Part shown: positions 1 to 64,000 of the stretch, piece by piece
Layout: every line of letters starts with the position of its first letter
Position numbering within the stretch: position 1 is the first letter of the stretch
Origin: Methanomicrobiales archaeon HGW-Methanomicrobiales-3
GTDB lineage: Archaea > Halobacteriota > Methanomicrobia > Methanomicrobiales > Methanospirillaceae
Assembly: GCA_002839605.1 (NCBI GenBank)
Contig: PGYK01000007.1
Coordinates: forward strand, 62,001-126,000
Direction: 5' to 3'
Length of the DNA stretch: 64,000 nt
Notes under the pieces: generated by a model
Told to the model about the DNA's origin: nothing
The model's database searches: none
The model's input: only the letters and a program-made list of their open reading frames with translations
Translations under genes and position numbers: made by a program

Positions 1-670
1 TATTGGCATCAAGCATGTCCCAGGGATGTCCCACGTCCATCCAGTATGACAGGTTATAGGCATGGAGTTTTTTTTCAGCAATCGGTTCCGTGAGGGCATC
101 GGTGAGTTCCAGTTCTCCTCTGGGCGATGAACGGACCCGTTCGATCATCCTGAATATGTCAGAATTGAACAGGTACGCCCCTGCATTGATGAGGTTTGAC
201 CTCGGGTTTTGGGATTTCTCCTCAAGCGATGTGATCAGGTCGTTTTCTGTGAGCACTACCCCGTAATCCTGGGGGTGGTCAGTTGTGCTCACACCCATGC
301 AGGGGGTGGCTCCACGGGATAAATTCGCGATATCTTCGGATTTGAGGATCATGTCGCCGTTCAGGACAAGAAACGTATCCGTTACCAGTTCGCGTGCTGC
401 CCGCACAGCATCAGCGGTCCCGTTCTGCTGGCGCTGAGGTGCGTACTCTACGTGGATACCCCACGCAGAGCCATCGCCAAAATGCCTGCGGATCTCGCGT
501 TCCCCGTATCCTACGACAAACACAAAATCGGTGATTCCGGCATCGCGGGCGGCAATGACGAGATGCTCAAGCATCGGCCGGTTGACCAGCGGGAGCATCA
601 CCTTCGGGCGCTTCGCCGTAAGAGGGCGCATCCGCTTTCCCTCTCCCGCAGCGAGAATGACACACTCCAT
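1..670 (-). CDS. Sugar-1-phosphate nucleotidyltransferase (GlmU-like), C-terminus cut by window edge
   Basis: The protein starts at the ATG at 670 and runs open to base 1 (223 codons visible). The N-terminus reads MECVILAAGEGKRMRPLT, the classic nucleotide-binding signature of NTP transferases (GxGxRxxPLT). Further on are VLNGDM (metal/nucleotide contact) and ELELTDAL, typical of archaeal glucose-1-phosphate thymidylyltransferase/UTP-sugar transferases. Archaeal homologues of this type often carry a C-terminal left-handed beta-helix acetyltransferase domain, which would lie outside the window. It follows the phosphomutase by 23 bp on the same strand, so together they probably make a UDP-sugar such as UDP-GlcNAc. 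The exact sugar is inference. Confidence 0.88.
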   Translation of the reverse strand, partial: MECVILAAGEGKRMRPLTAKRPKVMLPLVNRPMLEHLVIAARDAGITDFVFVVGYGEREIRRHFGDGSAWGIHVEYAPQRQQNGTADAVRAARELVTDTFLVLNGDMILKSEDIANLSRGATPCMGVSTTDHPQDYGVVLTENDLITSLEEKSQNPRSNLINAGAYLFNSDIFRMIERVRSSPRGELELTDALTEPIAEKKLHAYNLSYWMDVGHPWDMLDAN

Positions 671-693
671 ACGTACAGCTCTCCTTACAACAT

Positions 694-1944
694 TTAAGCA
701 GTTTTCCCCTGCATTACCCGTGCCCTGGCCTTTGCCAGCATCGTTTTAGCATCCGCCGGGGTTTTTCCTTCTGCGGTGATCCGGATCTTCGGCTCTGTCC
801 CGCTTGCCCGGATGAGGTACCAGCCCTCCTCTTCAGAAACCCGAATGCCGTCCGTAGGACTTGCCGCACCAAGCGCCAGTACCGTTTCACGGGCAGCCGG
901 GTTCACAAACGACTCCCTGAGGATTGGGAAGGTTGGCATGGCATCGATCATCGCTGCAACATCCCCCTGAGATGCAATCTCGCAGAAGAGGGCAGCAGCA
1001 AACGGACCGTCAGGGCATAACGAGATCTTCGGGAAGATCCATGCCCCCGAGGGTTCCCCGCCAAAGTCCCCCCATGCGAGGAGTTCTTCAGAAACATAAC
1101 TGTCTCCAACCGGGGTCCGCCGGACTTCTGCGATCTCATCGATGATCATTGATGCGTCGCTGGTTGTGACAACGCGCTTTGCATCCAGGTGCCCGGCAAA
1201 GAGCATCAGGAGATGATCTCCATCGATGTACCTGCCCTTGTTGTCAAACGCCATCATGCGATCAGCATCCCCATCGTGAACCACGGCACAGTCTGCACCG
1301 GTTTTCCTGATCATTTCGCTCAGGTATCCCAGATTCTCCTTCAGTGGCTCGGAAGGGCGGGCAAAATGGCCGGATGGATTGGCATTCACAGGAATAACAC
1401 GAACCCCGGCATCCGCCAGAAGTGAAGGGCTTAGCCGGCACCCGGCCCCGTTCCCACAGTCGAGGATTGCCCGGATCGGCTTTTCCACACACACCTGATT
1501 CAGGATCGCATCCTTGTGCTTTGATACGGCGTCTGTCTCCTGTTCGCAGCCAAGGCCTTTCCAGTCGGTCCAGTGAGGGGTTTTTACCCGGTCTTCCATC
1601 TCTGCCTGCTGCCTGCGGGTAAAAGAGGATCCATCCGGATTGAAAAGTTTGAGGCCGTTGTACTCTTCCGGGTTGTGGGAGGCAGTTATCATGCATCCCG
1701 CTTTGACATCACGGGTAGCGTATGCGACCGTTGGCGTGGGAACCATTCCGCAGATATGGGCGGTCCCTCCGCTTCCAAGGATTCCGGCAACGATCATATG
1801 TGCCAGAAGGGGGCTGGTTGTCCGGGTGTCCATGCCCACAAGAACGTCCTTTGAACGATGTGCAAGTGCTGAGCCTACGGCAAGCGCGGTATCGATCAGG
1901 ACCTGATCGTATTTTCTTCGTATTCCGGAGGACCCAAAAAGCAT
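694..1944 (-). CDS. Phosphoglucosamine/phosphomannomutase family protein
   Basis: This is an alpha-D-phosphohexomutase of 416 residues, interconverting sugar 6- and 1-phosphates. It begins MLFGSSGIRRKYDQ, contains the catalytic phosphoserine loop TASHNPEEYNG, the Mg-binding loop DGDADRM, the sugar-binding loop GGEPSG and the C-terminal phosphate loop RASGTEPKIR. I chose the ATG at 1944 because family members begin at the xFGSSGIR motif; a longer frame to 2037 would overlap the upstream gene. It is a little shorter than the usual 440-450. Substrate preference (glucosamine, mannose or glucose) cannot be read from sequence; the adjacent nucleotidyltransferase favours a GlmM-like job. Confidence 0.93.
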   Translation of the reverse strand: MLFGSSGIRRKYDQVLIDTALAVGSALAHRSKDVLVGMDTRTTSPLLAHMIVAGILGSGGTAHICGMVPTPTVAYATRDVKAGCMITASHNPEEYNGLKLFNPDGSSFTRRQQAEMEDRVKTPHWTDWKGLGCEQETDAVSKHKDAILNQVCVEKPIRAILDCGNGAGCRLSPSLLADAGVRVIPVNANPSGHFARPSEPLKENLGYLSEMIRKTGADCAVVHDGDADRMMAFDNKGRYIDGDHLLMLFAGHLDAKRVVTTSDASMIIDEIAEVRRTPVGDSYVSEELLAWGDFGGEPSGAWIFPKISLCPDGPFAAALFCEIASQGDVAAMIDAMPTFPILRESFVNPAARETVLALGAASPTDGIRVSEEEGWYLIRASGTEPKIRITAEGKTPADAKTMLAKARARVMQGKTA

Positions 1945-2015
1945 AGTCCGGTATTGGTGTGCTCCCCACAAGATATTACCGCTGGAACAAGGGGGGTGCG
2001 AAAGAAAAAGGATGA

Positions 2016-2624
2016 TTAACTCTGCCCGTACGGGCACCAGTGCTCCAGTTCGTTCAGCCGCGCCGCACCGGCTGTCGAGGGACCAACGCAGATGATCCGG
2101 GCTTTTTGTGCATACCTGCTGATGAGTTCACCGGCTTCCGGTGAAATGAGTCCATCTCCCCCGATAAGGATGACCTCCGCAGATGAAGGGTCTGTGGTGA
2201 AATGGATCCCTGATACCGATTCCAGCGAATGCAATTCGCCTACGATATAGGCCTGTTTTCCTGCAAGCTTCGCTGCCAGATCCGCCCCGCATGCCGCATG
2301 TGATGCCCTGTCACACGGGTGCAGGGTCCGGACAAGACAGAAAAAACCTGCCGCGACATTGACAATGGCCATGGCAGCTCCCCGTACGGCAGGCGTGTCA
2401 AGAGTCGCTCCAAACATGAAAGAGATCTTAGTGCAGGCCCGGATCGGGTCAAACGTGGTGAACACTCCTTGCTTTCTTCCGAACTCTGCGGTCATACAGG
2501 CGCCTTTTTCATACTGGCAGTTCACTGAATCCGGATCGACATCCAGCTGGATTCCCCCGTCAGAACAACCCGAGTTTTCAAGCAGAACTTCGAGTTTTTT
2601 TACCGATTCGATCACAATGTCCAT
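2016..2624 (-). CDS. Hypothetical Cys-rich protein, probable metal or cofactor binder
   Basis: The 202-residue protein starts at ATG 2624 behind a good ribosome-binding site (GGAGTGA, about 8 nt upstream). It has nine cysteines, spread over the length rather than paired in CxxC motifs, and no signal peptide. The C-terminal half reads like an alpha/beta Rossmann-type domain (VILIGGDGLISPEAGELI, then ARIICVGPSTAGAARL). I do not recognise a named family. It sits 13 bp downstream of the cyclase-family gene and 71 bp before the phosphomutase, so it is probably co-transcribed with the sufC-pcm run. Confidence 0.75.
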   Translation of the reverse strand: MDIVIESVKKLEVLLENSGCSDGGIQLDVDPDSVNCQYEKGACMTAEFGRKQGVFTTFDPIRACTKISFMFGATLDTPAVRGAAMAIVNVAAGFFCLVRTLHPCDRASHAACGADLAAKLAGKQAYIVGELHSLESVSGIHFTTDPSSAEVILIGGDGLISPEAGELISRYAQKARIICVGPSTAGAARLNELEHWCPYGQS

Positions 2625-2637
2625 GAATTCACTCCAG

Positions 2638-3243
2638 TTATCTTATTTTTTTTAGAATTACCCGTGCAGGACTCCCATCAAGACCTGTGAGTCGCAGGGG
2701 GAGCGCAATCATCTCGTATGCCCCTTCCGACACACCAGACAAGTCAAGAAGTTCGATAATGATGCAGTTGCACCCCAGCAGGCAACGATGAACGCTGCCG
2801 TCACATTCAAATGATTCTATCGAAGGCGAATCGATGCCGACACAGGAAACGCCCCAGGAGATGAGATATTCTGCAGCATCAAGGCTTAATGACGGGTAAT
2901 CTTCGATGAATGTGTTTTTCCCCGAAAAAGATGTTTTGAGCAGGATGCGTTTATTACCCTCAAGTTTGTCAAGAAGGTGTTTTTTTGTAATGAGACCGTT
3001 TACCCGACCAAGATCAATGACGTTACAGGTGCCGATCAGGTTCTGCAGGGGAATGGTATCAATTGTATCTCCGGTTTTAAGGTAGTGAACCGGTGCATCG
3101 ATGTGCGTACCAGTATGCGAACTCAGGTGCAGATCGCTGATAAGGTAATTCCCCGCATCCTTCTGGGAAAAGATAGGTTGGACATCCCCGGGATAAACGA
3201 GCATCCCTGGTGCAAGGGGGCGGGTCACATCAAGCCAGTTCAT
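2638..3243 (-). CDS. Cyclase family protein (kynurenine formamidase-like metal hydrolase)
   Basis: This 201-residue protein carries the family hallmark HTGTHIDAPVH at residues 43-53, the metal-binding and catalytic motif of the cyclase/arylformamidase superfamily (HxGTHxDxPxH). It begins with MNWLDVTRPLAPGMLVYPGD, also typical. The later segment GIDSPSIESFECDGSVHR matches the region where a second conserved His/Glu pair lies. The start overlaps the pcm stop as ATGA (3240-3243), so the two are translationally coupled. The substrate is unknown; a tryptophan-degradation role is unlikely from context. Confidence 0.87.
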   Translation of the reverse strand: MNWLDVTRPLAPGMLVYPGDVQPIFSQKDAGNYLISDLHLSSHTGTHIDAPVHYLKTGDTIDTIPLQNLIGTCNVIDLGRVNGLITKKHLLDKLEGNKRILLKTSFSGKNTFIEDYPSLSLDAAEYLISWGVSCVGIDSPSIESFECDGSVHRCLLGCNCIIIELLDLSGVSEGAYEMIALPLRLTGLDGSPARVILKKIR

Positions 3244-3899
3244 GCATTCCCCTCTTCCCAGCCATACGCCCCGATAAGGGGGACAAAACGGACACTGCCA
3301 TATCGTTTTTCCACAAACCGACCCCCTGTTTTTTCAATCCTGACCAGTTCCTGGATTTCCCGGTCTCCGACCGGTGCAACGAGTTGTCCACCATCATCAA
3401 GCTGATCGAGAAGTGGTTTGGGGATCTCCGGGGTTGCAGCAGTAATGATGATGCCGTTATACGGAGAATCCGCGGGATGCCCGAGTGTGCCATCCCCCAC
3501 AATCACCGTCGCATTACCAATTCCCAGCATCTCAAGGTTCGACCGGGCAAGGTCCGCAACTGCCGGTATTCGTTCGATCGTGATAACCCGCGCCGCCAGC
3601 GAAGCGAGGATCGCCGCCTGATAGCCGCTGCCTGCCCCAATCTCCAGAATCCGGTCCTCCGGTTGCGGATCCAGAAGATCGGTCATCAGGGCCACGATAT
3701 AGGGCTGGGAGATGGTCTGCCCGTTGCCGATGGGCAGGGGATTGTCATCATACGCCGACTGGTCGTAAGGCTGGGGAATAAAAACATGGCGGGGGACCTG
3801 CCGCAATACTGAAAGGATACGGGGATTATGGATTCCACGGGCGGCGATCTGGCGCTCCACCATCCGGAACCGCTCATCCACCCGGGGATACTCAGTCAT
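3240..3899 (-). CDS. pcm: Protein-L-isoaspartate O-methyltransferase
   Basis: A SAM-dependent methyltransferase of 219 residues that repairs isoaspartyl residues in aged proteins. Diagnostic features are MVERQIAARGI near the N-terminus, the substrate loop NPLPIGNGQTISQPYIVALM and the SAM-binding motif ILEIGAGSGYQAA, followed by VITIERIP. Length and motif order fit the PCMT family. It lies 9 bp downstream of the SUF gene and shares an ATGA overlap with the cyclase gene. Confidence 0.96.
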   Translation of the reverse strand: MTEYPRVDERFRMVERQIAARGIHNPRILSVLRQVPRHVFIPQPYDQSAYDDNPLPIGNGQTISQPYIVALMTDLLDPQPEDRILEIGAGSGYQAAILASLAARVITIERIPAVADLARSNLEMLGIGNATVIVGDGTLGHPADSPYNGIIITAATPEIPKPLLDQLDDGGQLVAPVGDREIQELVRIEKTGGRFVEKRYGSVRFVPLIGAYGWEEGNA

Positions 3900-3908
3900 A
3901 ATCTCTCG

Positions 3909-5024
3909 TTAAAAGCCTGATTTTTCTGCAACATCAATCGATGCATCGATCTGTTTCTGGAGGGCATCCGGCAGACCGGAAATCTTTACGTCCAGGAATC
4001 CCCGGATAATGGTGGCAGTGGCCTCGTCCTCGTCGAGTCCGCGTGACATCAGGTATTCGATCTCGTCCTTTGCCAGCTTTCCTACCGCTGCTTCATGGGA
4101 AAGTTCTGTGCCGACAACCGATCCTTCGATCTCCGGAATTGCATAGATCACCCCGTCCTTGAGGATGAGACCTTTGCATTCAAGATGGCCGCGTGTCCCC
4201 GCCACCTTTCCGTTGATATGGCCCCGGGAGATGATGGTGCCTCCCTTGGTGATGGCGCGGGTAACCAGTTCTGCGCTTGCGCCAGGGGCTTCAAGGATTG
4301 CACGGGATCCAAGGTCCATGGTGGAACCGGGTGTCGAAACAACGATACTACTGAACCGTGCAACGGAATTTGCACCGACCAGAGTTGCTGTCGGATACAT
4401 TTGTATCTTTTTCACCGGTTGCATGCACACGTAGTTGGACAGGAACACGCCGTTCTCCTCAACAACCGATGCGCTCCTCGGGTATACCTCGATGTCCTCA
4501 CTCCAGTTATGAATCATCGTGAAACTGATCTTGGCATTCTTTTTAATGTAAAACTCGGAGATGCCATAATGTGCCCCGCCTTTTCCGGCATGGGATCCGC
4601 TGGCACAACCAGAGATGATGTGAAGTTCAGCACCCTCTTCTGCAATGATAATATTATGGACATGCTGGATCTTGTCCTTGCCGAGATAGAGACATGCCTG
4701 AATAGGCATGACATTGCTTGAACCCTTGTGGGCGATGATGACATACCCTTTCGGGTCATTTTGTGCTGCAACATACCTCGTGATGTCATCTTTTTCCTTT
4801 GAGATGTTCTTCCATGCATAATCCTTGAGCCAGTCGTATTTCTCTATTGCCTGCTTATAGGAAAGAACCTCGATGCCGGTTTCTCCACATTCCGCCTGGA
4901 CAATATCCTGGTCCATCTGGAGAAATGTCCCGCAACGGTTTTTCTTGGTGAGGTCCATACCCACCTGGGCAAGGCGCTCCTTATCTTCGTTCGAGAGCTC
5001 AGGGATTGTTACGGGTTCCGGCAT
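3909..5024 (-). CDS. SufB/SufD-family Fe-S cluster assembly scaffold protein
   Basis: This 371-residue protein belongs to the SufBD family, forming with SufC the minimal archaeal Fe-S cluster assembly scaffold. Recognisable features are the beta-helix core (for example NVMPIQACLYLG and HYGISEFYIKKNAKISFTMI) and the conserved C-terminal stretch LSHEAAVGKLAKDEIEYLMSRG followed by EATATIIRGFLD. The family SHE/A motif is present as ELSHEAAVG. It overlaps sufC by 16 bp, a sign of a two-gene unit. Archaea commonly have only SufBC; a SufD partner would have to be elsewhere, or this protein may form a homodimer. Confidence 0.93.
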   Translation of the reverse strand: MPEPVTIPELSNEDKERLAQVGMDLTKKNRCGTFLQMDQDIVQAECGETGIEVLSYKQAIEKYDWLKDYAWKNISKEKDDITRYVAAQNDPKGYVIIAHKGSSNVMPIQACLYLGKDKIQHVHNIIIAEEGAELHIISGCASGSHAGKGGAHYGISEFYIKKNAKISFTMIHNWSEDIEVYPRSASVVEENGVFLSNYVCMQPVKKIQMYPTATLVGANSVARFSSIVVSTPGSTMDLGSRAILEAPGASAELVTRAITKGGTIISRGHINGKVAGTRGHLECKGLILKDGVIYAIPEIEGSVVGTELSHEAAVGKLAKDEIEYLMSRGLDEDEATATIIRGFLDVKISGLPDALQKQIDASIDVAEKSGF

Positions 5025-5740
5025 TCAAGACACTCCTTATATCCGCGCTGTTTAATCTCTTTTAAGATCTCGCGGGGGTTTCCGTGGCACCGGATCTGCC
5101 CGTCGCACATCACATGACCCTTATCTGCATCGATGTAATCGAGAATATACCCCGTATGGGTGATGACAAGTCCGCTCTTCTTTCGGTTTACGATATGCTT
5201 GTCCTTCTCAAGGAGACCCCCGATCGTTGTTCCAATCAGCGATATGTTCTCGAGGTCGACTCCACTTTCCGGTTCATCAAGCATGACAAAGTCCGGGTTC
5301 TGGAGCATCAACTGCAAAACCTCGCTGCGTTTGATCTCACCCCCGGAGAAACCTTTGTTGATGTCCCGTTCGAGAAACCTGTCCATATGAACGGTCTTTG
5401 CAAGTTCGGGGATATTTTCCTCTTTTGTCCGGGAGATCGCGGTAAGCATCTTTCCCAGCTTGAGACCGGAGATGGTCGGCGGGCGCTGGAACATCATGCC
5501 GATACCCCGCTGTGCCCGCTCATGGGCATGCATCTTGGTTACATCTTCTCCCTTGAACAGGATCTGTCCTTTTGTTATCACATAATTGGAAAAACCCATG
5601 ATGGTCATGAGGAGGGTCGTCTTGCCCGATCCGTTCGGACCAAGGAGCACGTGAGTCTCCCCCTCTCCAATAGAGAGGCTGATGTCGTGCAACACCTCCT
5701 TGTCCCCGACATTAACTGACAAGTTCTTGATTTGCAGCAT
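5009..5740 (-). CDS. sufC: SufC Fe-S assembly ABC-type ATPase
   Basis: An ABC ATPase of 243 residues, MLQIKNLSVNVGDKEVLHD at the start. Walker A is GPNGSGKTT, the SufC-type signature is FSGGEIKRSE and Walker B is VMLDEPESGVDLE, with the D-loop and H-loop VITHTG following. The Q-loop region MMFQRPP is also typical of SufC. I prefer ATG 5740 over the in-frame GTG at 5755 because family members start at MLxIKNL. It supplies ATP-driven conformational change to the SufB/D scaffold encoded downstream with a 16-bp overlap. Confidence 0.96.
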   Translation of the reverse strand: MLQIKNLSVNVGDKEVLHDISLSIGEGETHVLLGPNGSGKTTLLMTIMGFSNYVITKGQILFKGEDVTKMHAHERAQRGIGMMFQRPPTISGLKLGKMLTAISRTKEENIPELAKTVHMDRFLERDINKGFSGGEIKRSEVLQLMLQNPDFVMLDEPESGVDLENISLIGTTIGGLLEKDKHIVNRKKSGLVITHTGYILDYIDADKGHVMCDGQIRCHGNPREILKEIKQRGYKECLECRNP

Positions 5741-5860
5741 AGAACAATCACACACAGTATGTTTATTGCCCCAATTAACGCTTTTGACGTGAACATGCCC
5801 CCTAAAAAAGTGACAGCCTTTATCAGGCCGATGGGAATATACTGTTCAGGATAGTTCTTC

Positions 5861-6778
5861 ATGCGGCAAGAAAAAGTCCAAAACAAGGACGTCAAGGCAA
5901 AAATCCGAAAAGGAACCCGTCACGCCAATGTGAGCCATACCCCTCTGGAAACCCCCGATCTCGATCCTTTCATCAACCGGCTGATCTGTGGAGATTCACA
6001 GCAGGTTCTCTCCCGCATGCCGGACCAGAGTATTGATCTTATCATCACATCCCCTCCTTATAATTTCGGCCATTCCTATGCACAGGACCCGCATGATGAT
6101 ACTCATGAATGGAATGAGTATTTCGCCACACTCCAATCTGTCTGGAAGGAGTGTGACAGGGTCCTGAAACCCGGTGGCAGAATTGCGGTAAATGTCCAGC
6201 CGCTCTTCTCGGATTATGTTCCCACCCACCACATCATATCACGGCAACTGGCATCCCTCGGGCTCCTCTGGAAAGCAGAGTTCCTGTGGGAGAAGAACAA
6301 TTACAATGCAAAATATACCGCATGGGGAAGCTGGAAATCCCCCTCAATGCCTTATATCAAATATACCTGGGAATTCATCGAGGTGTTCGACAAGACCTCG
6401 CACAAGAAGACCGGAAAGCGGGAAAATATCGATATTACCGCGGAAGAATTTAAGGAATGGGTCATGGGAAAGTGGTCATTTCCCCCGGAAACGAGGATGA
6501 AAGATTATGATCACCCCGCAATGTTTCCTGAGGAACTGCCACGGCGGGTAATGAAACTCTTCTCGTACAAAGACGATATCATTTTAGATCCATTTAACGG
6601 GGCCGGGACAACGACACTTGTCGCGTTTAAACACGGGCGCCGGTTCATCGGGATCGACAACTCCCAAAAATATTGTGAAACTGCGCTTGAACGGCTTAAC
6701 AAATGTAATCTCAACGGGAAGTGTGGGGGTCATTACCCGGAACCCTCATTGCTACACTTTGATCCAATCGAAAAATGA
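5861..6778 (+). CDS. Site-specific DNA methyltransferase, beta-class (N4-cytosine or N6-adenine), solitary
   Basis: This 305-residue amino-methyltransferase has catalytic motif IV TSPPYN at residues 63-68 and the SAM-binding motif I DPFNGAGTTT at about 243-252, in the order IV then I that defines the beta class. The sequence GRRFIGIDNSQKYCETALERL after motif I is the usual motif II/III region. The SPPY form is most common among N4-cytosine enzymes, but N6-adenine enzymes of this group exist. No restriction endonuclease or specificity gene lies beside it: upstream is divergent sufC and downstream is a convergent transglutaminase-like gene. It is therefore an orphan methylase. The recognition sequence cannot be read. 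Confidence 0.93.
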   Translation: MRQEKVQNKDVKAKIRKGTRHANVSHTPLETPDLDPFINRLICGDSQQVLSRMPDQSIDLIITSPPYNFGHSYAQDPHDDTHEWNEYFATLQSVWKECDRVLKPGGRIAVNVQPLFSDYVPTHHIISRQLASLGLLWKAEFLWEKNNYNAKYTAWGSWKSPSMPYIKYTWEFIEVFDKTSHKKTGKRENIDITAEEFKEWVMGKWSFPPETRMKDYDHPAMFPEELPRRVMKLFSYKDDIILDPFNGAGTTTLVAFKHGRRFIGIDNSQKYCETALERLNKCNLNGKCGGHYPEPSLLHFDPIEK

Positions 6779-6789
6779 ACCCATGACAA

Positions 6790-7908
6790 TTACACCGGCA
6801 GGTTCATTTTGATATAATGGAGCACTCCTTTACGGTCATATTCATGGTCGATGATGTAGTTGTGAACCATGACATATTTTTCATACCTTGTAAAGAGCTG
6901 CTGGTAGGAGCGGAGGGAATCATTATACGCAGAAACACGGGTATTGTGTGTCGAAACGAGAGCATTGTATTGCCGCACGTTGCCGGCACTCCTGAGGTAC
7001 TGCAGGCGGCTTTCCATTTCAAGAATCTCCTGCTGTTTTCTTTTAAGATCTTCCTGCATAACCTCTAATAGGGATTCAAGTTCCTTTGCACTCTGCCCGG
7101 ACTGCACCATCGTTTCATGGATATACCGGGTATCAGCGCAACGGGTATAGGTTGTATCGCCATTCCCTATCGGGATAATTATTGGTGCTGAGTACAATGA
7201 TACACCTGTGCCAAGTTTTTCTGTTACGACACCTACATACGAGACATTGGTGGTCTCAAGAAACGTGTAATTGGTATGCCTGTACTGGCAGTCGTCCGAA
7301 CCGATACCCAGCGCCATATGGTTTTCCGGGCCAAAGGAAAGGAGGGCAACTGAATATCCCTCCCGGGAAAGGAGCCCGGCAAGAAGAAGGCTTTTGTCAT
7401 CACAATCCCCCGCCCTGTCAACAACGGTCTCCACCGGGAATTTTGCCGGGTTCTCTTCAAAGGTCTCGTACTGCAGGGACTGGACATAGACTGCGATCAG
7501 TTCAAGGTATTCATCGCTGTCAAGATCCTTTTCAATCCTGATCTTCCGAAATCCAAAAAGAAGATCCTGGTATAGCGACTCCTGTGCCGGATCATCCACC
7601 ATTGCCCGGTAACTGTCAGCAATCCAATCACTCTCTGTTATGTTTCCAATAATGGTGACCGATTTGTCAGCACTTTTTGCCCCTTCATAAACAGAAGAAT
7701 TGACAGAAACGGAGATCGTGACCATCCCCTCCTGGAAAAGGTATGAACTGGTTACCGGGATCGGTGGCTTTTCAGAGACGACAGGATCGATCCTGGGTGT
7801 GACAATCCGGTCCTCAGGAAAAAAGATCCCTGCCAGAAGGACTGCTGAAAGGATAAGTACTGCGATTGTAAGGAGTGTCAGGATCGCCTGGAGTGTTTTA
7901 CCCGTCAC
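6790..7908 (-). CDS. Membrane-anchored transglutaminase-like protein
   Basis: The 372-residue protein has an N-terminal membrane anchor (LQAILTLLTIAVLILSAVLL, residues about 5-24). The transglutaminase/protease-like core is visible around residues 160-205: FPVETVVDRAGDCDDKSLLL carries the catalytic Cys and ENHMALG the catalytic His, with the third residue probably the Asp/Glu in the following strand. The C-terminal third (LESLLEVMQEDLKRKQQEIL onward) is predicted coiled coil. The catalytic domain would face outside the cell. The start overlaps the HAD phosphatase stop by 4 bp. Function in peptide or protein processing is inferred only from the fold. Confidence 0.83.
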   Translation of the reverse strand: MTGKTLQAILTLLTIAVLILSAVLLAGIFFPEDRIVTPRIDPVVSEKPPIPVTSSYLFQEGMVTISVSVNSSVYEGAKSADKSVTIIGNITESDWIADSYRAMVDDPAQESLYQDLLFGFRKIRIEKDLDSDEYLELIAVYVQSLQYETFEENPAKFPVETVVDRAGDCDDKSLLLAGLLSREGYSVALLSFGPENHMALGIGSDDCQYRHTNYTFLETTNVSYVGVVTEKLGTGVSLYSAPIIIPIGNGDTTYTRCADTRYIHETMVQSGQSAKELESLLEVMQEDLKRKQQEILEMESRLQYLRSAGNVRQYNALVSTHNTRVSAYNDSLRSYQQLFTRYEKYVMVHNYIIDHEYDRKGVLHYIKMNLPV

Positions 7909-8708
7909 GGTTTATTCTCCCATTGCATTTGATGTGCGGCATCAATGACCTCTCCAATCTCCGCAATCGAGTTGATGATCAGGCTTGGACGGATCGCAGA
8001 TCTCTTAACAATCTCCTCGCGATACTTACCTGTTCTCACCAAAACGCCCCGCATCCCCGCGTCCTGTGCCCCGCCGATATCTGTCTGAATGTCATCGCCA
8101 ATCATCACGGTCTGATCCGGTTGAAGGCCCATATCCGTAAGTGCAAGATCAAAGAACGCCCGCGAGGGTTTCCCTATTAGAACCGCTTTCTTTCCGGTTG
8201 CAAATTCAAGAGCGGTCACAAAAGGACCTGCGGAGAGTATGAGCCCATCCGGGGCCATCCAGTAGCGGTCCCTCTCAAGAGCAATGAGATCGGCTCCTTC
8301 GAGCAGAGCCCGGAACGCGGCATTGAGGTTTTGATACGTGAACTTTTCCCCGGCATCGCCCACAATAATGAGTTCGGCTCCGTTTTTTTTGGGTGGTGGA
8401 TATTTGGGAAAGTCCCGCCCAACATCTCCGGTTACCAGAAGGCGGATGTTGTATCTTCCGGTTTTTTTCAGATACGCGGCCGCGGCAATTGCCGGTGTGA
8501 AAATCAGGGATTCCGGGATTGTGAGCCCCATTTGGGAGAGATTATTTGCAATGGTTTGCCGACATTTCCGGGTAGTATTCGAAACAAACCGGTACGAGTA
8601 CCCCTGCTCTTCGAGGAACCGGATTGCTCTGTCAGCACCCGGGATCGCCTTGTTTCCGGTATACATGACCCCGTCAAGGTCAATTAAAAATCCCCGAATA
8701 TTGCTCAA
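7905..8708 (-). CDS. HAD-superfamily (IIA) phosphatase, NagD-like
   Basis: A 267-residue HAD hydrolase: motif I is FLIDLDGVMYTG, motif II is FVSNTTRK, the lysine motif lies in GKKAVLIGKPSRAFFD, and motif III/IV is MIGDDIQTDIGGAQDAGM. This order with a C2A cap matches the NagD/phosphoglycolate-phosphatase group. I chose the TTG at 8708 because a strong ribosome-binding site (GGAGG) sits 7 nt before it and homologues begin just ahead of motif I; a longer frame reaches an ATG at 8753. The substrate is unknown. It is the first gene of a two-gene unit with the transglutaminase-like gene. Confidence 0.9.
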   Translation of the reverse strand: MSNIRGFLIDLDGVMYTGNKAIPGADRAIRFLEEQGYSYRFVSNTTRKCRQTIANNLSQMGLTIPESLIFTPAIAAAAYLKKTGRYNIRLLVTGDVGRDFPKYPPPKKNGAELIIVGDAGEKFTYQNLNAAFRALLEGADLIALERDRYWMAPDGLILSAGPFVTALEFATGKKAVLIGKPSRAFFDLALTDMGLQPDQTVMIGDDIQTDIGGAQDAGMRGVLVRTGKYREEIVKRSAIRPSLIINSIAEIGEVIDAAHQMQWENKP

Positions 8709-8960
8709 CAATCCCCCTCCCGAAGTACCCGACCGATCCGTTTGAAAATGCACTGCCGCCTCATTATCCTATTGTGTTCTGCTACCTGTTACATTTCATA
8801 TTTTGTGTTCAGTTTTGTGTTCCCTGATCTGACACCGGAACGAACTCTCATAGTGAGGTGCCTGATCATCATCTCATTCGGCAAACTCCGATGGCCCTGC
8901 GATCTCTCTCACTTTCACCCCGCATGGCAGGGTGTTTAATTATCCCGGTTTAGGACTTTT
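8709..8960. other. Intergenic divergent promoter region
   Basis: About 250 bases separate the HAD phosphatase (minus) from the exonuclease gene (plus). I see no credible coding frame. The stretch from 8795 to 8830 is T- and AT-rich and probably holds a promoter, but no sharply defined TATA box stands out on either strand. Confidence 0.4.
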
Positions 8961-10055
8961 GTGCAGTCAATGACTGCAACACATCATACTCCACGGGCCG
9001 GCCTGCTCTGGCAACAGTGTGTCCAGGGCATGCGTGAATATGAAGTAATCCGTGACGGGAATGTCTTTTGCACCAATTTTTCTTCATCCTTTGTGTTTTC
9101 TTCCGAATATGAAGAAGCCCGACGGTATCTCGCGTCCCTGCTCACCCAATACGAGGGCATGTCATTTAATTCTGTTTTCGATGGAACGGAAGTGGAGAAT
9201 GACGGGGGAACCTGTGTCGTGCAGAAGAGCCGGCATGCACTGGCTCATCACGATGTCGCTAACCTGCGTTTCAGAGATGAGATCACGCAGGATCTTTCTC
9301 TTGTACACGGGATTGGCCCGGTAACCCAGCAGAAGCTGAAGCAGAGGGGGTATGTAACAATCAGCGACCTCTGTCAGCACCCGCGATACCGGGCTGATGC
9401 AGAGGAGGTGCTCTCCTGCCTCTCTGATGGAAACACCTGCGAGATCATGCATCTTATAGGTCGCAGGCATTCACAATCGCATCACAGTATCCTGGGTACG
9501 ACCGGCATGCACGAACCGGAGGATTTTGTCTTCTTTGATATTGAGACCCTTGGATTGTTCAGCCGCCCCATTATCCTGTTTGGCATTGCTTCACTTGAAA
9601 ACGGCCACCTTTCTGTTGACCAGTACCTGCTCCGGGATGTTGAAGAGGAACAGGCAGCATTGCTTGCCACCGTGGAACATCTTTCCGGGGATCACCCGGC
9701 TCTCGTCACGTTCAACGGAAAATCGTTCGATCTTCCCTATCTCGCGGATCGCCTGGCCTATTATGGGAGGGGATCTCCGGGAGTTATCCCCCATTACGAT
9801 ATGCTCCATTTCAGCAGGAGGCGGTGGAAAGGAGAGTTCCCGTCACTTCGCTTAACCGCACTCGAAAAAGAGATCCTGGGTATCAGCCGGAGTAAAGACG
9901 TTCCCGGCCAGATGGTGCCGGAATTCTATGCAGCATACCAGCGTAGCGGGAACTGCGGGCCCCTGGTTCCTATCCTTGAGCACAACCGGCAGGATGTGGT
10001 CTCGCTCGCGTTACTCTTCTTCCATCTCGTGGGGGAATCCTATGGCTGTACCTGA
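8961..10055 (+). CDS. DEDD-family exonuclease, YprB/MrfB-like
   Basis: The 364-residue protein combines a helix-hairpin-helix-like segment (HGIGPVTQQKLKQRGYVTI, about residues 115-133) with a C-terminal RNase H-fold exonuclease. Exo motifs are FVFFDIETLG (D and E at about 193/195), VTFNGKSFDLPYL and HNRQDVVSLALLF. This layout matches Bacillus YprB, now MrfB, a 3'-5' exonuclease of mitomycin C repair. The stop overlaps the helicase start by 14 bp. The start is the GTG at 8961; an ATG at 8970 is equally possible. Assigning the repair role is inference from family and pairing. Confidence 0.87.
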   Translation: MQSMTATHHTPRAGLLWQQCVQGMREYEVIRDGNVFCTNFSSSFVFSSEYEEARRYLASLLTQYEGMSFNSVFDGTEVENDGGTCVVQKSRHALAHHDVANLRFRDEITQDLSLVHGIGPVTQQKLKQRGYVTISDLCQHPRYRADAEEVLSCLSDGNTCEIMHLIGRRHSQSHHSILGTTGMHEPEDFVFFDIETLGLFSRPIILFGIASLENGHLSVDQYLLRDVEEEQAALLATVEHLSGDHPALVTFNGKSFDLPYLADRLAYYGRGSPGVIPHYDMLHFSRRRWKGEFPSLRLTALEKEILGISRSKDVPGQMVPEFYAAYQRSGNCGPLVPILEHNRQDVVSLALLFFHLVGESYGCT

Positions 10056-12351
10056 TCTCCTTCGTCTTCTTGATACTATTCCGGCTTACCAGAGCCGGGT
10101 TACCCATATTGAGACAACAGGGCCTGTTCCCGCTCACTACGGGAACCTCGACCCACTGTTATCTCCCGCCCTTGATGGATACCTGGTACAGCAGGGGATA
10201 CACCTGTACTCTCACCAGTGCGATGCGATAAATGCGGCTCGGGCCGGAAAGAATGTGATTCTCACCACCCCGACCGCGAGTGGCAAGACTCTTGCCTTCA
10301 ATATTCCGGTCTTTGACATGCTGGAATTTGACCCGCTTGCCCGGGCGCTGTATCTTTATCCGACAAAAGCCCTGGCAAACGATCAGTTGATCCCGATTGG
10401 GCAGATGAGCCGGTTTTGCGGAATACCGGCCCGTGCTGCAATCTATGATGGCGATACACCCCAGTCAAAGCGGGCAATGATTCGGGAAAAATCCCGGGTG
10501 ATCCTTTCAAATCCTCATGAAATCCATCACATTCTGTGCTGGCATACCAAGTGGCGGTCATTTTTGTCGAATCTCCGATACATTGTCATTGATGAAGCCC
10601 ATCGTTACCGCGGGGTATTTGGTTCGCATATCGCCTTTGTTATCCGGCGCCTCGTCCGGTTGTGCAGACATTATGGTTCAGAACCCCAATTCATCCTCTC
10701 GACCGCAACGCTTGCAAACCCCGAAGAGTTTGCCTGTCGCTTGACAGGTCAGGGTTTCATCAGCATCGATGAAGACGGGTCTCCTCACGGAAGGAAACAT
10801 TTCGTCCTGTACAACCCCTTCTCCGGGGGCATCAGCGAGAAATCCGCACACCAGGAAACAAAAGACCTCCTGGTCTCATGTGTAAAAGAAGACCTTCAGA
10901 CTCTCTGCTTCACAGGATCCCGGAAGATGGCGGAGCTGGTAACGCTCTGGGCCCGCGAGGATGCCCGGCTCTCATCTGCCCGGCTCGCAGATTCAATATC
11001 TGTGTACCGGGCAGGGTTTTTACCGGAGGAACGCCGGACTATCGAGCAGCAGCTGAGGGATGGCTCAATCAAAGGTGTGGTCTCGACCAATGCGCTTGAA
11101 CTTGGGATCGATATCGGGAGCCTTGATGCCGTCATCATCTCCGGGTACCCGGGAACCATGATGTCAACCTGGCAGCAGGCCGGCCGGGCGGGACGAAAAG
11201 GAGGGGACGCGCTTGCTATCCTGGTTGCGCAGGGAAATCCTCTTGACCAGTACTTCATGCAGCACCCGGACCGGTTCTTCAGCAGATCGCATGAACATGC
11301 AATTATCGATCCGGAAAATCCGTACATTCTTTCCGGCCATCTTCTTTGCGCTGCTGCGGAACTGCCTCTGAATGAAGAGACCGACCGACAGTACTTCGGG
11401 AGTATGATGGAAGAGCACCTCCACGATCTCCAGTCCAACGATCTGCTCAGGAAAACCTCGCGCGGGTGGATCTACTCGGGACGGGGCCGGGCGGCTGAGG
11501 CCGTTCGTCTTGACGGAATACCGGGAGAAACGTTCCGGATCCTGTGCCACGGGAAGCTCCTGGAGACCATGGACCGGGGCCAGGCCTACCGGGAAGCCCA
11601 CACGGGGGCCATCATGCTCCACCAGGGTGAGACCTACATTGTCAACGAGATGGATCTGGAGACTCACACCATACGTGTCACTGAAACCAGCGCAGATTAC
11701 TACACGCAGCCATTACGGGATGTGGATCTGGAAATTCTTGAAGCGCTGGAGACAAAAGAGTTCAATGGCATGAAATGCGCATTCGGGGATGTGGAAGTGA
11801 CCGAACACTTTACGGGTTACAAGATCAAACGCCATGACACCATCATCGGTATCGAGCCTCTCTCGCTTCCGCCTCTGACGTTCAGGACCCGGGCGTTCTG
11901 GATTGTACCTCCTCCGCAGGTTGAACAAAGCGTGAACGCGGCCAGTTGTGATCTCGCCGGGGGTCTCCACGGTGCGGAACACGCGATCATTGCCCTTATG
12001 CCCCTTCATGTGATGTGTGATCGCTGGGATGTCGGTGGTTTGTCCTCCTCCTCGTTTGGCAATACCGGAGAACCGGTTATCTTCGTCTATGATGCATATG
12101 AAGGTGGGATCGGGCTTGCAGAGAAAGCGTACGAGATCCTGCCTCGTCTTTTCACAAGCGCATATGAACTGGTCCGGGACTGCCCGTGCGAGGATGGCTG
12201 TCCTTCCTGCATCCACTCGCCCAAATGCGGGAATGATAACCAGCCGCTTGACAAAGAAGCGACTGCTCACATTCTTAAAAATCTCTGCTGCGAGCCGGAA
12301 AAATCCGGGCCGGCAGCAATCCTTCCTGTATCAGAATCCGCCTCATCCTGA
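10042..12351 (+). CDS. DEAD/DEAH-box DNA helicase with DUF1998 zinc-cysteine domain, YprA/MrfA-like
   Basis: This 769-residue superfamily 2 helicase starts at ATG 10042, within the end of the exonuclease gene. Motifs: Walker A TTPTASGKTLAF, motif Ib YPTKALANDQ, DEAH box VIDEAHRYRG, motif III LSTATLAN, motif V ALELGIDIGSLDAVI and motif VI QQAGRAGRKGG. The C-terminal part carries a four-cysteine site, CPCEDGCPSC..C, as in the DUF1998 domain of MrfA and yeast Hrq1, where the cysteines bind zinc. MrfA is a 3'-5' helicase acting with MrfB in UvrABC-independent excision of mitomycin lesions in Bacillus; the overlapping pair here suggests the same partnership. Confidence 0.94.
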   Translation: MAVPDLLRLLDTIPAYQSRVTHIETTGPVPAHYGNLDPLLSPALDGYLVQQGIHLYSHQCDAINAARAGKNVILTTPTASGKTLAFNIPVFDMLEFDPLARALYLYPTKALANDQLIPIGQMSRFCGIPARAAIYDGDTPQSKRAMIREKSRVILSNPHEIHHILCWHTKWRSFLSNLRYIVIDEAHRYRGVFGSHIAFVIRRLVRLCRHYGSEPQFILSTATLANPEEFACRLTGQGFISIDEDGSPHGRKHFVLYNPFSGGISEKSAHQETKDLLVSCVKEDLQTLCFTGSRKMAELVTLWAREDARLSSARLADSISVYRAGFLPEERRTIEQQLRDGSIKGVVSTNALELGIDIGSLDAVIISGYPGTMMSTWQQAGRAGRKGGDALAILVAQGNPLDQYFMQHPDRFFSRSHEHAIIDPENPYILSGHLLCAAAELPLNEETDRQYFGSMMEEHLHDLQSNDLLRKTSRGWIYSGRGRAAEAVRLDGIPGETFRILCHGKLLETMDRGQAYREAHTGAIMLHQGETYIVNEMDLETHTIRVTETSADYYTQPLRDVDLEILEALETKEFNGMKCAFGDVEVTEHFTGYKIKRHDTIIGIEPLSLPPLTFRTRAFWIVPPPQVEQSVNAASCDLAGGLHGAEHAIIALMPLHVMCDRWDVGGLSSSSFGNTGEPVIFVYDAYEGGIGLAEKAYEILPRLFTSAYELVRDCPCEDGCPSCIHSPKCGNDNQPLDKEATAHILKNLCCEPEKSGPAAILPVSESASS

Positions 12352-12361
12352 ATCGGGCAGA

Positions 12362-12664
12362 TCAATCCACAAGGATCTGATGGGGCTCTGGCAGATCATC
12401 ATCAAAGAGGAAGAGGTCATCGATCTTTGCATTGAGCGCCCGTGCCACATCATGAGCGAGTTTTAACGAGGGATTGTACTTCCCCTGCTCGAGGAAGACG
12501 ATGGTCTCCCGCCGGACACCCACGGCTCTTGCAAGATCCTCCTGCGTAAGGGAGAACTTTGCCCTGTACTCCTTAATCCGTGTCTGCATGGGATCCTCGG
12601 GATTTGTTATCCAATATTGGTTGTTCTCATACACATGCTCTGCCATGAGTGGGCAAAAGCCCAT
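12362..12664 (-). CDS. XRE-family helix-turn-helix transcriptional regulator
   Basis: The protein is up to 100 residues; the DNA-binding domain is the segment [20 protein letters not shown] followed by [20 protein letters not shown], a standard Cro/C1-type HTH of the YozG/HipB-like short regulators. The ATG at 12664 directly follows the TAA of the membrane-protein gene, with AAAGGAGATG 8-10 nt upstream, so translation is probably coupled. In-frame ATGs at 12646 and 12589 are alternatives; homologues often begin near the latter. It likely represses its own operon through the two inverted repeats at 13067 and 13097. Confidence 0.88.
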
Positions 12665-13051
12665 TTAGTCGACATCTCCTTTCCGGAAGAGCCATGCCTG
12701 GTAGACCACTGCTGAGAGTGCAAGGACAACGACCGAGAGGCCCAGCGCGTTCTGGGTTGTAAGTACAAGAAGCCCGGTATAGTCCAGCCAGAAGAGTGCT
12801 GTCATGAAGAAGAGCCCGGTCAGCCAGGCATAGGTTATTCCGAACGCACCGATCTTCTTCGATCGTTCGTCCGATTCCGGGTCGTCACCGTATCTCCGGT
12901 GCCGGGTGATGCCGGTGATCAGGAATACCATCCCAGCGCAGAGCATGATGGTGCCGATGATAGCCTCGCCACCGGTCATCAGTATGAAGAAGATGCTGCT
13001 GATGATCATGATGGCTCCGATAATAATCCGGTACATGTTTCTTGGTTTCAT
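12665..13051 (-). CDS. Four-helix membrane protein, partner of the XRE regulator
   Basis: The 128-residue protein has four hydrophobic spans (about residues 8-26, 28-46, 70-88 and 97-115) separated by a charged loop, RHRRYGDDPESDERSKKIG. This arrangement, a small membrane protein directly followed by a short XRE regulator, recurs in archaea and resembles the DUF2178 type; the family name is from memory. There is no enzymatic motif. The conserved acidic/basic loop could sense something at the membrane. Promoter-proximal gene of a two-gene unit. Confidence 0.8.
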   Translation of the reverse strand: MKPRNMYRIIIGAIMIISSIFFILMTGGEAIIGTIMLCAGMVFLITGITRHRRYGDDPESDERSKKIGAFGITYAWLTGLFFMTALFWLDYTGLLVLTTQNALGLSVVVLALSAVVYQAWLFRKGDVD

Positions 13052-13066
13052 GGTCTCGTACCTGTA

Positions 13067-13084
13067 TGTTATCTATTTCTAACA
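13067..13084. promoter_or_regulatory. Inverted-repeat operator 1 (TGTTA-N8-TAACA)
   Basis: The site reads TGTTATCTATTTCTAACA and lies 16 bp upstream of the start codon of the membrane-protein gene. A second near-identical copy begins exactly 30 bp further upstream. The half-sites TGTTA/TAACA are perfect inverted repeats around an 8-bp spacer, the usual form for a dimeric XRE repressor. Binding by the downstream XRE protein is inference. Confidence 0.7.
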
Positions 13085-13096
13085 CAGGGATATTAA

Positions 13097-13114
13097 TGTT
13101 ATGTATTTCTAACA
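13097..13114. promoter_or_regulatory. Inverted-repeat operator 2 (TGTTA-N8-TAACA)
   Basis: This copy reads TGTTATGTATTTCTAACA and differs from operator 1 at one of 18 positions. The 30-bp start-to-start distance is close to three helical turns, so two dimers could bind the same DNA face and cooperate. The AT-rich bases between the two copies (ATTAATAT on the minus strand) could serve as TATA box for the membrane-protein/XRE pair. Confidence 0.68.
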
Positions 13115-13155
13115 ACAATCTCTTCATGCGGTTCTAATGGCGGGAAAAAAGGATA

Positions 13156-14739
13156 TTATTCGGTAATAACCGACCGGACCGAGAGAAAGACCGGGCCCCG
13201 GACATCGACTTTCTTTTTATTGTCCGTGATGAACCGCATGGCGAATTCATCGATCTTCAGGTTGATGTCGCTTGGGAGTTTTGCCATCTTGACCTGTACC
13301 GTTGTTCCCTTTCCGCACCGGGCAGCTTCTTCGATACGGGCCGCAGCCTGAGCTGAGACCGCAGAAAGGTAAGAGATCCCGGTTGGGATGCCCTCCGTGC
13401 GGACCTGGTTCCACTTCTCTGCATCCGGAACGCCGAGAACAGAACCATCATGGACGAAGATCTCGTTGGCACAGGCCGGCCCGCAGAGTTTTGCATTCGA
13501 TTCCGTCTCCTCAACAACGACTTTCACATTAGTATTGCCAAGCATACCTTCCCATGCTTCGAATTCACAGGGTCCCTGTGCCGTGCCGTTGGCTGCGGCA
13601 ACCCTCGCGATTGCTGCTGCAAGGATCCTCCCCTCAACCGAAGTCGGCTCCTCACGCAGGTGAACCGCTCTGGCAATCTCACGGTCGGAAAGATGGCGGG
13701 GGAAGAACTGCGGGAAGCAGAGCTGCCGGACATCGTTGGAATTGTAGGCGATCATCGCGAGCCGCTCAACACCAAGACCGAGGTTCATGACCGGAACACC
13801 GACCCCGTATTCCGCGAGTGCGGACGGGGAGTACATCCCAAATGTTGCCACCTCGACCCAGCCATGGACCGGGTGCCGGGCATAGACCTCGGTCTGGGTA
13901 TCCGGCATGTAGTACTTGGAGCGTTTCTCGTCCGGCTGGAACCGGAAATCCGTGTAACCGAATGCGGAGAGGAGAGCCTCGCTGACCGCCTTCCCGTCAT
14001 CAATACTCACATCGTTGCCGGCAACAATACATGATGCGGAGTGGTAGGTCATGAGCCGTGTCGGCCCTTCCGCCTGCTCCCGCCGGAAGCAGCGGTCGAC
14101 CGAGAAGAGCCGGAGCGGAAGCGGGCTCTTATCCCAGATAGAGCCGAGTGTCATGAACCAGCCGCTCGTCATATGGCTGCGGAGAGTTGAACGTGAAGAT
14201 TCGGGAGCAAGCTCGCGGAACTCCGGGAAAACCGCGTCAAGGATATGGACAACAACCCCGTCGTCAGTCTCAAGAACTTTTGAGAGTTCGAACGTCAGTT
14301 CATCACCATCGATCTCGGACTTCTTGTAGGCATGGAGCGTCTCGCGAAGTTTCTCCTCGGTTGCGGAGGGCATCGTCCTTCCGAGGATCTCGTTTATCCT
14401 GTCAAGCCGTTCTTTGGCAATCCCCACGTTCGGGCGCGGGAGACCCCCGAGGTAGAATACCCGGTCGAGCACGGCCATTGCCTCCGGGCCGAACTGGCGG
14501 TAAATATCCTTTTCATCAATGATGACCGGGACCTCGGCCTCATCAAAGCCCATTGAGAGATAAGTCTCGCGCAGACGGTTGATGGTGGCAAAGACCGGGT
14601 GCGCCTGCGCCCGCTTGTAGACCCGGCACGGGTAGGTATCCGCATGGGCTGCCGGTGTCAGGACCGATGGGCCGTCGTGCCATGCCCCTTCGAAGTTCTC
14701 ATGCGATTTTTGTTTCCAGTCCTCGGGATTGAATCTCAT
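13156..14739 (-). CDS. sepS: O-phosphoseryl-tRNA(Cys) synthetase
   Basis: SepRS charges tRNA-Cys with O-phosphoserine, the first step of the methanogen route to Cys-tRNA and cysteine; SepCysS, not in this window, finishes it. The 527-residue length, the N-terminus [20 protein letters not shown] and class II motifs ([17 protein letters not shown] as motif 1, [19 protein letters not shown] as motif 2, [13 protein letters not shown] as motif 3) fit this family. Its start overlaps the stop of taw1 by 4 bp, and it is the last gene in the prf1-argS-taw1-sepS run. Confidence 0.97.
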
Positions 14740-15635
14740 GTCATATGCTCCAGCACTACCACTCTGCTCAGTTTGTTCTCGTCCTTGAACCGGTAATCAC
14801 ATGCAGCTTCGACCTTCTCCGCAAAGGCCCGCACTTCTGCATGTTCCGGCATATTCTCTCTTGCCAACCGGTTTCTACTGTATCCCAGATACATATATCC
14901 CTTTATTTCCACAAAGGTTGCGCCCGATTCCTGCAGGATCGCGGCATACTGTTCCGGTGCGAAATCATTGAGCCCCTTAACAAGAGTAATCCGGATTGCC
15001 GACCTGCGGGTGCCCAGCAACCGGAGGCTCTCCTGTATCCTGTCCCAGTAGTTTTCCTGTGGCCGGCAGATCGCATGATAGGTCTCGCGGTCCGGCGCAT
15101 CCAGCGAAATATACATCTGTAACGGGTTACACCTCCGGAGCATTTCGGGATTGGTTCCATTACTCACAAGAAATGTGGTGTATCCGTTATCGTGTAACCG
15201 ATCAATGAGTTCCGGGAGCTGTGAGTAGAGAGTCGGCTCTCCCGAAAGCGAGATCGCGATATGCTTTGGGTCGATTGCCTCCTGCCACCGCTCATCCGTC
15301 ACCGTGTTGTCAAGCACCGCATTATAGCCGGCGAGTGCTTTCTTCTGGTACTTGTGGAGGCCGGCGAGGATGGTCTCCGGTGGGCACTCCACGTCTTCCT
15401 GCGGTTCGTGCTCAAAGGATCGCCAGCAGAAGAGGCAGCGCTGGTTGCAGCGGAGCGTTGGCGTCATCTGGACGCAGCGGTGGCTGTCGATCCCGTAGAA
15501 CTGGTGCTTGTAGCACATTTCACCGCCCTGGAGGGCACGCTTGCACCACATGCAGGGTTTGAGTGCTGCGGTTGAAGCCGGAGAAAAAAACTGGTATCCC
15601 TGCCTGCGCAGGGGATCACATTGTGTGGATGGCAT
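14736..15635 (-). CDS. taw1: tRNA 4-demethylwyosine synthase (TYW1/Taw1), radical SAM
   Basis: The enzyme condenses N1-methylguanosine-37 of tRNA-Phe with pyruvate to give imG-14. The radical SAM motif is [11 protein letters not shown] (CxxxCxxC), and an additional N-terminal cysteine set, [17 protein letters not shown], can bind the second Fe-S cluster typical of Taw1. [16 protein letters not shown] and [12 protein letters not shown] are the conserved GEPT and SNGT motifs. 299 residues is usual for archaeal members. It overlaps argS by 20 bp upstream and sepS by 4 bp downstream, in a translation-focused operon. Confidence 0.95.
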
Positions 15636-17280
15636 CGATCCCGAGCGTTTCGAGCGCTTCCTTTAAGGTGTTTTGAACCGCTTTCACGAGGGTGAGGCGC
15701 CTGTTGCGGACTGCCCCCTCACTCCTGAGCACCGGCTCGAAATGATAGAATGTGTTGAACGTATCTGCCAGCTCGCGGGCATAGGTGGCAAGGATGTGCG
15801 GGCGGAGCTCGGTCACCACGCTGTCGATAACCATCGGGAAGCGGGCGATCTGCTTGGCAAGTGCAATTTCCTGTTCAGTCTCAAGATCAAAGCATTCGGT
15901 GAATGATTCCACCTTATCAAGAATACTGCAGGCGCGGGCATGGGCATACTGGATGTACGGCCCACTCTGCCGCTCGAAGTCAAGCGCATCCTTCCAGTCA
16001 AAGACCGTACTCTTCTCAGGTGAGACCTTCACGATATCGTAACGGATAGCCGCAAGCCCGACCGATTCAGCGATTGACTTCCGCGTTTCTTCTTCAAGTT
16101 CCGGCCTCCGCGCGGTAACTTCGTCAAAGGCGCGTTTCCGGATCTCGGTGATAAGGTCATCGGCAGATACGAACTTGCCAGCGCGGGTACTCATCGATCC
16201 CTCGGGCAGCGAGACAAACTCGAAGTGAACGATCTCCGGAACTCTCTCTCCGAGGAGTTTCATCGTGCACTGGAGCTGGGCTCCGATAAGTTTGTGATCT
16301 GCACCCAGAACATCAATGACCCGGTCAAAGTTTGCCCCTTTCCATGCATGGTAGGCAAGGTCACGGGCTGCATACACCGAAGTGCCGTCGCTCCTGCGGA
16401 TAACGTACTTGTTCTCGAACCCGAACTCCGAAAGATCGAGAGCAAGGGTCTCCTCTTCGCGTGCCTGCGGCATCTCTTTGAGCTTGTTGACGATCCGCTC
16501 AGTATCCCCGTTCCGGATAAAGTCGCTCTCCCAGACAAAACGGTCATGGGCAACGTTGAGGTCCTTCATCGTCACTTTAAACCCGTCAAGGCACCGGCTC
16601 ACCTCTTTTCTGAACTTCCTGACGGTTGCCGGGTCGCCATTCTCGATCAGCTGCATCAGGACATTGACCTGCTGGGTGATGCCCTCGTCCTTCTGGATCT
16701 CCTGGTTTGCCGCGATATAGACCCGGGCAATGTGAGCGTCCTCCTTCTCTCCCTCGATTTGCGTACTGTCCAGGTTGTCGAAACCCCAGACCACAATGGC
16801 GATCTGGCGGCCCATATCGTTCACATAGTACTGAACTTCGAGCGGGTAGCCTGCCTTGCGGAATGCCCGGGCGAGGGTGTCGCCGATGATCGAGTTTCTG
16901 ATATGTCCTACGTGGAGGGGGCCGTTCGGGTTGGCACTGGTGTGTTCGAGGACAACCCGTACGGTCTTCTTTGGCAGGTTGCCGTACCCGGGCCGGACTG
17001 CTGCCCGCAATACCTCGCTCACGTATGCACTGCCGAAAATGAAGTTAAGATACGGTCCTTTTGCCTCAATTGTTACCCCGGCAAGAGCGGGGTTCTTTGT
17101 AAGCTCTGCGGCCAGGTCCTGTGCAATCTTCACCGGTGCCTGTTTCTTCTGTTTGGCGAGGGCGAATGCAATCGTGGAAGCAAGATCCGCGTGTTCGCCG
17201 CCATCGGTTAGCAGGGCGTCATCTGTACCGGTGGTTTCCCTGATCGCGTTCCCGATGACCGTGTACATATCGTGCAACAT
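15616..17280 (-). CDS. argS: Arginyl-tRNA synthetase
   Basis: A class I aminoacyl-tRNA synthetase of 554 residues. The HIGH motif is NGPLHVGHIRNSIIGD and is preceded by the ArgRS-specific EHTSANP. The C-terminal DALRD-type anticodon domain ends with AVQNTLKEALETLGI, typical of ArgRS. In place of KMSKS there is MSTRAGKFVS, which matches the ArgRS form (MSTRxGxxV). Its ATG directly abuts the TAA of prf1. Confidence 0.97.
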   Translation of the reverse strand: MLHDMYTVIGNAIRETTGTDDALLTDGGEHADLASTIAFALAKQKKQAPVKIAQDLAAELTKNPALAGVTIEAKGPYLNFIFGSAYVSEVLRAAVRPGYGNLPKKTVRVVLEHTSANPNGPLHVGHIRNSIIGDTLARAFRKAGYPLEVQYYVNDMGRQIAIVVWGFDNLDSTQIEGEKEDAHIARVYIAANQEIQKDEGITQQVNVLMQLIENGDPATVRKFRKEVSRCLDGFKVTMKDLNVAHDRFVWESDFIRNGDTERIVNKLKEMPQAREEETLALDLSEFGFENKYVIRRSDGTSVYAARDLAYHAWKGANFDRVIDVLGADHKLIGAQLQCTMKLLGERVPEIVHFEFVSLPEGSMSTRAGKFVSADDLITEIRKRAFDEVTARRPELEEETRKSIAESVGLAAIRYDIVKVSPEKSTVFDWKDALDFERQSGPYIQYAHARACSILDKVESFTECFDLETEQEIALAKQIARFPMVIDSVVTELRPHILATYARELADTFNTFYHFEPVLRSEGAVRNRRLTLVKAVQNTLKEALETLGIDAIHTM

Positions 17281-18552
17281 TTAGAATCCCGTCCTGTAGC
17301 GGAGAATGGCCGCTATTCCTCCGAATGCCGAGAAGAGGATCGAGCCCTCTTCGAAATCATCGGAGATGATCTCCACCTTTGAATTACTCTGATCGGCGAG
17401 TTTTGTCAGCTCGTCCACGATATCGATCTCTTCTTCGAGTATGAGCGGTGCCGTGCACTTCGGGCAGTTGCCAAAATCGATGTCAGCAATGGTTTTTCCT
17501 GCCTCAATACTGACAGTCTTCTCGACTGCGTAATCGCAGCTCTGGCATTTGATCTTCAGCCGGGATTTCCTGAGCGTAGCAGAGAGAAGGAGCGTGTCAA
17601 CAGCCCCAATCTCAAGGTTGTGCCGGATACTGTCTTCCCCATAGGCTGCAAGCCCGCCGTCTTTTACGAGTTCCCGCAGGAACCGGTCCATGAACGCCTT
17701 CTCCTTGACAACCGTCATGCCCTTGAGGGCATCCTGTGCTGCATCAACGAGTTCAGCGAGCCCGTCCTCATTGGTATAGGCAACATCAAAGAGCCCGACA
17801 ATCCGCTTCTGGACCTCGTGGTGGAGGTAATTCCCCCGTTCGAACTCTTCCTTGGTCGGGCTTGGTCCGCCAATCAGGACACCCTTGAACCGCTCGAAGA
17901 AGTCCTTCTCGGCAAGGAAGATGGCGCTTGAGCGCTCCCCGACTTTTGTGTAGTGCTCATCGATGGCGATCTCACGCAGGCGGCCGAACCGGGCAGCGGA
18001 CTGGCCGCCTTTCCGCTGCTTGCCCGGGACCGTGGAGGTTGCCCCGCCCATCGGCTCAATCCGGTTGCCGCGCAGAAATCCCCAGAATGCTTCACGGCGA
18101 TCGATGACGAGGAGACCATACACATACTTCTCCTCGAGCATCTTGAGGAGGGGTTCGAGTTCGAAGTTCGAACTGCACCGGTACATGTAGAGGTTGAGCG
18201 GCTCCGGGGGCTCGATGATGGTACACTGGAGATCTGATCGGTCCCCGAACGTCTTCACCGTGCCACAAAAAACCGCAAGACCTTTCTCCGGCGGACGCTT
18301 GTATGCTTTGAGGCGCGAGAGGATAGAGGAGATGGCGCTCTGGACATTGACTTTTGTCTGCTTGCTCTTGATGTTGGCGCACTGACCGAACTCGTCCTTG
18401 AGCTGGTTGGTCACATCGTAGATCTGCTTGTCGGGCGGGATGTAAAGCGTGATAAGTTCCGTGCCGTCTCCCTGTTGCGACTGGATCTTCTCTAAAACTT
18501 TCTTGAACTCATACCGCTTCCGCGCGTCGTCCATCTCCACTTCTTCTGCCAT
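17281..18552 (-). CDS. prf1: Archaeal peptide chain release factor 1 (aRF1)
   Basis: aRF1 reads all three stop codons and triggers peptide release. The stop-codon recognition motif NIKS is in CANIKSKQTKVNVQ, the catalytic GGQ is in QRKGGQSAARFGRL, and a C-terminal zinc-ribbon-like mini-domain has CQSCDYA and CPKCTAP. The ATG at 18552 gives 423 residues; a TTG four codons upstream and an ATG at 18534 are alternatives. It heads the prf1-argS-taw1-sepS run, all minus strand with no intergenic gaps beyond a few bases. Confidence 0.97.
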   Translation of the reverse strand: MAEEVEMDDARKRYEFKKVLEKIQSQQGDGTELITLYIPPDKQIYDVTNQLKDEFGQCANIKSKQTKVNVQSAISSILSRLKAYKRPPEKGLAVFCGTVKTFGDRSDLQCTIIEPPEPLNLYMYRCSSNFELEPLLKMLEEKYVYGLLVIDRREAFWGFLRGNRIEPMGGATSTVPGKQRKGGQSAARFGRLREIAIDEHYTKVGERSSAIFLAEKDFFERFKGVLIGGPSPTKEEFERGNYLHHEVQKRIVGLFDVAYTNEDGLAELVDAAQDALKGMTVVKEKAFMDRFLRELVKDGGLAAYGEDSIRHNLEIGAVDTLLLSATLRKSRLKIKCQSCDYAVEKTVSIEAGKTIADIDFGNCPKCTAPLILEEEIDIVDELTKLADQSNSKVEIISDDFEEGSILFSAFGGIAAILRYRTGF

Positions 18553-18589
18553 TGCCGGATTCAAACCTCTCTAGTAAGCTTATACCTAT

Positions 18590-19501
18590 TCACCCGCGGG
18601 GGGCATAAATTTGCGCCCATTCTGAGATGATCTTCTCGTCCACATCGGAATTGATGCCATGGCTTCCGGAGAACTCAGCGAAGGTTTTTGGGTCCCGTGC
18701 GTGGGAAAAGATCTGCTCCCCATTCTCAAACGGGATGATGGGATCCGCTCGTGCATGGAAAAGCCAGACTGGTCGTGGCGATATCCTTTGGATATACGTA
18801 CTGGGTTCAATGGATGTAGCGAACCGCACCGGATCCCCGTAAAGACCCTGTCCGATTACGGCGTCCCGGAGCCCCCAGTCCGAGGTGGAGATTCCTACGA
18901 ATCCGGCAAAGTCCGGATCCACGCCCGCTGCCACAGCACTATACCGGCCACCATTGCTCGATCCCATGGCGTATACCGGTACCTGGTATTTCTCGGCCAG
19001 CATCTTCCGCGCTGAAATAAGATCGCAGACACTCTGGTAATACTGGGGCATCTCGCCTTTCCCAAACATTGCATAATCCTGCTGGATCAGCTGCTGGCCA
19101 AACGGGAGGCCTGCGGTCTCCCCGCCATTGCCCCGTGTGTCGACAAAGAGGAAGGCATATCCTGCTGAGGCGAACCGGACCATTCGCTCTTCGTGCCCGG
19201 CAAGTCTCTCCCCGGCACCCGGTGCATAAACCACTGCCGCCACCGGGCTTTTCGGGGCAGCAAGGTACGTAACCACATCCCCGTTATCAGTGTGCAGCAC
19301 AATGCGGGATTTTGTATACGTTTCGTTGGCCGCGAGCAGCTCTTCGTTTGCGGTAACCGGAGCACATTTCAGGTTCAGGATCCCATCCTGGTCAACCGTA
19401 TACGTGGACGCGGCAGGGGCTGTGTAACCGGTGCAGCCCGCAGTTGCAAGGCAGACCTGGATAAGGACAGACAGGATGATGAGGGAGCGCACGGTCAGCA
19501 C
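18590..19501 (-). CDS. Secreted lipoprotein alpha/beta-hydrolase
   Basis: The 303-residue protein starts with a signal peptide ending in a lipobox-like ATAGCTG, so it is probably lipid-anchored on the outer face. The mature part is an alpha/beta hydrolase: the nucleophile elbow is AMGSSNGGRYSAV, the oxyanion region is VYAPGAGERLAGHEER and the final motif, GSHGINS, supplies the catalytic His. The Asp is likely in HARADPIIPFENG. It resembles dienelactone-hydrolase-like peptidases. The stop of the upstream Nudix gene is adjacent, so it may be transcribed with queDEC-nudix. Confidence 0.87.
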   Translation of the reverse strand: MLTVRSLIILSVLIQVCLATAGCTGYTAPAASTYTVDQDGILNLKCAPVTANEELLAANETYTKSRIVLHTDNGDVVTYLAAPKSPVAAVVYAPGAGERLAGHEERMVRFASAGYAFLFVDTRGNGGETAGLPFGQQLIQQDYAMFGKGEMPQYYQSVCDLISARKMLAEKYQVPVYAMGSSNGGRYSAVAAGVDPDFAGFVGISTSDWGLRDAVIGQGLYGDPVRFATSIEPSTYIQRISPRPVWLFHARADPIIPFENGEQIFSHARDPKTFAEFSGSHGINSDVDEKIISEWAQIYAPRG

Positions 19502-19993
19502 CTAAAGACAGCGACAGATCAGGCAGATGGTCTTGGCATCCGTGATGGTCCCGTCCCGGACCATGGCGGGAAGGTCCCGTGTTGAAATGTCAACAACCTC
19601 GATCACCTCATCCTCATCTTTCTCAAATTCCTGCGAAGGAGAAAGGCCCCGTGCCTCAAAGAGGAAGATCTTCTCATCTGTATATCCGGGGGTGGTGATG
19701 ATATGCCCCCGGGGTTCGATCCTCTGTGCGGCAAACCCCGTCTCCTCGATGAGTTCCCGGCCGGCAGCTGCCAGCGGATCTTCACCAGCCTCCAATGCTC
19801 CTGCCGGTGCTTCAAGGATGTAATCATCGATGGCATACCGGTACTGCCGGATAAGCTTGCACCGGTCCCCCTCAATGGGGAGCATGGCTACTGCGTTGCT
19901 CGGGTGCACGATCAGTTTCTGCCGGATCAGCCCGTTCGGGAGGCCGACATCCCGCTGTTCGATCCAGAGCCTCCGCCCGCGAAAGATCTCCAT
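19502..19993 (-). CDS. Nudix hydrolase, ADP-ribose pyrophosphatase-like
   Basis: The Nudix box is complete: GALEAGEDPLAAAGRELIEE followed by TGF (GX5EX7REUXEEXGU). The 163-residue length and the N-terminal RRLWIEQRDVGLPNGLIRQK, together with YRYAIDDYILEAPAG just before the box, suggest ADP-ribose pyrophosphatase/NudF-type activity. It directly follows queC (19994) without a gap. A connection with queuosine-type metabolism is not established; co-location may simply be shared transcription. Confidence 0.93.
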   Translation of the reverse strand: MEIFRGRRLWIEQRDVGLPNGLIRQKLIVHPSNAVAMLPIEGDRCKLIRQYRYAIDDYILEAPAGALEAGEDPLAAAGRELIEETGFAAQRIEPRGHIITTPGYTDEKIFLFEARGLSPSQEFEKDEDEVIEVVDISTRDLPAMVRDGTITDAKTICLICRCL

Positions 19994-20659
19994 TTACACC
20001 TCGTATTCGATGGGGTCTTTGATCCCGACAGCCGAAAAGGCCTCCTTTCGGAAGTGGCACGAACCGCAGGTACCGCAGGCCTTCCCCTCGTTCCGGTAGC
20101 AGGACCAGGTATGCTCGTAGGGTACACCGAGCTTCTGTCCCTCGTGCAGGATGTCGGTCTTGGTCATGTGGATGAATGGTGTGATGAGCGAGATCTTTGT
20201 GGTATCCTTTGTCCCGAGATCGATGACTTTCTGGAATGCCTCGATGAATACCGGCCGGCAATCTGGATACCCGCTGTAGTCAAGCGACTGGACGCCGATG
20301 AAAATCGCGTCTGCACCTCGTGCCTCGGCAAAACTCGTGGCGATTGCAAGAAGATTGGCGTTCCGGAATGGCACGTAGGTGTTGGGTATATGCGCCCGGG
20401 CCGGGTCGAACTCCTCGACTCTGATTTCCTTATCAGTTAGGCTGCTCGCCCCGAACTTGGTGAAGTAGTCGAGGTTGATCTCGACAAAGGCTTCGGCATT
20501 GAGGAGGGCCGCGATCTTCTTTGCACAGGCAAGTTCCTTTCCTTGTGTGCGCTGACCATAGTTCAGGTGCAGGGCAAGGATATCGTATCCCCTGCTCTTT
20601 GCAAGATACGCAAGGGTGGACGAATCCATGCCACCTGACAGTAAACAGACTGCTTTCAT
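19994..20659 (-). CDS. queC: 7-cyano-7-deazaguanine (preQ0) synthase QueC
   Basis: QueC converts 7-carboxy-7-deazaguanine to preQ0 using ATP and ammonia; in archaea preQ0 goes to archaeosine at position 15 of tRNA. The ATP-pyrophosphatase P-loop is [11 protein letters not shown] and the C-terminal zinc site is [14 protein letters not shown] with an upstream Cys in [12 protein letters not shown]. The family motif [18 protein letters not shown] is present. At 221 residues it is complete. It overlaps queE by one base, ending the queD-queE-queC set. Confidence 0.97.
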
Positions 20660-21267
20660 TATTGAACTCCGAGAATCTTGTGCAACTGAACCTGGAACCG
20701 GACCGGCAGGTTGTTCGTGAGGACGAATTTTACTACAGGCGCATAATCTGTCCCGAATACCGGCGAGAAAAACACCTCGCCTTTGATGGGGTGGGTTTTC
20801 ATGATGTCCTGCGCATACCGGCAGTCAGCTTCGTTGCTCACGACAAACTTTACGCTGTCCTCATGACGGATCTTCGCCAGGAGCGCGGGATGACTTACCT
20901 CGCCCGATGAGGGGCATTTGACATCCATACAGATGGATGCGTAGGGCTGCAACCGGCTGAAATCAAGCGTGCCGTTCGTCTCGATATCGATAACGGCTCC
21001 CCGTTTGTGGAGGGATGCGAGAAGACGTTCGAGTTCATCCACCTGGAGCAGCGGCTCGCCGCCGGTTATACATACATAGGATGGATTGGTACGCCAGACC
21101 TGTTCCAGAATGGCATCGAGGCTCATCTCCATTCCAGCGCCCTGTGACGTCGGGGTGTCACACCAGCGGCAGTGGAGATTGCAGCCCGCCAGCCGGATAA
21201 AGAGGCAGGGCTTTCCCTGGTTCTTCCCCTCTCCCTGGAGACTTGTGAAAATTTCCTGGATCTTCAT
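20659..21267 (-). CDS. queE: 7-carboxy-7-deazaguanine synthase QueE (radical SAM)
   Basis: QueE is a radical SAM enzyme that contracts the pterin ring of 6-carboxytetrahydropterin to CDG. The cluster motif is [11 protein letters not shown], preceded by [21 protein letters not shown], the typical QueE start, and followed by [11 protein letters not shown]. 202 residues is within range. Its ATG overlaps the queD stop by 4 bp and its stop overlaps queC by one base, so the three are translationally coupled. Confidence 0.97.
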
Positions 21268-21668
21268 TCTCTGAGCTCAGCACATGACGTCGGGGATTCC
21301 CAGACACGGATTTTTGGTACTGTTGCCTTAATTCCATAGTCCTTGCAGACTGCGTAGAGATCGTCGCGGATAAGGACAGCAATCAGTTCGCTCGTGGGAT
21401 CGCCCGGAGTTGTGATGACCGGATGGAACTCGCTGATGCGGGGGACCATGGGATCCTCACTGTTGAGGATGATCTGGTGATCGTATTTGTTGATCACTTT
21501 CTTAATCAGGCTGTAATCGATCAGGATTTGCGTTTTTTGGTCCGGTTCCCCCTCCATCCAGACCTCCACTTTCCACCGGTGCCCATGGAGATTGGCGCAC
21601 TTCCCCTCATAATGGAGCAGGCGGTGGCTCGTATCGATCTGCACCTCTTTATAGATCCCGACTTTCAT
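21264..21668 (-). CDS. queD: 6-carboxytetrahydropterin synthase QueD
   Basis: A T-fold enzyme of 134 residues acting before QueE. The zinc-binding histidines are His15 (TSHRLL) and the HGH of YEGKCANLHGHRW, which also contains the catalytic cysteine. DYSLIKKVINKYDHQIILN and ENPT-like SPTSCAEL complete the family pattern. The catalytic Cys identifies it as QueD rather than a reduced-function PTPS. First gene of queDEC. Archaea use GTP cyclohydrolase products upstream; the folE-type enzyme is not here, though mptA lies at 38134. Confidence 0.95.
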   Translation of the reverse strand: MKVGIYKEVQIDTSHRLLHYEGKCANLHGHRWKVEVWMEGEPDQKTQILIDYSLIKKVINKYDHQIILNSEDPMVPRISEFHPVITTPGDPTSELIAVLIRDDLYAVCKDYGIKATVPKIRVWESPTSCAELRE

Positions 21669-21750
21669 TGCTCATCATTGACCTTAGGGGGATATAATGT
21701 TATTATCCTGAACGATCAATAGTATAAGACAGGCAGGTGGAGTGCCACAA

Positions 21751-21758
21751 TTTATAAA
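21751..21758 (+). promoter_or_regulatory. TATA box of the uS12-uS7-aEF-2 operon
   Basis: The sequence TTTATAAA lies about 80 bases before the uS12 start codon. A transcription start about 25 bases downstream would give a leader of roughly 55 bases containing the hairpin at 21788. Confidence 0.65.
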
Positions 21759-21787
21759 TCGATCACCCGCGTTAGTACATATCCCAA

Positions 21788-21808
21788 TGTGGGTTATCGA
21801 TAACCACA
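21788..21808 (+). promoter_or_regulatory. Leader hairpin of the str operon
   Basis: A 12-bp perfect palindrome, GTTATCGATAAC, flanked by TGTG and CACA with one bulged G, falls in the 5' leader 26 bases ahead of the uS12 start and just before its ribosome-binding site (GAGG). As RNA it would form a stem. A translational operator for a ribosomal protein, known in bacterial str operons for S7, is a possible role; DNA-level binding is an alternative. Confidence 0.5.
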
Positions 21809-21833
21809 AAATCAATTTAAAAGAGGCTATTTA

Positions 21834-22262
21834 ATGGGACAGGGTAAATTTGCAGCCAGAAAGATGGTTCGGGACTCAAATAAGTTCCGGTGGGCAGACA
21901 AGAACTACGCCCGCCGCGAGCTCAATCTCGATGTGAAGTCAGACCCGTGCGAGGGCGCTCCGCAAGCGAGAGGTATCGTGCTTGAGAAGATCGGTGTCGA
22001 GGCAAAACAGCCCAACTCCGCAATCCGGAAGTGTGTGCGCGTCCAGCTGATCAAGAACGGCCGGCAGGTCAGCGCATTCGCCGTCGGCGATGGTGCCATC
22101 AACTTCATCGATGAACACGATGAAGTCGAGATCGAAGGTATTGGCGGTCGTCTCGGTCGTTCAATGGGAGATATCCCCGGCGTCCGGTACGTGGTCACCA
22201 AGGTGAACAATGTCTGCCTCCATGAGATGGTCATTGGCAGGAAAGAGAAGCCGCGCAGGTGA
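21834..22262 (+). CDS. rps12: Ribosomal protein uS12
   Basis: Small-subunit decoding-centre protein of 142 residues, archaeal form with the N-terminal [20 protein letters not shown]. The conserved [19 protein letters not shown] loop that lies at the decoding site is intact, as is [15 protein letters not shown]. First gene of the operon, separated from uS7 by 6 bp. Confidence 0.98.
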
Positions 22263-22268
22263 TTTGAG

Positions 22269-22850
22269 ATGTCAGAAGCAGCAGCCGGAAAGAAACTCCT
22301 GTTTAACCAGTGGGATGCCTCCGAAGTTACGGTCACCGACCCAAGCCTCATGCGCTATGTAACCCTCACCTCCCAGATCATCCCCCACTCCTGCGGCAAG
22401 TTTTCCCGCCAGGAATTTGGAAAGAGCAACATGATGATCGTTGAGCGGTTGATCAACCGTCTCATGCAGACCGAGAATAATACCGGAAAGAAGCAGCTGG
22501 CTATCCGGATCGTGCGGGATGCGTTCGAGATCATCAACAAGAAGACCAAGCGCAACCCAATCGAGGTGCTGGTCGAGGCAATCGCCAATTCGGGCCCCCG
22601 CGAAGAGACGGTCCGTTTAAAATACGGTGGTATCAATGTCCCGAAGTCTGTCGACACTGCACCCATGCGCCGGGTCGATACCGCAATCCACTTCATTGCC
22701 GAAGCAACCCTCAAAGGGTCAAGCACCAGCAAGAAGAGTGCAAGTGCAGTTCTCGCCGATGAAATCATCGCCGCATCCAAGGGCGATATGAAGTGTTACT
22801 CGGTCGGGAAAAAGGAAGAACGCGAGCGCATTGCAAAATCCGCCCGTTAA
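22269..22850 (+). CDS. rps7: Ribosomal protein uS7
   Basis: The 193-residue archaeal uS7 organises the 30S head. Typical segments are HSCGKFSRQEFGKSNMMIVE, NPIEVLVEAIANSGPREETV and KSVDTAPMRRVDTAIHFIAE, with the basic C-terminus KKEERERIAKSAR. Encoded between uS12 and aEF-2 as in other archaea. A TTTTTTT stretch directly follows the stop, then the aEF-2 ribosome-binding site GAGGT. Confidence 0.98.
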   Translation: MSEAAAGKKLLFNQWDASEVTVTDPSLMRYVTLTSQIIPHSCGKFSRQEFGKSNMMIVERLINRLMQTENNTGKKQLAIRIVRDAFEIINKKTKRNPIEVLVEAIANSGPREETVRLKYGGINVPKSVDTAPMRRVDTAIHFIAEATLKGSSTSKKSASAVLADEIIAASKGDMKCYSVGKKEERERIAKSAR

Positions 22851-22874
22851 ATTATCTTTTTTTGAGGTCATTTC

Positions 22875-25070
22875 ATGTCCCGCGGCAAAAAATCTATTGA
22901 GCGCGCAACTGAGCTCATGAAGGATCCGAAGCACATTCGGAACATCGGTATTGTTGCACACATCGACCACGGCAAAACGACGCTCTCCGATAACCTGCTT
23001 TCAGGTGCAGGCATCATCTCTGAGGAACTTGCTGGAAAGCAGCTCTTCATGGACTCAGATCCCGAAGAGCAGGCCCGTGGTATCACCATCGACGCATCCA
23101 ACGTCTCGATGGTGCATGAGTACGAAGGCCAGGACTTTTTAATCAACATGATCGATACGCCCGGTCACGTTGACTTTGGTGGCGACGTCACCCGTGCGAT
23201 GCGTGCGGTTGACGGTGCAGTCGTCCTCGTAGACGCAGTCGAAGGCACCATGCCCCAGACTGAGACTGTTCTCCGGCAGGCCCTCAAGGAAGGTGTCCGC
23301 CCCGTTCTCTTCATCAACAAGGTCGATCGGCTCGTCAATGAGCTGAAAGTCGATGAGATGGAGATGCAGATCCGTCTCGGCAAGGTAATTGACAAGGTCA
23401 ACAAGCTCATCAAAGGGATGAACGAGGAAGCCTACAACAGCGGCTGGAAACTTGACGCCGGAGCAGGTACTGTAGCTTTCGGATCCGCGCTCTATAACTG
23501 GGCAGTATCGGTCCCCTTCATGAAGAAGAGCGGGATCTCCTTCAAGGTTGTTTTCGATAAGTGCCGTGCCGGAGATATGAAATATCTGGCAAAGAACAGT
23601 CCGCTCTCGGATGTTCTCTTGGATATTGTGGTCAACAAGCTGCCAAACCCGCTTGATGCACAGAAGCGCCGTATCCCCGTCATCTGGCATGGAGATAAGG
23701 AGACCAAGGAAGGAAAGGCAATGATCGACTGCGACCCGAATGGTCCGGTCGCACTGATGGTCACCGATATCTCCTTCGATCCCCATGCAGGGGAAGTCGC
23801 CACCGGGCGTCTCTTCTCCGGCAGCCTCAAGCGCGGCGACACGCTCTATGTTATGGGATCGTCAATGAAAGAGAACCGCCTCCAGCAGGTAGGGATCTTC
23901 ATGGGACCCAAGCGTGTTGAAGTCGATGCGATTGTTGGTGGCAACATCGCTGCGGTCACCGGTCTCCGTGACGCAGTTGTCGGTTCCACGGTCACTAACC
24001 TTCTCGAAATCACCCCGTTCGAATCCCTCAAGCACTATTCGGAACCCGTCATGACTGTTGCCGTCGAGGCAAAGAACATGAAGGATCTGCCCAAGCTCGT
24101 TGAAGTGCTCCGGCAGGTGGCCAAGGAAGACCCGACGCTGGTCATCACCATCAACGAAGAGACCGGCGAGCACCTCATCTCCGGTATGGGTGAACTGCAC
24201 CTTGAGATCATCACCGGTCGTATCAAGCGCGACAAGGGTGTCGAGATCGTCACTTCACCGCCAATTGTCGTGTACCGTGAGACGGTCACCGGCAAGGTAG
24301 AAAATGTCGAAGGGAAATCCCCCAACCGCCACAACCGCTTCTACTTCACCCTTGAACCATTAGCCGATGAGATTGTAACCCTTATCAAGAAAGGCGAGGT
24401 CTCGATGAACCAGCAGCTGATCGAGCGCCGTGATGCGCTGGTTGCGGCAGGCATGGACAAGGACGATGCCAAGAGCATCAAGATGATCAAGGGCACCTGC
24501 ATGCTCATCGACAGGACCAAAGGTATCCAGTATCTCAACGAGACCATGGAACTGATCATCGAGGGTATTCACGAGGCACTCGCGGGCGGCCCGCTCGCAG
24601 ATGAGCCTGTCCAGAACCTCAAGATGACCCTTACCGATGTCAAGCTCCACGAGGATGCAATCCACCGTGGTCCCGCACAGGTCATCCCCGCAGTCCGTGG
24701 CGCCATCAAGGGCGGCATGCTGATTGCAGGCGACTCTCTCTTAGAGCCAATCCAGAAGATCCAGATCACCGTCCCGATGGACCAGATGGGTGCAGCAACC
24801 TCCCAGATCCAGGGCCGGCGCGGTCAGGTATTCGATATGCAGAGCGAGGGCGACACCATCACGGTTGCCGGAAAGGCGCCGGTTGCCGAGCTCTTCGGGT
24901 TTGCCGGTGACATACGGTCAGCAACCGAAGGCCGTGCCATGTGGAACACCGAGTTTGCCGGTTTCGAACTCGTTCCGAACAACATGGTCAAGGAAGTTGT
25001 TGTTGCAATTCGCAAGCGCAAGGGCTTAAAAGAGCAGATGCCCACCCCGAACGACTACCTCGCGGTATAA
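22875..25070 (+). CDS. fusA: Elongation factor 2 (aEF-2)
   Basis: The translocase GTPase of 731 residues. G1 is [10 protein letters not shown]2 lies in [13 protein letters not shown]3 is DTPGHVDF and G4 is NKVDR. Domain IV holds the diphthamide histidine in [20 protein letters not shown]; the site of ADP-ribosylation in archaea and eukaryotes. The C-terminus [11 protein letters not shown] is close to the archaeal norm. A ribosome-binding site GAGGTC stands 6 nt before ATG. Genes for EF-1alpha and uS10, which follow aEF-2 in many archaea, are absent here: a T-rich terminator follows instead. Confidence 0.98.
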
Positions 25071-25092
25071 GTCCCAATATCCCCCCGTCCCA

Positions 25093-25105
25093 TTTTTCTT
25101 TTTTT
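25093..25105 (+). terminator. T-rich terminator after aEF-2
   Basis: A run of twelve T broken by a single C begins 23 bases past the aEF-2 stop, the form of oligo-T terminators in archaea, and precedes the separate GTPase gene. Confidence 0.6.
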
Positions 25106-25169
25106 CGTCGTAGCGTTTCCGGGAGCTGACCGCAACGATAAACAATCCTTCCGCCCAATACTATTGTCA

Positions 25170-25679
25170 ATGGCAGAGGAGACAAAACTTAAAATTGTCG
25201 TTTTTGGCGCCTTCGGAGCCGGAAAATCAACCCTGATCACCACGCTTGATCCTGCGGCAAAACATATCGAGGCGAACTGTGCCGGGGGCACCACCACGGT
25301 TGCCCTCGACTTCGGCCGGATCCAGGATAACGGGTGCACGATCCACGTCTACGGCACCCCCGGCCAGGAACGGTTTGAGTTTGCGCGGGAAATTATTGCA
25401 AAGGGGATGGACGGGGCAATCCTGCTCGTGGATGTAACCACGCCCATGGATGAGTTCACCAGCCATCTTTCCGCGTCCCTCCATGCAGCCAATGTGCCGT
25501 TTGTGGTCTTCCTCAACAAGTGCGATGGAGCCGGTGCAGATCCGGATGCATTTGCAGGAAAGTTCGGGACTTCGATAGTTCAGAAGATCTCGGCAAAAGA
25601 TCAAAAACAGAGCAGGGATGCCCTGATGCAGTTTGTCGGCACCCTGACGCCGCGCCCGAACGGCCACAACCACGGGTAA
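25170..25679 (+). CDS. Small Ras-like/MglA-like GTPase
   Basis: The 169-residue protein is a single G domain. G1 is GAFGAGKST, G3 is YGTPGQERFEF, with Gly where Ras proteins have the catalytic-loop Asp (DTxGQ), and G4 is NKCDG. The Gly form is usual in the prokaryotic COG2229-type GTPases that work with roadblock proteins in polarity or signalling. The G5 (SAK) is present as ISAKDQ. ATG 25170 is preferred to a TTG six bases upstream. No roadblock partner is encoded alongside, so its regulator must lie elsewhere. Confidence 0.9.
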   Translation: MAEETKLKIVVFGAFGAGKSTLITTLDPAAKHIEANCAGGTTTVALDFGRIQDNGCTIHVYGTPGQERFEFAREIIAKGMDGAILLVDVTTPMDEFTSHLSASLHAANVPFVVFLNKCDGAGADPDAFAGKFGTSIVQKISAKDQKQSRDALMQFVGTLTPRPNGHNHG

Positions 25680-26129
25680 TGTACCTTCCTGCACCATTTT
25701 TTGGTCCGGTCGTGCACCAGCCATGATCGGCCTGGTGAGATGGCGAAGGTGAGGTACAGGGTCCCGGGATCCATCAATGAAAATGGCCGGGATGCACCCC
25801 CGCGTAAATTTTTTTCATCGCCCCTCTCTGCCCCCAGCTAAAAATTTTATGGCAGGATCTGATTGATCGACCCTGACATTCACGTCGGAGAGATATATTT
25901 TTTGTAGGTTATGGAACCCGATTGTAGGTTAATTATCCTACAATCGGCAGGGGAATTTACTGCTTTTGATCGCGATTGAAAAATTTTGGCCGCGATCCAG
26001 GATCGGATCCGAACCTGAAGAGTGCAACCCCTTGATGAAAATTCTGTAATCTGTCGTGTTTCCGTGTGCACCAGGTTTCTTCCAACCCGAAGTATGCGTG
26101 CACCAAAACACCACGTTCCGGTTCTCTTC
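25680..26129. other. Long intergenic region with palindrome and GATC-type repeat
   Basis: This 450-base stretch has no convincing gene. It contains a perfect 30-bp inverted repeat at 25918-25947, an extra TTGTAGGTT copy 16 bases upstream of the palindrome, and at 25967-26010 a short segment (TTTTGATCGCGATTGAAAAA and following) like the repeat field at 41676-42090. Confidence 0.6.
25918..25947. repeat. Perfect 11-bp inverted repeat around TTAATTAT
   Basis: The arms are CCGATTGTAGG and CCTACAATCGG, fully complementary, with an 8-base AT loop. A half-arm, TTGTAGGTT, also occurs at 25902-25910. The site is more than 180 bp from the nearest gene on either side, so it is not an obvious operator; a terminator hairpin for the GTPase gene (end 25679) or the end of the small membrane gene (26130) is also imperfect because no T-run follows. 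Confidence 0.75.
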
Positions 26130-26408
26130 TTAAACTTCCCGCGGGAAATGCCACTTTGCCAGGTAATAGATCCCGGCGATGATCATCACGGCGCTGATTG
26201 CCGCGATCACATACCCCCCGATCTCCATGCTGCAGGTCTGCCGCCCGTCCGTTTCGGCTGCAAGGCGCGCACAGTTCATCGGGAAATCGATCAGCAAAAA
26301 CCAGATAATATAGCAGTTTGCGAGGATCTCCCCGATGACCGCAAGGGAGGGGATGGTCATGGACTGGAGTCCCAGGTTCTCTGAATCGGGGGGGATATCG
26401 GTGCTCAT
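26130..26408 (-). CDS. Small membrane protein, two predicted spans
   Basis: Translation from the ATG at 26408 gives 92 residues beginning MSTDIPPDSENLGLQ. There are two hydrophobic segments: SLAVIGEILANCYIIWFLLI and YVIAAISAVMIIAGIYYLA, with a Cys-containing loop (MNCARL...RQTCSMEIG) between. A longer frame runs to 26516 but its extra residues look unlike coding sequence. No family recognised. It stands alone, with the permease gene ending 180 bp upstream. Confidence 0.6.
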   Translation of the reverse strand: MSTDIPPDSENLGLQSMTIPSLAVIGEILANCYIIWFLLIDFPMNCARLAAETDGRQTCSMEIGGYVIAAISAVMIIAGIYYLAKWHFPREV

Positions 26409-26587
26409 ACTCACATGTATACCGGCCCATGGTAAAAATGGTGCTGGAGTCTGTGACTCGCCTGCAGGTTCAGCCCTGCAATGGTATATGAGTGTCCCTG
26501 AAAATATCAGCAGCATTCTGCACCTCTACCGGGGACGTGAATTCTCTCGTTTTTTGCTGCGGGACCGTGCCCGTTTCCTGCCCCTGT

Positions 26588-27874
26588 TCACCGGTAAACC
26601 ATGTACTCAAGCGCAACCGCAACGATCAAGATTGCCATTCCGGCAAGCGCGACAGGCAGCGTGTAATTTTTCACCGTGGTCCGGATATCATCACCGGTCG
26701 TCCGCTGGACGAGCCAGAAGAACGGATCGGTTACATAAGATACTACGCACGAACCGGCGGCAATAAGGAGGATGAGCGGGATGGGGTGGATTGCACCGAT
26801 AATAACCGAGCCTGCGAGCACCTCCGCGGTGATGACGGCTGTCGTGACCCGCGATCCTTGTGCCGTTGCGAGAAGTGCGGCGATGATGAACGGAACAAGG
26901 ACAACGGGCAGGAAGAGGGTCAGCTGGAGGAGCGCCTGCTCGGTAAACCCGCTGTGCACGATCACATATCCGAGAGCGCCTGCCCCGCAGATATCGAAGA
27001 TGATGAGGCCGGCATGCTTTGCCCCGTTCGTGACCGTCCGTGAACGAATCTCATGGGGTGCAAGGGTTATTGCCGTCACTGCTCCTGAGAGCATGATGAA
27101 GTTCATGATGCCTACATTCGAGAGGCCGAGAAGAAGAATCGAAACGGGAATGGTGAGGAGGATCACGACAAACGGTGCCCATGCCTGCCAGTGCACACCA
27201 AAAAATTCGGCCGACTGACCGGGCAACGAGATCCCTGCAGGGCAGGATTGGCTCTCTTCCCCGTTGCTACCGACGCCCGTGCAAGTACGGCGGATGAAGA
27301 GTATTGTCCCGAAAAGCAGGAGAAGAGAGAGCGGAATGGCGATTGCATCGTAATGGAGCGCACTGGTGCCTGCGGAGAAGGCTGTGAAGAGCGGGATAAC
27401 TGCGGGGGTCGGGTAGATGAGGGTGTACGAGATGATGCTGCCGACAGCGGCAAGATAGAGGAGCATGTTCTGCTTTCTTTTATCAATATCAAGGCATTTC
27501 AGGATCGGGACCAGCATGACGAAGGCTGTGACACAGCAGGTAATGGGAACGGAAAGCAGCCAGCCCGAGAACCCGGCAAGAGCGGGCGGGTTTTTGATGA
27601 TACGCTTTATATCAGCGACGATCTCCTCAGCCTGGTGCCGCTCCTGGATGAATGCTGCTATGACTGCGCCGCAGAAGATGATGATGCCAAAGGCGGAGAA
27701 GACTTTGCCGGCACCGGAGACGATCTCCGTAATTGTTGTATCGAGGGTCATCCCTGCAAGAAGCCCAAAGAGGATTGCCCCTCCAACAAGTGTGAAGAAT
27801 GGAGAGACCCGGTAGTAAATGCTGACCACGGTGATCAGTGCAAGCGTGATAGCGAACGCGATGAGAAGATCCAT
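26588..27874 (-). CDS. GntP/CitMHS-like ion-coupled permease
   Basis: This 428-residue integral membrane protein has about twelve hydrophobic spans. The pattern of a first span pair followed by LVGGAILFGLLAGMTLDTTI and GAGKVFSAFGIIIFCGAVIA, plus the second-half mirror GPSLILLIAAGSCVVSYVTDPF (in part), is that of the gluconate/H+ symporter (GntP) and related anion transporters of the IT superfamily. The substrate is an organic anion by family; which one is unknown. It stands alone. Confidence 0.82.
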   Translation of the reverse strand: MDLLIAFAITLALITVVSIYYRVSPFFTLVGGAILFGLLAGMTLDTTITEIVSGAGKVFSAFGIIIFCGAVIAAFIQERHQAEEIVADIKRIIKNPPALAGFSGWLLSVPITCCVTAFVMLVPILKCLDIDKRKQNMLLYLAAVGSIISYTLIYPTPAVIPLFTAFSAGTSALHYDAIAIPLSLLLLFGTILFIRRTCTGVGSNGEESQSCPAGISLPGQSAEFFGVHWQAWAPFVVILLTIPVSILLLGLSNVGIMNFIMLSGAVTAITLAPHEIRSRTVTNGAKHAGLIIFDICGAGALGYVIVHSGFTEQALLQLTLFLPVVLVPFIIAALLATAQGSRVTTAVITAEVLAGSVIIGAIHPIPLILLIAAGSCVVSYVTDPFFWLVQRTTGDDIRTTVKNYTLPVALAGMAILIVAVALEYMVYR

Positions 27875-28145
27875 CGCATCCAGTTCCGCTGAAAAGAAAG
27901 AAAAAGGCTTCCTTATCGTCCCGGTCGTACCGGGCTGCTCTGGATCCTGAAGGGAAACGCCAAAATTTTCCTGACAGGCGATATCCTGGCGTGTATCCCG
28001 CGATGCACGACATCAGACGTATTGGTATTATCCGAAGGAAAAATTTTCTTCATCCTCCCCATGACCGGCGTTACACAAGATATGGATTACATGCTGACCG
28101 GGAGTAACCCAACATTAAAATACAATTTTTTGAATACTCCCCTCC

Positions 28146-28533
28146 ATGCCAAACATTGCCTATTTCGAGATCCCGGCCGACAATGTCGACCGCGCAAAAC
28201 ACTTCTACAAAAATGTCCTCGGCTGGAAGATCGAGCCCATCAGGACGCCAACGCTGGATTTGAAGAGCACCGAAGCAATGGAGTACCAGGAGATGACGCT
28301 TCAGAGAACCAACGCTTGGAACCATCAACATGGGCGGACTCTACCACCGCAGGGGAAAAGAGACCATACGGAACTACGTTATGGTGGATGACATCGATGC
28401 CGTGCTCGCGAAGGTGGAGAAGTCTGGCGGGAAGATCGTTGAAGCGAAAAATATGATGCAGGGAGTCGGCCTGCTGGCCGTTATCCGGGACCCCGAGGGG
28501 AACGAATTTGGTATCTGGACGCCGAAGATGTAA
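28146..28533 (+). pseudogene. VOC-family (glyoxalase-like) protein with a frameshift
   Basis: Two halves of one small VOC protein lie in different frames. The first, from ATG 28146, reads MPNIAYFEIPADNVDRAKHF and on to YQEMTLQ, a normal glyoxalase-fold opening. The second, in the +1 frame around 28310-28533, reads EPTLGTINMGGLYHR then VMVDDIDAVLAKV and ends GNEFGIWTPKM. Joining the frames near 28290-28310 restores a continuous protein of about 128 residues. Either a real frameshift or a sequencing error caused this. A TATA-like element precedes it. Single-domain VOC proteins often bind metal, but without the intact reading frame function is lost. Confidence 0.8.
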
Positions 28534-28596
28534 GGGATAGCACCAGTTCTGTCTCTCTTCCCCGTCAGATACCCATGAACTGGCCGGAAGGTTGTA

Positions 28597-29064
28597 TCAG
28601 ACCATCTCGGCCTTGACAATCACAACGTCCTCTACCGGGCGGTCCCCGGGGCCGGTTCTGGTCTTGCCAATCGTGTCGACAACATCCATCCCCTCGACCA
28701 CGGTACCGAAGACCGGGTGTTTCCCGTCAAGGAAGTTGTTGTTGACAAGGTTGATGAAGAACTGGGATCCGCCGGTATTGGGGCCGGCATTTGCCATCGA
28801 GATCGTGCCGCGGTCGTTCTTGTTGGCGGGTGAGAACTCGTCCTTGATCACATAGCCCGGTCCGCCCCGGCCGGTACCGGTGGGATCGCCGCCCTGGATC
28901 ATGAACCCGTTGATGACCCGGTGGAAGATAACGCCGTTGTAGTAGCCTTTCTGTACAAGCGTCTCGAAGTTGCCCGCGGTTATGGGCATATCTGCTGCAA
29001 GGGCAATGGTTATCGTGCCCATGTTCGTCTCGAGCCGTACGCTCTTGTCTGAAGCGGTTGTCAT
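28597..29064 (-). CDS. Cyclophilin-type peptidyl-prolyl cis-trans isomerase, cytosolic
   Basis: The 155-residue protein carries the family motifs YNGVIFHRVINGFMIQGGDP and GGSQFFINLVNN, and lacks a signal peptide. The active-site Arg is in FHRV and the cyclosporin-contact residues (QFFI) are intact. A paralogue with a lipoprotein signal lies 165 bp away. Both share the sequence TGTGRGGPGYVI, so they arose by duplication. Confidence 0.95.
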   Translation of the reverse strand: MTTASDKSVRLETNMGTITIALAADMPITAGNFETLVQKGYYNGVIFHRVINGFMIQGGDPTGTGRGGPGYVIKDEFSPANKNDRGTISMANAGPNTGGSQFFINLVNNNFLDGKHPVFGTVVEGMDVVDTIGKTRTGPGDRPVEDVVIVKAEMV

Positions 29065-29117
29065 GGTATTCCACTAGTGTATGGAACCTGGTAATTCATC
29101 TGTTTTGTGAGTCCGGA

Positions 29118-29138
29118 ATGATGATGATGATGATGATG
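29118..29138. repeat. ATG trinucleotide microsatellite
   Basis: Seven uninterrupted ATG units lie in the gap between the two cyclophilin genes. No gene spans it. It may vary in copy number. Confidence 0.85.
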
Positions 29139-29229
29139 GGAGAAAACGTGCTCCCCGGATCTCATATCCCCCAATCGATTGTAATAAAGAGATAGTGTTT
29201 GGGGATTCCATCCGCACAAAAAAGCGTTT

Positions 29230-29865
29230 TTAGATCAGTACGGCTCGGATGATGGTGACGTTCTGCACCGGACGGTAGTTCCCCGCTTTACCGAGTGTCT
29301 GGACTTTACCGATTGCATCAACAACCTCCATGCCATCGACCACTTTGCCGAAGACCGGGTGTTTATTGTCGAGATAGTTGTTGTTCACGAGGTTGATGAA
29401 AAACTGCGAACCGCCCGTGTTGGCACCAGAGTTTGCCATGGCGAGGGTCCCCCGGTCATTCCGGTTTGTTGAGGCAAACTCATCAGGAATCACGTAGCCC
29501 GGCCCGCCCCGGCCGGTGCCGGTAGGATCTCCCCCCTGGATCATGAACCCGTCCATGACCCGGTGGAAGATAACTCCGTCATAGTATCCATCCTTTACAA
29601 GGCTCAAAAAATTCCCTGCCGTTATGGGCATGTCCGGATCGAGCGCGAGCGTGATGTCGCCCATACTCGTCTCAAGGCGGACTCGTTCCCAGGATTCGAG
29701 TGGCACAGCGGTTGTCTGGGGCTGCACAGTAACTGATGGCAGCGGGCATACCCCTCTCGCGCCAGTGTCGCAGGTATCCGCAGGTGCCTGCTGGGTGCAC
29801 CCGGCAGTCAGGAGGAGAGCCGCCATCAGGGCGCACAGGATAAGGGTATTTCGGATCGATAGCAT
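29230..29865 (-). CDS. Exported lipoprotein cyclophilin-type PPIase
   Basis: This 211-residue paralogue of the adjacent cyclophilin has an N-terminal lipoprotein signal (LLLTAGCTQ, cysteine about residue 23) and a Pro/Thr-containing linker before the catalytic domain. The motifs YDGVIFHRVMDGFMIQGGDP and GGSQFFINLVNN are intact. It would fold proteins outside the membrane. In the run of cell-envelope genes from 29230 to 32159 this location makes sense. Confidence 0.93.
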   Translation of the reverse strand: MLSIRNTLILCALMAALLLTAGCTQQAPADTCDTGARGVCPLPSVTVQPQTTAVPLESWERVRLETSMGDITLALDPDMPITAGNFLSLVKDGYYDGVIFHRVMDGFMIQGGDPTGTGRGGPGYVIPDEFASTNRNDRGTLAMANSGANTGGSQFFINLVNNNYLDNKHPVFGKVVDGMEVVDAIGKVQTLGKAGNYRPVQNVTIIRAVLI

Positions 29866-29928
29866 TCCTGAATGGTTGGTTGAGAAGAAAAAAATAGGTT
29901 GTGGAGGGGGGATGATCGGGATATCCCG

Positions 29929-30603
29929 TTACTTCTCCGTATCCTCCTTCCGGGATCCGCTGAAGTAGAAGATCCCCCCGATGGCAAGGATCATAGAGAT
30001 GAACCCGGCTAAAAGGATCATGCTGCCGCGGGAAGTAGCGTTTGTATAATCCTCTGCCGAGACATCGATTGCCAGTACCGCGTAGGTGTTGCCGGTCGAA
30101 CCGTGGACGGCATCATCGATGGGGGCATAAGCGGTCATGAACGAACCGTATTTGGTGGTGTAGGGCGCGTTTGAGGTTGTTGGACCGGAAAGGGCGAGCA
30201 GGATATCATCTTTTGGCGCGGTTGATACTTCGCCAATCTTTGCCGAGCCCTGAGGGTCATCAAGGGTGAGGTCATCGACAAGGAACGTCACCGACTGGTC
30301 GGGATTGACCTTGAGGATGTAGGCATTGAGGATGTTATCATTCATACTGCGCATCGTGTGGAGTTTCCTGATGATCGCGACGTAATGCGCAGATCCCTCG
30401 TCGCCCGGTTTGATATCGTCAAGATCCGAAGGGGAGATCTGGGTTGCCATAACACTGGCAGTGGATGTTAAGCCCATCTTGAGTGAACTCTGAAGGGCGT
30501 CATTCTGGTTATTGTACGCGACCAGGGTGAGCGATCCAATGATAAGGATCACCAGGATCGAGCTGATCAAGACTTTTTTCGAGTAGACCAATGAGCAGTT
30601 CAT
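29929..30603 (-). CDS. Membrane sensor with extracytoplasmic Cache-like domain
   Basis: From ATG 30603 the protein is 224 residues: a first span VLISSILVILIIGSLTLVA, an outside domain (about residues 30-185) that reads like a single-Cache/PDC fold (SVMATQISPSDLDDIK, then IIRKLHTMRSMNDNI and FLVDDLTLDD), and a second span MILLAGFISMILAIGGIFYF with a short charged tail. There is no kinase or receptor output domain. The ATG overlaps the stop of the PEGA gene as ATGA, so the two are coupled. It may sense a ligand for, or help anchor, the surface protein. Confidence 0.78.
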   Translation of the reverse strand: MNCSLVYSKKVLISSILVILIIGSLTLVAYNNQNDALQSSLKMGLTSTASVMATQISPSDLDDIKPGDEGSAHYVAIIRKLHTMRSMNDNILNAYILKVNPDQSVTFLVDDLTLDDPQGSAKIGEVSTAPKDDILLALSGPTTSNAPYTTKYGSFMTAYAPIDDAVHGSTGNTYAVLAIDVSAEDYTNATSRGSMILLAGFISMILAIGGIFYFSGSRKEDTEK

Positions 30604-32159
30604 GATCGTAACCTCCTTGTTGCAATACCGATTGCAAGCAGTGCCACACACCCTCCAACCAGGGTGACCATCGATGGCGCGGATTCAGGTGTCGGTGCCG
30701 GTGCGGGCTGCATGCTGATGGCAAGCGGGGTTGTCTGCCCGGCCGTTACTAACGCCGTGGTGGAGTAATCGATGTAATTGGTGTACTTGAGCAGTATCGT
30801 GTGGCTTCCTGCAGGAATCCCGTTCAGGACTGCCGGGGTGTATCCCTTGAACAGGTTATCAATGTATACCTCGGCACCTGATGGTGTCGAGACGATGTTG
30901 AATCCCCCGGTTGCAGGCACCGGTGTCGGGCTGGGGCCGATCGGTGACAGCACCGCGTTGACCGGGTTGACGATATTGGGCTGGACATACACGGTGTTCA
31001 TCCATTCATTGTACCCGGGCGCCGTGATCTTGAAGAGCCGGTTCCCGCTGGCGACATTATACAGGGTGAGCATGCCGTTTGGGGGAATTGTTCCCTGTGC
31101 ATTGCTGTCCATGAAGACACTTGCGCCAGGCAGGGAGGTGATCGCAACAGTGCCGAACACTGCCGGTGCCATATTCGCGTTCAGTTTCTGGTTGGTGTTG
31201 GCATTCACGTACACGGTACTCGTGTAGTCGGAATAGCCCGGAAGCGAGAGCCGAATGGTGTGGCTGCCCGGGTACAGGGTGACGGTGAGCGGGGCTTTTC
31301 CCTGGTAGGATCCATCGACATACACCATCGCATGATCGGGATATGACGTGATCGAGACTGTCCCGGTGCTGCGGGGCGCCGGCGGCGAGGGCTGGAGGTT
31401 CGGGTAATACGTTGCCGTCTGGCCAGCGTAGACGTTGATGAGCTGGGTGTCCGGTGTATACCCGGAAAGGGACGCTTTCATGGAATAGGTTCCCGGCGGG
31501 AGGTTCGGGAGCGTTATGGGTGAATAACCCTGGAAGTTACCGTTCATGTAGATGGCCGCACCCGAAGGGCTCGACTGGGCATAGATGGCCCCGTTCTGGA
31601 CGGGGGGAACGGTTGTCTGGGTCGGAACCGGGTTCAGGGTTGCATAGACTGCCACATGTTCGCCATCGGAGGGCATGTGGGAGAGTGGGCCGGACCAGGT
31701 GGTGTACCCGGATTTTGTTACCGTTATTGTGCGGACCGGTGATCCGGTGGGCGATACGGCAACGGTGCAGATACCCTGTGCAATCGTGCACTGGTAACTG
31801 CCATCGAATGAGACCGATGCCCCGTCAACATTGCAGTAGGTGTCAATGTATCCCTTGCCGCCTCCTACTGCCGTTGGTTCAACGGTCGGTATCGTAATTG
31901 TGACAGTGGGTTCTGTGGTCGGAACCGGGGTCACAACGGTGGGAACGGTAACCGTTGGTTCCGTTGTCGGTATGGCCGTGGGTGGAGCTGTGGTTGGCTC
32001 CGGTGTCGCCTCCGTTGTCGGGGCGGTCACCGGATCGATGATGCCGCCGGGGGTTTCCGTAGGTGTGACATCGCTATCCCCGGCAACGGGGGCGATGGCT
32101 GCGGTGAGAAGAACGCACATGAGCAGCACAAAGGGCAGATTCAGTGTCGGATATTTCAT
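30600..32159 (-). CDS. Surface protein with Thr/Pro-rich stalk and PEGA repeats
   Basis: The 519-residue protein has a signal peptide (LPFVLLMCVLLTAAIAPVAG), a Thr/Pro-rich, probably O-glycosylated stalk (TEATPEPTTAPPTAIP and similar, about residues 30-95), a first degenerate repeat, then four PEGA-type domains (motifs such as SSPSGAAIYMNGNFQG and STPSGAEVYIDNLFKG) and a C-terminal span, LVGGCVALLAIGIATRRLRS. The arrangement fits a cell-surface protein anchored at its C-terminus. Start ATG 32159 is set by the signal peptide and an AGGATGC ribosome site. Promoter at 32199. Confidence 0.87.
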   Translation of the reverse strand: MKYPTLNLPFVLLMCVLLTAAIAPVAGDSDVTPTETPGGIIDPVTAPTTEATPEPTTAPPTAIPTTEPTVTVPTVVTPVPTTEPTVTITIPTVEPTAVGGGKGYIDTYCNVDGASVSFDGSYQCTIAQGICTVAVSPTGSPVRTITVTKSGYTTWSGPLSHMPSDGEHVAVYATLNPVPTQTTVPPVQNGAIYAQSSPSGAAIYMNGNFQGYSPITLPNLPPGTYSMKASLSGYTPDTQLINVYAGQTATYYPNLQPSPPAPRSTGTVSITSYPDHAMVYVDGSYQGKAPLTVTLYPGSHTIRLSLPGYSDYTSTVYVNANTNQKLNANMAPAVFGTVAITSLPGASVFMDSNAQGTIPPNGMLTLYNVASGNRLFKITAPGYNEWMNTVYVQPNIVNPVNAVLSPIGPSPTPVPATGGFNIVSTPSGAEVYIDNLFKGYTPAVLNGIPAGSHTILLKYTNYIDYSTTALVTAGQTTPLAISMQPAPAPTPESAPSMVTLVGGCVALLAIGIATRRLRS

Positions 32160-32198
32160 GAAATCGCATCCTGCAAGTGTAAATCTGGAGGAGCGATC

Positions 32199-32208
32199 TA
32201 TAAAAAGA
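32199..32208 (-). promoter_or_regulatory. TATA box for the PEGA-protein gene
   Basis: On the minus strand the sequence is CTTTTTATAG, about 45 bases before the start codon, which gives a leader of about 15-20 bases that contains the ribosome-binding site. Confidence 0.55.
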
Positions 32209-32306
32209 ATGGTGTTTGTTTTCAGGAGAGGTGATAAGACGTGGTTGTATTTGGGCTGGTCCGGTATCTCCAACTGCTGTTAAAAATCAGGGTAATTCCG
32301 GGCCAA

Positions 32307-32570
32307 TCATTTCCATGTGTATATCTGACTCTGGTCTGGACCGGCCCCTCCTCCCGCCGGCAGGTGGGGTGCGGAATAATATCCCGGAATCGGCTCGCCC
32401 GATGCAGTGAAGTACCCCCCAATCCTGATGGGGGGTGATGAGAAGGATTGGAGGTCTGCTGCAAGGAATGCATTGATGAGGAGCGATACCACAAGGATTG
32501 CGGTCACAACCACAACCAGAACTTTTAGCGATTCTTTGTCCACGGACGTCACCTCTATGATGAGGATCAT
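32307..32570 (-). CDS. Possible small membrane protein
   Basis: The 87-residue frame begins MILIIEVTSVDKESLK and has one hydrophobic span, VLVVVVTAILVVSLLINAFL, followed by an outside tail that is Gly/Pro/Tyr-rich. No family is recognised. It could be a small secreted-like or membrane protein. I rate it as probable because codon use in this frame is biased towards third-position G/C as in neighbours, but no ribosome-binding site is strong. Confidence 0.45.
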   Translation of the reverse strand: MILIIEVTSVDKESLKVLVVVVTAILVVSLLINAFLAADLQSFSSPPIRIGGYFTASGEPIPGYYSAPHLPAGGGAGPDQSQIYTWK

Positions 32571-32680
32571 ATCCTGTCCCGGTACATAAAATCATCCTTT
32601 TCTTTGGATTCGCACCCTGAATGGAACGTGTGGTGAAAAAAAAGAGAAATGGGGGGTCCTCCCGGAATACCCGGGTGAAC

Positions 32681-32905
32681 TTAGGCGGAATCTGCCACTT
32701 CGATCCTGATGATATCAGAATGCATCGAAGCGATGAGTGTGTGGAGTTCCGCGTTCTGTGCCTTACGCACCTGCTCGATCTCTTCCTTGATCCGGGCAAT
32801 TGCCTCATTTTGGGAATTGCCATGACCACGAGCACCCGGGACCTCGATGCAGCGTGCGGTGAACCCGCCGCGCTCATGAGGCTCGGTTATGATGGTGTAG
32901 TGCAT
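32681..32905 (-). CDS. HicB-like (DUF1902-type) small protein
   Basis: A 74-residue protein with the HicB partial RNase H fold: MHYTIITEPHERGGFTARCI then VPGARGHGNSQNEAIARIKE. In toxin-antitoxin pairs the HicB antitoxin has a DNA-binding tail; this one lacks it and ends shortly after the fold, and no HicA toxin is nearby. Solo HicB proteins are common in methanogens and their function is unknown. Confidence 0.82.
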   Translation of the reverse strand: MHYTIITEPHERGGFTARCIEVPGARGHGNSQNEAIARIKEEIEQVRKAQNAELHTLIASMHSDIIRIEVADSA

Positions 32906-32971
32906 GATTGTACAAAAAAGCTGTAACGATTTACATAGTTTCTGGTCAGAATGGGAAAAAACGGGAGATTC

Positions 32972-33736
32972 TCACGCAGTTTCCTGATCCCGAATCAGCG
33001 CTTTGCGCGCTTCATAGTGCCGGAGATGCTCCCGCACCCCCTCTTCAAACTCCCGGGGATGGAGATGGAACTCCCGGGAGACGAGCAGCATACGGGCAGC
33101 GTCCCCGATGGCTTTGTGGGGTTTGATGATATACCGGAATTTTTCCGGGATCGGGTACCGGAAATGGGTTGAGGCGATCGCATCCTGCCGGAGGGAAAAA
33201 CCGATGACAAGCGACATCCGGTCAAGTGAGACATCCTCTTTTAACGAATATTCGTGGCGGATCTCGCTCTGGAGGTCCCGGATAAGAAAACCGCCCGTAT
33301 TCACCCGGGCCCGCTGGAAGGTCTCCATCTCCCGCCTGCGGGCAAAGAAGGCAAGGGTGTCGATATTTTTGTGGTTGAGCGCCTGCATAAACGCCCGGAT
33401 ATCTGCATGGACACCGGCGATGGCTTTCCGGGCCCGGCGCGTACCTTCGGAATCGAGCCTGAATTTCCGGTCATCCGGCAGCGTCTCGCCGGGACGGGTG
33501 AGGTTGAAGACCCGGCGGTGCCCGTCAACCCGTTTCCCGACATCGTCGGTGACGTTCTTCCAGAGCTCGACCTCGATATCATGGGAAAAAGCCCTGCCGG
33601 CAAATGCGACCGTATCGGAGGCCGGGTCATGCAGGACAACACCTATCTCGGTGGGGATCTGGACTCCCTGCCGGGTGCCGCGGATGCCGGCAAATTCCAT
33701 GTCGATATAGGCTGTCAGGGGGGATGACAATTCCAT
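32972..33736 (-). CDS. DEDDh-like exonuclease family protein
   Basis: From ATG 33736 the protein has 254 residues. It opens with YIDMEFAGIRG, an Asp-x-Glu motif I, followed by IPTEIGVVLHDPASDTVAF, typical of the DnaQ fold. The C-terminal HKAIGDAARMLLVSREFH has the HxxxxDA motif III. Motif II is less clear, perhaps around ALNHKNIDTLAFFARRREME. A longer frame to 33868 adds 44 residues of dubious quality. Family names beyond the RNase H fold are not certain. It stands alone between a HicB-like gene and a gap. Confidence 0.68.
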   Translation of the reverse strand: MELSSPLTAYIDMEFAGIRGTRQGVQIPTEIGVVLHDPASDTVAFAGRAFSHDIEVELWKNVTDDVGKRVDGHRRVFNLTRPGETLPDDRKFRLDSEGTRRARKAIAGVHADIRAFMQALNHKNIDTLAFFARRREMETFQRARVNTGGFLIRDLQSEIRHEYSLKEDVSLDRMSLVIGFSLRQDAIASTHFRYPIPEKFRYIIKPHKAIGDAARMLLVSREFHLHPREFEEGVREHLRHYEARKALIRDQETA

Positions 33737-34140
33737 CACAACCTCACAATTTCTGGCCAGTGTGTCCCCTGGCCTCCTCTTGGGACATTCGGGAGTGGGC
33801 GATTTTGCACCAGACTGGATCGCCTGTTGAAAAAAACATCTCCGCATTGATGATCGTTTCCCGGTCACACCCGGAAAAACCTCTGCTCCACGCCGTCATC
33901 CTCTCACCAGATCTTCACCTGCTGGTGCTATAGTATTTCGCTCTTCATACGCCAAAAATCTCATGGATTCTCTGGATCTGCACGGGACGAGAATTGCAGG
34001 TCACTTTATCCTATCCCATATGGCTATAACGGTGATCTCCAGCGGTTCATGGTTTTAAAGAACCAAGTGGCCACAGGGATCGCTTCAGCCCGTGGAATGC
34101 ATATTCTAAAAACCGATCGCGGAATTTACCAGTTTCTTGC
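33737..34140. other. Intergenic region, no gene seen
   Basis: About 400 bases between the nuclease and the frh operon terminator. No frame has a start, length and composition that convince. Short frames here look random. Confidence 0.5.
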
Positions 34141-34160
34141 AGGGAGAAAAAGGAAAAAAA
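34141..34160 (-). terminator. Oligo-T terminator of the frh operon
   Basis: Directly after the frhB stop the minus strand reads TTTTTTTCCTTTTTC, a strong archaeal oligo-T terminator without hairpin. Confidence 0.7.
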
Positions 34161-35087
34161 TTAGATGTATGGGTTGCGGAGCGCCTTGCCCACACCGAAG
34201 GTTGCACGACCCTCAAGGGTCTTCTTGTTCTTCGTGATCTTCTCGTTTGCGAGCTTGGTCACGAGTTCAAGACCGGGCTTGACCTTCTCGATGGGCTGGG
34301 TCTCGAAGCACCCTGCTGCCATTGCCTTGCCCCAGACCGAGTCTCCGATCTTGGACCTGACCATGACGGTTGACCAGCCATCGGGGCTGCCAACGGAACC
34401 TGTCGAGACGTCTGCAAGGTTTGCAACATAGTCAAGACAGACGTGGCAGCCGGGCTGCTCGTACTTGTGGGTGATCTTGAGCGGCAGCTGGACGACCTGT
34501 CCGCGCTTGCCGTATACCCAGAACTTGCCCTTGCCGATCTCCATCTTCTTGACGGATTCGAGCTTCATGGCTGCGTGGTCTTCCACGAGCTGGAGAATGC
34601 TCTGGTAGGGGAAGTTCTCCATGCAGAAGATACCGACTGCGAGTGCAATGCTTGCACCAACGTCGCGCATCCCGATGGGGTACAGCTGTGCCTTGCGGAC
34701 AGCCTGCATCTGGCAGGGGGTTCCGACGATACCAATCTTGTCAAGACCGAAGCTGCGGGTTGCTTCCTTGAGTAAGGAAACGTTCGGGCTGATGTTGTAC
34801 TTGGTACCGGCTGCTGCGATGAGCTCAGCCTTGGTGTTCACGATCGCCGGGATGGGTCTCCAGGGCTCGATCATGTCGAAGTTGGAGTTGTCCATCATGC
34901 ACTTGGATGGGTACTTTGCTGCGAATTCCTTGTTCGCTGCAACGATTGCGCCATCAATGATTCCCTCTTCAAGGGCAAATGCAAACAGCGAGGTAACGAT
35001 ACCGCCATCCTGGGCGTGCTTGAGAAGCTCCTTGTCGGTGCTTCGGGCTGAGACGCATGATTTGTAATTTCCGAGTTCTGCTCCCAT
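34161..35087 (-). CDS. frhB: F420-reducing [NiFe] hydrogenase, subunit beta
   Basis: FrhB carries FAD and a 4Fe-4S cluster and reduces coenzyme F420 with electrons from FrhG. The 308-residue protein has the family motifs GGIVTSLFAFALEEGIIDGA, VGTPCQMQAVRKA and GCHVCLDYVANLADVSTGSV. ATG 35087 is preceded at proper distance by AAGGTGAT, so it is preferred over GTG 35102. The gene ends the operon frhADGB, with the gap to frhG only 11 bases. Confidence 0.97.
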   Translation of the reverse strand: MGAELGNYKSCVSARSTDKELLKHAQDGGIVTSLFAFALEEGIIDGAIVAANKEFAAKYPSKCMMDNSNFDMIEPWRPIPAIVNTKAELIAAAGTKYNISPNVSLLKEATRSFGLDKIGIVGTPCQMQAVRKAQLYPIGMRDVGASIALAVGIFCMENFPYQSILQLVEDHAAMKLESVKKMEIGKGKFWVYGKRGQVVQLPLKITHKYEQPGCHVCLDYVANLADVSTGSVGSPDGWSTVMVRSKIGDSVWGKAMAAGCFETQPIEKVKPGLELVTKLANEKITKNKKTLEGRATFGVGKALRNPYI

Positions 35088-35098
35088 TTCAATCACCT

Positions 35099-35989
35099 TC
35101 ACTGGAGTGCCGCCATAATGGCCTCGTTGATCGCCTCGTACTGGCTGATGACATCAGTGTTGAAGAAACTCCTCGGGCACTGCGAATAGCATGCGCCACA
35201 CTTGATGCACAGGTCGCGCTCACCCTGGGGTTTTCCGTACTCCATGGTGATTGCATTGACCGGGCAGGCTGCTGCACAGGTTCCGCATCCCATGCAGAGA
35301 CCCTGGTTGATGACGTTGGTCATCAGTTCGCAGAAGCATGCGCTGGTTCCTGCTGCCGCCAGCTTCATGAGCGGTGTCAGGAATGCAGTTGCGAGATCCT
35401 TCTGTTCCTTGGTTCCCTTGAGGAGCAGGTATGCCATCACGGCAACGTTCCTGATCATCTGCGGAGTCGGTGCGCATCCGGGGATGTACACGTCGACCTT
35501 GATCAGGTCACCGATCGGCAGGTATGCCTCATGGGCGGGCTGGTTCTGCTGACCGCCGCGGGAGAACCGGGTGATGTTGCCGTAGCAGGCGCAACCGCCG
35601 AGGGCGACCACGATTGCTGACTTCTCACGGGTTTCCTTGATCTCTTCTACTGCGAGTTTGTCGTTGATACAAACTGAACCCTCAACGAACGATACATCGA
35701 CCTGCTGGATGTGCCTTGCGTCTGCAAGTGTCGGCATATACTTCAGGTCGACATACTTGTCGAGGAGCGTTAATAATCCGGCATAGTTGTCTGCTAATGC
35801 CACAGTACAACCGGTACACCCACTCAGGTGAGTGTATCCTACGGTAATTTTGTCTGCCACAGGCTTAACCTCCTTAGTTGATTCTGCTTTTTTGGATGAT
35901 GCGTCAGTTTTGCTCGGTGCAGTCGCAGGTTTCTGCGGTGCTCCCGGGCTGGCGCTCTTCTTTCCGAAGATCCATTCGAGAAAACTCAT
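35099..35989 (-). CDS. frhG: F420-reducing [NiFe] hydrogenase, small subunit gamma
   Basis: FrhG is the electron-transfer subunit. The proximal cluster site is HLSGCTGCTVALAD with later ligands in LGGCACYGN and IPGCAPTPQ, and two 4Fe-4S motifs, CMGCGTCAAACPVNAI and CIKCGACYSQCPRSF, form the C-terminal ferredoxin part. The first 50 residues are unusual: an amphipathic start MSFLEWIFGKK, then an Ala/Pro/Lys/Ser-rich linker, before ADKITVGYTHLSGC where many homologues begin. ATG 35989 has GGTGAGA upstream. The 5' end lies within frhD (86-bp overlap). Confidence 0.96.
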   Translation of the reverse strand: MSFLEWIFGKKSASPGAPQKPATAPSKTDASSKKAESTKEVKPVADKITVGYTHLSGCTGCTVALADNYAGLLTLLDKYVDLKYMPTLADARHIQQVDVSFVEGSVCINDKLAVEEIKETREKSAIVVALGGCACYGNITRFSRGGQQNQPAHEAYLPIGDLIKVDVYIPGCAPTPQMIRNVAVMAYLLLKGTKEQKDLATAFLTPLMKLAAAGTSACFCELMTNVINQGLCMGCGTCAAACPVNAITMEYGKPQGERDLCIKCGACYSQCPRSFFNTDVISQYEAINEAIMAALQ

Positions 35990-36458
35990 CTTTCTCACCA
36001 ATGTTTTCCAGTATTACCTGTATCGCTTTCGGAATCGCATTTCTCACCGCTTCAGAAAGCTCCATGTCAACATCCTCATCTCCTTTATTCAGGACCCGTG
36101 ATGGCTGACACAGGACGAGTGTTGTATCGATCTTGTCTTTTATCCGACAGAGCTGGTCGACACCATCCCATGAATGGGGGTCAACATATGCCCCCGGCTT
36201 GAGGTCCTTTCCGGAAATTTTGGATATCGTCCCTGGTTTTGCATTAAAATCTGCGATATCGACAACGATGAGTTTCCGGGTAACGTCGGGATTAAGGAAG
36301 TTAAAAATAAAGTGCGGGGCTCCTGCGCCACCGTCCTGTATTGTAACATTGTCGGGAAGCGAGAGCTTCTCCATCTCCTCAATTACCGCCGGTCCAAATC
36401 CGTCATCGCCGAAGAGGGGGTTTCCACACCCTACGATTACGATCTCCGAATGCAGCAT
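35904..36458 (-). CDS. frhD: Hydrogenase maturation endopeptidase FrhD
   Basis: FrhD is a HycI/HybD-type nickel-dependent protease that trims the C-terminus of FrhA after NiFe insertion. The start reads MLHSEIVIVGCGNPLFGDDG, the family hallmark with the metal-ligand Asp/Glu, and VVDIADFNAKPG follows. 184 residues from ATG 36458 compare with about 160 in typical homologues; the last 28 residues (from DEFSRMDLRKEERQ) overlap the frhG start in another frame and look like an added tail. Ten bases separate it from frhA. Confidence 0.93.
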   Translation of the reverse strand: MLHSEIVIVGCGNPLFGDDGFGPAVIEEMEKLSLPDNVTIQDGGAGAPHFIFNFLNPDVTRKLIVVDIADFNAKPGTISKISGKDLKPGAYVDPHSWDGVDQLCRIKDKIDTTLVLCQPSRVLNKGDEDVDMELSEAVRNAIPKAIQVILENIGEKDEFSRMDLRKEERQPGSTAETCDCTEQN

Positions 36459-36468
36459 CAGGTGACAC

Positions 36469-37836
36469 TCACTGGATGAGTTTCTGAGCAATCATCTTGT
36501 TTTCTTCATCGAGCACTATCATGTGGGTTGCACATGATACACACGGGTCATACCCGCGCATAATGACCTCGGCAAGCTGCCAGGGAGCACCCTCGAGTGC
36601 CTTGCTGCAGGTTGCAAAGTTCCAGGTGGTCGGGACGAGCATGCTGAAGTACTGGACCTTCCAGTCGTTGACACGGGCAATGTGGACATCGGTTCCACGG
36701 GGTGCCTCGTTGGATGCCCAGCCGAGTGAGCCGTCGCCGTTGGGGATGTAGTCTGCAACGACCTTTCCGCTCGTGTTGAGCGCGTCGATACAGTCGATCA
36801 TCTCGTAGAAGCAGTCCTGGTACTCCATCTCGCGGGCGATGTTCTGGCCCTTTGTTCCCTTCATGTCAAAGTTCTTGTACCTGACAAGGCGGGCGCGGGG
36901 ACCGACTTCAACCGGCTGGCCGTCATACATCGGGATGCCGGTGCAGGCTTCCATCTGGGGGTTGACCTTGGTTCCCATCTTGGTGGTTCCACCGATCGGG
37001 TACTTGGGCTCTTCGAGGGTGACCTCCATCTCTCCCATATACCAATCGTACGGGCGTGCTTCTTTGAACCGGTTGATGTCCCAGCTCGGGCACTCGTCCA
37101 TGCTGGTGCTGCCGTAGAATGCATGGGTTGCAAGGTAGCCCTGGTTGTGGTACCCGAGCGTCTTGGGCATCGGCACCTTCATGCCACCGACATCGACAAA
37201 GTCCCTGTTGTGGTAGTTGCGGATGACCGCAATCATGAACTCTGCCTGCTGGTGAGAAAGGGTGAGTCCTTCCTTTGCAAGGTCGTACATCTTGGTCTTT
37301 GCCTGCTCGGAGACATTGCGGTACATACCGCCGATACGGGTGTTGCGCGGGTGGATACAGTCGCCTCCGGCAATCTGGCCGATGGTCTGGCCGATCTCAC
37401 GCAGGCGCTGGATGCGCTTTGCAACGGAGCGGACGGGCTCCTCTGCCGTGAACGGGTTGATCTTGGTCTCGGTGCCCGGGATATAGAAGTCGGGCAGGAT
37501 CAGGATGTCGTGCAGTGCAATGCTGTGACAGCGGTTTGCGAGCTGCAGGATGTGACGGAGCATCTTTGCATCATTCGGTATTTCGCACTTGATGGATGCT
37601 TCCATCGCTTCGGTCGCAGCCAGGCAGTGGGCAATCGGACAGATACCACATACACGGGATGCGATCTTGGGGACCTGCTCGGGTGTCTTTCCGACAGCGA
37701 GCTTCTCGACACCCCTGACCGGGGTGATCGAACACCAGTTTCCGGTCTCGATGATGCCCTGGTCGTTGACCTTAAGCACCAGCTTGGAGTGACCCTCATG
37801 TCTTGTGGTTGGGGAAATCTCTACAACTTTCGACAA
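36469..37836 (-). CDS. frhA: F420-reducing [NiFe] hydrogenase, large subunit alpha
   Basis: FrhA binds the NiFe active site. The four cysteine ligands are in RVCGICPIAHC (N-terminal, L1) and DPCVSCATH (C-terminal, L2), with no selenocysteine. After ATH the extra MIVLDEENKMIAQKLIQ is the piece removed by FrhD. The 455-residue length is normal. The start is a TTG at 37836, supported by GAGG eight bases upstream and by an in-frame stop that excludes the ATG further up. First gene of the frh operon; the enzyme provides reduced F420 for methanogenesis. Confidence 0.97.
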   Translation of the reverse strand: MSKVVEISPTTRHEGHSKLVLKVNDQGIIETGNWCSITPVRGVEKLAVGKTPEQVPKIASRVCGICPIAHCLAATEAMEASIKCEIPNDAKMLRHILQLANRCHSIALHDILILPDFYIPGTETKINPFTAEEPVRSVAKRIQRLREIGQTIGQIAGGDCIHPRNTRIGGMYRNVSEQAKTKMYDLAKEGLTLSHQQAEFMIAVIRNYHNRDFVDVGGMKVPMPKTLGYHNQGYLATHAFYGSTSMDECPSWDINRFKEARPYDWYMGEMEVTLEEPKYPIGGTTKMGTKVNPQMEACTGIPMYDGQPVEVGPRARLVRYKNFDMKGTKGQNIAREMEYQDCFYEMIDCIDALNTSGKVVADYIPNGDGSLGWASNEAPRGTDVHIARVNDWKVQYFSMLVPTTWNFATCSKALEGAPWQLAEVIMRGYDPCVSCATHMIVLDEENKMIAQKLIQ

Positions 37837-38133
37837 TATTATCGCCTCATTTTATGTTGAGTTGTTCAATTAACGGTACAAAATTACTCTATACATCTCT
37901 CATCTCTAGAGACTAATTGAGCGTACAAAGTACGTTCAACTCTATGTTACACGAAGCCTGTAATAACCTTTATGACTTGATTCCGCCTGATAAAAAAAGC
38001 CATTTTATGTGTTTCTTTTCAGTTTTCACTCCGTATTGGGGGATTTTTACGGGTGATACGACAAAATAAGAACGAATGAAAAATATTGACTACCAGTTAT
38101 TTTTTAAAATATTTTACGTTTATATCTTCTCAA
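37837..38133. promoter_or_regulatory. Upstream region of the frh operon with two palindromes
   Basis: This 297-base stretch lies between the frhA start and the mptA stop. It contains the inverted repeat CGTACAAAGTACG at 37922-37934 and the palindrome TCTCTAGAGA at 37903-37912, both about 70-100 bases before frhA. They are placed as operators would be for a regulator of hydrogenase expression, though no regulator gene is nearby. The region 37985-38110 is AT-rich and otherwise featureless. Confidence 0.5.
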
Positions 38134-39078
38134 TTACGCGCCGTTTTTATTTTCTGCGCTCAGTTCGTCGACCAATTCAGCAATGGTGGCCTGTCGTTCG
38201 GCATAGGCGTCGTGCTGGTGGATGCTCTCCTCGTTGGTCTGCTTGATGGTGACGACCGAATCCCCGCTGAGGTATTGGAATTCCGCAAGTACTTTCTTTG
38301 CCATCTCCCGTACACAATCCTCCACGAACCGCGGATTTTTATGCGCGGCGAGCACTACGTGGCCTTCGTCGCCACGTTTTAAAAGTTCATAGATCCCGCT
38401 GCTCATGGAATTCTTAAGAATACTGATGACTTTCTCGAGATCGACGTGCTGGTCGTCATCGGTTTCAATGCAGAGGAATCCCTTGCCCCGCTGGTTGTGG
38501 GTGGCCATCGGAACTGCTTCGAAGAACTCATCGATCTTATCCTTGCTGACATCAAGCCCTTCAAGCACCCGCATGGCGCGCTCCTTCATAATGTTCTGGG
38601 CGCAGGGGCAGGCGGTCATACCTGTCACCTCGGCACCGATACTCTTCCTGACAATCGGGGCGCGGAAGGTCCGGCGGGCAATGGCTTTGGCATGAACCTT
38701 CACCACTTCGTGGCAGGCGGTCTTGCTGACCGGCGTCTCCCGTTTGACCATGAACTCGCTGCGCATGAAGACTTCCGTGCGGTCGGCATATTCATGGCGG
38801 TCAAGGAGCTTGCGCGCAACAACACTGCAGAGTTTCTCAATCTCGTTGACATCCCCGTCAATCGCCTGCTGAAGAACTTCGTCAATTACCTCGAAGTTAC
38901 GGGAGAGGTTCGCACCCTTGAGGCTGCCGGGCAGATCGACATACACATCAAAATTCGAGATGAAAATGACCGGGCGCTTTCCTGTCCGGTGCACTTCCAC
39001 GAGCTTTTTTACATTCTTAACCCCGACACGGGTCAGATTGATGCGGACATCCGGCGATGAAGCCTGGATATCGGGCAG
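38134..39078 (-). CDS. mptA: GTP cyclohydrolase MptA (archaeal, type IV)
   Basis: MptA converts GTP to the cyclic phosphate of dihydroneopterin, the first step towards tetrahydromethanopterin. Family segments are KRPVIFISNFDVYVDLP, LSRNFEVIDEVL, RSEFMVKRETPVSKTACHE, IGAEVTGMTACPCAQNIM and the final histidines MATHNQRG. The published fold needs an N-terminal piece that here is encoded upstream of any ATG/GTG/TTG: ELPDIQASSPDVRINL and TRVGVKNVKKLV. The frame is open to a stop codon at about 39140 with no standard start before the GTG at 39000. I therefore take the CTG at 39078 (314 residues) as the most likely start. Confidence 0.9.
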   Translation of the reverse strand: MPDIQASSPDVRINLTRVGVKNVKKLVEVHRTGKRPVIFISNFDVYVDLPGSLKGANLSRNFEVIDEVLQQAIDGDVNEIEKLCSVVARKLLDRHEYADRTEVFMRSEFMVKRETPVSKTACHEVVKVHAKAIARRTFRAPIVRKSIGAEVTGMTACPCAQNIMKERAMRVLEGLDVSKDKIDEFFEAVPMATHNQRGKGFLCIETDDDQHVDLEKVISILKNSMSSGIYELLKRGDEGHVVLAAHKNPRFVEDCVREMAKKVLAEFQYLSGDSVVTIKQTNEESIHQHDAYAERQATIAELVDELSAENKNGA

Positions 39079-39223
39079 TTCTTTGCTAAAAGCCTTTTCA
39101 GGGGCGTTATCACTGGCTTTTGTATTAATAGGTCATCGCATCCGGATGGTGAATCAAGTGTGCTTCTTTAGTTTTTTCATATAATATTTATGTGCTTTGT
39201 TGCTGATATCAAAGGGATCAACT

Positions 39224-40276
39224 ATGATGAAAAAATATTATGAGGCAGATGCGGATATCGGTGTGCTGAAGGGAAAGCGCATCGCCGTTATCGGGTACGG
39301 ATCACAAGGCAGGGGGCAGTCCCTCAATCTGCGCGATTCGGGCCTCGACGTCGTCATCGGCCTGCGCCCGGGCAAGAGCTGGGATGCGGCAACAAAGGAC
39401 GGGATGAAGGTCATGAAGGTTGCCGACGCGGTGAAGAGCGCAGATATCGTCCAGATCCTTCTCCCCGATGAGCACCAGGGCGCGGTCTTTAAAAACGAGA
39501 TCCTCCCCCACCTCAAGGCAAACAAGTGCCTCATGTTCTCGCACGGGTTCAACATCCATTTCGGCCAGATCGTCCCTCCTGCGACCATCGACGTCATCAT
39601 GGTAGCCCCGAAAGGCCCCGGCTTCATGGTCCGCCGCCAGTACGAGGAAGGCAAGGGTGTTCCGGCCCTTATCGCCGTCCACCAGGATGCCTCCGGCAAG
39701 GCGCACAAGATTGCGCTCGCGTATGCCAAAGGAATCGGTGCCACCCGCGCGGTTGTCCTTGAGACTTCGTTCCGCGAAGAGACCGAGACGGATCTCTTTG
39801 GCGAGCAGGCAGTCCTCTGCGGGGGAGTTACCTCGCTCATCAAGGCAGGGTTCGAGACTCTTGTCGATGCAGGATACTCCCCCGAGATGGCCTATCTCGA
39901 AGTGCTGCACGAGACCAAACTTATCGTCGACCTCATCTATGAAGGCGGGCTTACCAACATGCGCAAGTATATCAGCAACACTGCGCAGTACGGCGATCTC
40001 ACCCGTGGTCCCCGCGTTATCGGTGAGGAGAGCTATATCGCCATGGAGGAGATCCTTGAAGAGATCCAGAGCGGCAAGTTTGCCCGCGAGTGGATGCTTG
40101 AGAACATGGTCAACCGCCCGGTCTTCAATGCGCTGACAAAGGCAGACGAGGAGCACCTTATCGAGGAAGTGGGGAAGGAAGTCCGTGGCATGATGCCCCA
40201 GTTTAAGAAAGATGCCGATAAAAAACCCACAAAAGCCCCGGTAAAGAAACCCGTCAAGGCAAAAGCCCGGAAATAA
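39224..40276 (+). CDS. ilvC: Ketol-acid reductoisomerase
   Basis: The second enzyme of branched-chain amino acid synthesis. The NAD(P)-binding motif is [20 protein letters not shown], metal-site segments are [20 protein letters not shown] and [14 protein letters not shown], and [19 protein letters not shown] is typical of class I. ATG 39224 (or the next ATG) follows the weak ribosome site AAGGGATC. The 350 residues exceed the class I norm of about 330 because of a lysine-rich tail, [18 protein letters not shown], discussed as a finding. Confidence 0.97.
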
Positions 40277-40280
40277 TCTC

Positions 40281-40301
40281 TTTTTTCTGATATCTTTTTT
40301 T
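40281..40301 (+). terminator. Double T-run terminator after ilvC
   Basis: Two T-runs, of six and seven, separated by CTGATATC, begin four bases past the ilvC stop, a pattern of archaeal terminators. Confidence 0.55.
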
Positions 40302-40325
40302 ATTGTCGATCCCAACACTATCAGA

Positions 40326-40811
40326 ATGAAGATTTGCATCATCTATCACAGTGAAACGGGCAATACCCGTCATGTTGCCCAGCATCTTGCCGCGGCATGT
40401 GGCGGGAAACTGATCGATATTACCGAAACCGCCACGTACACCCGTCTCACCCGTTTCCTGGTGTGGTGCAAAAAGGCACGCGGGGAGGAGAAGACGACGA
40501 TCGAACCGGCATCGATCGATGTTTCGGGATACGACCAGGTGATCTTCGGATCCCCGGTCTGGGCGTTCAAGCCGACACCGGCGATTCATGCCGCAATCGA
40601 TGCGGTCAAAGGGTGCGAAGGAATGCGGGCAACCGCGTTCTGCACGCATGGCGGCCGGCCGGGGCAGACGGCAGAAGTCTTCCAGAAATGGATCGAGACA
40701 CGTGGCATGAAATGTGTGGGAAATGCAACGATTCACCAGGATGATGTTGAGAACGAGAAGAAGACAAAAGAGCTCATCTCCATCCTGATCAAAGACAGTA
40801 ATCCCGTGTAA
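40326..40811 (+). CDS. Flavodoxin-family protein
   Basis: The 161-residue protein begins MKICIIYHSETGNTRHVAQH, the FMN phosphate-binding loop of flavodoxins (HSETGNTR), followed by GYDQVIFGSPVWAFKPTPA, which contacts the isoalloxazine ring. FCTHGGRPGQTAEVFQ is the third FMN contact. It probably acts as an electron carrier or FMN-dependent reductase. It starts 50 bp behind ilvC on the same strand but across a likely terminator. Confidence 0.9.
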   Translation: MKICIIYHSETGNTRHVAQHLAAACGGKLIDITETATYTRLTRFLVWCKKARGEEKTTIEPASIDVSGYDQVIFGSPVWAFKPTPAIHAAIDAVKGCEGMRATAFCTHGGRPGQTAEVFQKWIETRGMKCVGNATIHQDDVENEKKTKELISILIKDSNPV

Positions 40812-40999
40812 TCCTCTCCAATCCTGTCAGATAACCGTTGGATTTTCCATAATCATTTTTCCGCTATCCTTGTGGGGCAGCGCGCGACAAACCGGCTCCC
40901 CAATCCAATCCCCTGTAAAAATTTTGGATTCCCGCCGGGCAGGCTGCTTTTTTCCGGGGAAAGCCTTTTTGTCGGCCGGCACCGTTATAGTATACAAGT

Positions 41000-41617
41000 A
41001 TGACCGACCCGTATGAACAACTCCTCAAACAGGCCTATTCCAATATCACGGAAAAGACCGAATCCTCGGAACGTTTTGTAGTTCCTGAGGCCAAAGCCTA
41101 CGTAGAAGGCAAGACAACAATCCTGGAAAATTTTTCCGAGATTGCCGGGAAGGTCCGGCGGGACCAGGATCACCTCATGAAGTTTATGCTCGGGGAACTG
41201 GGAACGAGCGGCAAGGTTGATGGCAACCGTGCCATCTTCAACGGGAAGTTCGAGATTACGCTCATCAAGGCGATCATCAAGAACTATGTGGATGATTATG
41301 TGATCTGCTCCGAATGCGGCAAACCCGATACGAGGCTCGTAAAAGACGACCGGGTCATGCTTCTGCGATGTGATGCCTGTGGGGGTCACCGCCCGGTTCG
41401 GAAGCGGAAGGCCAGGACCGAACCCGTCTCGGAGAATCTTGAAGAGGGCACCATCATGGAAGTCGAGATCCAGTCCGTATCACGGAGGGGTGACGGTGTC
41501 GTGAAGATGGGTCGTTACATCATGTACGTGGCAAATGCAAAACCCGGTCAGAAAGTCCGGATCAAGATCTCCCGGATATCCGGCTCGATTGTCTTCACTG
41601 ACCGGGCAGAGGAATAA
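41000..41617 (+). CDS. Translation initiation factor aIF2 subunit beta with a C-terminal TRAM domain
   Basis: aIF2-beta helps deliver Met-tRNAi to the 30S subunit. The core (residues 1-140) has the helix-alpha/beta domain [20 protein letters not shown] and the C4 zinc ribbon CSECGKPDT...[15 protein letters not shown] domain follows (residues 150-205: [20 protein letters not shown] and [18 protein letters not shown]), a known RNA-binding module. Such fusions occur in Methanomicrobia. The fold is otherwise complete at 205 residues. Confidence 0.93.
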
Positions 41618-41629
41618 TTTTCTTTTTTT
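41618..41629 (+). terminator. T-rich terminator after aIF2-beta
   Basis: TTTTCTTTTTTT begins directly after the stop codon. Confidence 0.6.
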
Positions 41630-41675
41630 ACTCGTTCGAAACGTGCCTGCGTTTTTGTTCCTGTGTGTTTTAGCA

Positions 41676-42090
41676 GATCAAAAAAATGTCTTTGCAGCCG
41701 GATCGTGATTTTGATGCTCCAATCGCGATCATGATCGCGATCGAAAAATCGATCCGGAAAAATCGATGAGCGATTTTGATTTCACAATTGGTCAGCGTTT
41801 TTGATCGCAAAATCGATCAGCGATTTTCATTTTGTTTTCGGATCGCGATTGTCAACCGGTTTTTTGACCGCAGTTACCGGCGGAGCGCCAAATCGGATCC
41901 CGATTTTTCCATAAAAATCGATCGGCGTTTTTGATCATAGAATCGATCAGCGATTTCCGTTTCGAAATCGGATCGCGATTTTAAAACTGCATTCGGGATC
42001 ATGATCGCGATTGAAAAACCGATCCGGATTGATCGCGATCCGATTTTGATCGCAGAATTGGATCCCAGTTTTCCCGGAAAAATCGATCTA
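41676..42090. repeat. GATC-dense degenerate repeat field
   Basis: The region is built of irregular copies of elements such as AATCGATCAGCGATTTT, GATCGCGATTG and TTTTTGATCGCA. By eye there are about twenty GATC sites in about 400 bases, roughly ten-fold more than expected. There is no coding frame of good quality. A shorter related segment sits at 25967-26010 and distantly similar hairpins at 54634-54676. The area is flanked by a terminator for aIF2-beta and by the 3' end of rpo11. Confidence 0.82.
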
Positions 42091-42195
42091 TGGTCGTTTT
42101 CTCATGAACATTTTTTCAATACCTGCATTTGCGGCAGGGGAGTTCTTCCTGGAACGTCTGGAAAAAAGTATCGGAAAAATTATTGACCTGTTTTT

Positions 42196-42471
42196 TCAGG
42201 CTTTGACTTTCTTGATACCCTTGAGGAGCTCGTCGCAATGCCCGGAGATGCGCTTGCAGGCCTTTTTAATGATCGGCAGGGGGTTCTTTTTGTTCCTGGT
42301 GGTGACGAGAAGTTCGGGGTCGGAGAACTGGAATTCTATCATATAGCGTGCAACATCCACATCGGGATCGCTTAAGATCTCCTCAACGAGGGCATTCATG
42401 AACGTGTGCCCCTCCCCCTGGATTATCAGGCGCACCTTGTCCTTTTCAAGCTCGAGTACTTTTACAATCAT
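42196..42471 (-). CDS. rpo11: DNA-directed RNA polymerase subunit Rpo11 (RpoL)
   Basis: Rpo11 pairs with Rpo3 in the polymerase platform. The 91-residue protein begins MIVKVLELEKDKVRLIIQGE and has GHTFMNALVEEILSDPDVDV, the conserved core of the RPB11/RpoL family. I set the start at ATG 42471 because homologues begin near MxIKVL; a frame to 42489 is possible. It lies alone, 48 bases from the start of the MBL gene's end. Confidence 0.95.
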   Translation of the reverse strand: MIVKVLELEKDKVRLIIQGEGHTFMNALVEEILSDPDVDVARYMIEFQFSDPELLVTTRNKKNPLPIIKKACKRISGHCDELLKGIKKVKA

Positions 42472-42519
42472 CCACCTATGTTTGGGCACCTGAAAACTAT
42501 TAAGGTATGGGTGGGGGTT

Positions 42520-43242
42520 TTAAGAAAACTCGAAAGTCTCGCCATCCGTTCCGCAATGTGGCAGATCCCATGGCATGAGGTGACTCATGTGGACACACCG
42601 GTACTCTTCCGGCTCCAGCTGTTGTGCAAGAGTGCAAACATCCAGGTAGTTCATGTGTTTCTGGATGCTTATACCGGGTGGCACGAGAGCATCCATAAGA
42701 AGCAGGTCAAGATCCGTGAGAAGATCGAGGCTCTGCTGCGGAATGTCCCGGTTGGTGTCCGACGTGAACCCGACACGAGCGTTTTCTGTCTCAAAGAGCA
42801 TGCCGCAGGTGAATGCGGGAGGATGCGTGACCATAAACGGCGTGATGGTAACGCCAGAAATCTCGACGGACGAATAGGGGTTAACGGCATTTTTCTCAAA
42901 GGATAGGAACCCGAAGAGGTCCGAACAATACTCAAGGACTGGCGGGGCAGCATAGACCGGCGGGATCTTCTGGACCCGGTAAAACTCGCCAAAGCCGATG
43001 AAATGATCGTAATGACCGTGAGTCCAGATCACGGCATCGATATGTGGCGAGTCGATGCGGAGGAGCTGTTGCCGAAGGTCCGGTGAGGAATCGACCAGGA
43101 TGTGCCGGCCCTCGTTCTCTATGAGAAGGGATGTCCGGAGCCGGGTTTTACCGGTCTTTTTTGCATGGCTGCACTGGGCACAATCGCAGTTGATCTTTGG
43201 AGTCCCGATTGCATCGCCGGTGCCCAGCAGCGTTATCTTCAT
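42520..43242 (-). CDS. Metallo-beta-lactamase fold hydrolase, PhnP-like
   Basis: A 240-residue MBL protein with the zinc motif WTHGHYDHFIGF (HxHxDH variant), ILVDSSPDLRQQL upstream and VGFTSDTN downstream, and VHMSHLMPWD near the end. The N-terminal MKITLLGTGDAIGTPKINCD with CDCAQCSHAKKTGKTR carries the cysteine-rich segment of PhnP-type cyclic phosphodiesterases. The stop of the AAA gene is only 2 bases upstream, so the two are co-transcribed. Confidence 0.9.
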   Translation of the reverse strand: MKITLLGTGDAIGTPKINCDCAQCSHAKKTGKTRLRTSLLIENEGRHILVDSSPDLRQQLLRIDSPHIDAVIWTHGHYDHFIGFGEFYRVQKIPPVYAAPPVLEYCSDLFGFLSFEKNAVNPYSSVEISGVTITPFMVTHPPAFTCGMLFETENARVGFTSDTNRDIPQQSLDLLTDLDLLLMDALVPPGISIQKHMNYLDVCTLAQQLEPEEYRCVHMSHLMPWDLPHCGTDGETFEFS

Positions 43243-43243
43243 C

Positions 43244-44518
43244 TTATATCCAGTTCTGGTGCCGGATCGCTTCCCGGTTCTTTACCATGGCGATGCCCTT
43301 TTTGATATCTGCCGGCTCAATATTCTGCCGCTTGTCCATGAGCGCGGAAAGGATCGCTTCCTTGACCATCATGCGGAGGTCTGCTCCGGAGAATCCCTCG
43401 GTCTGTTTTGCGAGTACCTCATAATCGATCGCGCAGTGAAGGGTGGATGTGATCGTCTTTAAAATATTCTTGCGCATTTCTTCGTCTGGAAGTGCGAATT
43501 CCACGACCTCATCGAACCGCCGCCATGCCGCCTCGTCCAGGAGCTGGGGGTGGTTGGTTGCCCCGATGAGCAGGACGCCGTTCCTGACAAGGTTGATCTT
43601 GTCGATATTTTTCAAGAGCGAATTGACCGCGCGTTTCATGGCGCCGTGATCATCCGCTGTCCGGCTCTTTGCAACGAAATCGAATTCATCGATGAACAGG
43701 ATTGCCGGGGAAAGTTTCTTGGCAAGTTCGAAGATACGGTCGATATTCTTGGAGGTTTCCCCGAGATATTGTGAGGTGATCATCGAAAGGCGAACCTCAA
43801 GGATCGGCATGTGCATGGTCCGGGACAAGGCAAGGGCCATGGAAGTTTTTCCTGTGCCCGGCGGGCCGACAAAGAGGAGCTTTCCGATCTCGTAAATACG
43901 GTGCCGGTGCAGGAAATCCCGGTGAAGGATCGAGTGCTGGACCTTTTGCACAACGTCAAGCTGTTCCTTTGTGCAGACAAGGTCGCCGACATGCTGTTCG
44001 ATCTCTTCAGGGGCATTGATGATGACAAGATCGAGGGCTCCCCGGAGTTTCTCATCTTCGCCAATGAGCTTCGAAAGCCTTGTATCGAGATGGGCTTTGG
44101 TGTCTTCGCACGGGGGGTTGGCAGCCCGGATCTTTTGATAATCATACCCATTGGAATCGATGTTTGCAAAGTGGAAGGCGAGCGCCGGGTTCTTTTCGAT
44201 ACAGGGTTTGCCGCCCTGTTTTACAAACCACTGGGCTGCCGGATCGAGTGCGGTGATCCTGAGCCGCTGGCCGAACTCCTCGTAGGACACAAACGGGTTC
44301 TCTTTGAGTTTCTGGTGCGCATCCGCAATCGATAAGGACCGCTTGATCAGGCCGTCGCTTACATACACCGGGCGTTTGACTTCCGCACCACAGGTGGCAC
44401 CGAAGATCTCGCGGCAGGATGGCGTGAGGTCATTGATATCGAGCGTCGTGTTCTGGTTGAATATTTCTGCGGTCAGAACGATCTCCATGATACGCAGGAC
44501 TTCTGAATCTTCGGACAT
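43244..44518 (-). CDS. AAA-type ATPase with N-terminal regulatory region
   Basis: The 424-residue protein (ATG 44518) has one AAA module: Walker A LFVGPPGTGKTSMA, Walker B AILFIDEFDFVAKS, sensor 1 LLIGATNHPQ and the arginine finger region WRRFDEVVEF with sensor 2 GFSGADLRMM. The N-terminal 190 residues have no recognised domain. It resembles SpoVK/proteasome-like AAA proteins of methanogens with single AAA domains. The role is unknown: a chaperone or complex-remodelling function is likely for the family. Confidence 0.87.
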   Translation of the reverse strand: MSEDSEVLRIMEIVLTAEIFNQNTTLDINDLTPSCREIFGATCGAEVKRPVYVSDGLIKRSLSIADAHQKLKENPFVSYEEFGQRLRITALDPAAQWFVKQGGKPCIEKNPALAFHFANIDSNGYDYQKIRAANPPCEDTKAHLDTRLSKLIGEDEKLRGALDLVIINAPEEIEQHVGDLVCTKEQLDVVQKVQHSILHRDFLHRHRIYEIGKLLFVGPPGTGKTSMALALSRTMHMPILEVRLSMITSQYLGETSKNIDRIFELAKKLSPAILFIDEFDFVAKSRTADDHGAMKRAVNSLLKNIDKINLVRNGVLLIGATNHPQLLDEAAWRRFDEVVEFALPDEEMRKNILKTITSTLHCAIDYEVLAKQTEGFSGADLRMMVKEAILSALMDKRQNIEPADIKKGIAMVKNREAIRHQNWI

Positions 44519-44557
44519 GGCTGTAACCCTAATTATTCTATCCAAGACTGAATAAGA

Positions 44558-45439
44558 CTATCTCACCTGCGTAGTGACCACGCAGCTGTCTTCAGTCACA
44601 ATGATTGTATGTTCGTGCTGGGAGACCAAAGAGCCGGAAATATCCGCAAGAACGGGATACCCATGGAGCACGCCGGATTTTACCAGCGTCGGGAGTGCAA
44701 GGTCCAGTTTCCGGTCGGTAAGCCAGTGCCGGGCAAATGGCAGGCCACGGCGATCTTTAATCGTCCCTACAATGGATCGGGCAGATGGAATCCGGACCGG
44801 TTTACTGGAGATCTGGGAATAGATCTCCCGCCGTGCCTTCTCCCCGACATGCCCGCTGCCGGTGGTTGCAAAGGGTTCGATGGCAAAGACCATGCCCTCT
44901 TCAAGGATGGTACCGCCCGTGTTGCCGACATTTGGGATCGTGGGAGCACAGTGAAGCTCGTACTGGTCAAGCCCGTGCCCGGTGAGGTTTGCAATCGGGC
45001 GGTAGCCCCTGCTCTCGATCTCATTCTGGATTGCTGCACCGAGATCCCCTGCTGTGACTCCAGGCTTCACCTTGCGGATTGCAGATGCCAGTGCCGATTC
45101 TGATGCCTCGAGTAACAATGAATTATTGCCAAGATCGATGGTGGTAGCTGTATCTGCAATATACCCGTCAACCTGGGCCCCGAGATCCAGTTTTACCACA
45201 TCCCCCCGTTTAAAAACCCGCTCGTCTCCGGGTGAGGCAGTGTCGTGTGCCGCATCTTCGTTCAGAGAGATGTTAAGCGGGAATGCCAGTTCCGCGCCCT
45301 CATCCCGGACGCGGGATTCGATGGATTCGACCAGTTCAAGGTAGGATACGCCTTCCCGGATCTCACGAGCCCCATCATTGAGGATCGCGGCTGCAATCCG
45401 GCCAGCCTCGCGGTATTTGTCAAATATTTCATCATTCAT
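44558..45439 (-). CDS. map: Methionine aminopeptidase, type II
   Basis: Removes initiator methionine. The M24 metal-site residues are in FKRGDVVKLDLGAQVDGYIADT (D, D), LTGHGLDQYELH (His), EGMVFAIEPFATTG (Glu) and EHTIIVTED (Glu). The type II insert is visible between the last two. 293 residues, start ATG 45439. It overlaps the Xaa-Pro peptidase gene by 4 bp. Confidence 0.97.
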   Translation of the reverse strand: MNDEIFDKYREAGRIAAAILNDGAREIREGVSYLELVESIESRVRDEGAELAFPLNISLNEDAAHDTASPGDERVFKRGDVVKLDLGAQVDGYIADTATTIDLGNNSLLLEASESALASAIRKVKPGVTAGDLGAAIQNEIESRGYRPIANLTGHGLDQYELHCAPTIPNVGNTGGTILEEGMVFAIEPFATTGSGHVGEKARREIYSQISSKPVRIPSARSIVGTIKDRRGLPFARHWLTDRKLDLALPTLVKSGVLHGYPVLADISGSLVSQHEHTIIVTEDSCVVTTQVR

Positions 45440-46563
45440 AGAACAAGATCCTCGGAAAATTTTGTGAAGTTCGTAAACCCTGATTTCGTGACTGCTCCGA
45501 TATCCTCAAGCCTCACTCCGCCAATCTCCGGGTAATAGAGCCCGGGTTCGATCGTAATGACATTGCCCGTTTCAAGTGCTTTTCCCGCGGGACCTACTGT
45601 TGGCATCTCGTGAACCTGGAGACCGACGCCATGGCCGAGATTGTGGACAAACCCGCGGGTATCGCTGTGGTAGCCATGATCGCGGAAATAATCAACAACT
45701 CCCTGGTACAGATCTGCCCCGGACACCCCGGCCCGGGTGCGGGATATCGCCAGCCGTTTTGCGTCCCGCAGGGTTTCGTACATCTCCCGTATCTCGTCAG
45801 AAGGTTCTCCTTTTACTACGGTACGGGTCATATCCGCGTAATGCCCGCTCTCGTCTTCGACCGGAAAGAGGTCGATGATGATTGGTTCGTCTGCATGGAG
45901 CGGACCGGAGCCGGTCATGTGGGGGATTGCGGTATCCTTCCCGCAGGAGACGATGGTGTCCACCGCGCTGCAGCCATGTTCAAGCAGTACGCAGTGCATC
46001 GCATACCTCACCTGCTCTGATGTCAGGGGTTTATTATCGTGGTAGAGGATTCCCTTCTTAACCTTCGCATTCCTGATAAGGGTGATCGCATGCCCCATGG
46101 CAGTCTGGGTGATCTCCTGTACCCGTTTCATGGTCCTGATCTCGGATCCGGTCTTCTTTGCCCTCATTGCAAGTACCGTGCCGCTATCCACGACAACCGT
46201 GCAATGTTCCTCCAACGCCTGTGCGAGCGCCACCGGGAAATGGGGGGGCACCAGTATCGTTTTTCCGGCCTGACCTGCAATCATCCGTGCGGTTGCCTTG
46301 AGCGGATCCGTCTCAGTTTTCAAAATTTCGGGAAGACCTGCCTGCGCTCTCGTCATCACCGTGGCGGGCGATTCCCGGGCTGCGCGCACCGCCTCCATCT
46401 GGGATACGATGATAGTTTCGTTCTCTTTCCCGTTCTTGAAACAGACAAACGGGTCACTGGTGACAAACCGGGTGATGTATCGCATGTCCGCATCCCGTGA
46501 AGATGCAAACATAACAAACGTGTCAGCGCCAGCAGTGATGAGCGCATCAGATAAAGGATCCAT
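45436..46563 (-). CDS. M24-family Xaa-Pro aminopeptidase-like protein
   Basis: This 375-residue protein has a creatinase-like N-terminal domain and a C-terminal pita-bread domain with metal ligands IIIDLFPVEDESGHYADMTRTV (D, D), NLGHGVGLQVHEMP (His), VITIEPGLY (Glu) and VRLEDIGAV (Glu). It matches Xaa-Pro dipeptidases of archaea in length. Together with map downstream it forms an M24 pair in N-terminal processing. Confidence 0.93.
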   Translation of the reverse strand: MDPLSDALITAGADTFVMFASSRDADMRYITRFVTSDPFVCFKNGKENETIIVSQMEAVRAARESPATVMTRAQAGLPEILKTETDPLKATARMIAGQAGKTILVPPHFPVALAQALEEHCTVVVDSGTVLAMRAKKTGSEIRTMKRVQEITQTAMGHAITLIRNAKVKKGILYHDNKPLTSEQVRYAMHCVLLEHGCSAVDTIVSCGKDTAIPHMTGSGPLHADEPIIIDLFPVEDESGHYADMTRTVVKGEPSDEIREMYETLRDAKRLAISRTRAGVSGADLYQGVVDYFRDHGYHSDTRGFVHNLGHGVGLQVHEMPTVGPAGKALETGNVITIEPGLYYPEIGGVRLEDIGAVTKSGFTNFTKFSEDLVL

Positions 46564-46623
46564 TACTCTAGTAGTGTACTGTGAAACGTCAAGTACTTTT
46601 ATTCCGCAGTTGACATACCTGTG

Positions 46624-46869
46624 ATGGATGCCAAAGCAAAAGAACAGTTCCGGTGGAAATTTTACAGTCTGGCGCTCCAGTTGAATGCGATCATTCTGCT
46701 TGTGGCTCTTGCGATCCTTGCCCTCTTCCTTGCACCGGCATCGTTCAGGTACCCGGCTGTTGCGGTCCTGCTCATTGCCGCGGCGGTTCTTGGATATTCC
46801 TTCCAGAAAAAATATTACACCACCAAGGCATGGCTTGATGAGCAGCCGGATAAAAAGGATGATGAGTAA
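46624..46869 (+). CDS. Small membrane protein
   Basis: The 81-residue protein has two hydrophobic spans (LALQLNAIILLVALAILALF and YPAVAVLLIAAAVLGYSF) followed by a charged tail (WLDEQPDKKDDE). No family is recognised. The in-frame GTG one codon upstream is an alternative start. It is the first of a pair with the HTH gene 35 bases downstream. Confidence 0.72.
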   Translation: MDAKAKEQFRWKFYSLALQLNAIILLVALAILALFLAPASFRYPAVAVLLIAAAVLGYSFQKKYYTTKAWLDEQPDKKDDE

Positions 46870-46904
46870 CTCTCGCGATTGAGATTAGTAATCAGGAGCA
46901 TGTC

Positions 46905-47189
46905 ATGCTGGACAAGATGAAGGATGAGATTGAACTGCTGAGCCGCCACCTGGATGTTGCGCGCGCAGTTGCAGAACACCAGCCGATTGGGATCATGAAA
47001 CTCTCCGAACTGCTGGATCTTCCCTCACACCGGATCCGGTACTCGCTACATGTTCTTGAGCAGGAAGGGTACATTCGTGCATCCCCGGAGGGGGCGGTTG
47101 CTACACCCCGGACGCTGGACCTCTTCGAGGATCTCAACGAGAGCATTGATGCCATCGTTCACCTGCTGGAATCGATGAAGCGGAACTGA
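46905..47189 (+). CDS. Winged-helix DNA-binding protein
   Basis: A 94-residue protein with a winged helix (IMKLSELLDLPSHRIRYSLH then VLEQEGYIRASPEGAVAT) and an extra C-terminal helix that would dimerise. It has a ribosome site GGAG. It reads like archaeal regulators of the ArsR/PadR type but no closer family is claimed. Position after the small membrane gene suggests the two act together. Confidence 0.8.
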   Translation: MLDKMKDEIELLSRHLDVARAVAEHQPIGIMKLSELLDLPSHRIRYSLHVLEQEGYIRASPEGAVATPRTLDLFEDLNESIDAIVHLLESMKRN

Positions 47190-47270
47190 ATGTTCGTTGA
47201 GCCGATCGACAGGTCCGGCACACGCCCGCAGCAACACCACCATAGTTACCTTTAAACGTACCCAAAAAGA

Positions 47271-47278
47271 ATATTTTA
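47271..47278 (+). promoter_or_regulatory. TATA box for the tRNA pair
   Basis: ATATTTTA lies 18-25 bases upstream of the mature 5' end of tRNA-Asn, consistent with start of transcription very close to the tRNA. Confidence 0.5.
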
Positions 47279-47295
47279 GGGCGCAACAGGCGCAT

Positions 47296-47368
47296 GCCTC
47301 CCTAACTCAGTTGGTAGAGTGTCGGACTGTTAATCCGAATGTCACAGGTTCGAGCCCTGTGGGGGGCG
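47296..47368 (+). tRNA. tRNA-Asn (GTT)
   Basis: The cloverleaf is complete: acceptor GCCTCCC pairs with GGGGGGC, anticodon arm TCGGA-CTGTTAA-TCCGA gives anticodon GTT, and T-arm ACAGG-TTCGAGC-CCTGT. CCA is not encoded. No intron. Confidence 0.97.
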
Positions 47369-47374
47369 CTTTGG

Positions 47375-47449
47375 GGGCCCGTAGCTCAGTCCGGTTAGAG
47401 CGCCCGGCTCATAACCGGGCGGTCATGGGTTCGAATCCCTTCGGGCCCA
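47375..47449 (+). tRNA. tRNA with CAT anticodon (elongator Met or Ile2)
   Basis: Acceptor GGGCCCG pairs with CGGGCCC, anticodon stem CCCGG with CCGGG, loop CTCATAA giving anticodon CAT. The T stem has one T-T mismatch next to its end. The body is nearly the same as tRNA-Ile(GAT) at 58542, which favours tRNA-Ile2 (C34 becoming agmatidine) over elongator Met. It is not the initiator, whose acceptor start differs. Confidence 0.9.
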
Positions 47450-47459
47450 CTGTCAGGTC

Positions 47460-47469
47460 TTTTTTTTTT
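47460..47469 (+). terminator. Oligo-T terminator after the tRNA pair
   Basis: About ten consecutive T begin ten bases after the second tRNA, with no gene between. Confidence 0.7.
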
Positions 47470-47518
47470 AGAAATTATTTGAAAACGTTTCTATAACGGG
47501 AACTGCATATCGGGACTC

Positions 47519-48550
47519 ATGAAGTGTCCGGTATGCGGAATGGACTGCGTCAAGTCGGCAAAAGATCTGCTTGCCACGCTCTCAACCGTTTTCCAGCCGT
47601 GCCCGGAATGCAGTGTTCGTTCGCTTGACAAACGCAGGCCGCATACGCAGCTTGATTATGCCGCGCCCTGCTCCTGCGGGAAGCGGTTCATCGATGAAGT
47701 CTTTGCCCATATCTATGTCATTATGGTAGAGGAAGGCGATCTTTCCCTAACTGATCCGCTTATTGCTGCCGGCTCTCCTCTCATTCACCCTGGTGTGGCC
47801 ATGGATCGCCCGCCATTCCTGCCAATTAACTCGCTGGTCCTCCTCTCGTCCCGCGTCACGAAAAAGACTGCAGAGAGGCTGGTTGGGGAGGTGCCGGAGG
47901 TGCGGGGAGTAGTCAGGACTGGCGATTTTATCCCGGGGATCGCAAACCCGGACCTGAACACGGTTCCCCGCGTGTACGAACTCCTTGCCGGGTGTGATGT
48001 CAGGGCAGATATTTTCCCGCTCCCCACCGGCCCGCTGGTCATTTACAAGCAGCAGTCCCTGATCCATATCGAGTTTCCGCGTGCAGGGTACCCGAAGCTC
48101 CTCTCGGTTATCCGCCATGTTGGGGATCCCCCCGTTTCTCACTTTGTCGATGCCTTCAGTGGTGTCGGGACGCTTGGCCTGGCCGCCGCGTGTCTTGGCG
48201 TTCCACACGTAATCCTGAACGATGCATGGTATGCCTCGGCATTCTGGTCCGCGTTCAATCTTGAAGTGAACCGCGAGTACCTGAAGATACAAAGGGTCAG
48301 GATATTCGAGCAGATCGATGACATGCAGAAGCATCCGGTCAGCCGGGAGCAGATTAAGATCGCAGAAACGGAAGGTGATCAGATTATCGAAGTATACCAG
48401 GGCGATTTCCATGCCCTGCCCACGGTCATTCCCCCCAATTCAGGACCGATGACGGTCCTTGATATTTTTAACAAAAAGGATCCCGCGGCACTTCAGGCAA
48501 TCCAGCAGGAGTGGATTACGACTGTTGGTGGCGATGTGTTTGTTCCTTGA
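47519..48550 (+). CDS. Zinc-finger-containing SAM-dependent methyltransferase-like protein, unknown target
   Basis: The 343-residue protein has an N-terminal pair of Cys clusters, CPVCGMDC with CPECSV and CSCG (residues about 3-55), and a C-terminal region with the Rossmann motif FVDAFSGVGTLGLAAACLG followed by VILNDAWYASAFW, close to motif I/II of methyltransferases that act on nucleic acid. Middle region: ILPTGPLVIYKQQSLI. No close family recognised. I infer an RNA or DNA modification role; neighbouring tRNAs may be coincidence. Confidence 0.72.
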   Translation: MKCPVCGMDCVKSAKDLLATLSTVFQPCPECSVRSLDKRRPHTQLDYAAPCSCGKRFIDEVFAHIYVIMVEEGDLSLTDPLIAAGSPLIHPGVAMDRPPFLPINSLVLLSSRVTKKTAERLVGEVPEVRGVVRTGDFIPGIANPDLNTVPRVYELLAGCDVRADIFPLPTGPLVIYKQQSLIHIEFPRAGYPKLLSVIRHVGDPPVSHFVDAFSGVGTLGLAAACLGVPHVILNDAWYASAFWSAFNLEVNREYLKIQRVRIFEQIDDMQKHPVSREQIKIAETEGDQIIEVYQGDFHALPTVIPPNSGPMTVLDIFNKKDPAALQAIQQEWITTVGGDVFVP

Positions 48551-48601
48551 CCTCCGTTACGGATGGATGCAATGAAGCCCTGCACGGGTTCCGGTAAAAA
48601 G

Positions 48602-48609
48602 CCTTTATT
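48602..48609 (+). promoter_or_regulatory. TATA box of the SRP RNA gene
   Basis: CCTTTATT lies about 25 bases before the predicted 5' end of the SRP RNA, matching archaeal TATA spacing. Confidence 0.5.
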
Positions 48610-48630
48610 CAGCTGTGAACATAGGTATAT

Positions 48631-48908
48631 GGGGACTAGCCCGGGTGGCTCGGCGTCACTTGTAACCCGAAACCGTCGGTACGCGGGGGGCGAAGTTTGA
48701 CCGAGGCTGCATTCGGCCTGCGGGAGCTTGCGCGTTCTGACGTTGAAACCTCGTCCCATGAGGTCGATGGCCAGGTATCAAAATTCCGGAGGGAATGGCG
48801 ACCTGTTGCTGCGGGGACCGGTTCAGGCCCGGAAGGGAGCAGACTTACCGTAGACATTCGGCGCCCATGGGGTAACGGGGCCATTCGGCGCCCATGGGGT
48901 AACGGGGC
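48631..48908 (+). ncRNA. Signal recognition particle RNA (7S)
   Basis: The sequence has the archaeal 5' domain (GGCTCGGCGTCACTTGTAAC then CCGAAACCG) and the helix 8 apical loop of the SRP54 site, AGGCCCGGAAGGGAGCAG near 48824-48841. The order and spacing match archaeal SRP RNA, of about 280-310 bases. The precise 3' end is unclear because a 27-base segment is repeated in tandem there (48855-48881 and 48882-48908). No protein-coding frame is credible over this region. Confidence 0.9.
48855..48908 (+). repeat. Perfect 27-bp tandem duplication at the 3' end of the SRP RNA
   Basis: Two identical 27-base copies, each beginning CATTCGGCGCCCATGGGG and ending TAACGGGGC, stand directly head to tail. 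They fall at the 3' strand of the SRP RNA where helix 5/helix 1 closes, so one copy is expected to be redundant or to shift the mature end. Confidence 0.9.
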
Positions 48909-48980
48909 GGAGGATGAATGTTTAAGCAAACGCAGAAACGTACAGTCGACCGATAACACGTCCCCATTCTTACGATTACT

Positions 48981-49928
48981 ATGGCAAAAGTGACCATTCT
49001 TGGCGCAACGGGCAATGTCGGGATGTTTGCAGCCCACGCAATTTCCGCCATCCCTCATGTTGATGAGATCCTTCTTTTTGGCAGGAAAGGGCGCGAAGGT
49101 CTTCTTAAAGGGATTACTCAGGATCTCTGCGACTCATTTGCTGCACGGGGCACGGATATCAAGGTTACCTGGAGTACCAACCTGCGGGATACCGTTGGAT
49201 CCGAAGTTTTCGTGATGACCGTGGGTACACCGCGCGCCCCGGGGCAGGACCGGATGGATCTTGCACTGGAGAATGCACGTATTGTTGCCCCGCTCTCGCG
49301 GAAGATTGCTGAAATTGCACCATCCTGCAAGATCCTTGTTGTCACCAACCCGGTCGATGTCATGACATGTGTTGCCCTGAAATATTCAGGACTCAGCCCA
49401 ACCCAGGTATTCGGTCTTGGCACGCATCTTGATTCCATGCGCCTGAAATCGCAGATCGCATCGCATTTCAAGGTTCACGTGAGTGAAGTTCATACGCGTA
49501 TTATTGGTGAACACGGGGAAAGTATGGTCCCGCTCTGGTCTGCAACCTCGATCGGAGGCATCAAGATCTCAAACCTGCCGGCATTCTCAAATCTTCCGGT
49601 ACAGGAGATTACTGAGTCTGTACGGAAAGGCGGCCAGTCTATCATCCAGGACAAGGGGTCAACCGTGTACGGGCCCGGGGAAGCGATATCAACGCTCGTC
49701 CGAACCGTTCTCTCCGATGAAAACCGTATCCTGACCGTATCCGCGTTTATCAAAACGGAAGTGCATGGGATTGGCGATGTCTGTATTGGTGTTCCGGCGC
49801 GTATCAACCGCAATGGTGTCTTTCCGATCGCGATCCGCATTGATGAAACTGAAGTCATCGCATTCCGCGAATCGGCGGAAAAAATCAGGGAAATCACCCG
49901 GATTGTTTTAAAAAGCCTTGAAGAATAA
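48981..49928 (+). CDS. mdh: Malate dehydrogenase (lactate/malate dehydrogenase family)
   Basis: The 315-residue protein opens with KVTILGATGNVGMFAAHAIS, a GxxGxxG Rossmann loop. VTNPVDVMTCVAL, GLGTHLDSMRLKSQIA and GEHGESMVPLWS (catalytic His) are the family core. The substrate-specificity loop TPRAPGQDRMDL has Arg at the site where malate dehydrogenases do (GxPRxPGxxRxDL). Malate/oxaloacetate conversion is used in incomplete reductive TCA routes of methanogens. Its end faces the aEF-1beta gene. Confidence 0.93.
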   Translation: MAKVTILGATGNVGMFAAHAISAIPHVDEILLFGRKGREGLLKGITQDLCDSFAARGTDIKVTWSTNLRDTVGSEVFVMTVGTPRAPGQDRMDLALENARIVAPLSRKIAEIAPSCKILVVTNPVDVMTCVALKYSGLSPTQVFGLGTHLDSMRLKSQIASHFKVHVSEVHTRIIGEHGESMVPLWSATSIGGIKISNLPAFSNLPVQEITESVRKGGQSIIQDKGSTVYGPGEAISTLVRTVLSDENRILTVSAFIKTEVHGIGDVCIGVPARINRNGVFPIAIRIDETEVIAFRESAEKIREITRIVLKSLEE

Positions 49929-49929
49929 G

Positions 49930-49957
49930 AAAAAAAATGTTTCAGGATATCCTGAAA
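49930..49957 (-). terminator. Hairpin-plus-T8 terminator for the aEF-1beta operon
   Basis: A perfect 18-bp palindrome, TTTCAGGATATCCTGAAA (49940-49957), is followed on the minus strand, after two bases, by eight T. It begins 2 bases after the aEF-1beta stop. This is a bacterial-style hairpin terminator; the convergent mdh gene ends at 49928 and may share it. Confidence 0.7.
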
Positions 49958-49958
49958 A

Positions 49959-50216
49959 TCAGGTTAATGTTACTTCAAGAATTTCTGCCCGTTCGACACC
50001 CGGAATTGCGCCAAGGGTCTTTTCGAGCATATCGGTTTCGCCACCGGCATCGTTCACAACTGCAATGAATTTGATTGACTTGAGCCCGAAGCCGATCGGC
50101 TCTTCCGTGACATCCTGGATGCCCGGAAGTTTCTCCTTGAGCGTTGCCTTGAGCTGTTCAAGGTCTACTTCGGGTGATTCGGGCATGACCCGCATGATAA
50201 CGGCTACACTGCCCAT
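49959..50216 (-). CDS. Translation elongation factor aEF-1beta
   Basis: The nucleotide-exchange factor for aEF-1alpha, 85 residues. Beginning MGSVAVIMRVMPESPEVDLE and continuing IGFGLKSIKFIAVV and GVERAEILEVT, it fits the small ferredoxin-like archaeal family. It starts 3 bases after the stop of the zinc-ribbon gene and shares its transcript. Confidence 0.97.
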   Translation of the reverse strand: MGSVAVIMRVMPESPEVDLEQLKATLKEKLPGIQDVTEEPIGFGLKSIKFIAVVNDAGGETDMLEKTLGAIPGVERAEILEVTLT

Positions 50217-50219
50217 GCT

Positions 50220-50381
50220 TCACGGTCCCCCAAATCCACATTTCGGGCAGACGTAGGGAATGCTCTGTTCCCGGCACCGGTAGCACCGGCTGATCTCCTT
50301 ACCGCACGCGGGGCAACCGAACTTGGTTGCGCCCTCTTCTGCAAGCGGAGCGCTGCAGGATGTACACTTCGTATCTGACAT
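50220..50381 (-). CDS. Zinc-ribbon protein (HVO_2753-like)
   Basis: A 53-residue protein with four CxxC knuckles: CTSC, CPAC, CYRC and CPKC, spaced as in the small two-zinc-site proteins found next to aEF-1beta in many archaea. The family function is not established but haloarchaeal members are needed for motility and biofilms. Start ATG 50381. It is the first gene of the pair. Confidence 0.92.
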   Translation of the reverse strand: MSDTKCTSCSAPLAEEGATKFGCPACGKEISRCYRCREQSIPYVCPKCGFGGP

Positions 50382-50424
50382 TGATGCTCCTCCACGGATT
50401 CCTATAATATTTCTCTTGGAACCT

Positions 50425-51048
50425 TTAAAAGGTTGTACCGATTTGGGTGCCGGAAACCGGCTCCCCATGTAAAAAAGCTGCAACGCGATCCGTTCTCGTC
50501 CCGTTGATGATCGTGGTTCTGATGGTGTGTTTGAGGACATAGGGAATGAAGCAGGGATCGACCACCTCTGTTTCAACGCGCCCGGATATTATTCCTGCAA
50601 GGGAGTTGTTCACCAGTATCCCGTCAACGGATTTGAGGACCAGGAGATCAAGGCTGAGCCGTCCTGCCACCCATGCCGCAATGGTATCTGACGTGACATC
50701 CCACGAGTGAGGCAGCGGATCGAAGTGGCGGATACAGCGGTACGGGAGCAGGACTTCAGTTTTCCCGGAAATGGAGATCTGGTCTGTTATTGGTACCCCG
50801 AACGTGGAGATATAGTTCCCAAACCGGTCCATCATCCGGATTGCACTCCAGTGTGCATCATCATCAGGCAATGAGAGGGCCCGGATCTCATCCGCAAACC
50901 GCCCGCCGCCCGGGACGATCAGGAGTGGGCGTTCGGATTGACAAAAAACCTGTGCAAGGTCAGCGACATGATGATACAGGCTTCCTCCCAGTTTCACTAC
51001 GATGGGCGTCGCGTTCGGGAAGTATTCCGGTTTGCTGGGCATGAGCAT
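50425..51048 (-). CDS. Amino acid kinase family protein, candidate MfnE (methanofuran kinase)
   Basis: The 207-residue protein opens with PIVVKLGGSLYHHVADLAQV, the phosphate-binding loop of amino acid kinases, and has LLIVPGGGRFADEIRAL plus SVDGILVNN later. Short size and motif arrangement suit [5-(aminomethyl)furan-3-yl]methyl phosphate kinase (MfnE), an enzyme of methanofuran synthesis, or an isopentenyl phosphate kinase-like protein. The assignment to MfnE is inference. The start lies only 50 bases from the divergent PLD gene. Confidence 0.72.
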   Translation of the reverse strand: MLMPSKPEYFPNATPIVVKLGGSLYHHVADLAQVFCQSERPLLIVPGGGRFADEIRALSLPDDDAHWSAIRMMDRFGNYISTFGVPITDQISISGKTEVLLPYRCIRHFDPLPHSWDVTSDTIAAWVAGRLSLDLLVLKSVDGILVNNSLAGIISGRVETEVVDPCFIPYVLKHTIRTTIINGTRTDRVAAFLHGEPVSGTQIGTTF

Positions 51049-51063
51049 CTAAGAATAAATCGT

Positions 51064-51074
51064 TATATTATATA
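51064..51074. promoter_or_regulatory. Shared AT-rich promoter core between divergent genes
   Basis: The 50-bp gap has one clear TATA-like stretch, TATATTATATA, about 25-35 bases before the ATG at 51099 on the plus strand and only 16 bases before ATG 51048 on the minus strand. It would make leaderless or near-leaderless transcripts for the PLD gene; use for the kinase gene needs a leaderless start at its second Met. Confidence 0.5.
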
Positions 51075-51098
51075 TCGATCCAGACGTACCGTACTGGT

Positions 51099-52763
51099 AT
51101 GCGCCGGTTGTTCGGGATTGTCCTGTTCCTCATGGTATGTGTCGGTACCGGGACAGCAGTCCTCATCACCGAATTCTGCCCGGATCCGTACCTTCATGAT
51201 GACGCGGATGAGTATATTGTCCTTTCCGGTAACGGTGTGCTGGACGGTTTTATCATCTCGGATGGCAGGGGCGGGTTCCGGTTCCCGCCCGGCGCAACTC
51301 TCTGCGGAACGCTGACGGTTGCGCGCAGCGGACCCGCGTATCGTGAAAGCCATGGCATTTTTCCGGATTTTGAATGGATTGATTATTCCATGGAAGTGCC
51401 TGATGTAATTCCTGGCAAACCCCTGCGCCTTGCAAATAGCGGGGATATGCTTATGCTCTACGAAGATGGGGTCCTGGTCCAGAACATATCGTGGCCCGGC
51501 GATGTCAGGGCGCGTGAGGGGCAGGTGCATTATCTTGAGGATAATGTGTGGGATCCCCGGCCCCTCCTGTTGGGACAATCCCGGTTTGAACCCGCCTCAT
51601 TTTCTGATGTGCGAGGTACGGCATTTGTCTCACCGGACTCGTCAGGTGGGGTCATGATGGCAGCGGTGAATGCAGCAACTGATGAAATCCTTCTCAACAT
51701 CTATGAGTTTTCAAGCCCGGAGATAGCAGAATCGCTCATTGCAGCAAAAGGCCGGAATGTTGATGTTATCGTTCTTGTGGAGGGTGGCCCGGTCGGGGGA
51801 ATCAGTTCCGAAGAGAAGGCGGTACTCTGGCAGTTGAACCAGAGCGGAATTCCGGTCTATGCAATGGCTCCTGTGACTGGACAACATGCACCGTACCGGT
51901 ATGATCACGCAAAATATCTGATCATCGACCGCCGGGCGATTCTTCTCACCAGCGAGAATTTCAAGTACAGTGGTTTTCCCCCGGAAGGGATGAGCGGGAA
52001 CCGGGGATGGGGAGTGTATCTTGAGGATCCGGATCTTGCGCGCTATTTCATTGACGTGTTCCTGTTCGATCTCCATGATGCATCGGTTAAACCCTATGCC
52101 GGGACATTGGGGAATCCTGAATCTCCCCCCACTCATGAACGCCCGGGAAAATTCATGCCCATGCAGTTTGCCGGAGCATCTGTCCGGCCGGTTATTGCCC
52201 CGGATACCAGCCGTGAGATCCTGGATCTTATCGGATCAGCCAGGAGCAGCATCGAGATCGAGCAGGCGTACATCACGAACGAAACACCACTCACATTCAA
52301 CCCGTATCTTGCGGCGGCCATCAATGCATCGCGTCGGGGGGTTCACGTCCGGGTTCTTCTGGATTCTTACTGGTACAACACGGAGGATCCCGTGGACAAC
52401 GACGAGATGGTTGCCCTGATTAACCATGTCGGCATGGTCGAACAGATCCCGCTTGAGGCGCGGTGCGCGGATCTCACGACAACCGGGCTGGATAAAATTC
52501 ACAATAAGGGGGTAATTGTGGATGACCAGAAAGTCCTGGTCAGCAGCATCAACTGGAACAGTAACTCGCCGAATTTCAACCGGGAAGCAGGAATTATCAT
52601 CGACCATCCGGGCGTTGCCCGGTACTTTAAGGATGTTTTCGATGATGACTGGGCACCTGCGATAAAGAGCCCCGGGTATGGATTTGACTGGCTAAAAATT
52701 TCGATCGTGTGTGTCGTTATCGCCCTATTACTGGTGCTGTACTACCGTCGTCATGTCCGCTGA
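51099..52763 (+). CDS. Exported phospholipase D-like protein with lamin-tail-type N-terminus
   Basis: The 554-residue protein has a signal peptide (LFGIVLFLMVCVGTGTAVLI), an N-terminal beta domain resembling a lamin-tail (ADEYIVLSGNGVLDGFIISD, about residues 30-150) and two PLD half-sites: HAKYLIIDRRAILLTSENF (HxK motif 1) and HNKGVIVDDQKVLVSSINWN (HxK motif 2, residues about 466-485). A C-terminal span ISIVCVVIALLLVLYY anchors it in the membrane, facing out. It could act on lipids or nucleic acids outside the cell; substrate unknown. Confidence 0.85.
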   Translation: MRRLFGIVLFLMVCVGTGTAVLITEFCPDPYLHDDADEYIVLSGNGVLDGFIISDGRGGFRFPPGATLCGTLTVARSGPAYRESHGIFPDFEWIDYSMEVPDVIPGKPLRLANSGDMLMLYEDGVLVQNISWPGDVRAREGQVHYLEDNVWDPRPLLLGQSRFEPASFSDVRGTAFVSPDSSGGVMMAAVNAATDEILLNIYEFSSPEIAESLIAAKGRNVDVIVLVEGGPVGGISSEEKAVLWQLNQSGIPVYAMAPVTGQHAPYRYDHAKYLIIDRRAILLTSENFKYSGFPPEGMSGNRGWGVYLEDPDLARYFIDVFLFDLHDASVKPYAGTLGNPESPPTHERPGKFMPMQFAGASVRPVIAPDTSREILDLIGSARSSIEIEQAYITNETPLTFNPYLAAAINASRRGVHVRVLLDSYWYNTEDPVDNDEMVALINHVGMVEQIPLEARCADLTTTGLDKIHNKGVIVDDQKVLVSSINWNSNSPNFNREAGIIIDHPGVARYFKDVFDDDWAPAIKSPGYGFDWLKISIVCVVIALLLVLYYRRHVR

Positions 52764-52826
52764 ACCGGTAAATGGGGGATCCGGCCTCCGACAACGACAA
52801 TGGAATGGTAAAAGAGGATCAGAATT

Positions 52827-53135
52827 TCAGGGTTTCTTTCGTGCACACTGGCACACATCGCAGAGATTAACATCACTCACGCCGGTTACGACAGCAAGTG
52901 CCCAGCGATCGATGATCGCGTCGAGTTCTGTGGAGACCTCCACTTCACCTGCACCCCGTTTCCTGCTCAGGTATTGCGATACTGCTGCACGGGAAACCCC
53001 AAGCCGCTTTGCGGCGTCACTCTGGCTGAGCTCGTGCTTCTGGACAAGGCGTGATACCATCTCTGCCCTCATTGAGGGCAACAGGCTTCGCACCATGGTG
53101 TCGCAGTGCATGAGGGTACAGGTGTGCCTGGTCAT
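52827..53135 (-). CDS. HTH transcriptional regulator with C-terminal CxxC
   Basis: The 102-residue protein has an N-terminal CDTMVRSLLPSMRAEMVSRL helix, an HTH ELSQSDAAKRLGVSRAAVSQ then YLSRKRG, and ends with NLCDVCQC, a cysteine set that may bind metal or sense redox state. It resembles archaeal COG2522-type regulators. Its start overlaps the preceding gene's stop by 4 bp, so both regulators form one operon under the operator at 53382. Confidence 0.85.
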   Translation of the reverse strand: MTRHTCTLMHCDTMVRSLLPSMRAEMVSRLVQKHELSQSDAAKRLGVSRAAVSQYLSRKRGAGEVEVSTELDAIIDRWALAVVTGVSDVNLCDVCQCARKKP

Positions 53136-53377
53136 ACGAATGCGGTCTGGGGTTTGCAGGTTTCTGGTGTTTTCTGCTGGTAGATGATCTGCCGTGCATC
53201 ACGGAAGTTAAACTTCTCGATGATCAACTGGCGTTCTTTGAGTTTCTTTAAAGCATACCGCACCGTTCGCGGTGCAAGGTGGGTCTTTTCAACAAGGTCC
53301 TTGTGGGTCATAGCCCCACCCGCATCCAGGATTGCCAGCACCGTCTTTGACGATGGTGGTAACGTTGTAGGATACAT
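53132..53377 (-). CDS. Winged-helix regulator (MarR/ArsR-like)
   Basis: The 81-residue protein is a winged helix: SKTVLAILDAGGAMTHKDLV then KTHLAPRTVRYALKKLKERQ and the wing LIIEKFNFRDARQIIY. Similar short archaeal proteins regulate neighbouring genes. The operator palindrome lies 4 bp upstream of its ATG, at the predicted transcription start, which indicates autoregulation. First gene of the regulator pair. Confidence 0.85.
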   Translation of the reverse strand: MYPTTLPPSSKTVLAILDAGGAMTHKDLVEKTHLAPRTVRYALKKLKERQLIIEKFNFRDARQIIYQQKTPETCKPQTAFV

Positions 53378-53381
53378 AGTA

Positions 53382-53404
53382 ATATGTTAACACTGTTAAC
53401 ATAT
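53382..53404. promoter_or_regulatory. Perfect 23-bp palindromic operator
   Basis: Arms ATATGTTAACA and TGTTAACATAT are exact inverted repeats about one central C. The site lies 4-27 bases upstream of the winged-helix gene start and coincides with its expected transcription start. The likely ligand is the winged-helix protein itself or the second regulator. Confidence 0.85.
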
Positions 53405-53415
53405 GAACCTGTCGG

Positions 53416-53427
53416 TATTTTATAGTT
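53416..53427. promoter_or_regulatory. Bidirectional TATA box
   Basis: The sequence reads TATTTTATAG on the plus strand and CTATAAAATA on the minus strand, each a fair TATA box. It is about 28 bases from the plus-strand ATG at 53448 (giving a near leaderless transcript) and about 40-50 from the minus-strand ATG at 53377. Confidence 0.55.
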
Positions 53428-53447
53428 GAATTATTATACCGTAGATT

Positions 53448-53810
53448 ATGCTCGGGAGGCAGGAACGGATGGCGATTCTGCTCCTTCTTGGCGTTGCTGC
53501 GGTAGTCATTGCAGCCCATGGTATGCTGACCGTTCTGGGAAAACAGCCGTTTTCCCAACCCTTTACGAATTCGTCAAATGATGGCGAGCTGGTATTTTTC
53601 ACTGGCACCATTGAACAGGCAACGCTTACGAAAAACGGCGGACATGTAACCCTGCGCATCCGGAATATCTCGGTTTTCATCCCGTCACAGGCAGCGCAGG
53701 GATATGCATTCCAGAAAGGCCAGCAGGTTACCCTGTATGGGATTGTTGAGACCTATCGCGGGGAAAAGGAGATTGTGGTAAGTTCCGCCGAAGATATCAG
53801 GATCGGCTAA
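53448..53810 (+). CDS. Membrane-anchored OB-fold protein
   Basis: The 120-residue protein has an N-terminal span (MAILLLLGVAAVVIAAHGML), then an OB-fold core: ELVFFTGTIEQATLTKNGGH, VTLRIRNISVFIPSQAAQ and GQQVTLYGIVETYRGEKEIV. It resembles short archaeal nucleic-acid binding OB domains of the YhaM/tRNA-anti type, here tethered to the membrane, probably outside. It is divergent from the regulator pair and shares the operator region. Confidence 0.78.
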   Translation: MLGRQERMAILLLLGVAAVVIAAHGMLTVLGKQPFSQPFTNSSNDGELVFFTGTIEQATLTKNGGHVTLRIRNISVFIPSQAAQGYAFQKGQQVTLYGIVETYRGEKEIVVSSAEDIRIG

Positions 53811-53857
53811 GCACACTCTTGTCCGGCTGCCTGATGAAATTGCCGTTGATGGGCAGA

Positions 53858-54481
53858 TTATGGCTTCCTGCGGGTCTTCGTCATTTGAGCCGGTGGAATT
53901 TCAGGAGATCCCGTTCGCCTCTCCTGTGCCCGTTCTATGGCTGCAAGCGATTTCTGTGCTGTATTCCGCACATCCTCATCCGGGTCCTGGAGGGATTTAG
54001 TCAATCCGGGAACCGCCCGTTCATCGGCAATATTTCCCAGTGCCCAGGCAGCATTCTTCCGGACAGTCTTTTTTTTGTCGGTTAAGAGTTCAATAAGCGG
54101 AAGGGTAGCACGGGGATCTTTCAGTTTCCCAAGACCCCAGGCCGCACCGACGCGCAACCATTTGTCCGGGGATTTCATCGCGTTGATGAGGGGTTCCACG
54201 CACCGGCTGTCGCCGATCCTGCCAAGGGATTTTGCCGCCAGCCACTGTACATCAACAAAGGGGTCATTGAGGGCTTCGAGCAGCGGTTCAATAGCCGTGC
54301 TGTCCCCTGCGGTTCCCAGAGCCTCGGCGGCTTTCCAGCGGAAAGTGAGGTTGGGGTCTTTAAGAAGCGCGATGTACCCTTTTACCTGTTCTTTCCTCCG
54401 CTCCTCCAAAATGCCGGGGTCTTCCGGTTCCGACTCACGGGATGGCACTCCTTTAGGATCTGACAGTTCTGCATCCCCCAT
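53858..54481 (-). CDS. HEAT-repeat (PBS-lyase type) protein
   Basis: The 207-residue protein consists mainly of about five HEAT repeats, for example FRWKAAEALGTAGDSTAIEP, VQWLAAKSLGRIGDSRCVEP and VRKNAAWALGNIADERAVPG. The N-terminal 40 residues are acidic and of low complexity (GVPSRESEPEDPGILEE). ATG 54481 is chosen over ATG 54502 and one at 54619 because of composition. Such proteins are scaffolds; partners unknown. Confidence 0.85.
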   Translation of the reverse strand: MGDAELSDPKGVPSRESEPEDPGILEERRKEQVKGYIALLKDPNLTFRWKAAEALGTAGDSTAIEPLLEALNDPFVDVQWLAAKSLGRIGDSRCVEPLINAMKSPDKWLRVGAAWGLGKLKDPRATLPLIELLTDKKKTVRKNAAWALGNIADERAVPGLTKSLQDPDEDVRNTAQKSLAAIERAQERRTGSPEIPPAQMTKTRRKP

Positions 54482-54839
54482 TCTAATCCTACAGCCACCC
54501 ATTCGTGATACTGAACCATTAACTTTTCCGGTAATCCCACGTCCATCCCTCTGGTTTTGCGAAAAAAATGAACTGGATGAAGAGAATTTCAAAATAATGG
54601 CTCCTGGAGAAACGTTCATGGATGGTTATTTTTCAGAACCGCGATTCGGTTCTGCATTGAAAACCGGATCGCGGTTGATCCTCAAACATATCCAGAATAC
54701 GCACTGCCGCCTCCCCAGAATGAGTGTCATTACCGCAGAACAAAACGGGAAAATAATTGTTATTGTGCTTTTTACAGTTCGCCTGCGAGCCCTTGCTTAC
54801 ACACATTTCTCACGTGTAAAAATGGAGTCCGTTTTTTTG
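54482..54839. other. Intergenic region with GC-rich hairpins
   Basis: 358 bases without a gene. It has two small inverted repeats: CAGAACCG/CGGTTCTG around CGATT at 54634-54654 and AACCG/CGGTT around GATCG at 54662-54676, similar in style to the GATC repeat field at 41676. The rest looks like random sequence. Confidence 0.5.
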
Positions 54840-55676
54840 TTACGGGAACATCTCAAGGGTAACAGAAAAATTCCTTACTGTATGGGTCAGCGATCCCATA
54901 CTGATGACGTCTGCCCCGGATGCTGCATACCCGGCAAGGGTTTTTTCATCAATGCCCCCGGAAACCTCGACCGTCACGCGATCGCGCAACCCCGCCTTTG
55001 TTAAACGCAGGAGCGTATCAGCAACCTGTCCCGCCGTCATGTTGTCAAGCATGATAATATCGGTACCTGATTCCGCCGCCAGAACTGCGTCATCCGCGGA
55101 TTCGACCTCGACTTCGACTTTCTTGTAGATCGAATACGCCTTAGCCCTGCGGATTGCCTCCGGAATCGGGACAAGCGCGAGATGGTTATCCTTGATTAAG
55201 AATCCCTCGCTGAGATTAGTACGGTGGGGATCGCCGCCCCCGATAATGACTGCCTTCTTGTCAAGAGCCCCGAATCCGGGGCAGGTCTTCCGGGTAGCGG
55301 CAATCCGGCAGGCAGGTTTTTTTGCGCGAACCAGATCGCCAAGAGCCCGGGTCCGGGTGGCTATCCCGCTCATCCGCCCGATGATGTTGAGAGCAGTGCG
55401 CTCGACAAGGAGTATCCTCTTAGCACTTCCCTCAAGGGTTAAGAGAATCTCGCCCGGCCTGACCGTATCCCCGTCCTTTTTTGCCGGAGTGACCCTGACC
55501 AGAAAATGGGAGAAAAGTGTTGTCGCCTCTGTGAGCCCGGCCACAACTCCTGCTTCCTCCGCACGGATTACGGCACGGGTGTCAACATCCGGGATAATAA
55601 CGTCAGAAGTGAGATCCCCTGCAGGGGCGTCTTCCTCAATGAACCGGAGCAGATATTCAAGGGTGACCATGGGCAT
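54840..55676 (-). CDS. nadC: Nicotinate-nucleotide pyrophosphorylase (carboxylating)
   Basis: NadC converts quinolinate and PRPP to nicotinate mononucleotide. The 278-residue protein shows the family segments EDAPAGDLTSDVIIP, RTALNIIGRMSGIATRTR, AATRKTCPGFGALDKKAVII (catalytic TRKT) and GGGDPHRTNLSEGFLIKDNH, and ends with the glycine-rich SGGIDEKTLAGYAASGADVI. It lies 9 bases downstream of nadX, consistent with NAD de novo synthesis; nadA is not in the window. Confidence 0.97.
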   Translation of the reverse strand: MPMVTLEYLLRFIEEDAPAGDLTSDVIIPDVDTRAVIRAEEAGVVAGLTEATTLFSHFLVRVTPAKKDGDTVRPGEILLTLEGSAKRILLVERTALNIIGRMSGIATRTRALGDLVRAKKPACRIAATRKTCPGFGALDKKAVIIGGGDPHRTNLSEGFLIKDNHLALVPIPEAIRRAKAYSIYKKVEVEVESADDAVLAAESGTDIIMLDNMTAGQVADTLLRLTKAGLRDRVTVEVSGGIDEKTLAGYAASGADVISMGSLTHTVRNFSVTLEMFP

Positions 55677-55685
55677 ATCCCGGGA

Positions 55686-56444
55686 TCAGGTACCAACAAT
55701 GATGGGGTCGCTTAATTTCTCCAGCAGGCAGAGGATTGAGAGCGCTGCAAGGTAACTTGTTGCCGGGTTATCGGGGCTGGTGAAGTTGGTCACCTTGATA
55801 TAGGTCTCACCAAAATCGCCCTCAAAGAAGAGCTCGTGTACATTCCGGTCAACCGCCGGATCAACCCAGAGTTCCACATCAGTATCCTGCCCCGCAGCAA
55901 GGCTCATCGCGACCGAGACATTCACATTCTTTGGAAATGCTTTGATGCACTCGTTGGCTTTTCCGGAGAATATCATCTTCCGGGCATCTGCGGTGATACC
56001 AAGAGACGCCGGGCTCTTCGTTGTCCGGAGGAGCAGTCGGCTGATACGCGAGATTCGGCCGATCTTTAAGTTGTCGAGACCAAAGATGGCTCCGCTTGGG
56101 ATGTAGACCTTCCTCTTATGTTCAATGGCTGCTGATCGGACCTGGTGGCGGAAGTCCTTGTCGGTAAGGGCACCAACACTCATAATCACCATATCTTTTC
56201 CTGCCCTGAGGACATCGAGCGTGAACGTCCGGGCAGCGTTGACCGAGGCGGCTTCAACGATGATGTCCACATCCGCGTTTAAGAATGATGCAAAATCCTC
56301 ATACGATTGTGCACCTGCAAGTGCTGCGATCTCCTCTGCCCGTTCAGGCACCTTATCGTAGACAGCCGAGATTGCAAAACCGCTGGCATGGACTGCAATG
56401 ATATGGCCGATATTACCACAGCCCAGCAGCCCGATCTTCATCAT
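55686..56444 (-). CDS. nadX: L-aspartate dehydrogenase
   Basis: NadX makes iminoaspartate from aspartate for NAD synthesis. From the ATG at 56444 (or the adjacent one at 56441) it has 252 residues and begins MMKIGLLGCGNIGHIIAVHA, a Rossmann GxGxxG. IVEAASVNAARTF and SVGALTDKDFRHQV are typical of NadX; YIPSGAIFGLDNL follows. An upstream open frame extends to 57035 but is antisense to the methylthiotransferase gene. NadX replaces NadB in organisms without oxygen. Confidence 0.96.
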   Translation of the reverse strand: MMKIGLLGCGNIGHIIAVHASGFAISAVYDKVPERAEEIAALAGAQSYEDFASFLNADVDIIVEAASVNAARTFTLDVLRAGKDMVIMSVGALTDKDFRHQVRSAAIEHKRKVYIPSGAIFGLDNLKIGRISRISRLLLRTTKSPASLGITADARKMIFSGKANECIKAFPKNVNVSVAMSLAAGQDTDVELWVDPAVDRNVHELFFEGDFGETYIKVTNFTSPDNPATSYLAALSILCLLEKLSDPIIVGT

Positions 56445-56525
56445 GACTAACAGATTATGGGTACAATCGGTTAATGGTTGTGCTGATGGTGGATATGCCA
56501 GTAAGGCAATTATTGAATACGTCCA

Positions 56526-57806
56526 ATGAATACAGCAGCAACAGCAATGCAAAACATGCCACTTCAGGATCCCGGCGCCGTGTTCGATCCGTTGTCCGGG
56601 CGGCGGGTCTATATCGAGACCTATGGGTGCCGGTACAATTTCGGGGACACGGCAAAACTCGAAGAGATCCTTAAAAGTCGTGGATCCACCATTGTTGTAT
56701 CTGAGCATGAAGCGGATGTCGTAGTGGTCAACACCTGCACGGTGGTCGCCCCAACCGAGCGGAGGATGCTGCGCCGCCTCGCACAACTCAGAAACCGGCC
56801 CCTTTTTGTAACGGGTTGTATGCCCGCAGTTCAGGCAAACGCTATCCGAAGTGTCTGTGATCCCGTATTTATCGACCCTGATGTAATCCAGCAATCCTAC
56901 AAACGGGTGAACACGGTTGGAGGTGATGATACGGGAATCGTCCAGGTGGCGCAGGGGTGCATGGGGAAATGTACTTATTGTATTACCCGGCTTGCCCGGG
57001 GCCGGCTGAGGAGTTTTACGGCAGCAGAAATCCACGATCAGGTCAGAGCATTTTCCCGTGCAGGGAGTGTGGAGATCCAGCTCACGGCACAGGATGTCAG
57101 TGCGTGGGGGAGGGATTGCGGGGAATCATTCCCTGAGCTCCTGCGGCGGATTTCTGACATTCCTCCGCCGTCCATGCTCCGGGTCGGGATGATGAACCCG
57201 GCAACGGTGAGGGTGATTCTCGATGATCTCGTGGATGCATACTCTATTAACCGGATCTTCCGGTTTGTCCACCTGCCGGTACAGTCCGGATCGGACGCGG
57301 TTCTCGCCCGCATGGGGCGGGAATATTCCGTTGCCGAGTATGAAGAAATCGTACGAACTTTCCGGAGGAAGATGCCGGATGTCACCCTGATGACTGACAT
57401 GATCGTGGGTTTTCCTCATGAGACTGAGGATGAATTCAACGATTCGCTGGCGCTCCTCGATCGTATCCGGCCGAACAAGGTGAATGTCACCCGCTATTCA
57501 AAGCGCCCGCTCACGCCGCTTGCACAGGAGAAAGATTTCCCGGACTTTGTGAAAAAAGATCGCTCACGCCTGATGAACACTCACGCGGAACGGATCTATG
57601 CAGATATAAATCGTCCGCTTATCGGAACAACCGTCCCCTTCGTCGTTACCGAGATCATCCGCCCGGGATCGGTTATGGGGCGATCTCCTGCCTATGTCGG
57701 GATCGTCATCAACGAAGACCTTCCCGTTGGCTTTGAAGGTCGTGCCCGTCTGGAAAAAGACCGGAAATATTTCTTCATCGGGAAACGCGAACCATCCCAG
57801 ACCTGA
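56526..57806 (+). CDS. tRNA (t6A37) methylthiotransferase, MtaB/CDKAL1-type
   Basis: A radical SAM enzyme adding a methylthio group to t6A37 in tRNA. The UPF0004 N-terminal domain starts YIETYGCRYNFGDTAKLEEI with further cysteines in VVNTCTV and FVTGCMP; the radical SAM triad is CMGKCTYCITR. A C-terminal TRAM domain ends the protein (EIIRPGSVMGRSPAYVGIVI). Homologues begin at VYIETYGC; the first ATG at 56526 gives 426 residues with 27 extra N-terminal residues. Other ATGs at 56547 and 56556 are also possible. Confidence 0.95.
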   Translation: MNTAATAMQNMPLQDPGAVFDPLSGRRVYIETYGCRYNFGDTAKLEEILKSRGSTIVVSEHEADVVVVNTCTVVAPTERRMLRRLAQLRNRPLFVTGCMPAVQANAIRSVCDPVFIDPDVIQQSYKRVNTVGGDDTGIVQVAQGCMGKCTYCITRLARGRLRSFTAAEIHDQVRAFSRAGSVEIQLTAQDVSAWGRDCGESFPELLRRISDIPPPSMLRVGMMNPATVRVILDDLVDAYSINRIFRFVHLPVQSGSDAVLARMGREYSVAEYEEIVRTFRRKMPDVTLMTDMIVGFPHETEDEFNDSLALLDRIRPNKVNVTRYSKRPLTPLAQEKDFPDFVKKDRSRLMNTHAERIYADINRPLIGTTVPFVVTEIIRPGSVMGRSPAYVGIVINEDLPVGFEGRARLEKDRKYFFIGKREPSQT

Positions 57807-57894
57807 AACCTGGTATCCGGAACCAAAAAGGAGCGGTTTAATAGGCCCGGGCAGCAACACTTTCTATCTGATTACGCCGGATAAGGTGAATGTT

Positions 57895-58434
57895 ATGGAC
57901 GAGATCGAGAAAGGTTTTGAGAAGATAAAAGAGAAGATAGATCAACTTGCCGACCTCCAGGAAAAGGGAAAAACCCTGTCGGAAAAAGTGCAGTCGAATG
58001 ATGCAAAACTCCTTGAGAGGATGGCCGACTCTGCAAAACCTGTGGTAAAAACGATCGGTCTGAACCTTCTCATGAAGGGCAAGCAGGACACCAAGGGCGA
58101 GCTGTACCACCCCCAGTATTATCCCCAGAAGATGATCATTCTCGGGAAGACCGATCCTGCACCCTGTCGCCCTGACAATCCCTCCATGCAGGTCATTGAC
58201 CAGTTCTGCGTCCTCTCTGAAGAAGGGGAGTTTTTTGAACTGATGTACAGTTTCGATGGATTCCTTACCGATTCCTATCTCAACCCGGTTACCGCCCGGC
58301 AGGCAATCGACCTGTACGGGTACGATACAATGTTCATGCTCTACCAGGCATTGCATGACTACCTCGAGGGAGAAGAAGAACTCATATCTGCACTTGAAAA
58401 AGTGATCGGGTACGTTTTTGCCCGGAAGAATTAG
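57895..58434 (+). CDS. Conserved protein with coiled coil, function unknown
   Basis: The 179-residue protein starts at ATG 57895 behind GGTGA. Residues 1-50 form a charged helix (EKGFEKIKEKIDQLADLQEK) probably a coiled coil; the rest is a globular part including VKTIGLNLLMKGKQDTKGEL, YYPQKMIILGKTDPAPCRPD and VIDQFCVLSEEGEFFELMYS. No known family recognised. It lies 88 bases after the methylthiotransferase and is followed by a T-rich terminator. Confidence 0.8.
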   Translation: MDEIEKGFEKIKEKIDQLADLQEKGKTLSEKVQSNDAKLLERMADSAKPVVKTIGLNLLMKGKQDTKGELYHPQYYPQKMIILGKTDPAPCRPDNPSMQVIDQFCVLSEEGEFFELMYSFDGFLTDSYLNPVTARQAIDLYGYDTMFMLYQALHDYLEGEEELISALEKVIGYVFARKN

Positions 58435-58446
58435 TCCCGGACGTCC

Positions 58447-58464
58447 TTTTTTTTATCCTTTTTT
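58447..58464 (+). terminator. T-rich terminator
   Basis: Two T-runs, TTTTTTTT then TTTTTT, follow the coiled-coil protein gene within 30 bases of its stop. Confidence 0.6.
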
Positions 58465-58541
58465 GATTAGTCGGGTATGGTAACAGTCAGGATTCTGACC
58501 GGGCTATGGCTCTTTAAAAAACGAAAACGAAAAACGTTTGA

Positions 58542-58615
58542 TGGGCCCGATGTGATTCGAACACATGACCTCCCGGTTATCAGCCGGGCGCACCACCGGG
58601 CTATGCTACGGGCCC
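58542..58615 (-). tRNA. tRNA-Ile (GAT)
   Basis: Read on the minus strand the acceptor GGGCCCG pairs with CGGGCCC, discriminator A, anticodon arm CCCGG-CTGATAA-CCGGG with anticodon GAT, and T-arm ATGTG-TTCGAAT-CACAT. CCA is not encoded and no intron is present. It stands alone between two plus-strand genes. Confidence 0.96.
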
Positions 58616-58753
58616 AAAAGTTTGCCTGAATTTTACCCTAATAACTACTCCATCAGAGTTTTTATAGGTTGTGAATCCCCGCCCCCGCTTCCGGTTCAAT
58701 CAGATAGGGATATGTGAGAGAAAAAACACGGTATATGGTAAGGAATTGGGATC

Positions 58754-60523
58754 ATGGAAAGACGGTATCTTTTGGGAAATGAAGCGATCGCCCACGCCTG
58801 TCTTGAGGCGGGCGTTGATTTCGTATGCGGGTATCCGGGAACACCCTCGTCCGAAGTGATCGATACGCTGCGGACGCAGCCTGACCGCTCGTATTACCTC
58901 GAATGGTCGGTGAACGAGAAGGTGGCGCTCGAGAACGCGCTTGCTGCCGCATGGTGTGGGGTCCGCGCACTCTGTACCATGAAACATGTGGGGCTCAATG
59001 TTGCTGCCGATCCACTGATGACGAGCGCCTATACGGGGGTGACCGGGGGCCTGGTCATCATGAGTGCCGACGATCCGTTCGCCCACAGTTCCCAGAATGA
59101 ACAGGATACCCGGTGTTATGCCCACTTCGCGCGGGTGCCCTGTTTTGACCCCGCCAGCGTGCAGGAAGCGCATGACATGATCCCTAAGGCGTTCGCCCTC
59201 TCCGAGGAGTTCGGGCTCCCTGTTCTCTTCCGGCCCACAACCCGCATCTGCCATTCCAAGGGCGATGTCGAACTGGGCGAAATCGTCAAAAGCTCCCGCA
59301 GGGGGGATTTCCATAAAGATCCGCGGCAGTACGTGGTCATCCCTGCCCATACCCGCATCCTGCACCGGAAACTCAACGAGAAACAGCCTGCACTGAAGAA
59401 ACGTCTCGTGGAACTCGGGTTCAACCGGTACGAGATCCGCGGGAAGACTGCAATCATTGCAAGCGGGATTGGCGCTTCGTATGTCGAGGAGCTACTGCCT
59501 GCGGGGATTTCGTTCATGAAGATCGCTGCTTATCCTATCGATGAGGACTGGCTGGCGGAATTTGTGCAGAAGCACGATAAAGTGCTCGTCATCGAGGAGC
59601 TTGCTCCTGAAGTGGAAGAGATTGTCCGGCAGGTTGCCGGAAATGTTCCGGTTTTCGGGAAGAAGAACGGCTATGCCCCGTACGAGGGAGAACTCTCGCC
59701 TTCCGCTGTTGCTGCGATCATGGAGAAGGCGGGGTTCCCCGTCAAAACCCCGCTCTCTGCCAACCCGCCCGTGCCGGATGTCCCCGCCCGCCCCCCGATT
59801 CTCTGCGCCGGATGCCTGCACCGCAGTGCCTTCTACGCCATAAAGAAGGTGTACAAGGATGCTGTCTACCCAAGCGACATCGGGTGTTACACCCTCGGGC
59901 TCCAGCTTGGGGCAGTTGACACGACCATCTGCATGGGCGCGTCGATAACTGTTGCAAGCGGTATCGCCCATTCCGGCGAACCGCGCGATGTGATCTGCAC
60001 CATCGGGGACTCCACGTTCCTCCACACCGGTATCCAGGGGCTCCTGAACGCGGTGTATAATGGTGCGAACATGACCGTGGTCATCCTTGACAACCGCATC
60101 ACCGCGATGACCGGCCACCAGCCGAACCCGAACACCGGTGCAAACGCCTGCGGTGTTGAAAGTCCGCCCGTCTCTCTGGATGCGATCTGCCGCGCATGCG
60201 GGGCATCGTTTGTGGAGACGATCGACCCGTATGATGTGACGGGAATGGTCAACCTCCTGCAGGAAGCAAAGAAGCGGAGTGGTGTGAAGGTGATCATTGC
60301 CAAACAGATGTGCGTGATCATGGCCCGGCGCAGCGGGGTCCGGCGCGGGAAATACCGGGTGGATACTGAGGCCTGCACCGGCTGCGGCACCTGTGTGCGG
60401 TTCGGTTGTCCGGCGATCGAGTTCGTGGATGAGAAGGCCCGGATCAACGAACTCTGCAATGGCTGTGCGGTCTGTGCCGATCTCTGTCCTTTCGGGGCAA
60501 TCGTGCGGGAGGGGAAGAAATGA
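58754..60523 (+). CDS. iorA: Indolepyruvate:ferredoxin oxidoreductase, subunit alpha
   Basis: IorA is the large catalytic subunit that oxidises aryl pyruvates with CoA, using thiamine diphosphate. The N-terminal pyrimidine-binding domain includes GYPGTPSSEVIDTL, the ThDP domain has CAGCLHRSAFYAIKK and GDSTFLHTGIQGLLNAV with DNRITAMTGHQPNP, and the C-terminal ferredoxin part has CTGCGTCVRFGCPAIEF and CNGCAVCADLCPFGAI. 589 residues is typical. It may run in the biosynthetic direction in methanogens. It overlaps iorB by 4 bases. Confidence 0.97.
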   Translation: MERRYLLGNEAIAHACLEAGVDFVCGYPGTPSSEVIDTLRTQPDRSYYLEWSVNEKVALENALAAAWCGVRALCTMKHVGLNVAADPLMTSAYTGVTGGLVIMSADDPFAHSSQNEQDTRCYAHFARVPCFDPASVQEAHDMIPKAFALSEEFGLPVLFRPTTRICHSKGDVELGEIVKSSRRGDFHKDPRQYVVIPAHTRILHRKLNEKQPALKKRLVELGFNRYEIRGKTAIIASGIGASYVEELLPAGISFMKIAAYPIDEDWLAEFVQKHDKVLVIEELAPEVEEIVRQVAGNVPVFGKKNGYAPYEGELSPSAVAAIMEKAGFPVKTPLSANPPVPDVPARPPILCAGCLHRSAFYAIKKVYKDAVYPSDIGCYTLGLQLGAVDTTICMGASITVASGIAHSGEPRDVICTIGDSTFLHTGIQGLLNAVYNGANMTVVILDNRITAMTGHQPNPNTGANACGVESPPVSLDAICRACGASFVETIDPYDVTGMVNLLQEAKKRSGVKVIIAKQMCVIMARRSGVRRGKYRVDTEACTGCGTCVRFGCPAIEFVDEKARINELCNGCAVCADLCPFGAIVREGKK

Positions 60524-61104
60524 GCGAAAGTTTCGATATCCTGATCGTGGGGATCGGGGGGCAGGGGACGATCCTCGCCTCAAACATCCTTGGCGAAGCC
60601 TGCCTGATCGAGAACCGGCATGTCCGGGGAGCAGAAACCCACGGGATGGCCCAGCGCGGCGGGTCAGTCGAGAGCCATATCCGGGTTGGGGGCGAGCACG
60701 GCCCGCTCATTCCGCCGGGCCAGGCAGACCTCCTCATATCGTTCGACCTTCTCGAAGCGCTCCGGTACTCGCACTACCTGAAGCAGGGTGGGAAGATGGT
60801 GGTTAACCGTCGCATGGTCCTCCCCACGTCGGTCTTTACGCAGAAAGTTGCACTGCCATCGGAAGAGGCTATCATCGCGGCACTCGGGAAGTATCATCTC
60901 TGCCTGCTGGATGCCGATACGATGGCAACCGAAGCAGGAAGCCCGCTCTCCCAGAATGTGGTGATGCTGGGAGCAGCTGCCGGTGCCATGCCGCTCAAAC
61001 CCGAATCCCTCCTTGAGGCGGTGAAGCGCCTTGTCCCGAAGAAGACGGTGGAGATCAATGCCAGGGCGTTTGAGGCTGGGCGGGCATTCGGCGGGCAGTG
61101 TTGA
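60520..61104 (+). CDS. iorB: Indolepyruvate:ferredoxin oxidoreductase, subunit beta
   Basis: IorB is the gamma-type domain of 194 residues. It opens with FDILIVGIGGQGTILASNIL and has RGAETHGMAQRGGSVESHIR, the two hallmark segments. It forms a heterotetramer with IorA. Last gene before the AT-rich right end of the window. Confidence 0.97.
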   Translation: MSESFDILIVGIGGQGTILASNILGEACLIENRHVRGAETHGMAQRGGSVESHIRVGGEHGPLIPPGQADLLISFDLLEALRYSHYLKQGGKMVVNRRMVLPTSVFTQKVALPSEEAIIAALGKYHLCLLDADTMATEAGSPLSQNVVMLGAAAGAMPLKPESLLEAVKRLVPKKTVEINARAFEAGRAFGGQC

Positions 61105-61133
61105 TGATACTTATGATTCTTTAATAAAATGCA

Positions 61134-61149
61134 TTTTTCTTTCTCTTTT
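61134..61149 (+). terminator. T-rich terminator after iorAB
   Basis: TTTTTCTTTCTCTTTT begins about 30 bases after the iorB stop, marking the end of the conserved block and the junction with AT-rich DNA. Confidence 0.5.
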
Positions 61150-61278
61150 GATTATCTTTAATTCCCTCAAAAATGTGTTATTTTTAAATTTTGTTCTTAA
61201 AAATCGGTTATTTCTTAATCCAAAATCTCTCTAATGCAAAATATGACTTATTAGAGAAAGTTTTATGATTACCTAATG

Positions 61279-61297
61279 CCTATTAATTTTTAATAGG
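61279..61297. promoter_or_regulatory. Inverted repeat upstream of the island's first gene
   Basis: CCTATTAA and TTAATAGG are perfect inverted repeats around TTT. The site lies 7 bases before the ATG at 61305. It is well placed as an operator or 5' leader hairpin for the small-protein/ATPase pair. Confidence 0.65.
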
Positions 61298-61304
61298 TAG
61301 TCAC

Positions 61305-61538
61305 ATGGTAAAACCAAAAGTCGAAAGCGAAACAAAAAATGCAAAATTTAAACGAATTGCTTCTGCGCGGACTACTCGCATTTTGGAAGATCTTCGTTTA
61401 CTTGGAAATTGTGCTAATACGAGCCATTACAGTTACACTGAAAGTGATGCTTTGAAAATTTTTGCTGCTATTGAAAAAGAGATGAAACGAACAAAATCTC
61501 TGTTTAACAAGCCGAAAACTGAATTTTCACTGGATTGA
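61305..61538 (+). CDS. Small conserved protein of a putative defence island
   Basis: A 77-residue basic protein: FKRIASARTTRILEDLRLLG, then NCANTSHYSYTESDALKIFA and AIEKEMKRTKSLF. From memory such short proteins, with the pattern LRLLGN.. YxYTxxD..KIFxAIEKE, are found in bacterial clusters next to DNA methyltransferases and GHKL ATPases, but I cannot verify this here. The gene is AT-rich with codon use unlike the genes before it, and lies 65 bp before the ATPase gene. Its function is not known. Confidence 0.75.
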   Translation: MVKPKVESETKNAKFKRIASARTTRILEDLRLLGNCANTSHYSYTESDALKIFAAIEKEMKRTKSLFNKPKTEFSLD

Positions 61539-61603
61539 GCGCTATGTTTGATTATTCAGCTAAGACTCCCGCAATAAATCAGATCAATTAAGTTGGTGAA
61601 TAT

Positions 61604-64000
61604 ATGTTGCATACAAATATCGAACTTTCACAGGTAATCTCTCTACAAACTGAGCAAGATGTTGATGATTTCATTCATTCAATTGATGTCGCAGATGTAG
61701 CTGAATATCCCGTGAACCATAAGTTTGTATGGCGTTTATTGAATGATAGCGTTAGTAATGCTGCGAATATTCATACGACTTCTGTGACGATTGCTCCAAT
61801 AATTGAGCGGATAACAAATGGATTTGATGCGGTCATTCAGGATAAAGAATATCAGAAAAATAACGGTAAACCACTAGATCACAATAAACTACCTACATCC
61901 CCACGAGAAGCCGCGAAAGAGTGGTTCAACATTCCCGGTGGTGATACCGCCATTTATGGTGCAGGAATGAAGGACTCGGCAAGATCCAAAATGGCCGATG
62001 AAATTGTCACTGTTGAACTATTATCATCAGAAAACCCACGGAATCCCACCGTTGTAATTTCAGATCATGGTATTGGTCAATCTCCAGATGATTTTGATCA
62101 AACACTGATGAGTCTCGGGAGAAGTAACAAATTTAGTTCCCCCCATCTTCATGGGACTTATGGACATGGGGGTTCATCATCATACCGATATTGTAAGTAT
62201 TCTGTAATAATTTCGAGACGGAATCCAAAAACTCTGCATGGAAAAGAAGACGAAATTGGATGGACGATTGTTAGACGGGAAGAAGGATTTTCAGTATATG
62301 ATTTTAAAGGCAAAAGAACTGTTGAAATTGTTCAGCCCCCAGTATATCTGTATCTATGTTTAGCTAATGGCTCGATTCCAAAAATTCCGCTAATTGATAA
62401 TGAATTCGAAAAAGGAACGCGCATCGCTCATATAAAATACGACGCAAAAGAATGGGAGAATCTCTCTCGCGGCCTAGGATATCGACTCTTTAGGAATTAT
62501 TTATTTGATCCGGTACTACCGTTTCGCTTGATAGATCGAAGAAAAACCGATTCGAAGACAAAACCGTCTTTCGAACGGAATATGTTTGGAGATCGTTCCA
62601 CTCTTGAAACAGCGGATTATGTTGTTTATAAAAATCAAGCTGAAGAAGAATGGCCAAATGGGGGCAAACTAATCGTTAGATATTGGCTTCTTCATAAATT
62701 TGCATCACCTGAGGACCGGCCACTTAAAAATCACTTAGAACGAGAAAATTCTCAGAATACGATAATTGCAACGTTAAATGGGCAGAGACACGGAAGTTTT
62801 GAAAAACGATTGATAGCAAAAAAGTGTCGTTTGCCTCGAGTAAGTGATTGCCTTTTAGTACAAGTGGTGCTCGATCAATTACCCCGGGAAGTAAAGGGGA
62901 AAATTTTCACATCAACAAGAATGAGCCTTGTTAAAGAGGGTACTGAAATAGAATTACTTGAAAAAAAGTTAATCGAATGTTTCACCGAAGATGAACGACT
63001 CAAAGAATGGGAGACCAAACTTAGTGATTTGAGATCTGAAGATGATGATAGCATCAAAGCTGTCAATAAACTTCTTACGCAGTTAATTGAAGTTGGTCAA
63101 AATATAGGAATTGGCGGTCTTCAGCAAAAACAAAATATTGCAGGTACTGGAACAACGAATGAATTCTCGCCCCAGGATCCACCTACGATTTTTAAGATAA
63201 AAAGTATTGGTGATCCATTAGAGTTCATAAAAAACGAGACAAAGACATTTAATATTGAATTAAATGGCCCAAATTCATTATTCACGAGGCCAAAAAATCG
63301 TGGAGTTGTAAAATGCATCTTACCTGACGATCCGGGAATCGAAGTTTCTATCCAATATGAAAAGTTTTCCGACGGCAAACTTCCTGTCAAAGTGTTTTGC
63401 AAATCTGATGCAACTGAATATGATGTGAAAGAAATAAAATTTATTTTTGCAATTGATAGTCTACTCTATGATTTTGTTGATAAACGAAAGTATCTCATAA
63501 TTCCGCCATTAAAATACATTCCCAAAGATCCACCAACTACCCTCTCTATATTGAAAAATTCCCCGATAAAAATTAAAATTGGCAAAAATAACGCCATTCC
63601 AATCGGATTTGATGGTCCTGATGATATTTTAGTACGAACCACCAATCCTGCATATTTTTCTGCATCGTTTAATAATCATGAATCAGTTCGGCTGATTCGG
63701 AGATTAGGACCTGCAAGCGGTCGAATTCAGATAACAATTAATCCGGATTCGACTGCAAAAGAAGGAGATACTTTTGAACTGTCGGTTTCCTTAACTCTTT
63801 CTGATGGAACGAGACTATCTGATAAAAAAACATGTGAATTTGTCTTCGAAAAAGAAATTGAAAAAACTGGACATGGCGGCATAATTGAATCTTCAAAGCC
63901 AAACTTTTCGATTAAAGGTATTCATCAGAGTGATTGGGCAGTCTTGGGCTGGGATAAATTTAATGTTGGAACTCACGAATTAAAATCAGATTCTGATAAA
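61604..64000 (+). CDS. Large GHKL-type ATPase (MORC/MutL/Hsp90-like), truncated at the window edge
   Basis: The frame is open from ATG 61604 (ribosome site GGTGA seven bases upstream) to base 64000: 799 codons with no stop. The GHKL fold is clear: N-box ERITNGFDA (E68, N72, D75), G1 box SDHGIGQ (D154-G158) and G2 box GTYGHGG (G184-G190). A likely transducer domain follows to about residue 400, then an acidic/coiled-coil part near 450-500. The last 250 residues have a beta-rich look. It is AT-rich and unlike its neighbours in composition. MORC-like ATPases in prokaryotes occur in restriction-modification and phage-defence clusters; I infer such a role. Confidence 0.85.
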   Translation, partial: MLHTNIELSQVISLQTEQDVDDFIHSIDVADVAEYPVNHKFVWRLLNDSVSNAANIHTTSVTIAPIIERITNGFDAVIQDKEYQKNNGKPLDHNKLPTSPREAAKEWFNIPGGDTAIYGAGMKDSARSKMADEIVTVELLSSENPRNPTVVISDHGIGQSPDDFDQTLMSLGRSNKFSSPHLHGTYGHGGSSSYRYCKYSVIISRRNPKTLHGKEDEIGWTIVRREEGFSVYDFKGKRTVEIVQPPVYLYLCLANGSIPKIPLIDNEFEKGTRIAHIKYDAKEWENLSRGLGYRLFRNYLFDPVLPFRLIDRRKTDSKTKPSFERNMFGDRSTLETADYVVYKNQAEEEWPNGGKLIVRYWLLHKFASPEDRPLKNHLERENSQNTIIATLNGQRHGSFEKRLIAKKCRLPRVSDCLLVQVVLDQLPREVKGKIFTSTRMSLVKEGTEIELLEKKLIECFTEDERLKEWETKLSDLRSEDDDSIKAVNKLLTQLIEVGQNIGIGGLQQKQNIAGTGTTNEFSPQDPPTIFKIKSIGDPLEFIKNETKTFNIELNGPNSLFTRPKNRGVVKCILPDDPGIEVSIQYEKFSDGKLPVKVFCKSDATEYDVKEIKFIFAIDSLLYDFVDKRKYLIIPPLKYIPKDPPTTLSILKNSPIKIKIGKNNAIPIGFDGPDDILVRTTNPAYFSASFNNHESVRLIRRLGPASGRIQITINPDSTAKEGDTFELSVSLTLSDGTRLSDKKTCEFVFEKEIEKTGHGGIIESSKPNFSIKGIHQSDWAVLGWDKFNVGTHELKSDSDK

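Follow-up and report, generated by a model that had tools for sequence, protein, structure and literature searches.

A small acquired island in a Methanomicrobiales archaeon joins a GHKL ATPase and a 77-residue protein to a DNA methyltransferase: a candidate modification-linked defence module

To what kind of system does a GHKL ATPase belong that follows a 77-residue basic protein (p77) at the end of a 64,000-nucleotide stretch of archaeal DNA (the window; G000:C1:62001-126000 of a 2.59-Mb genome)? A sequence-only reading of the window had placed an island edge at about 61105 and predicted that a DNA methylase, a Z1-type helicase, a PD-(D/E)XK nuclease and AIPR proteins would lie past 64000. 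We read a further 35 kb of the contig. Both genes and the switch in composition were found again: GC drops from ~0.61 to ~0.36 near 61105, and is back to ~0.56-0.64 after a methyltransferase gene. The AT-rich island is ~4.2 kb long and contains three genes, p77, the ATPase (which ends at G000:C1:126315, 315 bases beyond the window, and thus spans 61604-64315 in window numbering) and the methyltransferase, which is convergent with the ATPase across a gap of 20 bp. The methylase is present as predicted; the helicase, the nuclease and AIPR are missing, because the island stops after the methylase and tRNA-Ser, truB and hemD come next. With only p77, the ATPase and the methylase in the island, the predicted system type was abandoned. 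The features are summarized in Table 1.

Table 1. Features of the island and its flanks, in window numbering unless a contig position is given.
Feature	Position	Strand	Remarks and basis
iorB (POR-family oxidoreductase subunit)	60520..61104	+	left flank; Pfam POR 5e-44
left island boundary, AT-rich leader	61105..61304	.	GC 0.61 to 0.36
p77 (77-aa basic protein, predicted two-helix hairpin)	61305..61538	+	homologues, model, GHKL co-localisation
GHKL ATPase, N-terminal 799/903 aa in window	61604..64000	+	Pfam, family alignment, motifs
N6/N4 DNA methyltransferase, 334 aa	G000:C1:126336-127340, beyond window	-	Pfam, PADLOC
tRNA-Ser(gga), right flank	G000:C1:127958-128044, beyond window	-	ARAGORN
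truB, hemD	right flank after tRNA-Ser(gga), beyond window		TruB: Pfam

The island is an insertion between iorB and tRNA-Ser/truB, which are near neighbours in congeners, and this bears out the proposed island edge. The distance from iorB to tRNA-Ser is 4.85 kb here versus ~0.2-1.4 kb in nine congeners. iorB was matched in 39/39 congeners searched, mostly at >70% identity, and the immediate left flank is IorA/IorB according to Pfam. Eleven congeners were inspected over a flank of at most 1.5 kb; tRNA-Ser(gga) was present in nine, in most of them followed by truB, and in L122 and L126 the tRNA was not reached within the flank inspected. The island is small and horizontally acquired. No integrase ORF was recognised in it, and classical integrase/att insertion at tRNA-Ser was rejected, as the left boundary also shows no directly repeated copy of the tRNA 3' end. 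G-rich hairpins beside tRNA-Ser were rejected as a module component: some congeners have them at this site too, so they are probably a feature of the flank. G-rich inverted repeats (GGGGGTA..CCCCC) border the module here (L002 6424-6909, past the window end) and at an unrelated site in the congener G067 (L015 7430-7785). They are absent from the 64-kb window, occur near iorB in some congeners that have no module, and possibly mark a preferred insertion neighbourhood. The 5' end of tRNA-Ser is covered by a perfect 27-bp tandem duplication (L002 7029-7082). Another N6_N4 DNA methylase is located inside the window at 6032-6688 (+; G000:C1:68032-68688), in the part that the sequence-only reading had described as housekeeping throughout.

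The ATPase has 903 residues, with the motifs E68-x3-N72-x2-D75, D154HGIG158 and G184TYGHGG190 intact and a Pfam match to HATPase_c_3 of 25.9 bits (cut-off 25). In an alignment of 28 intact family members, the residues E68, N72, D75, D154, G156, G158, K176, G184, G189, G271, G393, Q394 and R439 are invariant, and the four GHKL ATP-binding motifs (E68/N72/D75, D154-G158, G184-G190, G271) are conserved. Beyond the ATPase domain, D/E311, R313, H396, R439 and D/E440 are the only charged columns kept in at least 24 of the 28; the C-terminal part of the alignment is without a conserved acidic cluster, and neither Pfam nor PADLOC detects a nuclease domain. No PADLOC or NCBIfam model matches the protein, the PDC-M33A/B/C profiles included. 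In a PDB sequence search, the ATPase profile had weak matches to MORC4 and topoisomerase VI-B, confined to the ATPase core, and an AlphaFold2 model calculated from five sequences had a pLDDT of 35, too low to support a clamp architecture.

The earlier reading had called this protein MORC/MutL-type. The GHKL ATPase and its association with DNA modification are borne out; however, the MORC-specific S5 motif GhXhhpXXRhl (as defined in PMC2292703) is present in 0/28 sequences between residues 250 and 550, and because of its absence from all 28 relatives the ATPase is, judged by sequence, not a MORC proper. The ExxxH that paraMORC2 carries in the S5 domain is missing from the island ATPase and not conserved across the 28 members, nor is the C-terminal HxH of paraMORC5. 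The C-terminal RE-fold nuclease (E-D-ExK) of paraMORC3/VcSduA has no counterpart among Pfam or PADLOC domains or conserved C-terminal acidic residues, and Pfam finds no paraMORC4 TIR domain in the 903 residues or in the island neighbours. Membership in paraMORC1, which has a distinct conserved C-terminal extension, is possible.

Homologues of the ATPase occur in 4 of 108 genomes of the family and in 5 of 393 of the phylum, and this sporadic occurrence excludes an HtpG-like chaperone with conserved synteny. A profile search detected homologues in 18 of 391 genomes of a haloarchaeal class, and others are located on plasmids of several bacterial phyla and on viral contigs; a search of phages with the island ATPase sequence gave no match. 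The closest homologue, at 73% identity, is from the congener G067. It resides at a different site (the ATPase is on contig C22, iorB on C10), its p77 and ATPase contain one in-frame TAA each, and no methylase was found in the 19-kb stretch. In G283 and G464 the copies are split or truncated, and a methylase was likewise not detected. These cases suggest that decay goes with loss of the methylase, but in G527 and G301 a methylase is present although the copies are split.

A DNA-modification gene is located near the ATPase in 24 of the 28 intact members examined. The partner is an N6/N4 methylase in eight, a C5 methylase in six, a type IIG-like enzyme in three, Dam in one, and a set of phosphorothioation genes (Ssp/Dnd/Pbe) in six; partner methylases of different classes are mutually unrelated. 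The island methyltransferase matches Pfam N6_N4_Mtase (6e-37) and PADLOC MTase_II PDLC03296 (2e-144). Ssp genes adjoin the ATPase in Ensifer, Devosia and Hymenobacter (including SspC), and PbeA/C/D and DndA are beside it in haloarchaea. Fifteen of 20 archaeal loci have a PF01555/PF00145 methylase at most 3 kb from the ATPase, where 0.23 would be expected from the density of such methylases (73 merged places over the 67.7 Mb of the 19 archaeal genomes with these loci). The binomial P of ~1e-25 takes the loci as independent and overstates the evidence, because archaeal loci are related. The ATPase tree requires 13 or more switches of partner type, and the adjacency therefore arose repeatedly; the modification enzyme is exchangeable across the ATPase family. 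The five archaeal loci without such a methylase comprise three with IIG-like enzymes and two beside pbe-type genes (pbeA, pbeC, pbeD and dndA confirmed by profile in one, the matching gene order recognised by sequence in the other).

The strength of the partnership is uneven. L012 has a DndB-like neighbour only, the IIG enzyme of L014 is ~2 kb off, and the partner in L065 is several kb away inside a Druantia-like island. The intact members from Haladaptatus, Pontibacillus and G215 have no modification gene in view. In L013, from a genome of the same family, a methylase 63% identical to that of the island adjoins a 243-aa gene of no assigned identity and is 2 kb from another ATPase of the family, itself flanked by a Dam methylase; a search of plasmids for close relatives of the methylase found none. 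In some haloarchaeal loci (L036 7445-8218; L070; L074), the GHKL gene is separated from the C5 methylase by an HhH-GPD base-excision glycosylase.

Plasmids, archaea and viral contigs encode homologues of the small protein p77 (77 aa, pI 9.7) that are ~30-50% identical to it; its ORF is therefore not due to chance. Conserved positions include F15, R22, N35, N38, Y42, Y44 and F67. No Pfam, NCBIfam or PADLOC model matches it, and matches to PHROGs are marginal only. AlphaFold2 predicts a two-helix hairpin (helices 11-35 and 46-68, pLDDT 85); a fold search with this model found no PDB match and insignificant viral matches. Of 17 p77 copies on plasmids or chromosomes, 13 are directly followed by a GHKL-type gene, as are five copies on viral contigs (18 distinct loci). 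The linked ATPases represent at least three divergent GHKL families and probably a fourth: that of the island; PDC-M33A (PADLOC E down to 3e-126); a group from Dinoroseobacter, Agrobacterium and Rhizobium with weak HATPase matches; and probably Ensifer L079, GHKL-like by motif only. The island family and PDC-M33A are related over the GHKL domain only (hhalign E 4e-4, probability 34%), and in profile comparison the third group has no detectable relation to either. If the defence reading is right, further systems of this kind could be sought through the p77 family. In L013, L014, L023, L060 and L073, a protein of 340-400 aa that falls outside all Pfam families replaces p77 directly before the ATPase; by eye, its start may resemble a ribbon-helix-helix.

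Many viral contigs contain p77 without a GHKL gene. In the viral contigs or phage records L093, L096, L099, L100 and L087, p77 domains have no adjoining GHKL gene, and some are fused into larger proteins or are beside a C5 methylase. On the viral contigs L105 (4986-7462) and L106, near-identical copies of p77 and the ATPase are beside terminase- and portal-like genes; for this phage-borne ATPase, a C5 methylase is present on one of the two contigs only (L106), several kb away.

Modification genes of unrelated chemistry, the island setting and the intact ATPase motifs lead us to a modification-linked defence module. We consider it moderately probable that the island is restriction-modification-like, with a GHKL effector, p77 as cofactor and an exchangeable enzyme that sets the mark. 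In this compact, mobile three-gene module, the methyltransferase would mark host DNA, and the ATPase with its small cofactor would act on DNA without the mark. An ATP-gated dimeric clamp like those of MORC/MutL might close on or loop unmarked DNA, and either block its replication or expression or pass it to a host nuclease; this mechanism appears likeliest, given the lack of a conserved nuclease site and of neighbouring helicase or nuclease genes here. As in restriction-modification, a modification enzyme is linked to the putative effector, which would also have to act on unmodified DNA. Against the defence module, a nuclease-free effector of a restriction-like kind is unusual, three members are without a modification gene in view, the phage-borne copy has its C5 methylase at a distance and on one contig only, and the links in L012, L014 and L065 are loose.

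Should the GHKL protein instead be a true restriction enzyme, its beta-rich C-terminus would hide an unrecognised nuclease that cuts unmethylated DNA, as in VcSduA-like GHKL-nuclease fusions. The ATPase gene is indeed opposite a methylase, and VcSduA is a working fusion (PMC12137116); however, the scarcity of conserved charged columns past the ATPase domain, the lack of a C-terminal acidic cluster and the failure of Pfam and PADLOC to detect a nuclease make this distinctly unlikely. We also regard as unlikely a guard or type IV-like role, in which the ATPase and p77 sense modified DNA or the loss of host marking and respond with growth arrest, not with restriction of incoming DNA. The linkage of p77 and ATPase is tight, like that of toxin-cofactor pairs, tailed phages carry p77 homologues without a GHKL gene that are possible decoys, and the ATPase has decayed where the methylase is gone, whereas Pfam and PADLOC find no known toxin domain and several partners are complete modification systems that a simple guard would not need.

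The ATPase could also be no defence effector at all and instead assist or regulate modification enzymes in an Hsp90-like manner (in assembly, loading or epigenetic control). This would accommodate its co-localisation with modification enzymes of every chemistry, the chaperones among GHKL proteins and the lack of a nuclease, but methylases and phosphorothioation proteins have no common architecture, so that it is difficult to imagine a client shared by both, and the sporadic distribution and island location suit defence better; we judge it improbable. That independent genes came together by chance in a defence hot spot is very improbable: L013, L065 and L010 are clearly mixed islands, yet the methylase adjacency far exceeds the background density, and two- or three-gene islands like the present one hold little else.

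Beyond the single defence module, we tentatively propose, as a possible but doubtful generalisation, a class of immune modules whose effector consists of a GHKL clamp without a nuclease and the widely shared p77, and in which one self-mark (m6A/m4C, m5C or phosphorothioate) can be exchanged for another. In this class, p77 would pair generally with defensive GHKL ATPases that otherwise have no relation to one another, and the p77 homologues of phages would be decoys. If this is true, a single ATPase family senses that a DNA mark is missing even though the marks differ widely, with a readout independent of mark chemistry, and self is discriminated from non-self without a dedicated nuclease. Eukaryotic MORC relatives silence DNA, and for MORC-type proteins there would be a minimal model in prokaryotes, with a partner that can be tested. 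In the open-access literature we found no description of the ATPase family, its phosphorothioation link, or p77.

Several known systems share parts of this arrangement. In the PADLOC candidate PDC-M33, the A component is a GHKL ATPase located after a p77-family protein, often near a C5 methylase and Vsr; however, the ATPases are related in the GHKL domain only, M33B and M33C are without counterpart in the island, and p77 is shared by linkage only. VcSduA (paraMORC3 Shedu; PMC12137116) is an anti-phage protein that also has a GHKL ATPase domain, but it carries its own DUF4263 PD-(D/E)XK nuclease and acts alone, whereas the island has a modification partner and no nuclease. The HEF_HK/Response_reg_2 pairs (PMC8011034) include a restriction-modification-linked GHKL protein near methylases, with a C-terminal histidine-kinase ATPase and thus a different architecture. 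The Ensifer and Devosia loci of the family ATPase probably hold such a pair too: in L009 (7171-11546) and L011 (12446-16948), a sensor-kinase-like GHKL protein (HATPase_c and HATPase_c_3) and a partner protein, probably this pair, are next to Ssp genes and the family ATPase. Ssp/Dnd/Pbe phosphorothioation defence provides the modification module beside the ATPase in six relatives, whereas the island enzyme is a methylase; the Pbe effector proteins described in PMC6459918 do not include GHKL. The prokaryotic MORC and paraMORC1-5 proteins (PMC2292703) have an N-terminal GHKL ATPase, a downstream alpha/beta region and a C-terminal extension as well, and are likewise mobile, sporadic and found with DNA methylases. 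They differ from the island family in the S5, ExxxH and HxH motifs and in the RE-fold of paraMORC3 and the TIR domain of paraMORC4, and phosphorothioation partners are not mentioned by Iyer et al. 2008. Because no nuclease site is conserved, the family fits the DNA looping that these authors proposed for MORC/paraMORC proteins of R-M operons (PMC2292703) better than it fits a cutting enzyme.
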